Shown piece after piece: positions 1-55,326 of a stretch of DNA of 55,326 bases. Each line of letters begins with the position of its first letter. The first letter of the stretch is position 1. Location of the stretch: contig CALJNC010000005.1 in NCBI GenBank assembly GCA_937981995.1, positions 1-55,326 of the forward strand, in the 5' to 3' direction. The notes beneath the pieces were generated by a model. It worked only from the letters and a program-made list of their open reading frames with translations, made no database searches and had not been told where the DNA came from. A program made the translations under genes and the position numbers. Origin of the DNA: an uncultured Chitinophagaceae bacterium (lineage in GTDB: Bacteria; Bacteroidota; Bacteroidia; Chitinophagales; Chitinophagaceae).

Positions 1-38
1 CCACCAATATTACCTAAGCCTACAATAAGAAATTTCAC
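1..38 (-). CDS. pth: Peptidyl-tRNA hydrolase, N-terminal fragment (runs off left edge)
   Basis: Only the first 12 codons are in the window. From a GTG start at 38-36 the minus strand reads M-KFLIVGLGNIG-G, which matches the N-terminal strand and glycine loop at the start of bacterial peptidyl-tRNA hydrolase (usual form KxxIVGLGNPG). That enzyme frees peptidyl-tRNA that drops off ribosomes. Upstream is TACTTTCG, a -7-like element 8 nt before the GTG, so the transcript would have almost no leader. The call rests on a very short match; another Rossmann-like protein cannot be excluded. Confidence 0.55.
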   Translation of the reverse strand, partial: MKFLIVGLGNIG

Positions 39-59
39 GCTACGAAAGTAAGGAATACA

Positions 60-683
60 TTATTTGCCTTCCAATTCTTTTTTGGTAACTATTTTATAAT
101 TCTTAGGAATTATAAATTCTTCAGATCCTACATTTCGTATATCTACCTTGATTGCTTTAAATTTCATACTGGATGTTCCACTATCCATTTCATACTCCAA
201 GGGTATTCCATTTAAATTAGGAAACATGGTCAATAAATGATAATCCTCTGAACGGAGGTCATGAGTAATTGAAATTTTAGCTTTTTTGCCGTTCGGGTAT
301 TTTACAAATCCACGTACCGCATTGTAACCGGCAATGCTCACTTTGTTTTTTTCAAAATTATATTCAGCACCTGCAAACTTTTTGCTTGCCTCTTTTACTT
401 CTTGCTTGCTAAGCATAAGAGCATAAGGAGTTCCTTGTATAACTTTAAGCGTTGCAGAGGTACCTTCTTTGCCATTATAAATTGTATTGTTGGAGTAACC
501 ATTGTCAAGGTTCAATAGACGCTTTATATAACTGCCTTTTACATACACTATATACTTTCCAATAGCTTTGTCGCTGCCATCTGCGTATACCTGATAAGAT
601 ATAACCCCTTCAGAAAAAAGACGCTGCGCGTTTGCATTTAGCATAAAACTCGCTAATACCAATAAGACTACTAATCGTTTCAT
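60..683 (-). CDS. Exported hypothetical protein
   Basis: This is a 207-aa protein with a clear Sec signal peptide: two basic residues, a hydrophobic core and a cleavage site after NANA (about residue 19). The mature part is predicted to be mostly beta strand, with alternating tyrosines and hydrophobics and many lysines. It vaguely resembles the periplasmic DUF4412/GLPGLI-like proteins of Bacteroidota, but I do not recognise the family with confidence. There is no lipobox and no C-terminal sorting domain, so a periplasmic location is most likely. It lies just downstream of the M1 peptidase gene on the same strand with about 100 bp between them, so co-transcription is possible but not shown. 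Confidence 0.8.
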   Translation of the reverse strand: MKRLVVLLVLASFMLNANAQRLFSEGVISYQVYADGSDKAIGKYIVYVKGSYIKRLLNLDNGYSNNTIYNGKEGTSATLKVIQGTPYALMLSKQEVKEASKKFAGAEYNFEKNKVSIAGYNAVRGFVKYPNGKKAKISITHDLRSEDYHLLTMFPNLNGIPLEYEMDSGTSSMKFKAIKVDIRNVGSEEFIIPKNYKIVTKKELEGK

Positions 684-781
684 AATTTGGTTGTTTAAAT
701 CTCTGACTCTTTAGCTTAAAGTTAGTTTAATATTAGCTGACTAACTAAACAGCTTATCAACGTTTAACAAGATTGTAGTAT

Positions 782-3178
782 CTATTTAATAACTATTTTT
801 TTACTAAATATGATTTTATCATTGGTTAGCTGTAGTAAATACATGCCTTTGGCTAAATGAGGCAAACTAATGCGTTGCAGATGATTTTGAAGCTGCAGGG
901 CTTGTTTATGAACTGTTTTACCGTTTAAAGTAGTTATGATCATATTTCCGTTAAAAGCATTTTTAGCAGAAATGATGATATATCCTTGCGAAGGATTTGG
1001 GTAGATTTCAAATTTGTTTTGATTGTTTGATTCAATGTTTTTTGTGTTGGTAACCAGTTTGCAATTTCCTGTAGCTATATCGCTTGAAAGTGGATCAGTG
1101 TAGTTGCTTCTTTTAATTCCAAAACAATATTCTCCCGTCTTAATCTCTTTTGTGTACACACTGCCTCTTTTATCAGTAGGAGATTGTGCTCGTAAACTGT
1201 CATTGGCAAAAGTCCAAGTTTGAGAAGGGTCTTGTCTGTAAAACAAACGAATGCTATCCTCGGCATTTTGAATCCAAGTGCTATCAATATAATTATCAAC
1301 AGCTGACCCATCGTACATAAATTGAAAGTTGCCTTTGCAGTTGTTTATATTAATTCCGCTAATTTTCCAGTATCGGGAATCATTTAAAACATAACCCTGA
1401 ATGCTTGGGTCAATTTCACGGTCAGGAGCTATCCAATTATGCTCAACATGCATAAGGCTGGAGTCATTAGTAGCCGTATAACTTTTTACCCATACTCTTA
1501 GTTTACTTTCTGTAAGGCCAATAAATTGGGGAGCTTTTATTATCACCTCATTATTAGTAATTGCATCGGATATTTTTTCTTCAGGGTCTATTACAATCAT
1601 TTTTGGCTCAAAGCCAAGATTTACTTTTAAGTGAACGCATCGTCCTGTAAAATTTACAGTATATACTTGCCTATTAAATTGTGCATCATAAAAACCAACG
1701 CTTACTGGTACATTATTGTAATAGTTAGGTGCTTCATGTTTGCGGTGTCTTATATATACATCTGTTTCATAGGTGCCATTATTATTTACAACCTCAGATG
1801 AATCAATTGAGTAGTGCGGAAATCCGGATTGAAAAATCCAATCTTTAAAATAATCATTCATATTGATGCCAGAGTAGGTGCTTAAAAAGTCTCTTAAATC
1901 TTCGCTACTTATATCTTTAAATTTATTGGCGTTTAAAAAAGCAGTGGTGCCATCAAAAAACATACTATCTCCAAGGTAGGTACGTAAAGTATGAATTACA
2001 TCAGCTCCTTTGTTATATACGGTTGGTCCATAGGTGTGCAAGCTATCCATAGGGGAAATTGCTTTATATCCTTCATCAGAAATGTGCGCTTGACGCAATA
2101 CGGAGTAGTGATTTGTTCTTACCGCATCTTGATATGATTTTTTACCATAGGTAAATTCCTGATGCAAATTCTCGGCATAGCTAGCCCAACCTTCATTGAG
2201 CCACATGTCTTGTACGGTGCGACACGTAACTAAATCGCCCCACCAGTGATGCGCTAACTCATGCGCAATTAATGTTTCGTAGGTAAGTGAGCCATTTATA
2301 AATGCAGTACCAATATGGATATTAGTAGCATGCTCCATAGCGCCTGCTGAAAATGGTACAAGCGTATAACCAACTTTGGGAAACGAGTGCGTACCAAAAT
2401 TTTTCTCTAACATTGAAAAGGAGGATTGCAAATTAGAAAAAGAGCCATTTACTTTATTGGTATCTACCGCAGGAGCAGCAATCCATGCAGGTGTGATGCC
2501 CGCATTGCCAGTTAAACTTTTCTTTACCCAAACATAATTGCTTACAGCTACTGCTGCCAAATAACTTGGAATTTCTTCATCTAACTTATAGTGCCACTGA
2601 ATATTTCCATTGTTTACTATGGTAGAGTCAAGAAAAATACCATTCGTAACCGCCATTTTATTTGGCTCCGAAGTAATAAAAAATTCATAAGGGCTACGCT
2701 CTACCATATTGTCAAAACAAGGATGCCAATATCTGCCAATAGAGTGAGGTTGGGCATTGAAACCCACACCCATTTGAAAACTATAGTTTCCTGAGAAGTA
2801 ATAGCCGCCCCAATTTGCATCTTGCAGCGGAACACCTTGATAGTATATATCTATAATAGCGGTGTCGCCTTGGTTAAAAATGGCAGGACTATTAACGTCT
2901 AAAAAAGCGCCGGATTGATTAAAGCTTGTATTATTTCCATTCCAAAGTACGCTATCAACAGTCAGCCCTTCCAGGTCAAAAACAACTTTTGATTGCCCAT
3001 TGATTTTAGACTCTACCAAAATGTTAGCATGTGCTGTGATTTGCTTTGTTACAAAATCTGTAATATCGCAGTATATAACAGTGCGTTTAATATCAATACT
3101 ATCTGAGCGAAGGATACTTGCCGCTTGTGATGAGTAACTAATAAAAAGGACTGTAATAAAAAGTAATGAACGTTTCAT
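782..3178 (-). CDS. Secreted M1-family aminopeptidase with T9SS sorting domain
   Basis: This 798-aa zinc metallopeptidase is of the gluzincin type (M1, aminopeptidase N-like). It has a signal peptide at residues 1-19 and an N-terminal beta domain. The substrate-binding GAMEN loop is present as GAMEH. The zinc site is HELAHHWW, with H306, E307 and H310 and the third ligand E329 in WLNEGW, the canonical HExxHx18E spacing. The end carries a type A T9SS C-terminal domain with the IYPNPSQG motif and a closing KKIVIK. It would be exported by Sec, carried across the outer membrane by T9SS, and release N-terminal residues from peptides. The last residue of GAMEN is His instead of Asn, which may shift exopeptidase specificity. 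Its ATG lies inside the start region of the divergent gene on the other strand. Confidence 0.93.
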   Translation of the reverse strand: MKRSLLFITVLFISYSSQAASILRSDSIDIKRTVIYCDITDFVTKQITAHANILVESKINGQSKVVFDLEGLTVDSVLWNGNNTSFNQSGAFLDVNSPAIFNQGDTAIIDIYYQGVPLQDANWGGYYFSGNYSFQMGVGFNAQPHSIGRYWHPCFDNMVERSPYEFFITSEPNKMAVTNGIFLDSTIVNNGNIQWHYKLDEEIPSYLAAVAVSNYVWVKKSLTGNAGITPAWIAAPAVDTNKVNGSFSNLQSSFSMLEKNFGTHSFPKVGYTLVPFSAGAMEHATNIHIGTAFINGSLTYETLIAHELAHHWWGDLVTCRTVQDMWLNEGWASYAENLHQEFTYGKKSYQDAVRTNHYSVLRQAHISDEGYKAISPMDSLHTYGPTVYNKGADVIHTLRTYLGDSMFFDGTTAFLNANKFKDISSEDLRDFLSTYSGINMNDYFKDWIFQSGFPHYSIDSSEVVNNNGTYETDVYIRHRKHEAPNYYNNVPVSVGFYDAQFNRQVYTVNFTGRCVHLKVNLGFEPKMIVIDPEEKISDAITNNEVIIKAPQFIGLTESKLRVWVKSYTATNDSSLMHVEHNWIAPDREIDPSIQGYVLNDSRYWKISGININNCKGNFQFMYDGSAVDNYIDSTWIQNAEDSIRLFYRQDPSQTWTFANDSLRAQSPTDKRGSVYTKEIKTGEYCFGIKRSNYTDPLSSDIATGNCKLVTNTKNIESNNQNKFEIYPNPSQGYIIISAKNAFNGNMIITTLNGKTVHKQALQLQNHLQRISLPHLAKGMYLLQLTNDKIIFSKKIVIK

Positions 3179-4113
3179 TAAAATATAAATTTTGCATAAA
3201 GCTACGAAATTTTCTTTCGATGGCTTTGGTGCTTATGTTTTGTTCATTGCATCTTGCTGCGCAGGATACAATTAAAAAATACAAAGGGTACGTTTTAAGC
3301 TCTGTGGTAATTGCTGATTTGAATAAAGGGGTAGACATGGATAAGTTTATTCAACGGGTTCAAAATGATTCTACTTTTTATAAGGCATTTAAAAGTTTGA
3401 GTCTTGTAAGTTGTACGCAGTACAATGATATTCGTTTTTTGGACAAAGCAGGTGATAAAGCCGCTTTTTACGAAGGAATAAGTAAGCAGCAATATGATGG
3501 CAACTGCCGAACTATGTCAAACTCAAACGAACGTTTTTCTAAAAACTATTTTAAGAAAAAAAAGCAAGATCCTAAATTTATTACAGCGCAGTTTTATCAT
3601 AAGTTATTTATGATTGATAAAAAACGATGTAATGAAGATGATATTGTAGCAGGTGAAATTTCTTCATCTAATAACAATAGAATTGATCAATTAAAAAAAC
3701 TAATTTTTAAACCAGGTGAAAGCATAAACGGTGTGCCGGGGGTAGGAGGCAAAGTGGGTATTTTTGAACAAGGGCGTAAGGAGCAATATAACTTTACTAT
3801 TGAAAAAGTGCTTTATAATGGTGACTGGTGTTATGTTTTTAATGCCAAGCCTAAAAAGGAGTATCAAAATTCCAATGTTATAAATTACTTGCGTACTTGG
3901 TTTAGAATTAAAGATTATGCCATTGTGCAACGAAAATATTCCTTGAGTTATAAAACGCTGATGTATGATTTTGATGTAGCCATGGATGTAAAACTCAAAA
4001 CATTTAAAAACAAGCTATTTCCATACGAGGTTTACTATAAGGGTAATTGGCATTTTTTAGGAAAAAAAAGAGAAAAAGCTGAGTTCACCACGATTATTAC
4101 AGACTTTAAATAG
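3166..4113 (+). CDS. Exported hypothetical protein (start uncertain)
   Basis: The 315-aa reading frame starts 13 bp inside the divergent M1 peptidase gene. The ATG at 3166 gives a lysine- and arginine-rich n-region followed by the hydrophobic stretch at residues 16-30 and a cleavage site near LAA/Q, a credible signal peptide. The next ATG (3220, residue 19) would leave a signal peptide with no positive charge, so I keep 3166, which also has an A-rich upstream stretch. The mature protein is lysine-rich, predicted mixed alpha/beta, with many aromatic residues, and I cannot assign a family. It is followed directly by a lipoprotein gene and a secreted metalloprotease on the same strand. Confidence 0.75.
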   Translation: MNVSLKYKFCIKLRNFLSMALVLMFCSLHLAAQDTIKKYKGYVLSSVVIADLNKGVDMDKFIQRVQNDSTFYKAFKSLSLVSCTQYNDIRFLDKAGDKAAFYEGISKQQYDGNCRTMSNSNERFSKNYFKKKKQDPKFITAQFYHKLFMIDKKRCNEDDIVAGEISSSNNNRIDQLKKLIFKPGESINGVPGVGGKVGIFEQGRKEQYNFTIEKVLYNGDWCYVFNAKPKKEYQNSNVINYLRTWFRIKDYAIVQRKYSLSYKTLMYDFDVAMDVKLKTFKNKLFPYEVYYKGNWHFLGKKREKAEFTTIITDFK

Positions 4114-4173
4114 TTGATAAGCTTTTTGAGTGATAAGATTTTATTTACATTAAACTCCTTATTTTTAGGGCTG

Positions 4174-4782
4174 ATGAAAAATTTAGGAATAATACTTCTT
4201 TTGTTTGCAGTATGTAGTTTGGGTTGTAAAACGAAAAAGGAAGTTGTGAGTAAGAATTCAATACCTACAGATGGGGTTGTGAATAAGGAGGTTCAAAAAA
4301 TAGAGCGTTGTGGAGATTATGAAAACGATGTTATCTGGTACGAATTAAGTGGTGGTGGAATGGTTGAGCAAGGTCAAAGTTTTGCAAAGAAAAGCAAAGT
4401 GTTTTCGGTAACCGATGCTCAGTTGCAACACTACATTGAAATTAATTTTAAGCGTCAAAATGCTTTTAATTTAATAGTTCCTGTTTACGAAGGTGGAAAG
4501 GTTGTTTGCCATACTTTTCAATTAACTAATTCCGAAACCATATCGCGAGAAAAACAAATGGGTTTATCTCATTTTACATTCAGAGCATTTGAGTTGGAAA
4601 ATGAATTAAATACCGCACGATTTGATTTTCTTCCTGAAAGAGGGTTGAGAGGATATATAAAATTGGGAAGTGAAACATATCTTTTTGAGCCCATGGGGCG
4701 CGGAACTGAAAAATATTATGTTTCGTATAATAAAAATGATGCAACGCGCGCAAAAGAAGATTTTGAAGACAATAGAAATTAA
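4174..4782 (+). CDS. Hypothetical lipoprotein
   Basis: The protein is 202 aa. The reading frame is open from 4114, but the ATG at 4174 is the better start because it gives a compact type II signal peptide ending in the lipobox SLGC with Cys19 as the lipidated residue. After the cysteine come several lysines rather than aspartate, consistent with outer-membrane sorting or surface display in Bacteroidota. The rest is predicted to be beta-rich and contains no motif I recognise. It starts 60 bp after the stop of the preceding exported protein and may be co-transcribed with it. Confidence 0.8.
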   Translation: MKNLGIILLLFAVCSLGCKTKKEVVSKNSIPTDGVVNKEVQKIERCGDYENDVIWYELSGGGMVEQGQSFAKKSKVFSVTDAQLQHYIEINFKRQNAFNLIVPVYEGGKVVCHTFQLTNSETISREKQMGLSHFTFRAFELENELNTARFDFLPERGLRGYIKLGSETYLFEPMGRGTEKYYVSYNKNDATRAKEDFEDNRN

Positions 4783-4834
4783 TCCGCTTTTACTGAAGGT
4801 TTTACTTCTTTACAACGTCTAAAAAATAACAAGA

Positions 4835-7075
4835 ATGATGAAAAAAATAATAGTACTATTTGCAGTTAGTTTTATAGCCTTTACTGTGCAAGCAAAAAAT
4901 ATGTGGCATTTGAGTCCTGAAAAGGAAATTGCTACCAATGGTGAACAAAAATTAACTCCTACAAAATACCAGCTAGCTAAATTGAATGTTGATGAGTTTT
5001 TACTTTTTCAATCTTTAATACCCAATGAGGCACAAGGAGATTTTCCAATAATCGAATTACCTACGCCTAGCGGTGAAATGGTATCATATTTTATTTTTGA
5101 TGCTCCTGTTATGTCTAGTGGTTTGGCAGCGCGTTATCCTATGATTAATACGTATACGCTGGTGCATACTAAAAATCCTAGAATAACGGGTAAGGCAGAT
5201 TTTACCTACTGGGGTTTTCATGCCAAAATATTCTCAGGCAAAGAAACTTACTTTATTGATCCTTATAAGCATGGAAATACAGATTGGTATACCGTTTATT
5301 ATAAAAAAGATTATTCCAAACCATTAAATGAAAGAATGCAATGCCTTGTAGATGAAGATGATGAGCACGAATTACATTCAGGTGGTATTAAGTTAAATAC
5401 AGACCTACCTCAAAATAAAGGATTAAAGAAAACATTTGGTACAGATAAAAGAACCTATCGTTTGGCTTTAGCTTGTACCATTGAGTATTCGGCTGCAGTG
5501 GCTGGAGTAGCCGCTACTAAGCCCATGGTGCTTTCGGCTATGGTTACTACTATGAATCGTGTAAATGGCGTTTTTGAAAGGGAACTTTCTATGACTACAC
5601 AATTAATAAATAACACGGATGATGTAATTTATTTGCCATCAGCAGGAACGGACCCTTATTCAAATAATAGTGGTTCTCAAATGTTAGGTCAAAATCATAC
5701 AACTCTGCAAAGTGTAATTGGAGCTTCTAATTATGATTTTGGGCATGTATTTAGCACCGGCGGCGGCGGTATTGCAGGTTTTGCTAGTGTGTGTCGTAAT
5801 TCAAAAGCAAGAGGCGTTACAGGTTCATCAAATCCAGTAGGTGATCCTTTTGATATTGATTATGTAGCGCATGAAATGGGGCATCAGTTTGGTGGTAGTC
5901 ATACGTTTAATTCTACATTAGGTTCTTGTGGTGGTAATGGTTCAAGCTCAAGTTCTTATGAGCCAGGAAGCGCTACCACTATAATGGGGTATGCGGGTAT
6001 TTGTAGCAGTGATAATATACAAAACAATAGTGATGATTATTATCACATCCGCTCATTAATGCAAATGAGTAATCATATGGATGGTAACGGAAATTGCGCA
6101 GCTAAAGTAAGCTCAAATAATAGTCCGCCAAGTATGACATCAATAAATAAAACATATACCATTCCTTATAAAACATTTTTTGAGTTAGAAGGACAGGGAA
6201 GTGATGTAGATAATAATCCTATAACTTATTGCTGGGAGCAATGGGACCTTGGCGCTTATGCACCATGGGGAACAGTATCGGCGGGTAATCCTTTATTCAG
6301 GTCATTTTATCCTACCGAGACGGGTATTCGAGTATTTCCTGAATTGCTTAAGGTACGGCCTGAGCTTATAAAAACAAGAGGTGAGGTTTTACCTGAAGTA
6401 GACCGCGATGTGAATTTTAAACTAACCGTAAGAGATATTAGTAATGGTTACGGAACCTTTAATTATTCTGATGATGAGTTATTAATCAAAGCTGTAAATA
6501 CAGGTAGTCCTTTATTTAGAGTAACAAGCCATGCTACAACAGGGCAAATATGGACAGGAGATACTAAGCAATTTGTAACGTGGGAAGTAGGTGGAACTAC
6601 AGGTAACGGAATTAATGCGGCTACGGTAGATATTTATTTCTCAATTGATACCGGACGTACCTGGCCTTATAAAGTGGCTACCAATGTACCCAATGATGGA
6701 AGTGAGGAGGTGCTGATACCTAATGTAGCTACTAGCTATGGTTTAGTAAAAGTAAAAGGCCATAACAACATATTTTTTGATATTAATACAGGGTATATAA
6801 CCGTGCAGCCTCAAAACTATCCTACAGGCTTGACTACTAATGATTTAAATAAAATTAGTGTGCATCCAAATCCAGCGAGTCAATTTATTTATATCAATGA
6901 GTTACCCAATGAAGCTAGCACTATGGAACTTGTTTCGTTGAATGGAAAAACGATTCAAAGACAAAAAGCGGCAAGTTCAATGGATGTACAATCAGTAGCT
7001 AATGGTATGTATGTACTTAAAATATCAATGGATAATGGCTTACAACTTGTTAAGAAAGTTGTTATTCAGAAATAG
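4835..7075 (+). CDS. Secreted reprolysin-like (M12B-type) zinc metalloprotease with T9SS domain
   Basis: This 746-aa protein has a signal peptide (cleavage near residue 20), a propeptide-like N-terminal region, a metalloprotease domain, beta-sandwich regions and a type A T9SS sorting domain. The metzincin zinc motif is HEMGHQFGGSH, with H346, E347, H350 and H356 and the glycine at 353 (HExxHxxGxxH). A methionine after a conserved glycine (IMGYAGIC, about 50 residues on) is a good Met-turn candidate. The C-terminus has VHPNPASQF and ends in LVKKVVIQK, which marks T9SS secretion. There are two adjacent methionine codons at the start; either could be used. It probably degrades extracellular protein. 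The substrate is unknown. Confidence 0.92.
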   Translation: MMKKIIVLFAVSFIAFTVQAKNMWHLSPEKEIATNGEQKLTPTKYQLAKLNVDEFLLFQSLIPNEAQGDFPIIELPTPSGEMVSYFIFDAPVMSSGLAARYPMINTYTLVHTKNPRITGKADFTYWGFHAKIFSGKETYFIDPYKHGNTDWYTVYYKKDYSKPLNERMQCLVDEDDEHELHSGGIKLNTDLPQNKGLKKTFGTDKRTYRLALACTIEYSAAVAGVAATKPMVLSAMVTTMNRVNGVFERELSMTTQLINNTDDVIYLPSAGTDPYSNNSGSQMLGQNHTTLQSVIGASNYDFGHVFSTGGGGIAGFASVCRNSKARGVTGSSNPVGDPFDIDYVAHEMGHQFGGSHTFNSTLGSCGGNGSSSSSYEPGSATTIMGYAGICSSDNIQNNSDDYYHIRSLMQMSNHMDGNGNCAAKVSSNNSPPSMTSINKTYTIPYKTFFELEGQGSDVDNNPITYCWEQWDLGAYAPWGTVSAGNPLFRSFYPTETGIRVFPELLKVRPELIKTRGEVLPEVDRDVNFKLTVRDISNGYGTFNYSDDELLIKAVNTGSPLFRVTSHATTGQIWTGDTKQFVTWEVGGTTGNGINAATVDIYFSIDTGRTWPYKVATNVPNDGSEEVLIPNVATSYGLVKVKGHNNIFFDINTGYITVQPQNYPTGLTTNDLNKISVHPNPASQFIYINELPNEASTMELVSLNGKTIQRQKAASSMDVQSVANGMYVLKISMDNGLQLVKKVVIQK

Positions 7076-7180
7076 ATTTCCACTTTTGGTATCATTGTTG
7101 ATGTATACAGTTTGAAATCCAAATGAAATCTTAATGTTAGCAAATTAACAGAAAATTTTCATAGCTTATCAACGAATTCG

Positions 7181-7211
7181 TTGCATACCAACGTCTATAG
7201 GATTACATTTG
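7181..7211 (+). promoter_or_regulatory. Promoter of rpoD
   Basis: The -7 element TACATTTG (7204-7211) is followed by C, matching the Bacteroidota consensus TAnnTTTGY. A TTG lies at 7181-7183, 20 bp upstream, the expected spacing for the -33 element. Transcription would begin near 7217 and leave a leader of about 40 nt before rpoD. Confidence 0.7.
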
Positions 7212-7259
7212 CGCTCGCGTTGCGTAAATTAATCATTAAGTAAACGTCAATTTAAATAT

Positions 7260-8117
7260 ATGAGACAACTCAAAATAGCTACTCAGATTACCAATAGGGA
7301 TAGTCAGTCAGTAGAAAAATACCTCCAGGATATAAGCAAACTACCTATGGTTACACCAGAGGAAGAGGCGAGTCTTGCACGTGAAATACGTACAGGTAGC
7401 GATGCCGCTTTGGAAAAATTGGTTATGGCCAATTTAAGATTCGTAGTATCGGTTGCAAAACAATATCAACACCAAGGATTAACCTTGAGTGATTTAATCA
7501 ATGAAGGAAACCTTGGTTTAATTAAAGCGGCAGGCCGTTTTGATGAAACAAAAGGATTTAAATTTATTTCATACGCCGTATGGTGGATTCGTCAATCAAT
7601 TTTACAGGCTCTTGCTGAGCAAGGACGTTTAGTACGTTTGCCTCAAAATAAAATTGGTGCTTATAATCGTGCAAACAAAGCAATTATTGCTTTTGAGCAG
7701 GAGCATGAAAGACAACCTTCAGTAGAAGAGCTTTCTAAGATTTTGGAAATGTCTGAAACTGAATTATCTAACATTTTTACAAGTAATACACGTCATGCTT
7801 CGCTAGATGCGCCGGTTACCGATAGTGAGGATGTAAGCATGGGAGAATTACTTGAAGGAAGTAATGATACTGATAATGAAGTAATGCAGGATAGCTTGCG
7901 TAACGAAATTTTTAGAATCCTTAAATCATTAAGCCCTCGTGAGAGTGAAATCGTAATGGCTTACTTTGGCTTAGGTGGAAATGAAGGTCCTACGATTGAG
8001 CAAATAGGTCAGAAGTATGATTTAACTAAAGAGCGTATACGTCAAATTAAAGAGCGTGCAATTAAGCGCTTACAAAAAGGAAGATACTCTAAGTCTTTAC
8101 AGGCTTACTTAGGTTAA
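7260..8117 (+). CDS. rpoD: Primary (housekeeping) RNA polymerase sigma factor
   Basis: This is the 285-aa sigma-70 factor that directs RNA polymerase to housekeeping promoters. It lacks region 1.1 and starts with region 1.2 (SVEKYLQDISKLPMVT). Region 2 follows, with NLRFVVSVAKQYQHQG, the core-binding LINEGNLGLIKA and the YAVWWIRQ melting segment. Region 3 covers roughly residues 130-200. Region 4 covers roughly 215-275, with the helix-turn-helix in TIEQIGQKYDLTKERIRQI. The short length (about 285 aa) is characteristic of the Bacteroidota primary sigma, which recognises TAnnTTTG promoters such as those found throughout this window. It is monocistronic: it has its own promoter and is followed by a strong terminator. 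Confidence 0.97.
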   Translation: MRQLKIATQITNRDSQSVEKYLQDISKLPMVTPEEEASLAREIRTGSDAALEKLVMANLRFVVSVAKQYQHQGLTLSDLINEGNLGLIKAAGRFDETKGFKFISYAVWWIRQSILQALAEQGRLVRLPQNKIGAYNRANKAIIAFEQEHERQPSVEELSKILEMSETELSNIFTSNTRHASLDAPVTDSEDVSMGELLEGSNDTDNEVMQDSLRNEIFRILKSLSPRESEIVMAYFGLGGNEGPTIEQIGQKYDLTKERIRQIKERAIKRLQKGRYSKSLQAYLG

Positions 8118-8137
8118 ACTATTTATAGTATAAAATG

Positions 8138-8168
8138 AAAGGCTGTCTGTAAAGACAGCCTTTTTTTT
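8138..8168 (+). terminator. Rho-independent terminator after rpoD
   Basis: The perfect 8-bp stem GGCTGTCT (8141-8148) / AGACAGCC (8153-8160) encloses the loop GTAA. It is extended by an AAA/TTT pairing and followed by eight T residues. Confidence 0.92.
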
Positions 8169-8186
8169 ATTTATATTGCAATTGGA

Positions 8187-8699
8187 ATGGACTTTAAAAA
8201 AAAATTAGAAAGCGGTCATAACAAAACCATTAATAATGAAATTGTTGCTTACATAGGCAATAGTGAAGCGCGCTTTGAAAAATTACTAGAATGCTTTTTT
8301 AGTGAAGAAATGCGTATTTCTCATAGATCAAGCTGGGCACTGGGCGATGTGTCTTTAAAGTATCCGCAGCTTTTTGATAAGCACCATAGAGCATTGATAG
8401 ATGCATTAAAAGTAAAGCAAAACCATAATGCCATAAGGCGAAACGTTGTACGTACCTACCAATTTGCTGAAATCCCCGAAGAATATGAAGGGGAGCTATA
8501 TGATATCTGTTTCAACTTCATTGCCGATCATGATGAGCAAACGGCTGTTAAAGCATTTAGCCTTAGAGTATGTGAACGTGTAATTGAAAAATACCCCGAA
8601 ATGGCAGGAGAGATGATAGCTTTAATTAAAAGGAATAAGACACTTTGGAGTAGTGGATTAAAAAATCGTGGAAAGAAGTTTTTAGATCGTTGGGGGTAA
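8187..8699 (+). CDS. HEAT-repeat-like (alpha-helical) cytoplasmic protein
   Basis: This 170-aa protein has no signal peptide or membrane segment. It is predicted to be all alpha-helical with repeating helix pairs, including SSWALGDVSLKYP and RRNVVRTYQF, and a later pair around TAVKAFSLRVCERVIEKYP. This arrangement looks like an armadillo/HEAT-type solenoid used for protein binding. I do not know its partner. It starts 19 bp after the rpoD terminator, so it is transcribed separately or by read-through. It is the last core-looking gene before the accessory island. Confidence 0.8.
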   Translation: MDFKKKLESGHNKTINNEIVAYIGNSEARFEKLLECFFSEEMRISHRSSWALGDVSLKYPQLFDKHHRALIDALKVKQNHNAIRRNVVRTYQFAEIPEEYEGELYDICFNFIADHDEQTAVKAFSLRVCERVIEKYPEMAGEMIALIKRNKTLWSSGLKNRGKKFLDRWG

Positions 8700-8714
8700 G
8701 GTTTAACGTATAAT

Positions 8715-8762
8715 TATATGTCTCGTCTCTGCGACGAAGGAAGCAGATATGAGATCATATAT
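8715..8762. repeat. Imperfect intergenic hairpin at the island's left end
   Basis: TATATG-TCTCGTCTCTGC (8715-8732) pairs imperfectly with GCAGATATGAGATCATATA (8743-8761) across a 10-nt loop. There is no T-tract on either strand, so it does not look like a standard terminator. It lies in the spacer between the convergent HEAT-like gene and the small basic gene, and could be a REP-like element. Confidence 0.45.
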
Positions 8763-8777
8763 AGTGTTAGCATTTCG

Positions 8778-8915
8778 TTACTTTTTCTTGTTGGGATTTA
8801 ACTGCTTTCCTTTATTTCCTTGAGATTTATCATATTGTTTGTTGGTGCCTGAAGTTCCCTTATTTGCATTCTTTTGATTTGACTGATTATCCTTTGGACT
8901 TACTTTTTTACTCAT
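8778..8915 (-). CDS. Small basic 45-aa protein coupled to the nuclease-like gene
   Basis: The gene starts with ATG at 8915-8913, overlapping the TAA stop of the upstream nuclease-like gene in a TAATG junction, the usual arrangement for translational coupling. The 45-aa product is almost entirely Lys, Asn, Gln, Gly, Ser and Thr, ends in PNKKK, and has no hydrophobic core, so it should be disordered and positively charged. It has no cysteine or tryptophan. It could bind nucleic acid or the upstream protein. It could also be a non-functional open frame, but the exact stop/start overlap argues for a real gene. Confidence 0.6.
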   Translation of the reverse strand: MSKKVSPKDNQSNQKNANKGTSGTNKQYDKSQGNKGKQLNPNKKK

Positions 8916-9826
8916 TACTTTTTATTTTTATTTATTGATTGCTTTATTAAGCTTAGAATATATTCCAAATATTCATCTGAATGAATTTGCAATTCATAGT
9001 CCCCGTTTCCCCAATGTCCAGTTGTTGAGACATCTCTTGTAATTCCTTTTGGGTCATCTAATTCGCCTTTATTTAAGTTAATCCACAGTTTAAGAGCTTT
9101 CTTTTGAGGGTGAACATCAATGACATTTCTTCCAGAAACAAAAGCTATATATTTCTTCTTTGGCTTAATTTCTACATTATCTAAATTAAGAATTGAGTTC
9201 TTTAGTTTCTCATATAATTCTTTTATTTCTTCGTTTGCTCTCTCTAAATGTTCTTCTTCTGAATATACTTTAATCTCCCTGGCTACATTGTCGATTGTTT
9301 TGTCAGCCTTAGATATTGTTTTAATACTTTCTTGTGCCCCGGCTTTTTGAATTTGTTCATATGAAACTGTAGTGTTAGCGAATCGCTTAACTTCCCATAA
9401 TTCAATTGGCAAATCTTTGAAGTTTATAGCTTCTCTTTGATAAGTTGTAAATGCAGGTGAAACAAACAATACTCTTGATTGAGACCAATCAACATCAGTT
9501 CTCTTTAAGGTTTTATCAAGATTCTCGTTGAATTCCAAAATAAAATCTGCTTTGTTATTTAGCATTAATGATAAGTAAGCGTATCCTTGATCAATTACAC
9601 TGAAGTTCTTGTCTCTTTTATATTCAATAATCACAAAAGCATTTGCTTCATTATCAAAAGCAAGAGTATCAATTCTAAAGTTGTTTAGAGCAAATTCAGA
9701 TTTGACCAATTTTAACCCGAAAATAGATTCTAAATTTTTCTCTGTTAAGTCTTGTATTTCTTTTTCAAGCTTAAATGGCTTTTCCTTTATATACTCTAAT
9801 TGCTTTCCCACTTTATATAGTGCCAT
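8915..9826 (-). CDS. PD-(D/E)XK nuclease-like protein with C-terminal DUF5655 domain
   Basis: The 303-aa cytoplasmic protein has two parts. Residues 1-150 look like a restriction-endonuclease fold of the DUF91/NucS kind: FRIDTLAFD supplies the metal-binding Asp and AFVIIEYKRDKN the E-x-K pair, in the order seen in PD-(D/E)XK enzymes, after an EKNLESIFGLKLV helix. Residues 200-300 match the DUF5655 (HEXXH-less, beta-rich) type, with KKYIAFVSGRNVIDVHPQK and an ending rich in acidic residues. A charged helical linker joins them. Such proteins are common in accessory regions and sometimes next to restriction systems, but no methylase is nearby. It is followed by the coupled 45-aa gene. The start is preceded within 25 bp by a ~117-bp repeat. 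Confidence 0.8.
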   Translation of the reverse strand: MALYKVGKQLEYIKEKPFKLEKEIQDLTEKNLESIFGLKLVKSEFALNNFRIDTLAFDNEANAFVIIEYKRDKNFSVIDQGYAYLSLMLNNKADFILEFNENLDKTLKRTDVDWSQSRVLFVSPAFTTYQREAINFKDLPIELWEVKRFANTTVSYEQIQKAGAQESIKTISKADKTIDNVAREIKVYSEEEHLERANEEIKELYEKLKNSILNLDNVEIKPKKKYIAFVSGRNVIDVHPQKKALKLWINLNKGELDDPKGITRDVSTTGHWGNGDYELQIHSDEYLEYILSLIKQSINKNKK

Positions 9827-9850
9827 TTGTCTTTTTTAATTTTAATGAAT

Positions 9851-9967
9851 GCTAACATCTGTATAAACCCATTGTGCATATAACGCTATTTAAGATATGC
9901 ACAATAGGAATACCCAAATTTATGACTATTTATCAAATTCGAACTTTCGAATTGATGTAAATCGACT
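9851..9967 (+). repeat. Direct repeat copy A (~117 bp), cassette-like end
   Basis: This is nearly identical to copy B at 11980-12100, differing at roughly one base in ten including a few small indels. It begins GCTAACATCTGTATAAACCC and contains a 14-bp inverted repeat with one mismatch (CCCATTGTGCATAT at 9868-9881, ATATGCACAATAGG at 9895-9908). Further right is the perfect palindrome AATTCGAA-CT-TTCGAATT (9936-9953). It starts 25 bp upstream of the nuclease-like gene's ATG. Confidence 0.85.
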
Positions 9968-9973
9968 CTTCTG

Positions 9974-10049
9974 GTCGTAGATTGCATCTGCGACTTTATA
10001 TTTTTTATAAAAGCTAAATGATATTTGAGTGTAGATACAATCTACACTC
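9974..10049. repeat. REP-like pair of hairpins
   Basis: Two short hairpins share the core TAGAT-n3-ATCT. The first is GTCGTAGAT-TGC-ATCTGCGAC (9974-9994, one wobble pair). The second is GAGTGTAGAT-ACA-ATCTACACTC (10027-10049, perfect 10-bp stem). Paired palindromes of this kind resemble the REP/REPIN elements moved by REP-associated Y1 transposases. No such transposase is in the window. The second hairpin sits at the point where the adjacent broken gene loses its reading frame. Confidence 0.6.
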
Positions 10050-10177
10050 AGACGGGGACCATTTACCGGCTACCTCTGACTGAGCAAAACTGCTCAAGCT
10101 AAATAGACTGATAGTCATTAGTAAGAAGATTTTTTTAAAATGGCCATTAGTAAAAATATTCGTTTTAAAATTTTCAT
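10014..10177 (-). pseudogene. Remnant of a small secreted-protein gene, cut off by a REP-like element
   Basis: Read on the minus strand, the sequence encodes a good signal peptide (KKIFLLMTISLFSLSSFAQ) followed by SEVAGKW, and then runs into the REP-like hairpin and a TAG at 10016-10014. The upstream ATG at 10147 is one base out of frame; a run of seven A residues on that strand (T at 10130-10136) would need eight to join MAILKK to IFLLMT. The start segment also looks tandemly duplicated: an ATG at 10177 reads MKILKRIFLLMAILKKSSY and stops. Secreted Bacteroidota proteins with GKW or GTW right after the signal are often lipocalin-like, but too little is left to assign a family. Confidence 0.6.
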
Positions 10178-10310
10178 TGTTCTCGTTTTTGACAATTCAA
10201 TACAATGATAGATGGCTACTTGTCTCTTTTTAAAAGTTTGTTAGTGAAGTCGAATATTGGGGAATGAGGGCGAAAAGAGGGTAATGAATTAGAATAATAT
10301 TTAAAAAGTT

Positions 10311-10375
10311 ATTGGCTCAAAAAACACAATGATTGGCTCATATTGGCTCATTTTTTATACCTTTGTTGAGCCAAT
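10311..10375. promoter_or_regulatory. Operator cluster at the fic promoter (ATTGGCTCA repeats)
   Basis: The 9-mer ATTGGCTCA occurs three times in direct orientation (10311-10319, 10332-10340, 10342-10350) and once inverted, as TGAGCCAAT (10367-10375), directly next to the fic ATG. The -7 element lies between the third direct copy and the inverted copy. Exact repetition on both sides of a promoter is what a repressor or activator operator looks like. The obvious candidate binder is the winged helix-turn-helix at the Fic C-terminus. Confidence 0.8.
10358..10365 (+). promoter_or_regulatory. -7 element of the fic promoter
   Basis: TACCTTTG matches TAnnTTTG. It lies 10 bp before the fic ATG, so transcription should begin within a few bases of the start codon and the message should be leaderless or nearly so. 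A TTGG inside the second operator copy (10333) is about 22 bp upstream and may serve as the -33 element. Confidence 0.65.
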
Positions 10376-11404
10376 ATGAAATTATTCAACTTTAAAATAG
10401 AGTTAGACTGGAATACGCTTCGGCTATTACGTGAGCTAGATAAATTTGATAGCCAATGGGGAAGAATTAGCAAAATTGAAGGGAGTAGTCTGCAACAGTT
10501 GAAATCGTTGGCTACAATCCAAAGTATAGGGTCCTCTACAAGAATTGAAGGTGCTACACTGAGCGATAAAAAAGTGAAAACTTTATTGGACAATTTAGAT
10601 ATAACCGAGCTTGAAGATAGAGATTCGCAAGAAGTCGTAGGATATTACAATGTACTTGATGTAATTATCGATTCCTTTCAAACCATTGAGGCTTCAGAAG
10701 CTAACATCAAAAACTTGCATAATATCTTGCTCAAATTTAGTGAGAAAGACCATTGGCACAAAGGGCAATACAAACAACACTCCAATGCTGTGCAAGCCAC
10801 TTACCCAGATGGTTCTACTCAAATTATTTTTAAGACAACATCACCGGGAGTTGCTACCGAAGAAGCTATGCGCGCATTGATAGACTGGCACCAAAGAGTG
10901 CAGGATGTGCACCCTTTGGTGGTCGTATCAGCCTTTGTATATGAATTTTTAAGTATTCATCCTTTTCAAGACGGCAACGGACGACTTAGTAGATTACTTA
11001 CCAGCCTGCTCCTTTTACAAAAAGGAATTGATTGGATACAATTTATCAGTTTTGAACACGAAATAGAGCATCGTAAAAAAGAATACTATCAAGCCCTGCG
11101 AAATTGTCAAGTACAAAGACCAAATGAACCAATAACAGAGTGGGTTGTTTTCTTTATAAGTGCATTACATAATATGATGCGCAAATTGGAAAAGAAACTA
11201 AGTGTTTCAGGAACTGGTTTAGATGCAAAAGAAAAGGAAGTCTTTCAATACATAAATGCCAATGCCTCTTGCAAATCTGGCGAAATATCTGAGAAATTAC
11301 AAATTCCAAAACCCACGCTTAAAAGGATACTAAACCGATTGCTAGATAAAGAGCTAATTACTCGATTAGGCAAAGGCGCTGGCGTGCATTATACTCCAAA
11401 ATAA
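10376..11404 (+). CDS. Fic-family AMP transferase, class II, with C-terminal winged helix
   Basis: This 342-aa Fic/DOC protein would transfer AMP (or another nucleotide part) to a hydroxyl of a target protein. The catalytic motif HPFQDGNGRLSR spans residues 195-206 with H195 as the base. An N-terminal inhibitory helix carries S54-TRI-E58-G59, matching the (S/T)xxxE(G/N) motif of self-inhibited class II Fic proteins, so activity should be restrained until that helix is displaced. Residues from about 275 form a winged helix-turn-helix (SGEISEKLQIPKPTLKRIL), the usual architecture of chromosomal Fic-wHTH proteins. It is alone in its transcript. Its promoter is covered by four copies of a 9-bp operator, which suggests self-regulation. 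The target is unknown. Confidence 0.93.
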   Translation: MKLFNFKIELDWNTLRLLRELDKFDSQWGRISKIEGSSLQQLKSLATIQSIGSSTRIEGATLSDKKVKTLLDNLDITELEDRDSQEVVGYYNVLDVIIDSFQTIEASEANIKNLHNILLKFSEKDHWHKGQYKQHSNAVQATYPDGSTQIIFKTTSPGVATEEAMRALIDWHQRVQDVHPLVVVSAFVYEFLSIHPFQDGNGRLSRLLTSLLLLQKGIDWIQFISFEHEIEHRKKEYYQALRNCQVQRPNEPITEWVVFFISALHNMMRKLEKKLSVSGTGLDAKEKEVFQYINANASCKSGEISEKLQIPKPTLKRILNRLLDKELITRLGKGAGVHYTPK

Positions 11405-11483
11405 ATTTCTTTTAGTATTTAAAATTCTTCGGGTTCGTAAAAATGTTTATTGATATTTAAAACGATTTACCGTAACGCATTAT

Positions 11484-11536
11484 GCACAACGGTTCGTGTA
11501 AAATGCGTTTTAATACATTTTACATATTGTTGTAGC
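11484..11536 (-). repeat. Cassette-like recombination-site candidate (site C)
   Basis: On the minus strand this reads GCTACAAC-AATA, a perfect 9-bp stem (TGTAAAATG / CATTTTACA, plus-strand 11497-11505 and 11516-11524, 10-nt loop), then CGAACC and GTTGTGC. The outer ACAAC/GTTGT boxes pair with one another, giving an attC-like two-step fold. The boxes differ from the integron consensus (RYYYAAC / GTTRRRY) by one or two bases. It begins 7 bp after the stop of the 138-aa gene and shares GCTACAACA and TTGTGCATA with copies A and B. Confidence 0.5.
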
Positions 11537-11542
11537 TAGTTT

Positions 11543-11959
11543 TTATTTTTTATTTGGATACGGATTGTCTAAAGAAGACTCTCTCCAAATACTTTTATCA
11601 GCCCTTTCAAGAGCTTCTTCTAAGTTAAAGCCTTTTCCCATATTTTGAATTAGAGTCTCGTCTGTATCCTTGGTTATTCCCTTTGTTTCTCTTTTTAAAA
11701 AGTAAGTTATACGATTTAGAATGTCTCTGTTGTTCGAGAGGACTTCGAAAACGAGTGGATCATCATTAATTTTTCCTATGTCAAATGTTTCATTATCAAT
11801 TTCTCGACTCGACATATACAGTTCTGACCATTCACGACTTGCAGGATTCCAACTATCTCCGTCAGAGTCAATATTATGGTTTTCACCCCATAGGAAAATC
11901 CAAAACAATCTAAAGTCTGGTCGTTCTGAATTGATCTGTACTTCTATTCTATGATTCAA
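11543..11959 (-). CDS. Hypothetical protein (138 aa)
   Basis: This is a 138-aa acidic, tryptophan-rich cytoplasmic protein without signal peptide, membrane segment or recognisable domain. The N-terminal half looks beta-rich (MNHRIEVQINSERPDF, FWIFLWGENHN) and the C-terminal half alpha-helical. The compact size and accessory location would fit an orphan immunity or antitoxin-type protein, but no partner gene is adjacent and this is only inference. It is enclosed by outward-facing GCTACAAC ends: site C follows its stop and repeat copy B precedes its start, as if gene plus ends formed one mobile unit. Confidence 0.7.
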   Translation of the reverse strand: MNHRIEVQINSERPDFRLFWIFLWGENHNIDSDGDSWNPASREWSELYMSSREIDNETFDIGKINDDPLVFEVLSNNRDILNRITYFLKRETKGITKDTDETLIQNMGKGFNLEEALERADKSIWRESSLDNPYPNKK

Positions 11960-11979
11960 TATTGTTCTTTTTCAAATGA

Positions 11980-12100
11980 GCTACAACATCTGTATAAACC
12001 CATTGTGCATATAACGCTATTTAAGGTATAAGCGCAATAGGAATACCCAAATTTATAACTATTTATCAAATTCGAACTTTCGTAATAAGTAAATTGACTC
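11980..12100 (+). repeat. Direct repeat copy B (~121 bp), cassette-like end
   Basis: This is the partner of copy A at 9851-9967. It keeps the GCTACAACATCTGTATAAAC start and the CCCATTGTGCATAT arm. The return arm is changed to GTATAAGCGCAATAGG, where a G-T wobble and a small insertion still allow most of the stem. The second palindrome is decayed (AATTCGAA-CT-TTCGTAAT). It begins 21 bp upstream of the 138-aa gene's start codon and ends about 70 bp before the eno promoter. Confidence 0.85.
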
Positions 12101-12169
12101 AAATCAGTATCAACACCCCATTGTGACTAACTAATTATCAATTATCAACTATCCATTATCTTCTAATAT

Positions 12170-12177
12170 TAAATTTG
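12170..12177 (+). promoter_or_regulatory. Promoter (-7 element) of eno
   Basis: TAAATTTG followed by C matches TAnnTTTGY, 16 bp upstream of the eno ATG. No good TTTG is visible at the -33 position. The predicted leader is only about ten bases. Confidence 0.55.
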
Positions 12178-12187
12178 CGTCAAATAA

Positions 12188-13486
<1,299 letters not shown>

Positions 13487-13492
13487 AAACGA

Positions 13493-13783
13493 TTGGATTT
13501 TCTAAGAAAATATAAACTTCATATAATAATTCTCATTTTATTGTCATGGGTGTTATTCTTTGCGCAATATGATGTGTTTACGATACTAGGTAAGCGTCAG
13601 GAATTAAAAGATATGGAAAGCAAAATTTCATTTCTTGAAGAAGAAATTGTGCGTATTGAAAAACAACGAGAGGTGCTAAAAACCGATCCTAAAGAAATAG
13701 AAAAACAATCGCGTGAGCGTTACTTCATGAAAAAAGAGGATGAAGACGTCTTTGTATATGACACGATAAAAAGTGCTAAGTAG
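13493..13783 (+). CDS. FtsB/DivIC-family septum formation initiator (TTG start)
   Basis: This 96-aa bitopic cell-division protein has a single N-terminal membrane helix (residues 9-27, LHIIILILLSWVLFFAQYD) followed by a coiled coil (about 32-67) and the ERYFMKKEDEDVF segment typical of the family. FtsB/DivIC proteins link FtsL and FtsQ in the divisome. The only start that includes the membrane helix is TTG at 13493, six bases after the eno stop; the first ATG would remove the helix. The eno-divIC/ftsB pairing is common in bacteria, supporting both the call and the operon. Confidence 0.88.
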   Translation: MDFLRKYKLHIIILILLSWVLFFAQYDVFTILGKRQELKDMESKISFLEEEIVRIEKQREVLKTDPKEIEKQSRERYFMKKEDEDVFVYDTIKSAK

Positions 13784-13788
13784 TATAC

Positions 13789-14577
13789 TTAGAATCGTAA
13801 GGTAAATTCTTGTTTTTCTTTTACCTCTTTCATAAAAAATACCAGCCCAAACTGAAATAAATCCATGGATACTTTTACGGTTGAATCTGCCTTGATTTCA
13901 TTCCATGCTTCCGTCATTTCTTTGCTCCAATGTATATCGTCAAAAATTATTAATGAATTAGAGTGGATGTGCTTTTTGAGTAAATGAAAATAGTTAAGGG
14001 TAGGGTCTTTACGATGATTGCCATCTACAAATATTAAATCAAATTTATGGTGTGTGTTTAATACGTCATCTAGAATATAATCAAAATTTCCAACGTAGGA
14101 GTTGACATTGGTTAAGCCAATTTTTTTAAAATTTATTTTAGCTTGTTTATTAATAGCAGGGCAACCTTCTATTGTAATGATTTGACTTTTTTCTCTAGCT
14201 TTGGCTAAGTAGCTTGTTCCTAATCCCAATGAGGTGCCTAGTTCTAATACATTGTTTAATTCAAAATAATTTGCAATTCTAAAAAGAAGTTCACCGTGTT
14301 TTTTGCTTCGTCCGGCATTTTTTGCCAATTCGCTTATCTTACGTGTATTACTTTTATTGTGTAGTGAGCCCGCACCAAAATCGGTAATTTTAATTTCAGA
14401 ATGGTCGTTATGTAATTCGTCTCTAAGATTTTCAATTTCTTTAAAAGCATAAAATTCTCTTTTATCCTTTAATACGTCATTGATAAACGAAAACACAAAA
14501 GGGGAGTGCGTACCATGCGGCCCTTTGGCATTGATTAAATACTTTACATACGAAAATGCTAAATGTTGTTTACTCAC
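13789..14577 (-). CDS. Class I SAM-dependent O-methyltransferase-like protein
   Basis: The 262-aa protein has a Rossmann methyltransferase core. LELGTSLGLGTSYLA (from about residue 96) is the SAM-binding glycine motif, IITIEGCP is motif II with the acidic ribose ligand, and FDLIFVDGNHRK plus SLIIFDDIHWS carry the later strands and the acidic residues found in O-methyltransferases. The N-terminal 80 residues contain a family-specific segment with GPHGTHSPFVFSF. The substrate is unknown. It overlaps the end of folA by 8 bp, so the two are co-transcribed and probably translationally coupled. Confidence 0.87.
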   Translation of the reverse strand: MSKQHLAFSYVKYLINAKGPHGTHSPFVFSFINDVLKDKREFYAFKEIENLRDELHNDHSEIKITDFGAGSLHNKSNTRKISELAKNAGRSKKHGELLFRIANYFELNNVLELGTSLGLGTSYLAKAREKSQIITIEGCPAINKQAKINFKKIGLTNVNSYVGNFDYILDDVLNTHHKFDLIFVDGNHRKDPTLNYFHLLKKHIHSNSLIIFDDIHWSKEMTEAWNEIKADSTVKVSMDLFQFGLVFFMKEVKEKQEFTLRF

Positions 14578-15067
14578 TTCTTAAATAGGTCTCAAATGTG
14601 TGATCAAAAGCGTTCTTTTCATCTTTCGTTTGTTTCTCGGCAGAAGTAAGCTCCCAATTTTCCCAATCTAATTCAGGAAAGAAAGCGGTACCATTTTCAA
14701 TAGTGGTATGCACCCTGGTAATGTATAGTTTATTAGATAGATGAATGCATTTAGAATATATTTGAGCGCCGCCTATAAAAAATATTTCATCCTTCTTTTC
14801 CTTCGTACAATATTCAATTGCTGCTTCTATACTGTTAAAACATGTAACACCTTCCGCTTTATAATCTTCATTGCGGGTAATTACAATATTCTCTCTGTTG
14901 GGCAATGGTCTTCCTATAGATTCATAAGTTTTGCGGCCCATGATAATGGTATGATCACTTGTTGTTCTTTTGAAAAACTTTAAGTCATTTGGCAAATGCC
15001 ATGGTAGGTCATTATCAATGCCAATGACATGATTATCAGAAAAAGCTACAATAGAAGATATGGTCAT
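14570..15067 (-). CDS. folA: Dihydrofolate reductase
   Basis: This 165-aa enzyme reduces dihydrofolate to tetrahydrofolate with NADPH, providing one-carbon carriers for thymidylate and purine synthesis. Diagnostic motifs are IVAFSDNHVIGIDNDLPWHLPNDLKFF (positions 6-32), with W23 and D28 in the substrate site, TIIMGRKTYESIGRPLPNR for NADPH binding, and FFIGGAQIY near residue 96. Length is normal for the family. It is the first gene of a two-gene minus-strand unit with the methyltransferase. Confidence 0.97.
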   Translation of the reverse strand: MTISSIVAFSDNHVIGIDNDLPWHLPNDLKFFKRTTSDHTIIMGRKTYESIGRPLPNRENIVITRNEDYKAEGVTCFNSIEAAIEYCTKEKKDEIFFIGGAQIYSKCIHLSNKLYITRVHTTIENGTAFFPELDWENWELTSAEKQTKDEKNAFDHTFETYLRSE

Positions 15068-15140
15068 TAAATAAAAATTGAGATTGTAAAGTTAGTGATT
15101 TTCAATTGTTTACTAAAAGCAGCATCATGTAATTTATGAA

Positions 15141-17588
15141 CTAATAACCACCGCCTTCGCCGTCTTTTAGGTTGTCATCTCTTTTCTTGGTTTGTTTGTC
15201 TTTTTTAGAATAGCCTGCCCCTTTGGCGCCATTTTTAGGGAAGCGGTAACTTAGGTTAAATCCGATGAATTGCGTTTGTTTATTTCGTCTGGTAGATTGA
15301 AGTTGGCCATTAGAAAGATTAAACTCTGTCAAGGTTTGATTTGAGTTAAATAAGTCGCTAGCCATGAGCGTAAGGTTCAATTGTTTGTTGAGGAATGATT
15401 TTTTCACGGCTAGGTCCATAAAGCCATATCCTTTTCTGGTTCCCTGTACTATCACTTTGGGAGCATAGTAATTTCCTGATACTTGAAGCTGCCATGTTTT
15501 ACCAATTTGGGTGCTATTTACAATTTTGGCAAATCCACCATAACCATCAAAGTCTTGGTCATCGTTTGAGGAATTACCATTAATTATATTTCTAAAACCA
15601 TTTGCATTTATAGTAATGTCCCAACCTTTTTTTATTACATATTGATTGGTGATTTCAATACCAAAAGTGCTTCCGTTGGCCAAGTTTTGGGTTTGGGTAA
15701 AGGTTGAGCCATCAGGATTAAATCGTCTAAAACGTTGAATAATATTATCAGTTAATTGATAATAAGCACTAATAAAGAAGGTGCTATTGCTGCCGTAATT
15801 TTTGCTATAACCTAATTCAAATGCATTTATAAACTCAGGGCGCAGGCCAGGGTTCCCAATGCTAGTATCTAATGGACTATTTACACGTATAAAAGGTAAG
15901 AGTTGAAAAAAGTTAGGACGATTTACTCTGCGTGAATAACTTAAACTTACATCGCTAGATTCGTTTATTTTCTTAGTTATAAATGCACTAGGGAATAGGC
16001 TCGTATAGTCCGTTATAAATTCTTCATTTCCAAGCTGTGCTGCTGTACCCTTGTATTTAAAATACTCGCCACGTAAGCCGGCTTGAAACGTATATTCTTT
16101 ATACTTTGTTACATAGTTTATATAAGCACCATGCACTTGTTGCAAAAAGTCAAAATCATTTTTAAGTAAGGTTTCTATTTCCTCAGCTTGATTTTCAAAT
16201 TGGATCGTTGGGAAGTTTTCTGAACTAAAGTTCATGAAATAAGTACGTTCTCCAATTTCAAGTTTGCTTTCTTTACCTAATGGGTGCTCATAGTCAATTT
16301 GAAATGCTCCGTTTATATTACCACCATCTATAGGGTTGCGCTGTACAAAGCTGCTTGTAAGGTTATTTTGGCCGTCAAAAATATCAGTGCGATAATCGCT
16401 ACGTCTTATGTAAGTTCGCTTGCTAAAGTTGGCTTCCGAACTTAGTTTTTGTCTTTTATTATTAAAAGTGCGAATGTATTTTAAGTTGGTAGTTGTGTTG
16501 GATGGTTTGGCGTTATAATCATTTCTTCTATTCCAATATTGTTCATCGCTTCCTAAACTATCTTTTACAAAAATTTCAGTATCATTGATGCCATCAAAAC
16601 TTCCTCTAAAAGCGCTATTGGTCCATATTAATTTATTGCGTTTATTGACGTTGTATTCAATACCAAAACTAGCAAAACTTCTACGCGGCCTACGATTTTT
16701 AATGGCATCGGTCGAGTAGCTTTCTAAAGAGTTGATACTCGTGCGCTTATATTCATTTTCTTCCCACACTTGCCCTAGGCCACCATTTGTATTAAAAAAG
16801 AAGGCGACTTTGTCATTTGGTCTATAGGTAAGATTTGCACCTGCATTTGCTTTCCAGTTATATTTAGCACCAAAATTTACTGAGCCACTTAAGCCCTTTT
16901 TTCGTTTGCCCTCTTTCATTATAATATTAATAATGCCTCCTAAACCTTGTGCTTCATATTTGGCTGATGGATTAGTAATTACTTCAATGCTTTCAATGCT
17001 TTCTGCAGGAATGCTTTGAAGCGCTGTTTCTAAATCAGCAAATAGGGGATTTTGCTTTCCATCTACTAATATGGTTACATTACTTTTACCTCTGAGTGAA
17101 ACTGAACCATCAGCGCCTAGCGTAACACTCGGTACATTTCTTAATACATCTTCTAATGTTCCTCCTTCTGCACTAATATTTTTTTCTACATTGAATACTT
17201 TCTTGTCACCTCGTATTTCAATTTGTTTTTTTATGTTTTCAATTACAACTGTGCCAAGCTGTTTGCTTTTTTTATTTAAGCTTATGGGTGCTATTTTTTG
17301 TTTTTTATTGTACTGGGATATTCTTATGCTATTGATTGTAGTAGCATCGTAGCCTACACTTGTAATAGTTGCATTGTATACGCCATAAGGGATGTTTTTA
17401 AGTTTGATGTTCCCATCTATATCTGCTTTGCTACCAAGTAGTTCTTCGGTAAGCGTGTTTTTTATTTTTAAGCTTGCAAATGGAATTGCTTTTTGCGTTT
17501 TAGCATCAATTATTGTGGTGGTTAATTGACCCTGTGCCCATGCATTAAGACTCAATACTATTAATAAAATAGATAGGCTGTATTTCAT
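15141..17588 (-). CDS. TonB-dependent outer-membrane receptor, outer membrane beta-barrel family
   Basis: This 815-aa outer-membrane protein has a signal peptide (1-18, cleavage after AWA), a carboxypeptidase-like regulatory domain (about 20-105, TTTIIDAKTQKAIPFASLKIKN), a plug domain (about 125-225, with EDVLRNVPSVTLGADGSVSLRG and VLVDGKQNP) and a C-terminal beta barrel with many alternating aromatic strands. It ends in a short charged, glycine-rich tail after the last strand. There is no SusD partner nearby, so it is not a typical polysaccharide-utilisation locus. The ligand is unknown; siderophore, peptide or metal complexes are possible. Confidence 0.92.
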   Translation of the reverse strand: MKYSLSILLIVLSLNAWAQGQLTTTIIDAKTQKAIPFASLKIKNTLTEELLGSKADIDGNIKLKNIPYGVYNATITSVGYDATTINSIRISQYNKKQKIAPISLNKKSKQLGTVVIENIKKQIEIRGDKKVFNVEKNISAEGGTLEDVLRNVPSVTLGADGSVSLRGKSNVTILVDGKQNPLFADLETALQSIPAESIESIEVITNPSAKYEAQGLGGIINIIMKEGKRKKGLSGSVNFGAKYNWKANAGANLTYRPNDKVAFFFNTNGGLGQVWEENEYKRTSINSLESYSTDAIKNRRPRRSFASFGIEYNVNKRNKLIWTNSAFRGSFDGINDTEIFVKDSLGSDEQYWNRRNDYNAKPSNTTTNLKYIRTFNNKRQKLSSEANFSKRTYIRRSDYRTDIFDGQNNLTSSFVQRNPIDGGNINGAFQIDYEHPLGKESKLEIGERTYFMNFSSENFPTIQFENQAEEIETLLKNDFDFLQQVHGAYINYVTKYKEYTFQAGLRGEYFKYKGTAAQLGNEEFITDYTSLFPSAFITKKINESSDVSLSYSRRVNRPNFFQLLPFIRVNSPLDTSIGNPGLRPEFINAFELGYSKNYGSNSTFFISAYYQLTDNIIQRFRRFNPDGSTFTQTQNLANGSTFGIEITNQYVIKKGWDITINANGFRNIINGNSSNDDQDFDGYGGFAKIVNSTQIGKTWQLQVSGNYYAPKVIVQGTRKGYGFMDLAVKKSFLNKQLNLTLMASDLFNSNQTLTEFNLSNGQLQSTRRNKQTQFIGFNLSYRFPKNGAKGAGYSKKDKQTKKRDDNLKDGEGGGY

Positions 17589-17595
17589 ACGGGCG

Positions 17596-17603
17596 CAAAG
17601 GTA
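17596..17603 (-). promoter_or_regulatory. -7 element of the TonB-receptor promoter
   Basis: On the minus strand TACCTTTG followed by C ends 7 bases before the ATG of the receptor gene. This matches the TAnnTTTGY element and implies transcription starting at or within one or two bases of the start codon. Confidence 0.6.
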
Positions 17604-17649
17604 GGATAGGGTGCCGAGAAGATATTTTATGACTAGTTAAAATAAGAGA

Positions 17650-18582
17650 TTACAAGGTTTTCTCAACCAAATAATTATTCCTATCTGGGCTGCGGCGATT
17701 AATTAATTCGCCTATGAAACCGGCTAAGAAAAGTTGCGTACCTAAAACCATGGTAGTAAGCGCAATGTAAAATGCTGGCCTATTTACGATACCTGTTGAC
17801 CATGCTATTTTTGATATGATTAAATAAGTTGTAATTAAAAAACCAAGAAAGAAGATAATGCTACCCCAAAGCCCAAATAAGTGCATTGGTTTACGGCCAT
17901 ACTTGGTAATAAATAGGATAGTTGATAAATCTAAAAATCCATTTACAAAGCGTTCCATTCCAAACTTACTCGTTCCGTATTTACGCTTTTGGTGTATAAC
18001 GGGTTTTTCGCCTATTCGATCAAAGCCTGCTGCTTTGGCTAGCACTGGTATGTAACGGTGCATTTCCCCAAAAACTTCTATGCTTTTTACAACTTGGTTT
18101 TTGTAAATTTTAAGGCCACAATTCATATCATGCAATTTGATTCCGCTCATTTTGCCCGTAACAGAATTGTATAATTTAGAAGGAAGGTTTTTAGTAAACT
18201 TATTATCATGGCGCACTTTTTTCCAGCCACTTACTAGGTCATAGTTGCCTTCTTTAAGTACTTTTATTAACTCAGGTATTTCTTCAGGGCTGTCTTGTAA
18301 GTCAGCGTCCATAGTTACTACATATTCGCCTTGTGCAATTTTAAAGCCTTCATTTAAAGCAGGGCTTTTGCCATAGTTCCTTTGAAACTTAATAGCACGT
18401 ACATTGGTATTGCCAGATGATAATTGTTCTATTACATCCCATGTTGTATCCTTGCTGCCGTCGTCAATAAAAATTACTTCATAAGTGTATGAATGCTCAA
18501 GCATTACGCGCTCAATCCATTGCAGTAATTCTGGTAAGGATTCTGCTTCATTATAGGCCGGTATGACAATACTTACATTCAA
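17650..18582 (-). CDS. GT2 glycosyltransferase, dolichyl-phosphate-mannose synthase/GtrB-like
   Basis: This 310-aa membrane-anchored family 2 glycosyltransferase has a GT-A domain at residues 1-210 (SIVIPAYNEAESLPELL, FIDDGSKDTTW, and the metal-binding DADLQD). Two membrane helices follow at about 230-255 and 266-290. This layout is typical of enzymes that put a sugar onto undecaprenyl phosphate for later transfer to lipid A, teichoic acid or O-antigen. It overlaps the end of the DUF4199 gene by 4 bp and is the last gene of the operon that begins with the BatA-like protein. Confidence 0.92.
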   Translation of the reverse strand: MNVSIVIPAYNEAESLPELLQWIERVMLEHSYTYEVIFIDDGSKDTTWDVIEQLSSGNTNVRAIKFQRNYGKSPALNEGFKIAQGEYVVTMDADLQDSPEEIPELIKVLKEGNYDLVSGWKKVRHDNKFTKNLPSKLYNSVTGKMSGIKLHDMNCGLKIYKNQVVKSIEVFGEMHRYIPVLAKAAGFDRIGEKPVIHQKRKYGTSKFGMERFVNGFLDLSTILFITKYGRKPMHLFGLWGSIIFFLGFLITTYLIISKIAWSTGIVNRPAFYIALTTMVLGTQLFLAGFIGELINRRSPDRNNYLVEKTL

Positions 18583-18962
18583 GCTCGTTTCAATAATATA
18601 TTTACAATAATAGCACTTACTAAGCTAGAAAGTGCGCCAGACATACCAAAAGGAATGACAACTTCCATCAGTACTTGTGAAAATGGTTTGTTGCCATTAC
18701 TGGCAAAGTGTAATATAACTACACCCACTAAAAGAACTATGATAGCGCTACTCATGGTACGAATACCAATCATAAATAAATCTATCATTACTAATTTATT
18801 TTCTCGATTATATAAATAAGCTGCCGTAAAAATTCCTGCCAGTAGGATTAAATATTGCAAACCTAATAAACCACTTTCGCCCAAATTAAATTTCATTAAA
18901 AAAACATGAAAGGCAAAAATGAAGCCACCTGTTGTCAGTCCTATTTGAGTATAACCTTTCAT
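18579..18962 (-). CDS. DUF4199-family membrane protein
   Basis: This 127-aa protein has four predicted membrane helices (about 8-25, 32-50, 66-87 and 100-123) and matches the DUF4199 family of small Bacteroidota inner-membrane proteins. It starts one base after the dihydroorotase-like gene's stop and overlaps the GT2 gene start, so all are translated from one message. Its position next to a lipid-linked glycosyltransferase suggests a role in envelope assembly, but the function is unknown. Confidence 0.85.
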   Translation of the reverse strand: MKGYTQIGLTTGGFIFAFHVFLMKFNLGESGLLGLQYLILLAGIFTAAYLYNRENKLVMIDLFMIGIRTMSSAIIVLLVGVVILHFASNGNKPFSQVLMEVVIPFGMSGALSSLVSAIIVNILLKRA

Positions 18963-20216
18963 TTATAAAATGTTGTTTTGGTTTCCTAAAATAGTACCAA
19001 TGATTTGACCTTTAACCGTAGCACCTTGCAGTGGTGTGTTATACGATTTTGAATGATTTGTTTCTTTTGATACTTCGCTTGTTCCTGTTAAGCTAAATAA
19101 GGTAAGATCCGCTTTTGCTCCTTCTTCTATTGTAGCGCTTGTACCCGTTACAATTTTATATGCACCTTGTGCAGCTATGGCTATTTCTTCTGCGTTTAAA
19201 CCAGCTTCAATTAAAATGGGTAATATATATTGCAAACTAATTAAACCTTCTTTTGCATATGCAAATTCTACTTTTTTAGCATCAATATCTTGCGGTGTGT
19301 GATGTGAGGCTATGCCGTCAATCTTTCCTTCTTTTAATGCTTTTACTAAATACTTTTTTTCTTGCTCACTTCGTAGCGGCGGGAATATTTTAAAATTAGC
19401 ATCGTAACTAGCTAAGTTTTTATCGGTATAAATTAAATGATATGGTGATACGGAGCAACTCACATTTACCCCTCTTTTTTTAGCAGCGTTAATGATCTCA
19501 ACTGATTTTTTGGTAGAGATGCCTGTAAAATGAATTTTACTTTCAGCATACTCGCAAAGTGTAATATCTCGTTGTATTTGTAAGTGTTCAGCAATTGCTG
19601 GAATTCCCGTCATACCCAAAGCTGTACTTTGCTCACCTTCATTCATTTGCCCGTTGGCAGAAATGCTCGTAGTATCTGGTATTTGAATTAAAGTAGCATC
19701 AATTGTTTTAAGATATTGAAGTGCTTTTAGCAACAAGCCTGCTGATTGAATGCTTTTCTTACCATCGCTAAATACTTTGGCACCTGTATGGCTCATATCA
19801 TACATTTCGGCTAGTTGTTGCCCTTCAATATTTTTAGATACTGCTCCTATAGGAATTAAATCAACACCGCTTTGTGCGCATTGTTTTATAATATAATCTA
19901 CCTGTGATTTGCTGCTAATGGTAGGTTCAGTATTTGGTATAATACATACGCCTGTATAGCCTCCCGCTTTAGCAGTTGCTATTCCGCTTTGTATATCTTC
20001 TTTATGCTCAAAGCCAGGGTCACAAAAATCTGCAAATATATCTTTCCAACCATTGCTTACACATAGGCCCTTCGCTTCGATAGTTTTGGTGGCTTTTACT
20101 CTAAGGGATGCACCAATTTTTTCGATTCGACCATTTTTAATATATAGGTCTCTTTTTTTACGATGATGTTTGCTATTGGGAGATAGGAGAGTCGCTTGTT
20201 TAATTAGTATAGTCAT
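18963..20216 (-). CDS. Dihydroorotase homologue lacking the metal-binding site (probable pseudoenzyme)
   Basis: The 417-aa protein is clearly related along its whole length to class I dihydroorotase: PGFEHKED, MNEGEQSTALGMTGIPAIAE, and an amidohydrolase-type TIM barrel with a small beta domain. The expected catalytic residues are absent. The HxH of strand 1 (normally HVHLREPG) reads FADFCDPG at 61-68. The HCED/HAED position reads IQIPDT. One of the two histidines in the HxxHxST region is Gly (IHFTGIST). The catalytic Asp in TDHAPH is His in SHHTPQ (304-309). It therefore probably cannot hydrolyse dihydroorotate. It may act as a structural partner of aspartate carbamoyltransferase, as known for PyrX proteins, or have another role. 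It lies in an envelope-flavoured operon, not with pyr genes. Confidence 0.85.
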   Translation of the reverse strand: MTILIKQATLLSPNSKHHRKKRDLYIKNGRIEKIGASLRVKATKTIEAKGLCVSNGWKDIFADFCDPGFEHKEDIQSGIATAKAGGYTGVCIIPNTEPTISSKSQVDYIIKQCAQSGVDLIPIGAVSKNIEGQQLAEMYDMSHTGAKVFSDGKKSIQSAGLLLKALQYLKTIDATLIQIPDTTSISANGQMNEGEQSTALGMTGIPAIAEHLQIQRDITLCEYAESKIHFTGISTKKSVEIINAAKKRGVNVSCSVSPYHLIYTDKNLASYDANFKIFPPLRSEQEKKYLVKALKEGKIDGIASHHTPQDIDAKKVEFAYAKEGLISLQYILPILIEAGLNAEEIAIAAQGAYKIVTGTSATIEEGAKADLTLFSLTGTSEVSKETNHSKSYNTPLQGATVKGQIIGTILGNQNNIL

Positions 20217-20220
20217 TCAA

Positions 20221-22242
20221 CTATTTTAAAAATCTGATTAGAAGTATTTCTACAAGTAAAAAGAGCAACGCAAAAATAATACATACTTTCCAAAGCGGCG
20301 TACCTTTTTCTAAGCTATTCACTTCGGCTCCTGCTTCTTGATTTGGCGAAAGCCAATGAGCGTTTTTAATTTGAGTCTTCTTTTTTAGATCGTCAAGCTC
20401 CCAGAAGTCCATATTACTCTCGCCTCGGTTGTAATTGATACCCAGCGCAATAGAGTCCTTGCTACCTGGCAAGTAGGCCTGATATATACCGCCTTGTTCT
20501 ACATTTTTATTTAGGTTTAGTACGTTTTGGTTCCCAACAGCGCGCTGCGCGGGTATTATATCCTGCTGACCATTCGTTATATGATATACGGCGTCTTTGG
20601 CTGATTGTTTGCTGCTAGGTATTGCTATTTGAGCATTTTTACCCATAATGGCCGATTGTACTGAGTTTTGCTGCTGCGACATAGCCATTTTATACATCAA
20701 TGGTAAAAACCAATAAGAATTAGGAAAAGTAGAAGCTTGCCTGCTAGCAGAAGAGGCGCAAACAAATACCTTACCGTTTCCTGATCGGTAAGAGTTTAAA
20801 AAACCATCACCATTAGAAAAAGTAAATAATTTTTGAACACCACTCATACCACCGGATAAAATGGTATTGTATTCATAAGCAATAGGCAAATCAACATTTT
20901 CAGGAACTTTTTCAAAAAGACCTGAGAATACGGGATGACTTTTATTAAAGGAGCTAACAAATAATTTTTCCTTATTCAATTTGCCAAAAGCAGTACCAAC
21001 TGTGGTTTGTAAAAATGAATTAATACCTGCCGGGCTGCCTTTAGGTGCAAATACTAGTATGTTGCCTCCTTCTCGGGAATAATCAGTCAGCGCCTTTGAC
21101 AAATTGCTTGAGAGACTATTTACTGAGTTTAAAACTACTAAGCTGTAGTTGGGCAATAGCTTGGAGTTAAAACTATTTACATTATTATTCTCAGCTTTAA
21201 AAAGTGCTGTTGGGGTAAATACGGTACTCAAAAAGGCATTGGCATTACTCTGGTTTAAAATCAAAACGGAATAATTAGAAACTACTTTAGCTGCTACAAA
21301 AAAAGTATCGTCAAATGTTATGGGGTAATCATTAATGTAAAGTTTGATTTTTTGAGGGCCTGCTTTTGATGGTGTAAAAGAAATACTTTCTGTTTTACTA
21401 GCACCTTCTGGAACACTTGCATTAACTACGGCTTTTATTTGTCCGTTTACTTCTAATGTAAGTGCCGTTTGTTTTTCGCTTTTGCTGTAGTTTGTAATTT
21501 TTGCAAGTAGTTCATTTTTATCTTGCAGGCGTATACTTCCGCCTACTAATTCCACCTCGTCAATACTCATATTTTGTACCGCATTTTGGCTAATAGGAAT
21601 AAAGTATTTGGGTATCGTATCGCTGTTTTTAGTATTTACATCAAAGCCCGATTTTTGAAAATCAGAGATGTAAGCAATAAGTGGTTTGGAGTCAGATTGC
21701 GTTTGAAGTAGTTTCTTTTGTTTTTCTAATATGGCAGATGTGCTTCTTTGCTTTGGTGAAATAGCTATCCTAGATAATTGTATTAAAGCTTCTTTTTTAG
21801 TGTAGAAACGATTTTCTGTGGAGGAAAAGTTGTTGCTAAGAACTTGAAATTTATCTGTTTCACCAAAAGAGTTGATTAAATCTCGTGCCTGATTTTTTCC
21901 TAGCTCTAATCTGGGTACTCCTTTTTCTTCTAAGGCAAGGCTAAAAGAATTGTCTAAATAAATACTTACTGCATTGGATTGATTCGTTAATTTTTCTCCA
22001 TTTTTAGAAAAGTAGGGCTGAGCAAAAGCCAAGATAAGTGCAGCAGCTGCCAGTAAACGTGATAGGAGAATTAACCTCTTTTTTAGTTTGGAACTTTTAT
22101 TTGTTTGCTCTTTTATCTCCTTTAAAAAACGAATATCAGGGAAGAGAACTTTTTGGAATTTCCTAAAATTAAAGAGGTGGATAATGACTGGGATAGCCAA
22201 TAGAGCACCTGCAATTAAAAATAATGGGAATAAGAAATTCAC
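20221..22242 (-). CDS. BatA-like (aerotolerance N-terminal domain) membrane protein
   Basis: The 673-aa protein starts with the BatA N-terminal domain: two membrane helices and the segment AIPVIIHLFNFRKFQKVLFPDIRFL. A large periplasmic part follows (about 85-640), and it ends in one membrane helix (about 650-671, KVCIIFALLFLLVEILLIRFL). YLDNSFSLAL (about 90) is related to the start of a von Willebrand A domain, and a second alpha/beta section around 320-460 looks like a glutamine-amidotransferase-like fold. Such proteins are common in Bacteroidota; function is not settled. The start is GTG at 22242, directly before the membrane helix. It heads the operon with the dihydroorotase-like, DUF4199 and GT2 genes. 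Confidence 0.88.
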   Translation of the reverse strand: MNFLFPLFLIAGALLAIPVIIHLFNFRKFQKVLFPDIRFLKEIKEQTNKSSKLKKRLILLSRLLAAAALILAFAQPYFSKNGEKLTNQSNAVSIYLDNSFSLALEEKGVPRLELGKNQARDLINSFGETDKFQVLSNNFSSTENRFYTKKEALIQLSRIAISPKQRSTSAILEKQKKLLQTQSDSKPLIAYISDFQKSGFDVNTKNSDTIPKYFIPISQNAVQNMSIDEVELVGGSIRLQDKNELLAKITNYSKSEKQTALTLEVNGQIKAVVNASVPEGASKTESISFTPSKAGPQKIKLYINDYPITFDDTFFVAAKVVSNYSVLILNQSNANAFLSTVFTPTALFKAENNNVNSFNSKLLPNYSLVVLNSVNSLSSNLSKALTDYSREGGNILVFAPKGSPAGINSFLQTTVGTAFGKLNKEKLFVSSFNKSHPVFSGLFEKVPENVDLPIAYEYNTILSGGMSGVQKLFTFSNGDGFLNSYRSGNGKVFVCASSASRQASTFPNSYWFLPLMYKMAMSQQQNSVQSAIMGKNAQIAIPSSKQSAKDAVYHITNGQQDIIPAQRAVGNQNVLNLNKNVEQGGIYQAYLPGSKDSIALGINYNRGESNMDFWELDDLKKKTQIKNAHWLSPNQEAGAEVNSLEKGTPLWKVCIIFALLFLLVEILLIRFLK

Positions 22243-22311
22243 GTCCTACGAAAATAGTACTTAGTAGTTAGTAGCAAGTATTTAGTCGTTAGAATTTAGT
22301 GAAAGCCTGTA

Positions 22312-22815
22312 CTAGTGAGTATGGGTAAAGTATGCTTTCTCAAACTGAGCAACTGTAGCACGAAGCATAGTGATATACTTTAAGTCGTTTGTTTGTTTTG
22401 CTTTCATTGCTAATACAGAAATACGGTGTAATAATTCTAACTTTTGTACATAGTGCCCATATCCGTGCCGGTCACTTTGGTCAACTGGTTTTATTCTTTG
22501 ATGCAAAAAATACTGACCTACAATTCCTTGAATTTTCTCGGCATGTATTTCTTTATTATTTACCCAACGCACAATTTGGTTATAGTTTACTTTTTTATTC
22601 AACTTTATAGATGATTTACCTACTTGCACAGGAGCCATATTCATTTCATTTAATTGCGTCATTGCTTTTTCAATGGTTGCTATGTGCTCATAAATAAGTT
22701 TTACACGCACTGAGTCATTATAGATACCACAAGGAACCTCACAGTGAGCTTCACTAGTTTTAGAAATAAAAGAAATAGATACTAAGCAGATTAAGGTGAT
22801 AAGTAATTTATGCAT
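22312..22815 (-). CDS. sodN: Nickel superoxide dismutase with Sec signal peptide
   Basis: This 167-aa enzyme converts superoxide to peroxide and oxygen using a nickel held by the first residues of the mature chain. The nickel hook HCEVPCGIY (H24, C25, C29, Y32) matches HCxxPCGxY of the family. The core VRWVNNKEIHAEKIQGIVGQ and the following QYFLHQRIKP are also typical. The hook directly follows a signal peptide (1-23, ending SEA), so ordinary signal peptidase cleavage would leave His24 as the free N-terminal ligand. The better-known actinobacterial and cyanobacterial enzymes need a dedicated SodX peptidase for this step, and no such gene is adjacent. The enzyme would act in the periplasm. Confidence 0.93.
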   Translation of the reverse strand: MHKLLITLICLVSISFISKTSEAHCEVPCGIYNDSVRVKLIYEHIATIEKAMTQLNEMNMAPVQVGKSSIKLNKKVNYNQIVRWVNNKEIHAEKIQGIVGQYFLHQRIKPVDQSDRHGYGHYVQKLELLHRISVLAMKAKQTNDLKYITMLRATVAQFEKAYFTHTH

Positions 22816-22870
22816 GTTGTAAAGTTAATTTAATATGGTCAATTAAAGTGAGCATATTTATGATTATAAA

Positions 22871-23995
22871 TTAGCGCTTTTCAATTTTAAATGATTTTCC
22901 GCTTGTGCGCAAAACATAAATTCCATTTGATAAAGAAGAAAAAGAAATCGAATTGCTACCTGTAGATAATTGACCCTCTAAAACTTTATTGCCTACTAAA
23001 TTGTAAACTGCATACACCTCTTTTTTATTGGAACTGTTTTCAATAGTAAGATTCTCCAAAACAGGATTTGGGTATATTTTAAATTGACTTTTAATTATAG
23101 AATTAGTACTTACATTAGTATTACTATACTTAGAAAAGAATTTCCAGATTTCTAGTGAAGCAGTGATATCCATATTTCCAGTTGAGCCAGGCCAATTATG
23201 CGCACCTCCTGTTACTTTTAAGTGCTCAACGGTTACACCCGCATCGCCTCCGCTATAAACAATTCTTTCAACGGTACTACCATCTGTTGTGTTTACATCA
23301 GGTAAAGCCGTAACTGTTGGTGTACTGTTGCAATTATTATAATTAACCCAATAATCTATTACTGAATCTACAGGAGCCATGCCGCCATTTCCTGTTGTGC
23401 CGTTATAAGGTACTGTTGGGTCTGTTGTGCCATGTATTTGCAATACCGGGGTAGGGTGGCTAGGAGTGCAATTAGATTGTATTTCTGGAGTAAAAGTACC
23501 TGCTACCGATGCTATGGCTGCTATACGATATCCAAGTTCACAGGCTAATCGATGACTAAAAAAACCACCATTGGAAAAACCTGTTGAATAAACTCGAGCC
23601 ATATTTATATTATAATTAGTGGCAATAGTATCTATCAGTGCGGATGCAAAACCAATGTCGTCTACCGGACTAGAATTTGTCCACCCGCCAACATTCCAAT
23701 GATTTAAATTTAGAATAGGTAGTGGGGTACCCGTAGGTGCCACTACAATAAAGCCAGCCGTATCGGCAATGGCTTTAAATTTAGAAAAGCTATTTTCATG
23801 AGCTACCCCATTGTGTCCAAAGCCATGAAAATTTAGCACTAGCGGCGCTGCATTGCTGGCCGAATAATTAACAGGAATATATAAACTGTAATCTCGTTGT
23901 ACGCCATCATGCATAAATGAGCCATTGATAGTTTGAGCATTACTCTTTATTGAAATAAATGAAATAAAGAGAAAAAATAGTATTGCTTTTTTCAT
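22871..23995 (-). CDS. Secreted PHB-depolymerase/feruloyl-esterase-type hydrolase with T9SS domain
   Basis: This 374-aa alpha/beta hydrolase is of the LpqC/poly(3-hydroxybutyrate) depolymerase family. It has a signal peptide (1-20), LNFHGFGHNG near the oxyanion region, the nucleophile elbow GFSNGG, LQIHGTTDPTVPYNGT (the Asp of the triad) and GGAHNWPG (the catalytic His). A type A T9SS domain follows, beginning IYPNPVLENLTIEN and ending in a basic FKIEKR. It would be an extracellular esterase acting on polyester or plant-cell-wall esters; the exact substrate cannot be read from sequence. A TACCTTTA element 8 bases before the ATG is a possible promoter. Confidence 0.9.
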   Translation of the reverse strand: MKKAILFFLFISFISIKSNAQTINGSFMHDGVQRDYSLYIPVNYSASNAAPLVLNFHGFGHNGVAHENSFSKFKAIADTAGFIVVAPTGTPLPILNLNHWNVGGWTNSSPVDDIGFASALIDTIATNYNINMARVYSTGFSNGGFFSHRLACELGYRIAAIASVAGTFTPEIQSNCTPSHPTPVLQIHGTTDPTVPYNGTTGNGGMAPVDSVIDYWVNYNNCNSTPTVTALPDVNTTDGSTVERIVYSGGDAGVTVEHLKVTGGAHNWPGSTGNMDITASLEIWKFFSKYSNTNVSTNSIIKSQFKIYPNPVLENLTIENSSNKKEVYAVYNLVGNKVLEGQLSTGSNSISFSSLSNGIYVLRTSGKSFKIEKR

Positions 23996-24072
23996 AATGA
24001 CTTTAAAGGTACATCCAATTGTATCCTATAGTCGTTAAAAAATATTTACTAAAATTTAAAGATGCAAAATTA

Positions 24073-25017
24073 CTATTCGCCAAACATAGCCAATGAGCTT
24101 TCTCCATCACTATTTTTAAACGCACGATACATTCCTTTACTATTAAAGCAAAGTTCATGATTGCCATTTTGATCAACAGCTATTAAGCCACCTTCGCCAC
24201 CAAACGCTTTTAACTTGGAATGAATTACTTCATTACAAGCTTCGTTTAAACTAAGTCCTTTGTATTCCATAAGACAACTAATGTCATAAGCAACATTGGC
24301 TCTTATAAAAAATTCGCCATGGCCTGTACATGATATTGCACAGGTTTTATTATTTGCATAGGTGCCCGCACCAAAAATAGGGGAGTCGCCTATGCGGCCA
24401 AATCGCTTATTTGTCATTCCACCCGTAGAAGTTGCGGCTGCTACATTACCATTTTGGTCAACGGCCACTGCACCTACTGTTCCAAATTTTTTATCGTAAT
24501 GTTTTAGATTGTCTTCTTTATGATCTAATTGATAGAAGTCAGTATCTCTAATTTCAACCCATTGGTCGTATCTATACTTTGAAAAGAAATAATCATCTGG
24601 CGCTTGCTCTACACCTTCTTGTAATGCAAAGTCCTTGGCACCATTACCACTAAGCATTACATGCCCACTTTTTTCTAAAACTTTACGTGCAAGGCTCACA
24701 GGATTTTTTATATTTCTCACACCCGTTACAGCTCCTGCTTCAAGATACTTTCCTTCCATTATAGCCGCATCCATTTCGTTCAAACCTTTTTTAGTAAATA
24801 CAGCTCCTCGGCCAGCATTAAAAAGTACATTGTCTTCCATTGATTTAATTGATGCCTCAATGGCTTCAATAGAACTTTTGCCGTTTTCTAATAAACGGTA
24901 TCCAGCGTCCAAAGCCTCTTGTAAGCCAGCGGTATAGTTTTGTTCTAACTCATCGGTATGATTTGCTTTTAATATGGTACCTGCTCCTCCGTGTATTGCT
25001 AATGTGATTTTACCCAT
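24073..25017 (-). CDS. Isoaspartyl peptidase / plant-type L-asparaginase
   Basis: This 314-aa Ntn-hydrolase of family T2 is made as a precursor that cleaves itself before the catalytic threonine. The cleavage site is FG/T180 in KKFGTVGAVAVD, followed by ATSTGGMTNKRFGRIGDSP, which forms the substrate pocket. The N-terminal half has LAIHGGAGT and FNAGRGAVF. It removes beta-aspartyl residues from peptides, or hydrolyses asparagine. There is no signal peptide, so it is cytoplasmic. It has its own promoter region and is divergent from the ABC-transporter operon. Confidence 0.95.
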   Translation of the reverse strand: MGKITLAIHGGAGTILKANHTDELEQNYTAGLQEALDAGYRLLENGKSSIEAIEASIKSMEDNVLFNAGRGAVFTKKGLNEMDAAIMEGKYLEAGAVTGVRNIKNPVSLARKVLEKSGHVMLSGNGAKDFALQEGVEQAPDDYFFSKYRYDQWVEIRDTDFYQLDHKEDNLKHYDKKFGTVGAVAVDQNGNVAAATSTGGMTNKRFGRIGDSPIFGAGTYANNKTCAISCTGHGEFFIRANVAYDISCLMEYKGLSLNEACNEVIHSKLKAFGGEGGLIAVDQNGNHELCFNSKGMYRAFKNSDGESSLAMFGE

Positions 25018-25134
25018 GTTGATTTATAATGGGTAAATGTAGTATGATTTCGTGTATTTTATTTAACAGATTTATATTGATTTTAGGGCTAGAAAATGAC
25101 GTTTGAGTATTTACTTTGTATTTCAAAGTGGATT

Positions 25135-26046
25135 ATGTCAAACGCAATTGAGGTAAAAAATATAAAAAAGAAATTTGGAGATTTTGTAGCCGTTAAAGAC
25201 CTTTCGTTTGAAGTGCCCGCAGGAGAAATATTTGGCTTTCTTGGACCTAATGGAAGCGGGAAAAGCACATCCCTTAGAATGATGCTTGCGCTAATTTCTC
25301 CGACGGATGGGAGTATTGATTTTTTTGGTAAACCATTGAAGAAAAATAGAAGCGAAATTATGGGCCGTATTGGATGCATAATTGAAAAGCCAGATTTTTA
25401 TACTTATTTAAGTGCTCATGAAAATTTAAAATTATTTGCCCGTGCTAATGGAGTTGATTATTCAAAGGAGGATTATACCGAACTATATGAGCTTGTAGGC
25501 TTGAGTGGGAGAGAAGGCGATAAGGTAAAAACATATTCTCATGGTATGAAGCAGCGTTTAGGTTTAGCACAAGCCTTATTGCATAATCCTGATTTAATTA
25601 TACTTGATGAACCAAATACAGGACTGGATCCTAAAGGGATTATAGAATTAAGAGAGTTGCTATTAAAACTAAATAAAGAAGAAGGTAAAACGATTTTATT
25701 TTCTTCTCATATTTTAAGTGAAGTAGAAGCCTTGTGTGATAGTTTAATCGTTATTAATAATGGCGAGACGGTTGCGCAAGGTAGAGTAGAAGACTTGCTT
25801 TCGGATGAAGATTTACTGGTAGATATAGAAGTAGGTAATTTAGAGAAAGGAAAAGTGGCATTTGAAAATAGTAAATGGAAGGATTTATTGCGTGAGCAAA
25901 AAGGAAATCATTTTAGGCTTAATTTACCTATGGACGAGATTCCCAAAGTAAATACCTATTTAATTGAGAATGGAGTAGAGTTAGTTTCTTCAAGCTATAG
26001 AAAACGCTTAGAAGATTATTTTTTACGAATAACACAAGGTAAATAA
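25135..26046 (+). CDS. ABC transporter ATP-binding protein
   Basis: This 303-aa ATPase subunit of an ABC-2 type exporter carries Walker A GPNGSGKST (about residues 39-47), the signature SHGMKQRLGLAQAL and Walker B LIILDEPNTGLDP. The C-terminal 90 residues form the extra domain common in this subclass. The reading frame is open from 25096, but the ATG at 25135 matches the usual family start (AIEVKNIKKKFG). Its stop overlaps the start of the permease gene by one base (TAATG), so the two are translated together. Confidence 0.94.
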   Translation: MSNAIEVKNIKKKFGDFVAVKDLSFEVPAGEIFGFLGPNGSGKSTSLRMMLALISPTDGSIDFFGKPLKKNRSEIMGRIGCIIEKPDFYTYLSAHENLKLFARANGVDYSKEDYTELYELVGLSGREGDKVKTYSHGMKQRLGLAQALLHNPDLIILDEPNTGLDPKGIIELRELLLKLNKEEGKTILFSSHILSEVEALCDSLIVINNGETVAQGRVEDLLSDEDLLVDIEVGNLEKGKVAFENSKWKDLLREQKGNHFRLNLPMDEIPKVNTYLIENGVELVSSSYRKRLEDYFLRITQGK

Positions 26047-26894
26047 TGAAAGAGTTTATTGCGATATTAAAAAATGAATTGATTAAGACCATTAAGCGTC
26101 CAAGATCATTTATTGGTTTTGGTGTAGTAGCTTTTATTTGTTTGATACTACAAGCGGCGTTTGCAAATGATGGTCGTGAAATTTTATCCTTGGTAACAGG
26201 GCAGTTAGAAAATACTTTGTCTATTGAAGGGCAGGTTTTGAATGGCAACCTAATCTGTTTTGTGCTATTACAAACTTTAATTATTCAAATGCCTCTATTG
26301 GTAGCTTTGGTTACAGGTGATTTAGTTTCGGGAGAGGTGGCAACAGGCACCATGCGCTTTTTATTAACCCGCCCCGCAAGCCGAACTAAAGTTTTAGTAG
26401 CAAAATGGTTAGCCGGTATGTTTTATACTTTTTTGTTGTTGCTCTTTTTGGGAGTGTTAGCTTTATTTGTCTCTAGAGGAATTTTTGGCGCTGATGATCT
26501 AATACATGTTAACTCCGAAGGACTAACGGTAATTCAGGCAAATGATATGAATTGGCGCTTTGCAGGTGCTTTTGTGATTGCTTTCCTATCCTTATCGGTA
26601 GTAGCAACCTTGGCACATTTTCTTTCCACTGTTTTAGATAATTCAATAACTCCCATTGTAAGTACTATGGCCATTGTAATTATTTTTACAATAATTGGAA
26701 TGTTTGATATGCCTAGTTTTAATGTGATTCAACCTTTCCTTTTTACTACGCATATGATTAGTTGGAAAGACATGTTTGAAGATCCCGTACCAAAACAAGA
26801 GATTATTAATTCCTGTATCATTCTATTTGCACATATAGTCGTGCTGCTGGGTTCATCAATTTATATATTTAATCGAAAAGATATTAATTCATAA
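26046..26894 (+). CDS. ABC-2 type transporter permease
   Basis: This 282-aa inner-membrane protein has six predicted helices and belongs to the ABC2 membrane family (NosY/YhaP-like). It has an N-terminal cytoplasmic KNELIKTIKRPRSF segment, a periplasmic loop at about 40-75 and GEVATGTMRFLLTRPASRTKVLVAKW, the coupling region found in this family. It forms the channel for the ATPase encoded directly upstream and overlaps the LolA-like gene by one base. The cargo is unknown. Confidence 0.92.
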   Translation: MKEFIAILKNELIKTIKRPRSFIGFGVVAFICLILQAAFANDGREILSLVTGQLENTLSIEGQVLNGNLICFVLLQTLIIQMPLLVALVTGDLVSGEVATGTMRFLLTRPASRTKVLVAKWLAGMFYTFLLLLFLGVLALFVSRGIFGADDLIHVNSEGLTVIQANDMNWRFAGAFVIAFLSLSVVATLAHFLSTVLDNSITPIVSTMAIVIIFTIIGMFDMPSFNVIQPFLFTTHMISWKDMFEDPVPKQEIINSCIILFAHIVVLLGSSIYIFNRKDINS

Positions 26895-27583
26895 TGAAAA
26901 GAATAACTGTTATACTATTTGCTGTATTAATAAGTACAGTGTCTCAGGCGCAAGAAGCTTCGTCCCTTATTAATGCGGTGAATAAAAAGTTTGCTAGTGT
27001 AAATGATTACAAGGCTAAGGTGCTTATGAAGTTTGCCTTGCCAGGGATTAAAATAAATACACTAGCAGGTCGGGTGTATTATAAAAAACCTAATAAGCTA
27101 CGCATAATTGCTCCAGGTATATTTTTTGTACCTAAAGAAAATCCTATGAAGGATATACCTAAACTGCTGGCTAATACAAAAGCGTATACTTCCATTATTA
27201 CAGGTTATGAGACGGTTCAGGGTAAAAAGTGTGCTGTAGTAAATGTGATTCCTTTAGATCCTAATTTGGAATTGATTATTGGGAAGTTTTGGATTAGTGT
27301 AAAGGAGCCATTAATCTATTTAAGTGAAATAACAACTAAAGAAAACGGTACGATTCGCACACAGAATTATTATGGTAAGTATAAAAAGCAAGCCTTGCCT
27401 GATAAAATTTTGATTCAATTAGAAATGAAAAAATTTAAGGTACCTAAGATGCTTGCAATGGATGTAAAAAAGAAGTCTAAGAAAAAGGAAGTGGCTTCTA
27501 AAAAAACAGGTGAAATTTATCTTTTGATTAGTGATTATAAGGTCAACACGAAGCTGTCAAATTCAGTTTTTACTAAGAAGTAA
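26894..27583 (+). CDS. LolA-like periplasmic lipoprotein-carrier-fold protein
   Basis: This 229-aa protein has a signal peptide (1-19, cleavage after SQA). The mature part begins with a helix (SSLINAVNKKFASVNDYKAKV) and continues in beta strands with GRVYYKKPNKLRII, a pattern typical of the LolA/outer-membrane lipoprotein sorting fold. It has a lysine-rich insert near residues 195-205. Coupled by overlap to an ABC exporter, it may hold a lipid or lipoprotein handed over by that transporter. It is not certain that this is the main LolA of the cell. Confidence 0.82.
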   Translation: MKRITVILFAVLISTVSQAQEASSLINAVNKKFASVNDYKAKVLMKFALPGIKINTLAGRVYYKKPNKLRIIAPGIFFVPKENPMKDIPKLLANTKAYTSIITGYETVQGKKCAVVNVIPLDPNLELIIGKFWISVKEPLIYLSEITTKENGTIRTQNYYGKYKKQALPDKILIQLEMKKFKVPKMLAMDVKKKSKKKEVASKKTGEIYLLISDYKVNTKLSNSVFTKK

Positions 27584-27620
27584 TCAGTTCTAGCATTGTT
27601 TTAATTAATAACTTTGTTAA

Positions 27621-29132
27621 GTGATTTTCAGATGGCTTATGGGGTTGTGTATGTTTATTTTCCCAACGATTGTTGTTGGGCAACATATTACATTATCTAA
27701 AAGCTTTGCTAAAATTACTGGTACTAGTTTATCAGTACCTTCTGCGGTAGATTCAGTTATTATCAATTTTACAGGCTTTGCAAATGATGTAAATGTAACC
27801 ACGGTTAGTCCTTTTCAAGTTTCAATTGATGGTGCAAACTTCACAGATTCTTTAGTCCTTCCTTTAAGTATGTCTGGTACCAATGTTCTTGTTTTTATAA
27901 GAACCTTGCCAAATCAAAATGATGAAACTTATCGTGCTGAAGTACGTTTTAAAGATGGTGCCTTTTTACTCAATGATAGAATTTATTTAATTGGGAGTTC
28001 AATTTTACCGAGCCAAGCAATTACAGCTTGTACATGGAATATTAAGTGGTTTGGCTCGCCTACCTATTGTAGCTGCGATACAGCTTTGTCAAGAATGAAC
28101 GCAACTACTATTTTAAAAGAATTGGATGCAGATGTAATAGCCTTACAAGAAATTGTAAGTATTCCGCAACTGCAAAAAGTAACAAGTAGTTTGGGTGCAA
28201 AATATAGTTATGTAATAGCAGATTATGGTTCGCAGGTGCAAAGCTCCAATAGCTCGGGTTATCAAGCAGCTCAAAAACTTGCATATATTTATAACAGTCA
28301 AAAGCTGCAGAAGATTTCTGATTTTGGATTGCTACGTTCTACTTATCCTGCACTGCAAGGAATTACCTCGCCTTACTACTACTATGCTTCAGGTCGCTGG
28401 CCTTATGGACTAAAGCTAAAAGTATTAAGTACAAATGAAGAGTTTCATTTTTTTAATATTCATGGGAAAGCATTTGCCGGTAGTGCAGAACATAATAGAA
28501 GAGTGGGGGGTGCTATTGAAATGGCCGATGAGTTGAACGCAACGCTGCCAAATTCAAAAATTGTAATTACGGGCGATTTTAATGATTTATTGGAAGGGGC
28601 TATCTCTACTGGTTTTACGGTGAGTCCTTATGATTATATGTTTAAGAATAACTTTAAAGGAATAACACTACCATCTTTATTCCCTGGACAAGGTTCTTAT
28701 GTAGGTAGTAGTTCAAGTTTAATTGATAATTATGTAGTTTCTGATAGAGCGTATTATGCATATGTACCCAATTCAACTATTATTTTGAAAGAAGTAGATT
28801 TGACAACCCCTAATTTTAAAAATACTACCTCAGATCACTTGCCGGTGCTGTCCTCTTTTTGGGTAAGTACTACTACCAACTTAAACGAACGAAGTATAAC
28901 AAAAAATAACTTTACAATTGTACAGCCCAATAAAAGTTTGCTTATACAAGGTAAAGAAAACAAAGTGCGAAAAGTTACCATACATTCACTTGACGGTAAA
29001 TTGCTTTTTAGTAAGTCGTATTCATCTTCTGAAAAAATTGAAGAAGCTTTGCATGATATTGCAAAAGGTGTTTATGTAATTAATATTCAAGCCGAAGACA
29101 AAGTAGAAACTCAAAAGTGGCTGCGTAATTAG
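27621..29132 (+). CDS. Secreted endonuclease/exonuclease/phosphatase-family protein with T9SS-like end
   Basis: This 503-aa protein has a signal peptide (cleavage near VVG/Q at 20), an Ig-like domain at about 25-125 of the kind often found before extracellular nucleases, an EEP-fold domain at about 135-420 and a degenerate T9SS sorting domain. EEP residues are visible: TWNIKW (metal Asn), ALQEI (metal Glu), HFFNIHGKAF, ITGDFNDL (Asp/Asn) and TSDHLPV (catalytic His). The sorting domain lacks the usual YPNP but has the IHSLDGKLL and KGVYVINIQ blocks. The start is GTG at 27621; a later ATG (27639) would remove the basic residue of the signal. A TAACTTTG element ends 5 bases before the GTG. Its 3' end overlaps the convergent permease gene by 4 bp. 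Confidence 0.87.
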   Translation: MIFRWLMGLCMFIFPTIVVGQHITLSKSFAKITGTSLSVPSAVDSVIINFTGFANDVNVTTVSPFQVSIDGANFTDSLVLPLSMSGTNVLVFIRTLPNQNDETYRAEVRFKDGAFLLNDRIYLIGSSILPSQAITACTWNIKWFGSPTYCSCDTALSRMNATTILKELDADVIALQEIVSIPQLQKVTSSLGAKYSYVIADYGSQVQSSNSSGYQAAQKLAYIYNSQKLQKISDFGLLRSTYPALQGITSPYYYYASGRWPYGLKLKVLSTNEEFHFFNIHGKAFAGSAEHNRRVGGAIEMADELNATLPNSKIVITGDFNDLLEGAISTGFTVSPYDYMFKNNFKGITLPSLFPGQGSYVGSSSSLIDNYVVSDRAYYAYVPNSTIILKEVDLTTPNFKNTTSDHLPVLSSFWVSTTTNLNERSITKNNFTIVQPNKSLLIQGKENKVRKVTIHSLDGKLLFSKSYSSSEKIEEALHDIAKGVYVINIQAEDKVETQKWLRN

Positions 29133-30385
29133 GATCGAATAGCCTCTACAGGATCAAGTTTTGAAGCCCGATATGCAGGTATAAAGCCCGCCGTGATTCC
29201 TACTATTACACTAATTAGTACCCCTAGAATTACATTAAACATATTTACAAACACAGGAAATTCGAGCGCGCTGGTTAATAGCTTAGTAAGTAAATAAGTA
29301 AATAGCATACCTAGTAAACCACCAATTAAGCATAGCAGGATAGCCTCAATTAAAAACTCGATTAATACTGCCGAATTGGTGGCGCCGATTGCTTTTTTAA
29401 TACCTATGATACTAGTGCGTTCTTTAACACTTACAAACATTATATTGGCAACGCTAAATATTCCTACTATTAAAGAGAAGGCTCCGATAATCCAACCAAT
29501 CAATCTAATAATAGCAAAAATCTCTGCTACCTTATCTTGGATTCCTTCTAATTGATTAAATGCAAAATTATTTTCTTCTGTAGCTTTTAAACCACGGCTT
29601 TTTCTTAAAATTCCTTCCACTTCAAATTTCATATCCTGAAATTTATTTGAGTTTCTAGTTTTGATCATCATCATAGGATCTGCAAAACCATTGTTGGTAT
29701 TATCGTCAATTTTAGTGTAGGTAGTAAAATAGTTATAGGAAATAATAGCTCCTTCGTCAAATTGAAAACCTGTTGTCATTTGACCCGTTTTTTTTATTAC
29801 ACCAAGTACATAAAATAAGCGTCCGCCGATTTTTATTTCTTTGTCGATAGGGTTTACGTTTCCAAATAAATTCTCGGCTAGTTCCATTCCAATTACAACG
29901 CCATTAGAGAGTCCACTATTCATTTCGCTTAAAGAAAAATACCTGCCGGCAGATAAGTCAATAGGTTGTAGTTTATTAAAATCATAAGTCACTGCATATA
30001 CTCGTGCGCCTTCCACCGTATTACTCATAAACTTGGCTTTTTCATTGGTAGAGTAAGATATAGCAGAGTAGCTAGAGTGTTTGGCTTCGTTTTGTATTGT
30101 ATTTAATTCATCTGAATTTACTACTGGTCTTGCCTTGTATTTCCACCAAGTATATTCTTTTTGTCCCTCTTCAGGCATCCAAGCAAATTTGCCTACGTAT
30201 AAAACATCATTGCCTAGTGTGGCCATATTGTTTTGAATATTAGCCTCCATGCTATCGAATACTGTACTTACACTTACAATACAAAATACGCCAATAGAGA
30301 CGCCTAGAATTGATAAAAAGGTGCGCAAGGGATTGCTAATTAGTTCCTTAATTCCTAAAACAATATTTAGACCTAATGCTTTCAC
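29129..30385 (-). CDS. MacB/FtsX-type ABC transporter permease
   Basis: This 418-aa protein has an N-terminal membrane helix (about 20-40), a large periplasmic MacB-type core (about 45-285) and three C-terminal helices in an FtsX domain (about 290-415). The typical segments NPLRTFLSILGVSIGVF, GIKKAIGATNSAVL and FIPAYRASKLDPVEAI are present, the last ending the protein. MacB-type pumps export peptides or lipoproteins and transmit force without moving substrate through the membrane. No ATPase gene is adjacent, so its partner must be elsewhere. TAAATTTG (30393-30400, minus strand) sits 8 bases before the ATG and may be the promoter. Confidence 0.92.
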   Translation of the reverse strand: MKALGLNIVLGIKELISNPLRTFLSILGVSIGVFCIVSVSTVFDSMEANIQNNMATLGNDVLYVGKFAWMPEEGQKEYTWWKYKARPVVNSDELNTIQNEAKHSSYSAISYSTNEKAKFMSNTVEGARVYAVTYDFNKLQPIDLSAGRYFSLSEMNSGLSNGVVIGMELAENLFGNVNPIDKEIKIGGRLFYVLGVIKKTGQMTTGFQFDEGAIISYNYFTTYTKIDDNTNNGFADPMMMIKTRNSNKFQDMKFEVEGILRKSRGLKATEENNFAFNQLEGIQDKVAEIFAIIRLIGWIIGAFSLIVGIFSVANIMFVSVKERTSIIGIKKAIGATNSAVLIEFLIEAILLCLIGGLLGMLFTYLLTKLLTSALEFPVFVNMFNVILGVLISVIVGITAGFIPAYRASKLDPVEAIRS

Positions 30386-30444
30386 TCAAAATCAAATTTA
30401 CTTTAGATAGTTGAGCCTACTCTGATATAGATTAAAATCTTAGA

Positions 30445-30482
30445 CAAAAAAAATCCCTCCAACGCCATGCGAATGAGGGATT
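30445..30482 (-). terminator. Rho-independent terminator after fusA
   Basis: On the minus strand AATCCCTC (30482-30475) pairs perfectly with GAGGGATT (30459-30452), followed by a run of T residues down to 30446. It lies about 22 bp after the fusA stop. Confidence 0.9.
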
Positions 30483-30503
30483 GTATTTTAAAAATTGAGA
30501 AAA

Positions 30504-32660
30504 CTATGCGTCTTCTTCAATTACTTTCTTACCAGACTTAGCAATTACTTCTTCCGAAATATTGTTTGGAGCTGGTGCGTAGTGACTAAATTCCATAACA
30601 TTACTCGCACGACCACTAGAAAGTGAACGCAACTGAGTTACATAACCAAACATTTCAGATAATGGAACTTTAGATTTAATAATCTGAGCACCTGCTCTTG
30701 TATCCATACCTTCCATCATTCCACGACGACGATTCAAATCACCGGTAACGTCACCCATGTATTGATCTGGCGTAGTAACTTCAACTTTCATAATTGGCTC
30801 AAGTAAAACCGGTTTTGCCTTTTTACCAGCATTACGGAAACCTACTTTAGCACATAATTCAAATGCAACAGCATCAGAATCTACATCATGGAAACTACCG
30901 TCAAAAATTCTCACTCTTAAGTTATCTAAAGGATAACCTGCAAGTACACCATTAGCCATAGCTTGCTCAAATCCTTTAATGATAGCAGGGTGGAATTCTT
31001 TAGGAATTGCACCACCAAATATATCATTTACAAATTGGAAGTTTTTGCCTTCGTTTTCTTTCAACCATTCTTCATCTGCCGGTCCAATTTCAAACTTGAT
31101 ATCAGCAAATTTACCACGACCACCAGATTGTTTTTTATAAACTTCTCTGTGCTCAACCATAGTACGTAAAGCCTCTTTGTAAGCAACTTGAGGAGCACCT
31201 TGTGTAACCTCTACTTTAAACTCACGACGCATACGATCCATAATGATATCAAGGTGTAACTCACCCATACCAGAAAGAATTGTCTGACCTGTATCCTCGT
31301 CAGTTTTTACACGTAGTGTAGGATCTTCCTCAACCAATTTAACGATTGCATTACCTAGCTTATCTACATCAGCTTGAGTTTTAGGCTCAATAGCGATAGA
31401 GATTACCGGCTCAGGGAATGTCATTGATTCTAATATAATTGGGTGATCTGCATCACATAATGTATCTCCTGTTTTAATATCTTTAAAACCAGCAGCGGCA
31501 CCAATATCGCCAGCGCCAATAAAGTCTACTGCGTTTTGCTTATTTGCGTGCATTTGCAATAAACGGCTAATACGCTCTTTTTTACCAGTACGCATATTGT
31601 GTACATAGCTACCTGCATCTAGCTTACCAGAGTAAGCACGGAAGAAGGCCAAACGACCAACGAAAGGATCCGTCATAATTTTAAATGCTAAAGCTGCGAA
31701 TGGCTGTTTGATATCTGGCTCACGACTAGCAGGCGTCTCTTCATCATCTAGTGTACCATGAATTGCTCCTACATCTATTGGGCTAGGTAGGTAGCGACAA
31801 ACAGCATCCAACATTTTTTGAACACCTTTATTTTTAAATGCAGAACCAGCCATCATAGGTATGATAGACATATCAATTGTTGCCTTACGCACTGCTTCAT
31901 GTATTTCGTCTTCTGTAATAGAGTTAGGGTCTTCAAAGAATTTTTCCATCAAATCATCATCATACTCAGCGATTGATTCTACTAATTTTCCTCTCCACTC
32001 TTCACATTCAGCAAGCATATTTTCAGGAATGTCAATTTCATCGTATTTCATACCTTGCGTAGCATCATCCCAGATGATTCCTTTCATGGTGATTAAATCA
32101 ACCACACCTTTAAAGTCATCCTCAGCACCGATTGGCAATGTTAATGGTACAGGGTTTGCACCTAGCATTTCTCTTACTTGCTTTACTACACTTAAAAAAT
32201 CAGCACCTGCACGGTCCATTTTATTTACAAAACCAATACGTGGCACTTTGTATCTATTCGCCTGACGCCAAACTGTTTCAGATTGTGGCTCTACACCAGA
32301 AGCTGCACAAAATAAAGCAACTAAACCATCTAATACACGCATAGAACGCTCAACCTCTACTGTAAAATCAACGTGACCCGGTGTATCGATAATATTGAAT
32401 TTATAAGATTTTGTATTTTTTAAGGCTTGACCCTGTTGGTCTGTAGGGAAGTTCCAAAAAGAAGTAGTAGCGGCACTAGTAATAGTGATACCACGCTCTT
32501 GCTCTTGCTCCATCCAGTCCATTGTTGCACCACCATCGTGTACCTCACCAATTTTGTGAGTTTTACCTGTGTAGTACAAAATACGCTCTGTAGTCGTTGT
32601 TTTTCCTGCATCAACGTGTGCAGCGATTCCTATGTTTCTTTGATAGTTTAAATCAGACAT
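30504..32660 (-). CDS. fusA: Elongation factor G
   Basis: This 718-aa translational GTPase moves tRNA and mRNA through the ribosome after each peptide bond. It has the P-loop [12 protein letters not shown], the switch II segment [18 protein letters not shown] for guanine recognition, and full-length domains II-V (including [19 protein letters not shown] and [20 protein letters not shown]). It ends with a short acidic tail. It stands alone, with its own promoter and terminator, rather than in the str operon (rpsL-rpsG-fusA-tuf), so it may be a second EF-G or a relocated gene. The full set of catalytic motifs fits an active translocase. Confidence 0.97.
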
Positions 32661-32680
32661 TTTATATTATTTTCAGGGCG

Positions 32681-32715
32681 CAAAGGTAGGGTATAATTAG
32701 CTTATATTACAAAAA
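32681..32715 (-). promoter_or_regulatory. Promoter of fusA
   Basis: On the minus strand TTTTTG (32715-32710) is separated by 21 bp from TACCTTTG (32688-32681), which is followed by C. Both elements match the Bacteroidota consensus, and the leader is about 14 nt. It is one of the best promoter matches in the window. Confidence 0.75.
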
Positions 32716-32872
32716 GAGGGTTAGGGATTGGTAAATGCTATTTTTGAGAAAAGGGATTTGATTAATAATGCGGGAATTATATTTTTATTAAAGCGTAATT
32801 CGTGATCTGAGTCTTATGAACTTGTAGAGTAATATTTTATCTCCTTTTTTTTTTAAAATTGCGAATTCAAAA

Positions 32873-32880
32873 TATATTTG
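32873..32880 (+). promoter_or_regulatory. -7 element upstream of the DUF6567 lipoprotein
   Basis: TATATTTG matches TAnnTTTG and ends 19 bp before the ATG at 32900. A T-rich stretch lies upstream but there is no clear TTTG at -33. Confidence 0.5.
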
Positions 32881-32899
32881 GGTTTTAAAATAATTAATT

Positions 32900-33241
32900 A
32901 TGAAAAAGATATTATTCGTTCTAAGTATTGCAATTGCTTTCTCAAGTTGCGCATTTCATAGTGGCTATATGGCCAACTCTGCGGCATTAAGCCAAAACAA
33001 CTTTAGTTATATTTCAACCAAAGCTACTGGAGAATCAACAGCAACTTATATTTTTGGTTTTGGTGGATTAGCACGTAAAAATTTAGTAGAAGATGCCAAA
33101 GCAGATTTATTAAAGACTAACAAACTTGGTAATGGTCAAGCGCTGGCAAATATTACAGTAAACTTTAAGAATACATTAATTACGGGAATATACAATCAAG
33201 TGCGATGTACTGTTACTGCTGACATTGTGCAGTTTAAGTAG
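32900..33241 (+). CDS. DUF6567-like small lipoprotein
   Basis: This 113-aa lipoprotein has a type II signal peptide with lipobox FSSC (Cys17). The mature part resembles the DUF6567 family: a Tyr/Ala-rich start, the glycine-rich ATYIFGFGGLARKNLVEDAK segment, and NGQALANITVNFKNT. The family is common in Bacteroidota and its function is unknown. It has its own promoter element and a terminator, so it is monocistronic. Confidence 0.8.
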   Translation: MKKILFVLSIAIAFSSCAFHSGYMANSAALSQNNFSYISTKATGESTATYIFGFGGLARKNLVEDAKADLLKTNKLGNGQALANITVNFKNTLITGIYNQVRCTVTADIVQFK

Positions 33242-33272
33242 ATAGATAATACCAAATTATTATTGGTTAAGG

Positions 33273-33306
33273 AGCTGCTCTTTTAAATTAGAGCGGCTTT
33301 TTTTTA
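33273..33306 (+). terminator. Rho-independent terminator after the DUF6567 lipoprotein
   Basis: AGCTGCTCT (33273-33281) pairs with AGAGCGGCT (33290-33298), with one wobble pair and an 8-nt A/T loop, followed by a run of T. The ~200 bp between it and the next gene is A/T-rich and holds nothing I can identify. Confidence 0.85.
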
Positions 33307-33507
33307 TAACGATTTGTTTTCTATTCTAGAAAGTACAAATTAGGTGCATTCAGAAGTTAGAACTTTGTAGAACTGAGTTTTTGTACCTTTTGGACTTTTA
33401 AATAATCTACTTGTATACTGTGTGAGGTTAAAGGAAATATTGAATAAAAACTAGTTAAAATAGGGTTTAGAGTTTATTTTTGAAATGGTACCATTTAATT
33501 TGGTGTT

Positions 33508-34419
33508 ATGAAAAATATAGTAAAAACCCCAATATTTCTTTTTGCAATTCTATTAATTGTAAAATTATCTTCAGCTCAAATTACACTAACACTTCAACCC
33601 AACGCCCAAGATGGTAAAGATGCTGGTGTAAGTAGCCTTTTTCCTACAAATAATTATGCAAATGTTGATGAATTAACGGCAATGGCTTGGACTAGTAGTG
33701 GTAGCTTTAATATTGGTAGAACATTCATTGATTTTGATCTAAGTTCAATTCCAACAAATGCGGTTATTCAATCAGCTATCTTGTCTTTGTATTCACCACA
33801 GGTTTCTACAAAGAATCCAATGTTGCATAACAACTATCCTAACTCGCCGTATCCATTATCCAATGAATCTTATATTCAACTTGTGACATCTCCTTGGACA
33901 GAAAATACGTTGACTTGGAATAATCAACCTAGTACTACTAATGTAAATCAGGTTCAAGTTGCGGCTACGAATACTAATGCACAAGATTTTCAAATACCAA
34001 TAACGGCTTTGGTACAAGATTACGTTTCTAATCCAAGTACTTCTTTTGGTTTTACACATCGATTACAAATCGAAGGTTTTTATCGATCGCTTATATTTTC
34101 TTCAAGCGATCATGCTAATCCTGCGCTACATCCTAAATTAGAAGTAACTTATAATTATCCTTTATCAACTACAACTGTGCATGATAAAAGCGCATTGGTT
34201 ATTTATCCTAATCCGGCAAATAATGTTTTAAATATTAAGAATGCAGGAGAGCAAAGCACGATTAGCATTTATAGTGTTCTAGGCAATAAGTTTCATAGGA
34301 TTGATAATTTAAAATCTGTTACCAAAGTGAACATTAGTGACTGGGCTGTTGGAACTTATATAGTTCAAACCATCGATAAAAATGGCGTAAAGACAAGTAG
34401 TCAATTTTTAAAACAATAG
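33508..34419 (+). CDS. Secreted DNRLRE-domain protein with T9SS sorting domain
   Basis: This 303-aa exported protein has a signal peptide (about 1-24). A DNRLRE (CBM96-like) beta-sandwich domain at about 27-210 shows the family features: a Gly/Asp-rich start (QDGKDAGVSSLFPTNN), FIDFDLSSIPTNAVIQSAILSLY, WTENTLTWNNQP and LHPKLEVTY. The T9SS type A domain follows (IYPNPANNVLNIKN ... GTYIVQTI ... SQFLKQ). DNRLRE domains are thought to bind carbohydrate or serve as surface structural modules. There is no catalytic domain, so an adhesive or structural role is most likely. Confidence 0.9.
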   Translation: MKNIVKTPIFLFAILLIVKLSSAQITLTLQPNAQDGKDAGVSSLFPTNNYANVDELTAMAWTSSGSFNIGRTFIDFDLSSIPTNAVIQSAILSLYSPQVSTKNPMLHNNYPNSPYPLSNESYIQLVTSPWTENTLTWNNQPSTTNVNQVQVAATNTNAQDFQIPITALVQDYVSNPSTSFGFTHRLQIEGFYRSLIFSSSDHANPALHPKLEVTYNYPLSTTTVHDKSALVIYPNPANNVLNIKNAGEQSTISIYSVLGNKFHRIDNLKSVTKVNISDWAVGTYIVQTIDKNGVKTSSQFLKQ

Positions 34420-34444
34420 ATTTTTTCTTCTTCTATTTAATTGC

Positions 34445-35347
34445 TTACTCTTCATCAGTTACAACATTTGACGGCATATCTCTTGATCCAAGTATCTCAA
34501 CGTCAAAAAGTAATGGGCTATTAATAGGAATACCCTTAGGGTTTACTTCGTTTCCAGGAGTTTCTGTATCGCCATAAGCATTTAAAGAAGGGATAAGTAA
34601 CTTTAGTTTTGTGCCTACGGGGAAACCCGCTAGGTTATTATCCCAGCCCGTTATTACGGCGCCTTGGCCTAGAGGGAATTCAAACTCTTGGGCATGTTTA
34701 AATTTGGGATCAATATTTGAGTCAAATACAGTACCATCCAATAAGTATCCCGTATAGTTTACAGCAATGATTTCACCACGTTTTATAGCACTTCCTTTAC
34801 CTTCTTTCGTAATAGAAACGTAATCACCATCAGGTGTTTTAATTGTTTTTATATTATTAGCCTTTGCGTATTTGATTAAGTCTTCTTGATCTTTTTTGAG
34901 TCTGTTTAAAGCATCTGTTTTAAGTTGTTTTGCTGATTTTAGCTCAACCATTTCTACTTCCCAAAACATTTCATCTCCATCTTTAATAAACGCTGGGCGT
35001 TTCATGCCATCTTTAAAAATGGCACTTACAGGCACATTAAAACTTGCCATGTCACCTTCTGACATTAACATAAAGCCCTCCATTAAATCAGCAATCGTAT
35101 TGCTTTCATTTATTGGTTGTTTAACCGGTTTGTTGTTGTTGATTTCTTTTGAGTTAAAAACAATGCTGTCATTAATTAAAACATTGATGTGCAACTTGCT
35201 CACATCTCCAACTTGGGCAGTAGGTCCTGGTATATCTTTTGTTATGGTATACTTTAAACCGCTTTGGGTTACTCCTGAAGAAGAAGATTGAGCATTTAAT
35301 ATTTGAGATAAAAGCAAAACATTGACTAAAAGTAGAAGAATTCGCAT
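34445..35347 (-). CDS. FKBP-type peptidyl-prolyl isomerase with two FKBP domains
   Basis: The 300-aa protein has a signal peptide (residues 1-20, cleavage before QSSSS). The ATG at 35347 is chosen over the upstream one (35380) because it gives a compact signal. The first FKBP-like domain (about 30-140) is degenerate. The second (about 175-290) has the full pattern: GEIIAVNYTGYLLDGTVFDSN, FPLGQGAVITGWDNNLAGF, GTKLKLLIPS and SPLLFDVEILG. It would catalyse proline isomerisation in folding periplasmic proteins, and the first domain may be a chaperone module. Confidence 0.9.
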   Translation of the reverse strand: MRILLLLVNVLLLSQILNAQSSSSGVTQSGLKYTITKDIPGPTAQVGDVSKLHINVLINDSIVFNSKEINNNKPVKQPINESNTIADLMEGFMLMSEGDMASFNVPVSAIFKDGMKRPAFIKDGDEMFWEVEMVELKSAKQLKTDALNRLKKDQEDLIKYAKANNIKTIKTPDGDYVSITKEGKGSAIKRGEIIAVNYTGYLLDGTVFDSNIDPKFKHAQEFEFPLGQGAVITGWDNNLAGFPVGTKLKLLIPSLNAYGDTETPGNEVNPKGIPINSPLLFDVEILGSRDMPSNVVTDEE

Positions 35348-35368
35348 GTTGTAAATATAATTAAATTT

Positions 35369-35392
35369 TTTCCTGAACATAAGCTCAGGAAA
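35369..35392. repeat. Short hairpin in the FKBP gene's upstream region
   Basis: TTTCCTGA (35369-35376) and TCAGGAAA (35385-35392) form a perfect 8-bp stem with an 8-nt loop, just upstream of the FKBP start. There is no following T-tract on either strand, so it is not a standard terminator. It could be a leader hairpin or a protein-binding site. Confidence 0.4.
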
Positions 35393-35518
35393 GGGGGCGG
35401 CTCATCAAAAAAATGATTCGCTATAATTTCATTCCTTCCTCAATCTTCAAAAAACACTTTACTTAAAGAATTGTTTAGTAATCAATTCTTTGATAATGCA
35501 CTATTTTCATAGGTCTGA

Positions 35519-36115
35519 TTAGTGACTGTAGTTCTTTAAGGTATCCTCACTCCAAGCTTTCATATCAGTTATAAAGGTTTGGTAGTGTGGTCTAAGAACT
35601 TCAATATTATTAAAAAGGGCAAAAAGGATTTCATCGGCATTTCCAAGGCGCGGTATCCGCTTTACAAGTCCCATGATTGCTTTTTCAATACCTTGACGAC
35701 TATGATAGTGATACAGCCAATTGTAGCTAATCATGTAGCCAAAATACTTCTTCATATCCTCATTCATGTACTCTTGTGCTCCATCTAGGGTTTGTAGGGT
35801 TTTTTCTGTAAATGATTTTAATTCATCGGTATCAGAAAAAAAGCTTTTATCATTTGCTATAAAATGGTCAAAGAAGATATCAATAAATACACCTGCATAT
35901 CTTTCTACGCCCGCTTCGCGCAAAACTTTATTAGCAGCTCGTATGCTTTTATGCTTATCTGTATACTCATCAATAAGTCTATGATAGAGCATGCCTTTTT
36001 GAATTTCTGGCGGGTAGTTACCATGTTTATTACCTTTAATAAAATCTCCTAACATGTTGCCAATCAATATGTTGCTATCTTCTCCTGAAAATAAGGCGTG
36101 GCCTAGGTAATTCAT
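35519..36115 (-). CDS. Acyl carrier protein phosphodiesterase (AcpH/DUF479 family)
   Basis: The 198-aa protein belongs to the HD-like AcpH family that removes the phosphopantetheine arm from acyl carrier protein. Family features include MNYLGHALFSG at the start, GNMLGDFIKG, a YHRLIDEYTDKH segment with the metal-binding His/Asp, and GVFIDIFFDHFIA. Length is normal. Its ATG overlaps the TAA of the upstream cupin gene (TAATG), so translation is coupled. Whether the Bacteroidota versions truly act on ACP is not established. Confidence 0.88.
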   Translation of the reverse strand: MNYLGHALFSGEDSNILIGNMLGDFIKGNKHGNYPPEIQKGMLYHRLIDEYTDKHKSIRAANKVLREAGVERYAGVFIDIFFDHFIANDKSFFSDTDELKSFTEKTLQTLDGAQEYMNEDMKKYFGYMISYNWLYHYHSRQGIEKAIMGLVKRIPRLGNADEILFALFNNIEVLRPHYQTFITDMKAWSEDTLKNYSH

Positions 36116-37161
36116 TACTCTAGTATAATCTTGTCTTTGCCTTGGTAAAAAGGAGCTTGAATTGAAAGCACTTTTAGTTTGCCTTTCCCGCTATTAATGA
36201 TCTTATGCGGTGTGCCCTTTGTTATAAAAATTAATTCGTTTCTTTTCAACTTAATGGTTTTGTATCCCAATAGTACCATGCCTTGTCCTTCAATAAGCAT
36301 AATTTGCTCTGAGTGATCTTTATGATAATGCATTTTAGTTTCGGTAGGAATGCTTAGTAGAAAAGAAGCTGCTTGCTCATCATAAGCAAGGCGTACTGTA
36401 CCGTATACATTGTCCTTTTGCTCAACGCCTTTGGGCACTTCAGGCAGCTTTTTTTCTTTTGATATCTTAGGCTCTTTTTCAACTTCTTGGCTAGCTGCCT
36501 CTTTAATTTCGGCAATATCACTTTTGGGTTCAGAAGTTGAAGTGGTGTTTACGCTATTTATGGCTTCCTTAGCCAGTTTTTCTTTTCTCTCGTCTTTTTT
36601 CTGCTTTGTTATTTCTTTTTCTTTAGCAAGCTTAGTCTCAATTTTTTTTAGCTTGGCTTCTTTTTTAGCTAAATCTTTTTCTTCCTTTAAGGTGGCCGCT
36701 TTTTTTGCTGCTTCCTTTTTACTTTTTTTTGCTTTTTCTAGCGCTAGTTTTTTCTCCTTTTTCTTTTTCTTTTCAGCTGCTTCTTTCAGCGCCTTTTTTT
36801 CGGCAAATGCCTTTTCGCGGGCCTCTTTTTCTATTTTTCTTTTCTCGGCTAGTATTTTAAGCTCTTTCTCTTTTGCTTCTTTTTCTTTCAAGCGCTTTTC
36901 TTTTAGCGCTTCTAATGATTTCTTTTTTTCTTCTTCTTTAGCTATTGCCATTTTGGCTATGGCTATTGAATCTTCTCGGGCTGCTTTGCGCAATGCGCCT
37001 AAATCTAGGCTGGGCGTTGGTTCCTTCTTTTGACTTTCTGTAGATTCTGTGGCTAAATCTACCACTATAGTATCTATTTCGCCAGTTTGCGCTTGCGCTG
37101 TGGCGCTACATCCTACAAAGAAAAGTACTAAAAGAATGATATGTTTTTGCTTATTGAGCAT
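36115..37161 (-). CDS. Exported protein with long Lys/Glu-rich helix and C-terminal cupin domain
   Basis: The 348-aa protein has three parts. A signal peptide covers 1-24 (cleavage AQA/QT; the GCS at 17-19 also allows a lipoprotein reading). Residues about 50-200 are almost only Lys, Glu, Ala and Leu (blocks such as KEKEAKEKELKILAEKRKIE), predicting a long coiled coil or single alpha helix. A cupin domain fills about 255-348. Its metal ligands are visible: MHYHKDHSEQ and a later GTPH. This is the shape of a spacer carrying a small cupin away from the membrane. The ligand is unknown. The gene is coupled to acpH by a TAATG overlap. Confidence 0.82.
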   Translation of the reverse strand: MLNKQKHIILLVLFFVGCSATAQAQTGEIDTIVVDLATESTESQKKEPTPSLDLGALRKAAREDSIAIAKMAIAKEEEKKKSLEALKEKRLKEKEAKEKELKILAEKRKIEKEAREKAFAEKKALKEAAEKKKKKEKKLALEKAKKSKKEAAKKAATLKEEKDLAKKEAKLKKIETKLAKEKEITKQKKDERKEKLAKEAINSVNTTSTSEPKSDIAEIKEAASQEVEKEPKISKEKKLPEVPKGVEQKDNVYGTVRLAYDEQAASFLLSIPTETKMHYHKDHSEQIMLIEGQGMVLLGYKTIKLKRNELIFITKGTPHKIINSGKGKLKVLSIQAPFYQGKDKIILE

Positions 37162-37277
37162 CTTACAAAAATAGTTTTATTATAATAGATGCATCCTAAT
37201 AAATTAATAAAATGAAAAATAGCTTAACGCCGTTTAATGGGGGTTTAAAAATAATTCAAAATACCATGGTCCTTTTT

Positions 37278-37309
37278 TTTGAAAATTATTTCTTTAAAGT
37301 ATACATTTG
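37278..37309 (+). promoter_or_regulatory. Promoter of the tRNA cluster
   Basis: TTTG (37278-37281) and TACATTTG (37302-37309, followed by C) are separated by 20 bp, a very good match to the Bacteroidota promoter. It lies 42 bp upstream of the first tRNA. The 190 bp between the cupin gene and the tRNAs holds nothing else I can identify. Confidence 0.8.
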
Positions 37310-37351
37310 CACTCGCTCTTTTTTAGACGGGTACAATATAAAAATTCAAAA

Positions 37352-37424
37352 GCCGATTTAGCTCAGTTGGTAGAGCCACTGATTTGTAATCAGTAGGTCG
37401 CTGGTTCGAGTCCGGCAATCGGCT
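37352..37424 (+). tRNA. tRNA-Thr (anticodon TGT)
   Basis: The 73-nt cloverleaf has acceptor pairing GCCGATT / AATCGGC, anticodon stem ACTGA / TCAGT and anticodon TGT at 37385-37387. The T-loop is GGTTCGAGTCC-like and the discriminator base is T. CCA is not encoded. It is first in the Thr-Tyr-Gly-Thr cluster. Confidence 0.97.
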
Positions 37425-37465
37425 CTTTTGTTTTTTTATGATTTTTTTCATTTAGAAACAAGGAT

Positions 37466-37548
37466 GGGTAGTTGCCCGAGTGGCTAAAGGGGGCAGACTG
37501 TAAATCTGCTAGCGTGAGCTTACGATGGTTCGAATCCATCACTGCCCA
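37466..37548 (+). tRNA. tRNA-Tyr (anticodon GTA)
   Basis: The 83-nt class II tRNA has a long variable arm (TAGCGTGAGCTTA). The acceptor stem GGGTAGT / ACTGCCC has one wobble pair. The anticodon stem is GCAGA / TCTGC with anticodon GTA at 37500-37502, and the discriminator base is A. CCA is not encoded. Confidence 0.96.
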
Positions 37549-37582
37549 CTTATTTTGTATTTAATGAATTAAAAAGAGCCTT

Positions 37583-37654
<72 letters not shown>

Positions 37655-37660
37655 CTTGTA

Positions 37661-37696
37661 AATGCTGTCACGCTATAGCGTGACAGCATTTTTTTT
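37661..37696 (+). terminator. Strong terminator inside the tRNA cluster
   Basis: AATGCTGTCACGC (37661-37673) pairs perfectly with GCGTGACAGCATT (37678-37690) around a TATA loop, making a 30-bp perfect palindrome, and is followed by eight T residues. It stands between tRNA-Gly and the last tRNA-Thr, so the last tRNA needs read-through or its own promoter. Confidence 0.92.
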
Positions 37697-37703
37697 GTCA
37701 TTC

Positions 37704-37814
37704 CCACTCCCGCTTGGCAGCGGAATAAACTCCGCTCAATGAGGAGTTTAAAAATGTATAAGCCACTCCCGTTTGGCAACGGGATAAACTCCGCTCAGAA
37801 AGGAGTCTAAAAAC
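37704..37814. repeat. Two tandem structured repeats (59-bp period)
   Basis: Copy 1 starts at 37704 and copy 2 at 37763; each begins CCACTCCCG and ends with GGAG followed by an A-rich stretch. Each can fold into two hairpins. The first stem is CCGCT/AGCGG in copy 1 and CCGTT/AACGG in copy 2, so both sides have changed together. The second stem is AAACTCC/GGAGTTT in copy 1 and AAACTCC/GGAGTCT in copy 2, with one mismatch. Copy 2 ends 4 bp before the last tRNA. Confidence 0.8.
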
Positions 37815-37818
37815 ATTA

Positions 37819-37890
37819 GCCACCGTAGCTCAGAGGTAGAGTACTTCCTTGGTAAGGAAGAGGTCACGGGTTCAATTCCCGTCGGCGGCT
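37819..37890 (+). tRNA. tRNA-Thr (anticodon GGT)
   Basis: This 72-nt tRNA has anticodon stem CTTCC / GGAAG and anticodon GGT at 37851-37853, with normal T-arm ACGGG / CCCGT. The acceptor stem GCCACCG / CGGCGGC contains an A-C mismatch at the fourth pair where related tRNAs have A-T or G-C. The discriminator base is T. CCA is not encoded. Confidence 0.92.
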
Positions 37891-37895
37891 CATAG

Positions 37896-37925
37896 AAGGT
37901 TCTTCGATTGAAGAGCCTTTTTTTT
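37896..37925 (+). terminator. Terminator after the last tRNA
   Basis: AAGGTTCTTC (37896-37905) pairs with GAAGAGCCTT (37910-37919) around GATT, with one wobble pair, followed by T residues up to 37925. Confidence 0.9.
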
Positions 37926-38220
37926 ATGATACTAATTTTGCTCCAAAAATTTCCTGATAATAGGCCCAAGCAATAATTATAGATACTGGTGAAGATGTAA
38001 TTGCATAAATCACAATAAACCATATCGATTTTTTTATAAGCATACTCTTCTTAAAAATAAGGAATAGCAAAAAGGGGCTAAATAAGAAAGAGGCAACTAA
38101 TGGGTAAAAAATCATTGCCAAGTTTACATCATAGCCATTGAACTGAGCAGAAAAAACGCTTATCCAAATACATAAAATTAAAATGACGATAAATGCTTTG
38201 AATCTGTTGAGATTATTCAT
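37924..38220 (-). CDS. Small membrane protein (98 aa)
   Basis: This 98-aa protein has three predicted membrane helices (about 9-25, 33-55 and 64-88) with a basic FKKSMLIKKS loop between the second and third. It matches no family I recognise. The stop codon overlaps the T-tract of the convergent tRNA terminator. It is compact and its hydrophobic pattern is regular, which supports a real gene; it is divergent from the PorE-like gene. Confidence 0.65.
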   Translation of the reverse strand: MNNLNRFKAFIVILILCIWISVFSAQFNGYDVNLAMIFYPLVASFLFSPFLLFLIFKKSMLIKKSIWFIVIYAITSSPVSIIIAWAYYQEIFGAKLVS

Positions 38221-38285
38221 TTGTTGTTATTCAAAAGTAAGAATATTAAATTCTCTTATTTCCTTACTTTTACCAACTTTAATAA

Positions 38286-40199
38286 ATGAATGCTTTCAAG
38301 CTCATATTCGTTCTGCTGTTTTCTATGCTTTATAGTATAGGAATGAATGCTCAAAATACAACTAGTCAATGTGAGCGTTATGTACAAAAAAAGAAGATTG
38401 CAAAGGCCATTATTTGTTATGAAGAGGCGCTGATTAAAAAACCTAAAAACATTAGAGCCCTATGCAGGTTAACTGAGCTTTACTATGCAAAAAAGGATGA
38501 AGCCAATACACGGAAATATGCAAAAAAAGCAGTTGAGATAAATGCAAATGAAGCTTATAATCCATTGTATTATTTAGCTCGAAAAATGTCGTTTAAACGA
38601 GATAATGTTCAAGCGGTTTACATCCTAGACTTGCTTGCCAATAGAGTTTCTGATGAAACAAAGAAAACAAAACTAGAAGCCCTAAAAAGCAATTACCTTT
38701 TGCAAAAGTATGAGTTAAGCCAGGCACGGTATAATGTATTGTTGCAAAACTTAGGAGATAGTATAAATAGTACCGAGGCTGAGTACTTGCCAAGTTTATC
38801 ATTGGATGGAAATTCAATGGTTTTTACGCGCAGAGTAAATGGTGTAAATGAAGATTTTTTTATTGCTTTGAAAGATTCAAATGGCGTTTGGGGTGAAGCG
38901 GTAAATTTGGGCTATCCGCCTAATACGGGTTATCCTGATGGAGCGGCAAAACTGAGCGCCGACGGTAATTATTTATTTTTTACACGTTGTGATATGCGCA
39001 GTCCTAATGGGATTGAAAGAGGGGGGTGTGATTTAGTTTTTTGTTATCGGACTGGTTTAAAGGATGGTAAGATTCAATGGAGTGCGCCGCAGTATTTTAA
39101 ATTTACTATTAATACACCAGCATACGAAGGGCAACCTTGCTTGAGTAGTGATAATAAAGATTTATATTTTGTAAGCGATCGGGCAGATGGTATAGGCGGT
39201 AAAGATATTTATGTTTCTCATTTTGAAAATGATTATTGGACCGAGCCAGAAAATTTGGGACCGCAAATAAATACAGCTGGCGATGAAACGACACCTTTTA
39301 TTCACCCCGATAATGAAACGCTTTATTTTGCTAGTAATGGTCATCCCACAATGGGTGATGCCGATGTTTTTGTGAGTAGGAGAATCGTAGGAAATCAATG
39401 GCGCAAAGCAATTAATTTAGGAGCACCCATTAATACCGATAAAAAGGACGGAGGAGTAGCAATTAGCGCTAAAGGAGACATTGGTTATATAGCAACTGAG
39501 CGCGCAGGTAGCAGAGGCAAATTAGATATTTATAGCTTTGAGCTATATAAAGGAATACGTCCTATTTCAACTTTGTGTATGAAAGGAAAGGTGTTTAATA
39601 AAAAATCAAAAGATCTATTAAAAGAAGAGTCTGTTCATTTTTATGAGCTGCCTAGTAAGAGGGAATTGGCAACGATTGAAACTAATAAAGGAGATGCTAG
39701 TTATACTCAAGCATTGCACTTAGGGAAACAATATCTTATGTCCGTAGTTCGTCCGGGCTATAAGCCGTTTTATAAAACCTTAGATTTAAGAAAAGATACG
39801 TTTGCTAATACATTGTATCAGGATGCGAAATTGAAAATTCCGGGTTGGATAGATACTCTTGGTGAGTATAAACTTTTGTTAGATTCTACTAAGCAACTGA
39901 GTAAAAGTGCCTTGATTAAATGGAATGAAATCAAGCAAAAAATTCCGAATTGGCTTGCTGATTCCTCTCAGGTAAAATTGTACTTTAAGGTATATTATTA
40001 CTATGGCGATAGTGATACCGACACATTGGCTTATAAAAACTTTGACAACAATTTGCGGCTTGTGAATACAATGCGTCAAGAGCTAAAAGCAATTCATTTT
40101 CCACAGACGCATTCTATCATGCGAAGTAGCCCTTATATATGGCGAGATGAAGCAGATGATTTGAATTACATTGAGTTGAAGTTTGTAGAGTTTTATTAA
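38286..40199 (+). CDS. PorE-like protein: TPR plus PD40 beta-propeller, incomplete C-terminal domain
   Basis: This 637-aa exported protein has a signal peptide (1-22). TPR helices span about 25-150 (KAIICYEEALIKKPKNIRAL). PD40/WD40-like propeller blades span about 160-420, with repeated SLDGNSMVF-, SADGNYLFF- and SSDNKDLYF-type strands followed by DIY/DVF motifs. A carboxypeptidase-like beta domain follows (about 430-500). The layout is that of PorE, a part of the T9SS that anchors the machinery to peptidoglycan through a C-terminal OmpA domain. Here the last ~130 residues have the expected length but no clear NxxLSxxRAxxV motif, so peptidoglycan binding is doubtful and it may be a PorE paralogue. 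Confidence 0.85.
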   Translation: MNAFKLIFVLLFSMLYSIGMNAQNTTSQCERYVQKKKIAKAIICYEEALIKKPKNIRALCRLTELYYAKKDEANTRKYAKKAVEINANEAYNPLYYLARKMSFKRDNVQAVYILDLLANRVSDETKKTKLEALKSNYLLQKYELSQARYNVLLQNLGDSINSTEAEYLPSLSLDGNSMVFTRRVNGVNEDFFIALKDSNGVWGEAVNLGYPPNTGYPDGAAKLSADGNYLFFTRCDMRSPNGIERGGCDLVFCYRTGLKDGKIQWSAPQYFKFTINTPAYEGQPCLSSDNKDLYFVSDRADGIGGKDIYVSHFENDYWTEPENLGPQINTAGDETTPFIHPDNETLYFASNGHPTMGDADVFVSRRIVGNQWRKAINLGAPINTDKKDGGVAISAKGDIGYIATERAGSRGKLDIYSFELYKGIRPISTLCMKGKVFNKKSKDLLKEESVHFYELPSKRELATIETNKGDASYTQALHLGKQYLMSVVRPGYKPFYKTLDLRKDTFANTLYQDAKLKIPGWIDTLGEYKLLLDSTKQLSKSALIKWNEIKQKIPNWLADSSQVKLYFKVYYYYGDSDTDTLAYKNFDNNLRLVNTMRQELKAIHFPQTHSIMRSSPYIWRDEADDLNYIELKFVEFY

Positions 40200-40245
40200 A
40201 GCTTTATGTCTGTAAGAAAGAAAGCGCAAGTAACTTTACAACTTA

Positions 40246-40743
40246 ATGTATACAATTATAGCAGGTACAAATAGAGAAGGAAGTAATACACTTAAAGTAG
40301 CTAAAGAATATCAAGCTTTTTTTAAAGAAGAAGGAGTGGAGGCTAACTTATTTTCTTTGCAGGAAATAAATATGCTCCACCGCAACGATGATTTTGAAAC
40401 GCTGGAAGCCAAATATCTTATTCCTACCCAAAAGTTCATTTTTATCCTACCTGAATACAATGGTGCGTTCCCAGGTATTTTTAAACTTATGATTGACATG
40501 AGCGATATTAAGCCTTGCTGGAATAATAAAAAAGTAATGCTTACAGGCTTAGCAAGTGGCAGAGCGGGTAATTTGAGAGGATTGGATACTATGTCAAATA
40601 TGTGTCACTACATTAAAATGGATGTGCTGCATACAAAGCTTCCACTTTCTAGTATTAATAATGAGCTTGAAAATGACCGTTTTAGTAATGAACAAACGAT
40701 TGAAGTTGTGAAGCAACAAATAAAAGATTTCATTTCTTTTTAA
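40246..40743 (+). CDS. NAD(P)H-dependent FMN reductase
   Basis: This 165-aa flavodoxin-fold protein belongs to the NADPH-dependent FMN reductase family. It has the phosphate-binding IIAGTNREGSNT at the start, FILPEYNGAFPGIFKLMID (the PEYNGS-like flavin motif) and LTGLASGRAGNLRG. It would use NAD(P)H to reduce flavin or quinone-type substrates in the cytoplasm. It starts 46 bp after the PorE-like gene and ends 6 bp before the metallophosphoesterase gene, so the last two are probably co-transcribed. Confidence 0.93.
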   Translation: MYTIIAGTNREGSNTLKVAKEYQAFFKEEGVEANLFSLQEINMLHRNDDFETLEAKYLIPTQKFIFILPEYNGAFPGIFKLMIDMSDIKPCWNNKKVMLTGLASGRAGNLRGLDTMSNMCHYIKMDVLHTKLPLSSINNELENDRFSNEQTIEVVKQQIKDFISF

Positions 40744-40749
40744 AGTATT

Positions 40750-42000
40750 ATGCGCAAGTTTCCTGTGGTACGATTTATCATTTTTATTATCATTATAGTA
40801 TTAGTTGAGTACTATGCTTTAGTATCTATTCGTACATCGATTAAAGATGTAAAGCCACTTTATAAGAATCTTATTATGGGCTCTTATATTCTACTTACGG
40901 TTGCGTGGGTTGCTGTTTTTTTCTCTTTTGCTCATTTTAGGAATTCTGCAACAGCTAAACCTATAATGAATTTTGGGATGGTCTTTTTTATGGCCTTTTT
41001 TGTTTTTAAAGTAACCATGGCATCTTTCATGTTGATTGATGATGTGCGCCGCGTTATATTATATATCTATGGGCTGTTCAGCGGAGTGCAATCAGCAGTT
41101 GATAAAGGAGCAAAGGTTATTACACGGTCTGCTTTTTTGCGTCAAATTGGTTTAATATTAGGTGGGACTTTATTTGGCAGTTTTTTTTATGGGATGACCA
41201 ACAGGCATAAGTATAAAGTAAAAAAAGAGAGCTTAAATTTTTCTAATTTGCCGCAAGCTTTTGATGGTTTAAAAGTGGTGCAAATATCAGATATTCATAG
41301 CGGTAGTTTTACTAATAAAGCAGGGGTGCAACGAGGAATAGATATGATTAATGAGTTGCAACCAGATTTAGTTTTGTTTACAGGAGACTTGGTAAATAGC
41401 AAGTCTGATGAAATGCTTGGTTATATAAATATATTTAAACAGATTAGCGCAACGATAGGCGTGTATTCAATTTTTGGAAACCATGATTACGGCGATTATC
41501 ACCAATGGAAAACACCCGAGGAAAAAGTAGCTAATCTTGAAGAGTTAAAACAAATACATAAAGCACTTGGTTGGAACCTTTTGTTGGATGAAAATGTGAT
41601 GATTGAAAGAGCTGGAGAAGTAATAAATATAATAGGTGTTGAAAATATTAGTGCTTCCTTTCAGAGTTATGGTAGCTTAGCAAATGCATATCAGGGAGCA
41701 GAAAGTGCACCTTTTAAAATACTAATGAGTCATGATCCTAGCCATTGGGACAAAGAAGTAATTAAAGATTTCAATGATATTGATTTAACCTTAAGCGGCC
41801 ATACTCATGGTTTTCAGTTTGGGATTGATATCCCATGGATTAAATGGAGTCCGGCAAAGTTTATTTACAAACAATGGGCTGGTCTATATCAAAAAGAAAA
41901 CCAATACATTTATGTCAATCGCGGCTTTGGATTTCTTGGTTATCCTGGACGAGTAGGGATATTACCGGAGATTACTTTATTGGAATTAAATAGGGCATAG
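40750..42000 (+). CDS. Membrane-anchored metallophosphoesterase
   Basis: The 416-aa protein has three predicted N-terminal helices (about 6-26, 41-60 and 73-95), another near 130-150, and a calcineurin-like phosphoesterase domain from residue 172. Metal-binding motifs are in order: ISDIHSG, FTGDLVNS, FGNHDYGDY, MSHDPSHWD and LSGHTHGFQFG. It resembles YkuE/YaeI-type enzymes that cleave phosphodiesters of lipids such as UDP-diacylglucosamine or other envelope lipids; the substrate here is unknown. Six bases separate it from the FMN reductase gene. Confidence 0.94.
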   Translation: MRKFPVVRFIIFIIIIVLVEYYALVSIRTSIKDVKPLYKNLIMGSYILLTVAWVAVFFSFAHFRNSATAKPIMNFGMVFFMAFFVFKVTMASFMLIDDVRRVILYIYGLFSGVQSAVDKGAKVITRSAFLRQIGLILGGTLFGSFFYGMTNRHKYKVKKESLNFSNLPQAFDGLKVVQISDIHSGSFTNKAGVQRGIDMINELQPDLVLFTGDLVNSKSDEMLGYINIFKQISATIGVYSIFGNHDYGDYHQWKTPEEKVANLEELKQIHKALGWNLLLDENVMIERAGEVINIIGVENISASFQSYGSLANAYQGAESAPFKILMSHDPSHWDKEVIKDFNDIDLTLSGHTHGFQFGIDIPWIKWSPAKFIYKQWAGLYQKENQYIYVNRGFGFLGYPGRVGILPEITLLELNRA

Positions 42001-42071
42001 CTTATTCAATTCTTATTAAGAAAAAATAAACTTCTAAACCTTTATAACTGACTAAAGCTACTCATCTTTGC

Positions 42072-43172
42072 ATGGTGAGTAAAAAGGGTAAAGTCTTAGT
42101 AGCCATGAGTGGTGGTATAGATAGTACAGTTGCTGCACTTATGTTGCAGGAGCAAGGCTATGAGGTAATAGGTATAACCATGAAAACGTGGGATTATGCA
42201 ACAGTAAATGCCAATGGTAAAGAAACGGGTTGTTGTAATGTAGATAGTTTTAATGATGCACGTAAAGCAGCAGTAGAACATGGGTTCCCTCACTATATTT
42301 TAGATATTCGCAGTGAGTTTGGAGATGCTGTAATTGAAAACTTTATTGATGAATATATGGCGGGTCGCACACCAAATCCTTGTGTGATGTGTAATACGCA
42401 TATTAAGTGGCAAGCTTTATTAAAAAGGGCAGATGCCTTAGAGTGTGAATTTATTGCTACAGGTCATTACGCTAAAGTGCGTGAAGAAAATGGGCGTTAC
42501 GTTGTAAGTAAAGGCCTTGATGAGAATAAAGATCAATCTTATGTACTATGGGGGCTTACGCAGGAATGTTTAAGTAGGAGTATTTTTCCTTTGGGAGGTT
42601 TTCATAAACCTGCCATACGGCAAATGGCTATAGATTATGGTTACCCTGAATTAGCTAAGAAAAGCGAGAGTTATGAAATATGCTTTGTGCCAGATAATAA
42701 TTACCGAAATTTTTTAAAGAAAAATGTAGATGGGTTAGAAGCAAAAGTTGAAGGAGGAGATTTTGTATTAAAAGATGGTACAGTTGTTGGTAAACATAAA
42801 GGGTATCCTTTTTACACCATTGGTCAGCGCAAAGGTTTAGAAATAGCTTTTGGTCACCCAATGTATGTAACGGATATAAATGCTGAGACGAATACGGTTA
42901 TGTTAGGAGAAGAAGCAGAATTAAACAGAATGCGCATGCAAGTAGGGCAGATGAATTATGGGAAATACGCTTCTTTTAATACAAATATGGAAGCCAAAGT
43001 AAAAATTAGGTATAAGGATAATGGTGAAATGGCGGTTGTAAATGAAATAACAGAAGGAGTAGACGTTATTTTCAATCATAATGTAAAAGGAGTAGCGCCA
43101 GGGCAATCTGCCGTTTTTTATGAAGGAAATGACGTTATTGCTGGTGGTATCATCACAAAGTCATATTTATAA
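42072..43172 (+). CDS. mnmA: tRNA-specific 2-thiouridylase
   Basis: This 366-aa enzyme makes 2-thiouridine at the wobble position of tRNA-Lys, -Glu and -Gln. It has the PP-loop SGGIDSTVAA (residues 13-22), the catalytic cysteines C107 (PNPCVMCN) and C204 (YEICFVPD), the tRNA-binding segment ATGHYAKV and the FYTIGQRKGLEIAFG region of the central domain. The length is normal. A CATCTTTG sequence directly before the ATG resembles a -7 element, suggesting a leaderless or internal-start message. Confidence 0.97.
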   Translation: MVSKKGKVLVAMSGGIDSTVAALMLQEQGYEVIGITMKTWDYATVNANGKETGCCNVDSFNDARKAAVEHGFPHYILDIRSEFGDAVIENFIDEYMAGRTPNPCVMCNTHIKWQALLKRADALECEFIATGHYAKVREENGRYVVSKGLDENKDQSYVLWGLTQECLSRSIFPLGGFHKPAIRQMAIDYGYPELAKKSESYEICFVPDNNYRNFLKKNVDGLEAKVEGGDFVLKDGTVVGKHKGYPFYTIGQRKGLEIAFGHPMYVTDINAETNTVMLGEEAELNRMRMQVGQMNYGKYASFNTNMEAKVKIRYKDNGEMAVVNEITEGVDVIFNHNVKGVAPGQSAVFYEGNDVIAGGIITKSYL

Positions 43173-43222
43173 TAAATCGTTCAGATTATCGTTAAATAAA
43201 GTAATTTTAAACAATTGCATAA

Positions 43223-43951
43223 ATGAACATAAAGAACTTAGTCATATTATTAAGCTTATTAGTGGCCTTTAGCGCTTGTCGCAAACAGATAATACAGCCG
43301 CCGCCTGATGATTTGGGGTATAGCTACCAGCCATTAACAGAAGGTCATTTTGTTATTTATGATGTTGATTCAATAATATTCAATGACTTTACTAAAAGTA
43401 TAGACACATTTACACTTCAATTAAAAGATGAAATAGGCGAATCGTTTACTGATGATGAAGGTCGAGAGTCGCATTATGTAAATAGATATCGAAGAACCCT
43501 TAGGACAGATCCTTGGGTAATTGACCATGTTTTTTATATTACGAGAGATAATTTTAAGCTAGAATGGAAAGAAGATAATCAACGTTATATAAAAATGGTT
43601 TATCCTGTAAAATTGAATAAAAAATGGAAAGGGAATACATTTTTACCTACTCAAACTAATCCTGAGATTAGTTGGTTGGATGATTGGGATTATCGTTACA
43701 CCGATGTTGTTACTTCTTTTAATACAGGAGTAAAAACCTATAAAACAACACACGTAATTGATCATGCCGATTTTATTGAGGGAGATCCTGGTAATGCAAG
43801 TGCATTTAGTGCAAGAACATATTCAAGAGAAGTTTTTGCCGATAAGGTAGGCATGGTTTACCGAGAAGTTACTAGGTGGGAATATCAGCCAAGTACAACA
43901 AATTTTAGAAAAGGATTTACTACCATTTTTAGAGCAAGGTCAAATAATTAA
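43223..43951 (+). CDS. Hypothetical lipoprotein
   Basis: This 242-aa lipoprotein has a lipobox FSAC (Cys19) after a short hydrophobic signal. The mature part begins RKQIIQPPPDD, and the rest looks like a beta-rich domain with many aromatic and charged residues (VIYDVDSIIFNDF, LKLNKKWKGNTF-like segments). I do not recognise the family. It lies 11 bp before the T9SS subtilase gene and may be co-transcribed with it; in that case it could be a surface partner. Confidence 0.8.
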   Translation: MNIKNLVILLSLLVAFSACRKQIIQPPPDDLGYSYQPLTEGHFVIYDVDSIIFNDFTKSIDTFTLQLKDEIGESFTDDEGRESHYVNRYRRTLRTDPWVIDHVFYITRDNFKLEWKEDNQRYIKMVYPVKLNKKWKGNTFLPTQTNPEISWLDDWDYRYTDVVTSFNTGVKTYKTTHVIDHADFIEGDPGNASAFSARTYSREVFADKVGMVYREVTRWEYQPSTTNFRKGFTTIFRARSNN

Positions 43952-43962
43952 ATTTAGTAAGC

Positions 43963-45633
43963 ATGAAAAATATTTTATTCATAGTAGCAATTATCATTAC
44001 AGCACAATATGCAAAAGCACAACAAGGGTTTGCGTTTAGAGTAAACTTGTGTGATAAAGTTGGAGGATTGACACTGGCTGATTCTGCAACTTTTTTAACG
44101 CAAAAAAGTTTGGATAGAAGAGCTAATCAAGGCATTGTGGTAAACAATACTGATATTCCTGTTGTGCAATCTTACATTGATTCAGTGATGGCTGTTTCTA
44201 ATGCTGTTAAGTTACATAACCGCTCAAGGTGGTTTAATCAGATTGTTGTTATTACTTATGATTCGAGCAAGGCAAACGATATAGCTAATTTATCTTTTGT
44301 CTGTGGCACAAAGTTGGTAGCTATTTATAATAACTATACGCCCAAAACAGATGTCGCGGTTGGTTTAAGCGCAAAGAAATTTCCAAAAGTAGAGCCTATA
44401 CCTGCCAATAAAACATTGGGCGATCCTGCTTATTATGGATTAACGTATCAGCAGGTAAATATGATTCAAGCTGATTGCTTACACGATCAAGGTTTTAAAG
44501 GAGAAGGAGTAACAATCGCCGTTATTGATGCCGGTTTTAGACGTGCAAACTCTCATTCTCAATTTGATAGCTTAAATAACTCAGGCAGATATCTAGGAAC
44601 ATACAATTTTGTATACGATACAAGTGATGTATATAATGTAAATAATGATCATGGCACAAATGTGATGAGTGTAATCATAGGTGAGGATCCGGGTTCATTT
44701 ATAGGTACTGCGCCTAAGGCAAATATGTACGCTTTACTAAGTGAAGATATAAGAAGTGAGCAACCTATTGAAGAAGACAATTGGCTAAGTGCCGCAGAGT
44801 GGGCAGATAGTATGGGTGCTGATATGATTAATGGTTCGTTGGGTTATAATGAATTTAGTAGCCCTCATGCAAACTATACATGGGCCAATGACTTTGATGG
44901 TAATACTACATTAATAGCAAGAACTGCTAATATGGCCGTAAGTAAAGGAATTTTTACCTGTTTGGCACAGGGTAATTCTGGTGGATCTGCTTGGCATTAT
45001 ATGCTTACACCGGCTGATGCTGATAGTGCTTATTCAGTAGGAAGTGTTGATGGCTCAGGCGCTTGGGCTAATAGTGGTTATGGTCCTAATGCTGATGGGC
45101 AGACAAAACCTAACGGGATGGCTATAGGAAAATCGGCGGTATTAATTGGAGGTAATGGCTTACCCGGAGTTTCAAATGGATCTTCTTTTGCAAGTCCAAT
45201 TCTTGCCGGTGGTATAGCATGTTTATGGCAGGCATTTCCTGATAAAACAGAATCACAAATTAGACATTTAGTTATGCTTGTAAGTGATAGATACACCGCT
45301 CCTAATAATACACATGGTTTTGGAATACCTAATTTATGTTTGGCCTACAATTTGACATTGGGTACCGATGAGTTTGAGTATTTTAATGAGAATGCTTTAG
45401 AAGTGTATCCTAACCCAAGTACTGGCAAGTTTTCTATACGTGTAAAACAAAATTTGCTTCCTTATAACTTTGAATTGTTTGATATGGAAGGTAGAAAAAT
45501 TTCGGAATTATCTAATATCACAAACCTTGTTTACAGTAATAGTGTTTTAGAGAATTTGCCTAAAGGTAATTATATGATTAAGGTAATTTCTAAAAGTGGA
45601 GTAGAGCACTCTAGTATATTAAATAAAAACTAA
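43963..45633 (+). CDS. Secreted subtilisin-family (S8) serine protease with T9SS domain
   Basis: This 556-aa protease has a signal peptide (1-19), an N-terminal propeptide-like region, a subtilase domain and a type A T9SS domain. The catalytic triad is D189 in VIDAGF, H230 in NNDHGTNVM and S408 in NGSSFASP, with the oxyanion Asn region near LAQGNSGG. The sorting domain begins VYPNPSTGKF and ends in SSILNKN. It would be cleaved on secretion and act outside the cell on proteins. Confidence 0.94.
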   Translation: MKNILFIVAIIITAQYAKAQQGFAFRVNLCDKVGGLTLADSATFLTQKSLDRRANQGIVVNNTDIPVVQSYIDSVMAVSNAVKLHNRSRWFNQIVVITYDSSKANDIANLSFVCGTKLVAIYNNYTPKTDVAVGLSAKKFPKVEPIPANKTLGDPAYYGLTYQQVNMIQADCLHDQGFKGEGVTIAVIDAGFRRANSHSQFDSLNNSGRYLGTYNFVYDTSDVYNVNNDHGTNVMSVIIGEDPGSFIGTAPKANMYALLSEDIRSEQPIEEDNWLSAAEWADSMGADMINGSLGYNEFSSPHANYTWANDFDGNTTLIARTANMAVSKGIFTCLAQGNSGGSAWHYMLTPADADSAYSVGSVDGSGAWANSGYGPNADGQTKPNGMAIGKSAVLIGGNGLPGVSNGSSFASPILAGGIACLWQAFPDKTESQIRHLVMLVSDRYTAPNNTHGFGIPNLCLAYNLTLGTDEFEYFNENALEVYPNPSTGKFSIRVKQNLLPYNFELFDMEGRKISELSNITNLVYSNSVLENLPKGNYMIKVISKSGVEHSSILNKN

Positions 45634-45637
45634 CCAA

Positions 45638-46999
45638 TTAACCAATTACTTTTTGATATTCATCAAGAAGTATTTCAAGTTGATCTAATGCTTTTTGAGA
45701 AAATGGAATTTCTTTAAAGTCTTCAATTTTTAATATTTTTTCTAGCAAAACATCTTGTGCCTTTTGTCTTTTCCAAGCTTTAGCATAATCATTATTTGTA
45801 AAAGAAACTTGCTCATATACGCTATTAAATTTTTCAGGAAATAATGTGCCAATTTCTTTTTCTATTTTCTTTCTCCTAAGAAACTCGGGTTTGGCAACAT
45901 GGTCGCTCATTTCATAAAAATTACGAATTGCTAAATCAGCAATTGCTTGTCCGTTTTTAACACGTGAATCATTGTATCTCTTTAAAATATCTGACCAATC
46001 ATCAGCATTAGGGTCTTCATCTATTAAATCAACTAAGACGCTGGCGTCTTCAAAGGCAGCATTCATACCTTGGCCATAAAAAGGAACAATTGCATGGGCG
46101 GAGTCTCCTATAAGTAAACTCTTATTTTTATAAATCCAAGGATCACATTTTACAGTAACAAGTGATGCGGTTGGATTATCAAAGTAATCTTCTAGTAAGT
46201 CAGGCATTCTATTAATTACATCCGGGAAGTATTCCGCAAAAAAAGTTTTTACGTCTTCTTTGGTTTTTACAGTATCAAAAGATGGGGTGCCATGAAAAGG
46301 GAAAAATAAAGTACAAGTAAAGCTTCCATCCATATTAGGTAATGCAATTACCATAAATTTACCCCTTGGCCATATGTGCAGAGCATTTTTATATATTTGG
46401 TGCTCTCCATTTTCTGTAGGTGGAATATGTAATTCTTTATAACCTGCATTAATATAAAATTGTTGATAGTTGAAACGATCTGTTTTAGTCATGGCAGTTC
46501 GCAAAGAAGAAAACGCACCATCGGCCCCAATTAATAAATCTGCTGTATGATATTCCGTTCCATTCTCAGTTTCAAAAGTTACCTGATTTGTTTCAAGGTT
46601 AACATCAGTACATTTATGGCCAAAATGAAATACGGTACCAGCTTCTTCAGCAAGGTTCATCATTTGAAGGTTGAGTTCGCCTCTGCTTATTGAGTAAATC
46701 GCTTCGTTATTTTTACCATAAGCTTGAAAATTAGTTTCTCCATTTGATTGATGAATTTCTCTTCCATGCATAGGGATGGCAATTTTTTCAAACTGTTCTT
46801 TAATACCGGCTTTTTCTAATGCGGTCCATCCCCTTACACTCATTGCAAGATTTATGGAACGACCGGCAATTAGTTTTTGCTTGCGCATGTCTGATCTTCT
46901 TTCAAAAACCTGTACTTGATAGCCTCTTTTTTCGAGCATACAAGCTAATAGGGAACCAACTAAGCCTGCTCCTAATATGGTAATGTTTTTTTTCTTCAT
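45638..46999 (-). CDS. kmo: Kynurenine 3-monooxygenase
   Basis: This 453-aa FAD-dependent monooxygenase hydroxylates L-kynurenine to 3-hydroxykynurenine, a step of tryptophan breakdown that also leads to NAD. It has the dinucleotide-binding ITILGAGLVGSLLA, the family-specific RSINLAMSVRGWTALEKAG and ISRGELNLQMM, and the FAD-ribityl motif LLIGDSAHAIVPFYGQGMN. No other kynurenine-pathway gene is in the window. It lies 13 bp downstream of the polyprenyl synthase gene and is transcribed with it. Confidence 0.94.
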   Translation of the reverse strand: MKKKNITILGAGLVGSLLACMLEKRGYQVQVFERRSDMRKQKLIAGRSINLAMSVRGWTALEKAGIKEQFEKIAIPMHGREIHQSNGETNFQAYGKNNEAIYSISRGELNLQMMNLAEEAGTVFHFGHKCTDVNLETNQVTFETENGTEYHTADLLIGADGAFSSLRTAMTKTDRFNYQQFYINAGYKELHIPPTENGEHQIYKNALHIWPRGKFMVIALPNMDGSFTCTLFFPFHGTPSFDTVKTKEDVKTFFAEYFPDVINRMPDLLEDYFDNPTASLVTVKCDPWIYKNKSLLIGDSAHAIVPFYGQGMNAAFEDASVLVDLIDEDPNADDWSDILKRYNDSRVKNGQAIADLAIRNFYEMSDHVAKPEFLRRKKIEKEIGTLFPEKFNSVYEQVSFTNNDYAKAWKRQKAQDVLLEKILKIEDFKEIPFSQKALDQLEILLDEYQKVIG

Positions 47000-47012
47000 T
47001 TATATAGCAAAT

Positions 47013-47975
47013 TTAATACTCTCGTTCTACGGTATAATTAATTAAGTCAATAAAATGCTTTTTAGCTTCGGAGTCATTTACACTTTGTAATAAGTTTAAT
47101 GCTTCATCTCTATACTTCAACATGGCATCGTGTGCGTATTCTATGCCTTTGTGTTCTTTAACGGTTTCAATTATATAATTGATCTTTTCTTTATTCTTGT
47201 TTTCGTTTTTGAAAATCCTTTTAATCTTCCGCTTGGTTATAGCATCGCACTTTTGTAAGGTATAAATTAAAGGCAAAGTCATTTTCTTTTCTTTAATATC
47301 ATTACCTGTTGGTTTGCCTATTTTCTTTGTACCATAATCAAAAAGGTCATCTTTAATTTGAAAAGCGATGCCCATTTTTTCTCCAACCTTTTCCATTAAG
47401 TCAGCTTCCTCTTGCTTACCATTAGCGGAGAATGCTCCCGCCGAGCATGAGCTTGCAAGTAGCGATGCAGTTTTTCTGCTTATTATATCATAATAAACTT
47501 CTTCGGTAATATCGAGTTTACGAGCTTTTTCAATTTGAATAAGTTCACCCTCGCTCATTAGGCTTACAGCGGTTGATAATATTTCTAAAATTTCAAAGTC
47601 TTTATTCCTTATAGAAAGTAGTAGTCCCTTAGAAAGCAAATAATCTCCCACCAATACGGCAATCTTATTTTTCCAAAGAGCGTTTATTGAGAATAGGCCA
47701 CGTCTTTTATTGGCATCATCTACTACATCGTCATGTACCAAGGTTGCTGTATGTAATAACTCTATTAATGAGGCGGCGCGGTAAGTAGTATCTGATACTT
47801 CGCCAAATAGCTTAGCGCTTAATAAAACAAGCATAGGTCTTACTCGTTTACCCTTACTTTTGACAATATATTTCATTATTTTGTCCAATAAGGCAACTTT
47901 GCTATGAACAGCATCGTTAAAATTGGCCTCAAACATAATTAAATCGTTGCTTAGAAAGCTTTTAATGTTATCCAT
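47013..47975 (-). CDS. Polyprenyl diphosphate synthase (octaprenyl-type)
   Basis: This 320-aa all-helical prenyltransferase builds long-chain isoprenoid diphosphates by adding isopentenyl units, most likely for the menaquinone side chain. The first aspartate-rich motif is LVHDDVVDDANKRRG, and the second is IKDDLFDYGTKKIGK. KGKRVRPMLVLL, which precedes the first motif, is also diagnostic. Bulky or small residues before the first motif set chain length and cannot be judged safely here. It is the first gene of a two-gene unit with kmo. Confidence 0.93.
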   Translation of the reverse strand: MDNIKSFLSNDLIMFEANFNDAVHSKVALLDKIMKYIVKSKGKRVRPMLVLLSAKLFGEVSDTTYRAASLIELLHTATLVHDDVVDDANKRRGLFSINALWKNKIAVLVGDYLLSKGLLLSIRNKDFEILEILSTAVSLMSEGELIQIEKARKLDITEEVYYDIISRKTASLLASSCSAGAFSANGKQEEADLMEKVGEKMGIAFQIKDDLFDYGTKKIGKPTGNDIKEKKMTLPLIYTLQKCDAITKRKIKRIFKNENKNKEKINYIIETVKEHKGIEYAHDAMLKYRDEALNLLQSVNDSEAKKHFIDLINYTVEREY

Positions 47976-48051
47976 TAGTTATGCAATATTACTTTAAGTT
48001 ATTTTGTTAAAAAAAATTAGCTTTTATATCAAAAAAAGAAAATCTTGCTTC

Positions 48052-48059
48052 TATATTTG
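48052..48059 (+). promoter_or_regulatory. -7 element of the OmpA-family gene promoter
   Basis: TATATTTG followed by C matches TAnnTTTGY. It lies 48 bp before the ATG at 48108, giving a leader of about 40 nt. This is consistent with a strongly expressed envelope gene. Confidence 0.6.
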
Positions 48060-48107
48060 CGGCTAATATTAAAAATTAGCGATAATACTTTAAACGAACT
48101 CTTAATT

Positions 48108-49841
48108 ATGAAAACTACAAAGTTTACACTACTAACCCTTTTATTTGCCTTAGTTGGTTATGCCGGCTTCGCGCAAAGTTCAACTACAAACTCTGAAACC
48201 ATTTATCGTGGTGCGGGGTACGATGTACTTGATACAGCATTAGTTCCTACTGGAAGAATGGAACAACACAAAGATTTCTTAGATAACCAATATGATTTTC
48301 CGGCACGTCCTCGTAGCCAATGGGAAATTGGTATTTCTGGAGGTTTATTTAATGTATCTGGAGATGTAAGAACAAAAACTCCATTTGATGCTAAGAATCC
48401 TGGACAAACTTTAGGTTTTGGTGTACACGTGCGTAAAGCATGGGGTTATATAATTTCTACTAGATTACAATATTTGCATGGAACTGCTTCTGGCTTTAAC
48501 TGGCAACCATCTACTGGTTACTGGGCACATAATAACCCTTGGCAGCGTCGTGGTTATGGTACTGGGAATACTACTAATGGAGGTACTGCTGAAAAAGTAT
48601 ATTATAATTATTGTACTAATATTGATGAATTATCTATGCAGTTGATTGCTTCTTTTAATAATATTAAATTCCACAAAGCTAGAAATAAAGCTAGTGTTTA
48701 TGGTTTAGTTGGAATGGGCGGAATGCTTTATGATACGTGGGTAGATGCTTTAAACAGTAGAGGTAATAGCTATGCTGCTGGATTTGATGCTATTACTTAT
48801 AAGGACTATACAAACGAATCACCTACAGGTGCTTGGTGGCAGACTAATACTTATAGAACAAGAAAAGCGAAAAATACTGATTTAAAAAACTTATTTGATG
48901 GTGAATACGAGTCGGCTGCTGAACGTCATGGGAATAGACCTTGGTTTGGTGAAGACAGAACTTTCCGTACTATTTTAACTGCTGGATTAGGTATTCAGTT
49001 TAAATTAGGACAAAGAATTTCTTTATCTATTGAAGATAAATGGTCTTATACAAATGATGATTTAATCGATGGTCAAAGATGGCAAGAATGGCCACAACCA
49101 AATAATGGTGGTTCGGCTATGACTCGTGATTTTGATACTTACAACTACGCTTCTGTTGGTTTAAACCTTCACTTAGGTGGTCGTTCTGTTGAGCCATTAT
49201 GGTGGATGAACCCATTAGATTATGGTTACAATGAAATGAAAACTCCAAGCGGTGGTAATTGTGATATTGATACTGATGGTGATGGAGTTTCTGATTGTTT
49301 CGATCGTTGTCCTGATACCCCAGTTGGAGTTGCTGTTGATACGCATGGTTGTCCAATGGATACTGATGGTGATGGTGTACCTGATTATAAAGACAAGCAA
49401 TTAATTACTCCTACTGAGTGTCAACCTTCTGACGCTGATGGTATTGGTACTTGTCCTGATCCTGATTGTTGTACTGAAGGTCCTGCTCGTTGTGGTGGAA
49501 TCAATGATGGTACTGTAAGATTCTCTCCTAGTTCTACTAGATTATCTTCAAGCGCAATGAGTGATTTAGCTAGTTTAGCTGCTCAAATGAGAAAAGATCC
49601 TACTTGTCAGGTAATTGTGACTGGTAACGGTAACTCTTCTAAAGTAGCTCAGCAACGCTCTTGGGATAGAGTAAATGCAATAATTAACTATATGGTTGAT
49701 CGTCAAGGTGTTGATCGTGATCGTTTCATTTTCCAATATGGAAGAAGCGGTAACGGAAATACTGTTGATTATCGTTCTGCTAATCCAAGTGAGACAGGCC
49801 CTTCTAATTTGCCTCCTCCTTTCCCTAACTTAAGCAGATAA
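48108..49841 (+). CDS. OmpA-family outer-membrane protein with TSP3 repeats
   Basis: The 577-aa protein has a signal peptide (1-22, cleavage after GFA), an N-terminal beta-barrel region (about 40-370, tyrosine- and glycine-rich), two calcium-binding thrombospondin type 3 repeats with DTDGDGVSD and DTDGDGVPD (about 385-430), and a C-terminal OmpA-like domain (about 470-570). The OmpA domain has VRFSPSSTRLSSSAMSDL and QRSWDRVNAIINYM with a conserved Arg, but the usual GHTD reads GNGN, so the Asp that holds diaminopimelate is replaced. The ATG at 48108 is chosen because the longer frame (from 48045) would spoil the signal peptide. Codon choice (GGT, GAT, TCT) suggests high expression. Confidence 0.93.
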   Translation: MKTTKFTLLTLLFALVGYAGFAQSSTTNSETIYRGAGYDVLDTALVPTGRMEQHKDFLDNQYDFPARPRSQWEIGISGGLFNVSGDVRTKTPFDAKNPGQTLGFGVHVRKAWGYIISTRLQYLHGTASGFNWQPSTGYWAHNNPWQRRGYGTGNTTNGGTAEKVYYNYCTNIDELSMQLIASFNNIKFHKARNKASVYGLVGMGGMLYDTWVDALNSRGNSYAAGFDAITYKDYTNESPTGAWWQTNTYRTRKAKNTDLKNLFDGEYESAAERHGNRPWFGEDRTFRTILTAGLGIQFKLGQRISLSIEDKWSYTNDDLIDGQRWQEWPQPNNGGSAMTRDFDTYNYASVGLNLHLGGRSVEPLWWMNPLDYGYNEMKTPSGGNCDIDTDGDGVSDCFDRCPDTPVGVAVDTHGCPMDTDGDGVPDYKDKQLITPTECQPSDADGIGTCPDPDCCTEGPARCGGINDGTVRFSPSSTRLSSSAMSDLASLAAQMRKDPTCQVIVTGNGNSSKVAQQRSWDRVNAIINYMVDRQGVDRDRFIFQYGRSGNGNTVDYRSANPSETGPSNLPPPFPNLSR

Positions 49842-49860
49842 TACTTTTTAATATTACTTA

Positions 49861-49893
49861 AATCGCCCACGCAATTGCGTGGGCGATTTTTTT
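49861..49893 (+). terminator. Rho-independent terminator after the OmpA-family gene
   Basis: AATCGCCCACGC (49861-49872) pairs perfectly with GCGTGGGCGATT (49877-49888) around AATT, a 28-bp palindrome, followed by T residues. Confidence 0.94.
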
Positions 49894-49925
49894 ATATACA
49901 ATATTCTAATTATAACATAAGCTCC

Positions 49926-49952
49926 TTACATACTAGGATTACATTTTTACAT
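49926..49952 (+). promoter_or_regulatory. TTACAT repeats upstream of the polymerase pair
   Basis: TTACAT occurs three times (49926, 49939 and 49947) in the short region before dinB. They may be a regulator site or part of the promoter. No LexA-type palindrome is obvious. Confidence 0.35.
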
Positions 49953-49994
49953 CTTGCTAGACGCGCTTAATTTAAGTAGTGTGGAATAAACAAG

Positions 49995-51209
49995 ATGAGT
50001 CGCAGTATTTTACATATGGATTTGGATACGTTCTTCGTTTCAGTAGAAAGATTAGAAGATAGTAGGCTTAATAATATGCCTGTATTGGTAGGAGGTACGG
50101 GTAATAGAGGGGTAGTGTCTGCTGCTAGTTATGAAGCACGATATTATGGAGCTCATTCGGGTATGCCTATGCGTATGGCAAGGCAATTATGCCCAGAAGC
50201 TATAGTAATAAAAGGAAATGCCGGTACCTATGGCAAGTATTCTAAGCTTGTTACTAATGTACTCAAGGAAAACGTACCTATACTAGAAAAAGCAAGTGTA
50301 GATGAGTTTTATGCTGATCTTTCAGGTATGGATCAGTTTTTTGGTTGCTATCAGTATGCCAAAGAGCTACGCCAAAAAGTTATTAAAGAAACAGGATTAC
50401 CAATATCCTTTGGTTTATCTATCAATAAAACAGTATCTAAAGTAGCTACCAATGAGGCAAAACCTAGTAATCAACTCAAGATAGACTTTGGGCAGGAAAA
50501 ATCTTTCTTAGCTCCTTTGTCGGTCAAAAAAATACCTTCTATTGGTCCTAAACTTTTTCAGCAGTTATGCAATATGGGTATCAAAAAAGTAAAAACATTA
50601 CAGGAAATGCCCCGCGAAATGCTTGAAACAGCTTTTGGCAAAACGGGTACCATGATGTGGAATAAAGCCAATGGAATAGATCATAGCAGCGTGATTGAAT
50701 ATCATGAGCGGAAATCAATATCTAGTGAGCGCACCTTTGGTAGAGATACGATAGATGTATATAAAATGAAACGCTTAATAAAAGCAATGGCTGAAAATTT
50801 ATGCTTTCAATTACGAAATGGAAAAAAATTGACTTCTTGTATTACAATAAAAGTGCGTTACGCTGATTTTAATACACTGACAAGGCAAATTAAAATACCA
50901 CATACTGCCGCAGATCATATACTTGTGCCTGCGGTTACCTCTTTGTTTGATAAATTATATAATAGGCGTTTATTGGTTCGTTTGGTAGGTGTAAAATTTA
51001 GCAGTTTGCTAGATGGGAATTCTCAGATGAATTTGTTTGATGATTTTCACAGAACCGTTGGTTTGTATAGTGCAATGGATGATGTACGCAATCGTTTTGG
51101 AGGCACTAAAGTAATGAGTGCTGCTGCTATGGGAGCTAAATCAGTTGGCGGAGTTATGAATCCTTTTAATGGCGAACCACCTATTGTATTAGCCCATAGA
51201 ACGTTGTGA
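49995..51209 (+). CDS. dinB: Y-family DNA polymerase (Pol IV / DinB)
   Basis: This 404-aa translesion polymerase has the catalytic palm motifs HMDLDTFFVSVE (residues 7-18) and ASVDEFYADLS, with the metal-binding Asp and Glu, and the steric-gate region near the first motif. The little-finger domain covers about 240-345. A QMNLF motif near residue 340 matches the beta-clamp-binding consensus, so it should work with the sliding clamp. It ends one base before the dnaE start, so the two are made together, as in mutagenic repair operons. It would copy past damaged bases. Confidence 0.94.
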   Translation: MSRSILHMDLDTFFVSVERLEDSRLNNMPVLVGGTGNRGVVSAASYEARYYGAHSGMPMRMARQLCPEAIVIKGNAGTYGKYSKLVTNVLKENVPILEKASVDEFYADLSGMDQFFGCYQYAKELRQKVIKETGLPISFGLSINKTVSKVATNEAKPSNQLKIDFGQEKSFLAPLSVKKIPSIGPKLFQQLCNMGIKKVKTLQEMPREMLETAFGKTGTMMWNKANGIDHSSVIEYHERKSISSERTFGRDTIDVYKMKRLIKAMAENLCFQLRNGKKLTSCITIKVRYADFNTLTRQIKIPHTAADHILVPAVTSLFDKLYNRRLLVRLVGVKFSSLLDGNSQMNLFDDFHRTVGLYSAMDDVRNRFGGTKVMSAAAMGAKSVGGVMNPFNGEPPIVLAHRTL

Positions 51210-51210
51210 T

Positions 51211-54201
51211 ATGTACCTTAATTGTCACTCATATTATAGCTTTCGCTATGGTACATGTTCTGAAGAAACACTTTTACAACTAGCAGAACAGCATGGCGTA
51301 AAAAAGATTGCACTCACAGATATTAATAATACATCGGCTTGCTTGAACTTTATACGTTTATCAGCTAAGTATAACGTAAAGCCTGTACTAGGTATTGATT
51401 TTAGAAACGAACAGCAACTTTATATAGGCTTAGCAAAAAATAATAAAGGCTTTGAGGAACTCAATAATTTTTTATCAAAGTATAGGCATCTACATACAAA
51501 TTTACCATCAATAGCAGAAGAATTTGAAAATGCTTTTACAGTTTATCCTTTTAAGCAATTAGAGTATTTAGTAAAAGAAAAATTATTACCTAATGAATAT
51601 ATAGGGATTGCACCAGAAGATATTAATCGGTTTCGATTTTCTAAGTGGAAGCGATTACTTGAAAAATGCGTCATATTACAATCTGTAACGTTTAGGAATA
51701 AAAGAGATTTTAATGTGCATCGTTTGTTACGTGCTGTAGATAAAAATATACTTCTTAGCATGTTGGGCAAAGAGTCGCAAGGTGCTTATGAGCATCAATT
51801 TGTAGCGCCTGATATACTTAAGGTACATTATAAATACTTGCCTGAAATAATAAAAAATACAGAACGTTTACTAGAACAATGTTCAATACACTTTGATTTT
51901 TCGGCAGATAAGCCTTCGCAAAATATTGCAACTTACACTGGTGATTTACACACAGATAAGGAACTAATGAATCGTCTTTGTAAAGAAGGTTTGCCCTATC
52001 GATATTCTAAAATTACACCGCAGATTAAAGCACGTGTACAAAAAGAAATTGACATGATAGCTAAAATGAATTATAATTCATTTTTCTTGACCAATTGGGA
52101 TATTATTCAATACGCAAAGCGCAAAGGATATTATCATGTAGGTCGGGGTAGTGGCGCCAATAGTATTGTAGCCTATTTACTAGGCATTACCGATGTGGAC
52201 CCTATTGAGTTAGATTTATACTTTGAGCGCTTTATGAATTTGTATCGCACGAGTCCGCCAGATTTTGACATAGATTTTTCTAGCAGAGATCGACCCGATA
52301 TGACACGTTATATTTTTGAACGTTTCAAAGGAAATAATCAGGTGGCTCTTTTAGGTGCGTATAGTACGTTTCAGCATAAAGCAGTTACGCGTGAGTTAGG
52401 AAAGGTATTTGGCCTGCCAGACCATGAAATTTCTGCGCTTAGCAAAACAGGCCGTGCGAATGATGAGATAGGCCAATTGGTCAATCGCTATGCAGGCTAT
52501 ATTCAAGATATGCCTAACCATATGACGGTGCACTCCGCAGGGGTATTAATTTCTGAGAAACCAATCCATCATTTCAGTGCTACGGATATGCCGCCTAAGG
52601 GTTTTCCTACCGTGCAGTTTGATATGCATGTAGCAGAAGATGTAGGCTTGTATAAGTATGATATACTAGGTCAGCGAGGATTAGGTAAGATTAAAGAAAC
52701 GCTTGAGATTATCAAATACAATCGCCCGGAAGAACCTGAAATAGATATTCATAATACTAAGCCATTTATGGAAGATCCTAAAGTGAATAGGCTAGTGAGT
52801 AGAGCGGAGTGTTTAGGGTGTTTTTATGTAGAATCTCCTGCTATGCGCATGTTGCTCAAAAAGCTTGAGGTGGATACTTACCTTGGATTAGTAGCCGCAA
52901 GCTCTATAATACGCCCTGGAGTGGCCAAGAGTGGTATGATGCGGGAGTATATCCTCCGTCATAAAAATCCTGAACGCCGAAAACAAGCGCACCCCGTACT
53001 TGCCAAAATTATGCCTGAGACCTACGGCATTATGGTATATCAAGAAGATGTAATTAAAGTAGCGCACCATTTTGCAGGATTAGATTTAGGCGAGGCCGAT
53101 GTACTTCGCCGAGGTATGAGTGGTAAGTATCGAAGTAGAGAAGAATTTCAAGCGGTGAAGCAAAAGTTTATTGATAACTGCCGTAGAAAAGGATACCCTG
53201 ATGAAGTAACTAATAAAGTGTGGCGTGAGGTAGAAAGTTTTGCGGGTTACGCATTTGCCAAAGGACACTCAGCCTCTTATGCCGTAGAAAGTTATCAGAG
53301 TTTATACCTTAAAACCTATTATCCCTTGGAGTATATGGTGGCGGTGCTAAATAATGGTGGCGGTTTTTATAGAAACGAATGTTATATACATGAAGCCAAA
53401 ATGCTGGGCGCCCAAATTGAATCACCTTGCATTAATCGAAGTGAATGGAAAACAATTATAGATGGTAAAAAAATCATTCTAGGTTTTCAGCATATTAGTA
53501 ATCTGGAAAAACAAACGGTCGTGCATATTTTAGAAGCACGTGCTATGGGTGGTATTTTTGATTCCTTACATGATTTTTTACAACGGGTATTCATATCGCA
53601 GGAGCAATTAGATTTATTAGTTCGGGTAGGTGCTTTTTCTTTTACGGGGCAAAGCAAACGGGAGTTGCTTTGGTATTCTATTTTTCAGCAAAAGAAAAGT
53701 GCCAACAAAGTAAAACAGCGTAGAATGTTTAAGCCCGTAGAGCGAAAATTTGATATGCCTGCTTTAAACATATCTGTTTATGAACATGCGTTTGATCAAA
53801 TGGAGATACTTGGATTTGCTTTAGTTAATCCATTTGATTTAGTGCTTAAAGCGGATATTAAAAGCACAATCTATGCGAAGCATTTTAAGCAGTTTATCAA
53901 TGAAACAATCATGGTATATGGCTATATGATTACCGTAAAAAGAACAAGCACATCAGGTGGCCTGCGTATGAATTTTGGCACTTTTATAGATGCAGAAGGT
54001 TATTGGATAGATACGGTGCATTTCCCTGAAGTAGCAAAACGCTATCCATTTAGAGGTAAAGGCATTTATAAAATAATAGGCAAGGTTGTAGAGGAGTTTG
54101 GTTTCTTAAGTATTGAAGTAAGTGAGTTAGAAAAAATACCGTTTATGGAGGATCCAAGGTATGTAGAAGATAGTGGTAAGCATTTAGTGGCAATTAGGTA
54201 G
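51211..54201 (+). CDS. DnaE-type DNA polymerase III alpha subunit (error-prone DnaE2/ImuC-like)
   Basis: This 996-aa C-family polymerase is shorter than the usual replicative DnaE (about 1150 aa) and close to ImuC/DnaE2. It has the active-site PPDFDIDFSSRDR, GRGSGANSIVAYLLGITDVDP, and FAGYAFAKGHSASYA (finger region). The PHP domain at the N-terminus is altered: the HxHxxYS start reads NCHSYYS and ALTDH reads ALTDI, so its metal site is probably inactive. The C-terminal part has an OB-fold-like region but no long tau-binding tail. Coupled to dinB, it would carry out damage-tolerant synthesis. The pairing is known from mutagenic cassettes; no imuA or lexA is nearby. Confidence 0.93.
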   Translation: MYLNCHSYYSFRYGTCSEETLLQLAEQHGVKKIALTDINNTSACLNFIRLSAKYNVKPVLGIDFRNEQQLYIGLAKNNKGFEELNNFLSKYRHLHTNLPSIAEEFENAFTVYPFKQLEYLVKEKLLPNEYIGIAPEDINRFRFSKWKRLLEKCVILQSVTFRNKRDFNVHRLLRAVDKNILLSMLGKESQGAYEHQFVAPDILKVHYKYLPEIIKNTERLLEQCSIHFDFSADKPSQNIATYTGDLHTDKELMNRLCKEGLPYRYSKITPQIKARVQKEIDMIAKMNYNSFFLTNWDIIQYAKRKGYYHVGRGSGANSIVAYLLGITDVDPIELDLYFERFMNLYRTSPPDFDIDFSSRDRPDMTRYIFERFKGNNQVALLGAYSTFQHKAVTRELGKVFGLPDHEISALSKTGRANDEIGQLVNRYAGYIQDMPNHMTVHSAGVLISEKPIHHFSATDMPPKGFPTVQFDMHVAEDVGLYKYDILGQRGLGKIKETLEIIKYNRPEEPEIDIHNTKPFMEDPKVNRLVSRAECLGCFYVESPAMRMLLKKLEVDTYLGLVAASSIIRPGVAKSGMMREYILRHKNPERRKQAHPVLAKIMPETYGIMVYQEDVIKVAHHFAGLDLGEADVLRRGMSGKYRSREEFQAVKQKFIDNCRRKGYPDEVTNKVWREVESFAGYAFAKGHSASYAVESYQSLYLKTYYPLEYMVAVLNNGGGFYRNECYIHEAKMLGAQIESPCINRSEWKTIIDGKKIILGFQHISNLEKQTVVHILEARAMGGIFDSLHDFLQRVFISQEQLDLLVRVGAFSFTGQSKRELLWYSIFQQKKSANKVKQRRMFKPVERKFDMPALNISVYEHAFDQMEILGFALVNPFDLVLKADIKSTIYAKHFKQFINETIMVYGYMITVKRTSTSGGLRMNFGTFIDAEGYWIDTVHFPEVAKRYPFRGKGIYKIIGKVVEEFGFLSIEVSELEKIPFMEDPRYVEDSGKHLVAIR

Positions 54202-54820
54202 CCTGTTCCGCAGGCTCAAAGCCATAAAGTTTTAATAAACCTACAAACTCATGTAGTTGTTGGTTTAAATCTGATATAGATAAATTGGCTAACTCTAACT
54301 CTGAAAATTTTAAATAGAAACTTTTTCTAAATCGTGTAATGTTTCTTGGACTTAATTCTTCATCTAAAATACTATTTTTTATAAGGCCAAGTTTTTTTTT
54401 CTTACAATCAATAATAAATGAGGTCTCAGTAATGCCATCTTCTTTAGAGATATCTAAATATATAGTGTACCCAGAAATGAGCTTCGTTAGATGAGGGGGC
54501 AAATATAATAATTTTGATTTAAGTACATTTTCTACTTTCACGAATCCTATTTTCTCTAAAGAACTAAGAGGTGATTTGCTTAAATGAGTATGGTATAGTT
54601 TTCTAGTTGCTTTGTTTGTAAATGGCAAAGAGATTAAGAAGATTGTGAAAAGGACAGTTCCAACTAACAAAACTTCAAAAATGAAATCTTCAAATACGAA
54701 GAGGGTATTATTAAAGAATATACTAATGGCAACAAAAAAAGCAATTAAGCAATAGAGCGAAACTAAAGTTATTAATAAGGAAGTAAATAGTTTTTTATTT
54801 AATAGTCTTCTAAAATACAT
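54194..54820 (-). CDS. Hypothetical membrane protein (208 aa)
   Basis: The 208-aa protein has two predicted membrane helices (about 13-35 and 46-66) and a cytoplasmic C-terminal domain of mixed alpha/beta type with many lysines. The domain is not recognised. It overlaps the DUF445 gene by 11 bp, which suggests translational coupling, and its 3' end overlaps the end of dnaE on the other strand by 8 bp. Confidence 0.75.
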   Translation of the reverse strand: MYFRRLLNKKLFTSLLITLVSLYCLIAFFVAISIFFNNTLFVFEDFIFEVLLVGTVLFTIFLISLPFTNKATRKLYHTHLSKSPLSSLEKIGFVKVENVLKSKLLYLPPHLTKLISGYTIYLDISKEDGITETSFIIDCKKKKLGLIKNSILDEELSPRNITRFRKSFYLKFSELELANLSISDLNQQLHEFVGLLKLYGFEPAEQAT

Positions 54821-55326
54821 CCAACTTAATTAATCCAACTTGCACCAAACCAATTATAAAACCAAGAACAGCTCCCAGTACTTCTATAAAGCGGAATTCT
54901 TTTTTCATGATATCGTACAAGATACTTTCTAGTTTATCACTACTAAAGTTTGAAACTTTTTCTACAACTAATTGCTCTACGTCCAAGTCTTTTTGAATAT
55001 TGTCATTTACCTTCTGTAATATCTCGGGTAGACTTTCTTCAAACTCTAGCATGAGGGTTGCTTTTATTTTAGCTTTGGTATCCTTGCCTAGCATCATAGC
55101 TATCATGGGCATAGCTTCTTTTAGTTTGTTATCAAGAAAGTTATCCATTTTTAAACCAACCGTATCAAGCATTAAAGCTTGGTTGCTTTCTGAACCTATT
55201 TTCTGTTGAATATCATCCAATGAAAGCAATTCGTTAGCAACCAATGCGCCTAGTTTTTCAGCAAATTGTTTTTGTCGTTTTGGAAAAATGCCTTGAATCT
55301 TTATTCCAAGAATGTTCTTTTCCTCT
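54810..55326 (-). CDS. DUF445-family membrane protein, C-terminal part (runs off right edge)
   Basis: The reading frame is open to the window edge, so the start is outside. Visible near the edge is LGIKIQGIFPKRQKQFAEK followed by LGALVANELL, the signature segment of DUF445 proteins. The protein then has helical, acidic stretches (about 100 residues) and a C-terminal membrane helix (FIEVLGAVLGFIIGLVQVGL) that ends the chain. DUF445 proteins are envelope proteins of unclear function. A TTG at 55244 could be misread as a start but is internal. Confidence 0.85.
   Translation of the reverse strand, partial: EEKNILGIKIQGIFPKRQKQFAEKLGALVANELLSLDDIQQKIGSESNQALMLDTVGLKMDNFLDNKLKEAMPMIAMMLGKDTKAKIKATLMLEFEESLPEILQKVNDNIQKDLDVEQLVVEKVSNFSSDKLESILYDIMKKEFRFIEVLGAVLGFIIGLVQVGLIKLDVF

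Follow-up and report, generated by a model that had tools for sequence, protein, structure and literature searches.

A short array of repeats over the promoter of a Fic gene is most likely dedicated to that gene and read by the winged helix of the adjacent gene's own Fic product, so that bound protomers would cover the promoter and repress their own gene. Comparison of promoter and protein sequences indicates that self-repression via a private, helically phased array is the rule in a large, multi-phylum subfamily of Fic proteins with a C-terminal winged helix-turn-helix (Fic-wHTH). Winged-helix Fic proteins are widespread and some are single-protein anti-phage toxins, while the way in which they are kept quiet is, to our knowledge, poorly understood. 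Operators of this kind would make those of many new subfamily members readable straight from the genome, and activity-coupled autorepression becomes directly testable.

The fic gene and the repeats over its promoter

The window, by which we mean the whole 55,326-base stretch of DNA analysed, carries four exact copies of ATTGGCTCA that together span 65 bp before a Fic-wHTH gene (Table 1), with TACCTTTG, which we take to be a Bacteroidota-type -7 element (TAnnTTTG), between copies 3 and 4. Exact matching confirmed the preliminary description in that three direct copies and one inverted copy of 9 bp surround a promoter element within this distance, and in that the inverted copy ends just before the start codon. 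Copies 2 and 4 lie in opposite orientations with 26 bp between them, and the TTG at 10333–10335 in half-site 2 presumably falls near the expected place of the -33 element, as inferred from Bacteroidota promoter spacing.

Table 1. Positions of the features discussed, in window coordinates unless a contig is named
Feature	Position	Strand	Basis and remarks
Operator half-site 1 (putative), ATTGGCTCA	10311..10319	+	exact match; position kept in L039 and L040
Operator half-site 2 (putative), ATTGGCTCA	10332..10340	+	exact match; 21 bp after copy 1
Operator half-site 3 (putative), ATTGGCTCA	10342..10350	+	exact match; 10 bp after copy 2
-7 promoter element (presumed), TACCTTTG	10358..10365	+	TAnnTTTG; read from sequence
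Operator half-site 4 (putative), inverted	10367..10375	-	exact match; abuts ATG at 10376
Fic-wHTH gene, 342 aa	10376..11404	+	predicted class II Fic AMPylase with C-terminal winged helix
Inhibitory motif STRIEG, aa 54–59, N-terminal	10535..10552	+	class II autoinhibition; alignment of 28 sequences
Fic active-site motif HPFQDGNGRLSR, aa 195–206	10958..10993	+	alignment of 28 sequences
Winged helix-turn-helix domain, C-terminal, about aa 281–340	11216..11395	+	Pfam, AF2
Recognition helix KPTLKRILNRLLD, aa 312–324	11309..11347	+	AF2, co-variation
R317 codon, in recognition helix	11324-11326	+	co-varies with half-site position 9
DUF5655 gene, divergent neighbour of fic	8915-9826	-	Pfam; PADLOC PDC-S18, 4e-143
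Further Fic-wHTH gene of the same genome (L258)	contig C26:6573-7655		TCGGCTCA/TGAGCCGA array
Further Fic-wHTH gene of the same genome (L260)	contig C72:6275-7360		GCGGAGA array

The cluster is exceptional in its surroundings. Five matches to ATTGGCTCA occur in the window against 0.59 expected, and none of 100 shuffles gave at least five; no other 9-mer with three or more different bases and a minimum of two G/C recurred at least three times within 70 bp, either in the window or in 60 whole-window shuffles. Across the 2.73-Mb genome ATTGGCTCA occurs 32 times and the same pattern read backwards 6 times, the only copies less than 300 bp apart being these four, and a search for the tandem ATTGGCTCATATTGGCTCA that tolerated up to 3 mismatches gave a single match. 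Exact or near-exact tandem sites revealed no regulon in this genome. The 28 scattered single copies elsewhere in it exceed the backwards control.

Pfam assigns to the gene product a Fic domain (4.5e-15) and several HTH families, with matches to TrmB, MarR_2, HTH_24 and Penicillinase_R at about aa 280–341. Fic enzymes carry the motif HPFx(D/E)GNGRxxR, and those of class II an N-terminal inhibitory motif (S/T)xxxE(G/N); both are present here, the first as HPFQDGNGRLSR and the second as STRIEG. Across the 28 aligned sequences S54, R56, I57 and E58 are invariant and G59 nearly so, and H195, P196, D199, N201, G202, R203, S205 and R206 are likewise invariant. Because both motifs are intact and largely invariant, the product probably has AMPylase activity and is held in check by class II autoinhibition, the rule for which is as given in PMC9755527; it is perhaps an anti-phage or toxin-like enzyme held at low level. 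The AF2 model (mean pLDDT 86.7) places the winged helix in helices 284–295, 301–308 and 312–324 and wing strands 328–331 and 338–341. Its Fic fold retrieved Fic or FICD proteins in all 50 PDB matches listed, CbFic2 and SoFic among them, and comparison with 8uqu_B gave a TM score of 0.89, normalised by target, over the N-terminal domain.

Since the divergent DUF5655 neighbour matches PDC-S18, a candidate defence model in PADLOC, it may form a small defence locus together with fic. Short ORFs lie downstream of fic. A convergent 138-aa ORF on that side (11543–11959, minus strand) matched nothing in Pfam, NCBIfam or PADLOC. The Fic winged helix had been described as the only DNA-binding domain nearby, which is not strictly so, as a sigma-70 gene with DNA-binding regions (7260–8117) ends 2.3 kb upstream.

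Helical phasing across the subfamily

Among the matches listed, the nearest relatives of the window protein are those of a Saprospiraceae MAG (L039) and a Chitinophagales MAG (L040), at 61% identity. The three direct copies keep their positions in both, in the 21 + 10 layout; copy 1 reads ATTGGCTCA in L040 and, with one mismatch, ATCGGCTCA in L039, and the -7-like element reads TATATTTG and TATATTTA, respectively. The inverted copy was found upstream of neither gene. Because these two relatives keep the direct copies without the inverted one, conservation attaches to the three direct copies, the fourth being lineage-specific to date. Of the relatives examined, just these two share the 9-mer, the rest carrying a half-site of their own.

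To describe the wider subfamily we assembled 115 genes whose products match the window protein with 150 bits or more, with relatives taken from the best 80 of at least 561 confirmed candidates and one further search supplying loci for 30 of 42 matches, the window among them. Of these, 107 were kept, L011 and L014 being set aside for masked or short upstreams and 6 genes for redundancy. Recurrence of exact 6-mers between -110 and +15 was counted lag by lag, without motif discovery, with the upstreams of neighbouring genes at the same loci as control. A lag of 10 bp, the commonest spacing in the subfamily, was present in 79 of 107 fic promoters (73.8%) versus 8 of 260 neighbouring-gene upstreams (3.1%), and at least one of the helical lags 10, 11, 20, 21 and 31 in 98 of 107 versus 36 of 260. 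The prospect that homologues would be devoid of repeated promoter motifs is contradicted by these helically phased repeats; nine genes have none. Lags 11, 20–22 and 31 are raised as well, lags 12, 15, 35 and 44–45 less so, and the off-phase lags 14, 15, 16, 25 and 26, taken together as a control, show a far smaller, yet still somewhat raised, excess (23/107 versus 29/260).

Helical-lag repeats occur in 19 of 104 segments 300–425 bp upstream at the same loci and inside 16 of the 107 genes, and are retained in 53 of 59 promoters when each 70%-identity cluster is represented by a single gene; at 50% identity there are just 7 clusters, 6 of them with such a repeat. A strict 7-mer shuffle test was passed by 60 of the 107 promoters (p ≤ 0.05). 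A held-out set was drawn from loci L212–L257, from which L216 (the window), L226 (which duplicates L010) and L236 (a frame with stops) had been removed beforehand and 6 of the remaining 43 were then dropped, leaving 37 genes, about a third of which come from one genus and are not independent; 30 of these 37 have a helical-lag repeat under a slightly looser filter.

These observations bear on the idea that the repeats arose by chance or as the relic of a mobile element, for instance through expansion by slippage, and have no regulatory role. Slippage can produce short repeats; here, however, the copies are spaced and not contiguous, their positions are kept in L039 and L040, and across groups the letters vary while the helical phase is kept, a phase whose 10-bp lag is rare in neighbouring-gene upstreams. 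We regard such an origin as very improbable.

In the arrangement that we favour, successive half-sites at distances of 10, 21 and 31 bp would present roughly a single DNA face to several Fic protomers, which would bind them and cover the -33/-7 region together with the likely transcription start, repressing fic, with the inverted copy at the ATG as a lineage-specific extra. An inverted copy of any kind occurs in 17 of the 107 genes and is missing from 90. We also considered a palindromic-dimer layout as the family rule and rejected it, most inverted distances being near the control and a few (33–35 and 53 bp) modestly raised. Of the 107 relatives, 39 have TAnnTTTG between -45 and -5, the 68 without it including members of other phyla, and in 32 of those 39 promoters half-sites are found on both sides of it. 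This flanking is compatible with activation or mixed control, in which Fic on the upstream direct repeats would activate or stand poised, repression being left to the downstream copy alone. In a histogram of positions, nevertheless, half-site copies are most frequent within 35 bp upstream of the ATG, a placement that speaks for blockage of promoter and start, and CccR, the characterized relative discussed below, is a repressor (PMC9755527); we therefore hold activation or mixed control to be unlikely.

Repeats also accompany other Fic families that have a DNA-binding domain, with a geometry of their own. A 7-mer present at least three times, with both strands counted, was found upstream of 61 of 107 window-type genes, 26 of 37 L020-type genes and 5 of 16 L029-type (SoFic-like) genes, compared with 8 of 260 neighbouring genes and 0 of 21 L032-type Fic genes, of which 3 have a helical-lag 6-mer. 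Pfam detects Fic in all 21 L032-type proteins and HTH in none (L194–L196 and L199 were scanned to the first stop). Duplicated 8-mers discriminate less well, being present in 96/107 window-type, 34/37 L020-type, 9/16 L029-type and 6/21 L032-type genes and in 87/260 neighbours. In this comparison L160 and L174 had no usable gene and L211 a short upstream. The L020 type, which we take to be the DUF4172 family, and the L029 type show inverted pairs and direct lags of 33–34 or 40 bp. Many of the upstreams of L020 and L150–L179 carry arrays resembling GCGGAGAATA/TATTCTCCGC, which run in both orientations and show a 33–34-bp direct lag.

Two more Fic-wHTH genes, both of the L020 kind and both with repeats of their own, are present in the genome of the window itself (Table 1). 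Because the half-site of the C26 gene, TCGGCTCA, differs from the window half-site TTGGCTCA by one base, cross-binding between the two systems is possible; by eye, the presumed recognition helices KATATR and KPTLKR have K, T and R in common in register, and convergence and cross-talk of the C26 and window Fic proteins are possible on these sequences.

Relatives of the window protein are found in 2 of 50,697 phage records at E ≤ 1e-20 (29.5% and 33.8% identity) and in 58 of 72,556 plasmid records at E ≤ 1e-40. Thirty of the plasmids are typed as conjugative, and Rhizobium and Agrobacterium account for 29 of the 58; stretches were taken from 6 of the 58 records, and L252, L253 and L255 are among the plasmid relatives. 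Proteins of about 486–514 aa, which continue past the winged helix with additional C-terminal sequence, were observed in L010, L048, L052, L053, L125, L131, L137 and L141.

Half-site letters and the recognition helix

Most per-gene half-sites fit a common frame, NNN[CT]G[GTA][ACG]T[ACG][AT], within which the letters differ from group to group together with the helix. The half-site TTGGCTCA of the window, L039 and L040 goes with K/R-P/A-T-L/V-K-R, CGTATCA with PTVKR, CGGATAT or CGTATAT with LPTVKK, TGGATA with RNTLKK, TGGGTGT with RNTLKQH and CTTATAT with RPTVN. Over 106 genes (L060, which has only gaps in the helix columns, was left out), half-site distance tracks recognition-helix distance once Fic-domain distance is controlled for (partial rank correlation 0.366, reached in 0 of 2000 permutations), and the reverse partial correlation is weaker (0.141).

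The strongest single pairing joins residue 317 to half-site position 9. A C at this position is present in 20 of 22 Arg317 genes and in 4 of 84 others, 8 of which have no clear base there; the four exceptions all have Lys317. With a phi of 0.83, R317/C9 ranks top among all protein columns and residues, and on the Fic-domain tree its 7 changes in the protein and 9 in the base include 5 coincidences of like direction (null 0.44; 0/2000). By mutual information, column 313 ranks top for half-site position 7, and at positions 4, 5, 6 and 8 the lead is taken or tied by columns that lie outside the helix. Three further pairings were set aside: residue 312 with position 4 agrees in 88 of 105 genes by count, with its coincident tree changes reached in 279/2000; N313 with T4 also agrees by count, with coincident changes reached in 413/2000; and P313 with C4 has zero coincident changes.

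Applied to the held-out genes, rules learned on the training set gave 19 of 33 correct predictions. R to C was right in 2 of 2, D/E to G in 4 of 4 and K to A in 12 of 12, including L237, L240 and L249, whose half-sites are unconvincing. The training rule that any other residue at 317 goes with A failed in 14 of the 33, genes with V, G, L or M having G in 14 of 14, and because of these failures the residue–base code is incomplete. In the held-out gene L244 a KKDL-type helix contains KR, and the half-sites (AGCTCA, AGCCCA, GGCTCA) look window-like by eye. The sequences nonetheless indicate a partial specificity code, in which R317 goes with C9 and K317 with A9.

Because half-sites follow the recognition helix, with R317 marking C9, the reader of the array is very probably the winged helix of Fic itself. 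One could suppose instead that another regulator, for example one that controls several defence genes, reads the array, while the Fic winged helix contacts the AMPylase domain or binds DNA unspecifically. CbFic2 of Coxiella burnetii showed high affinity for random DNA (PMC10628234), and the toxicity of Sofic depends on contacts between its C-terminal domain (CTD) and its AMPylase domain (PMC12249575). A separate regulator is nevertheless improbable, as half-site changes track the helix of the adjacent Fic protein beyond relatedness, partly so in the held-out set, and as Fic genes with no detectable HTH have no array. In the genomes searched, moreover, the array occurs at fic only; a search of 12 genomes with one exact tandem pattern of the CGTATCA type found 9 sites in 6 of them, all 9 just upstream of fic. 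From the suggestion of a self-regulating AMP transferase, autoregulation via the protein's own winged helix is the element that gains support, from the phased repeats, the helix co-variation and the lack of arrays, by the three-copy test, at all 21 genes in which Pfam detects no HTH. The accompanying idea, that the modification state of the enzyme could alter repression, is a conjecture on which published work points both ways: the regulatory and toxic activities of CccR are described as independent (PMC9755527), and the Sofic CTD, required for toxicity, touches the AMPylase domain and has a different orientation in the apo form and in an ATP-bound homologue (PMC12249575). Physical binding, cooperative occupancy and repression we infer by analogy, with CccR as precedent.

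A bolder possibility, which we consider doubtful, is that the array serves as a DNA scaffold holding autoinhibited Fic protomers in phase, with occupancy and activity coupled, the operator acting as an antitoxin and the half-sites being private. If so, loss of occupancy through nucleotide change, DNA damage or phage takeover would free a toxic AMPylase and derepress its gene, and a lineage-private half-site would keep paralogues in one cell apart.

Comparison with known systems

The closest precedent is CccR of Yersinia pseudotuberculosis, a class II Fic protein with an HTH at its C terminus, which binds repeats in the promoter of its own gene and is an autorepressor on the evidence of reporter assays, EMSA and footprinting (PMC9755527; also described in PMC10628234). 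According to PMC9755527, its footprinted operator consists of two 10-bp inverted repeats with 26 bp between them, CccR is a T6SS-secreted effector, and its regulatory and toxic activities are described as independent. The window protein resembles it in having a C-terminal winged helix and repeats over its own promoter, for which an operator role would be the natural reading. The inverted window copies 2 and 4, of 9 bp each, are likewise 26 bp apart, but copy 4 is not conserved and phased direct repeats prevail in the subfamily. Unlike the two inverted boxes of CccR, the window type is built of phased direct repeats and mostly lacks an inverted copy, and by eye the half-site letters of CccR seem unrelated to those of the window.

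The combination of a class II Fic domain with a C-terminal domain is shared with the anti-phage proteins SoFic and EcSofic, and the Sofic CTD is twisted outward in the apo form relative to an ATP-bound homologue (PMC12249575). The PADLOC SoFic model, which shows no curated cut-off, matches the window protein at 3e-45 and 153 bits and L029 at 389 bits. We do not file the window protein as SoFic because it reaches 60.7 bits on the NCBIfam SoFic equivalog NF046030, far under the cut-off of 550. The promoters differ as well, the SoFic-like L029-type genes having inverted repeats and a 40-bp direct lag unlike the window. Newer SoFic entries are present in the PDB, 9VJC among them. CbFic2 shares the Fic and winged-helix domains of the window protein and its DNA binding has been demonstrated; it differs in that random DNA was used and that the accessible part of PMC10628234 describes no operator.

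Phased direct-repeat arrays at Fic genes and a recognition-helix code were not found described in the open-access literature searched. Within that literature, a self-repressing Fic-HTH protein is known once before, in CccR, and what appears to be new is the phased direct-repeat layout, its generality and the partial specificity code.
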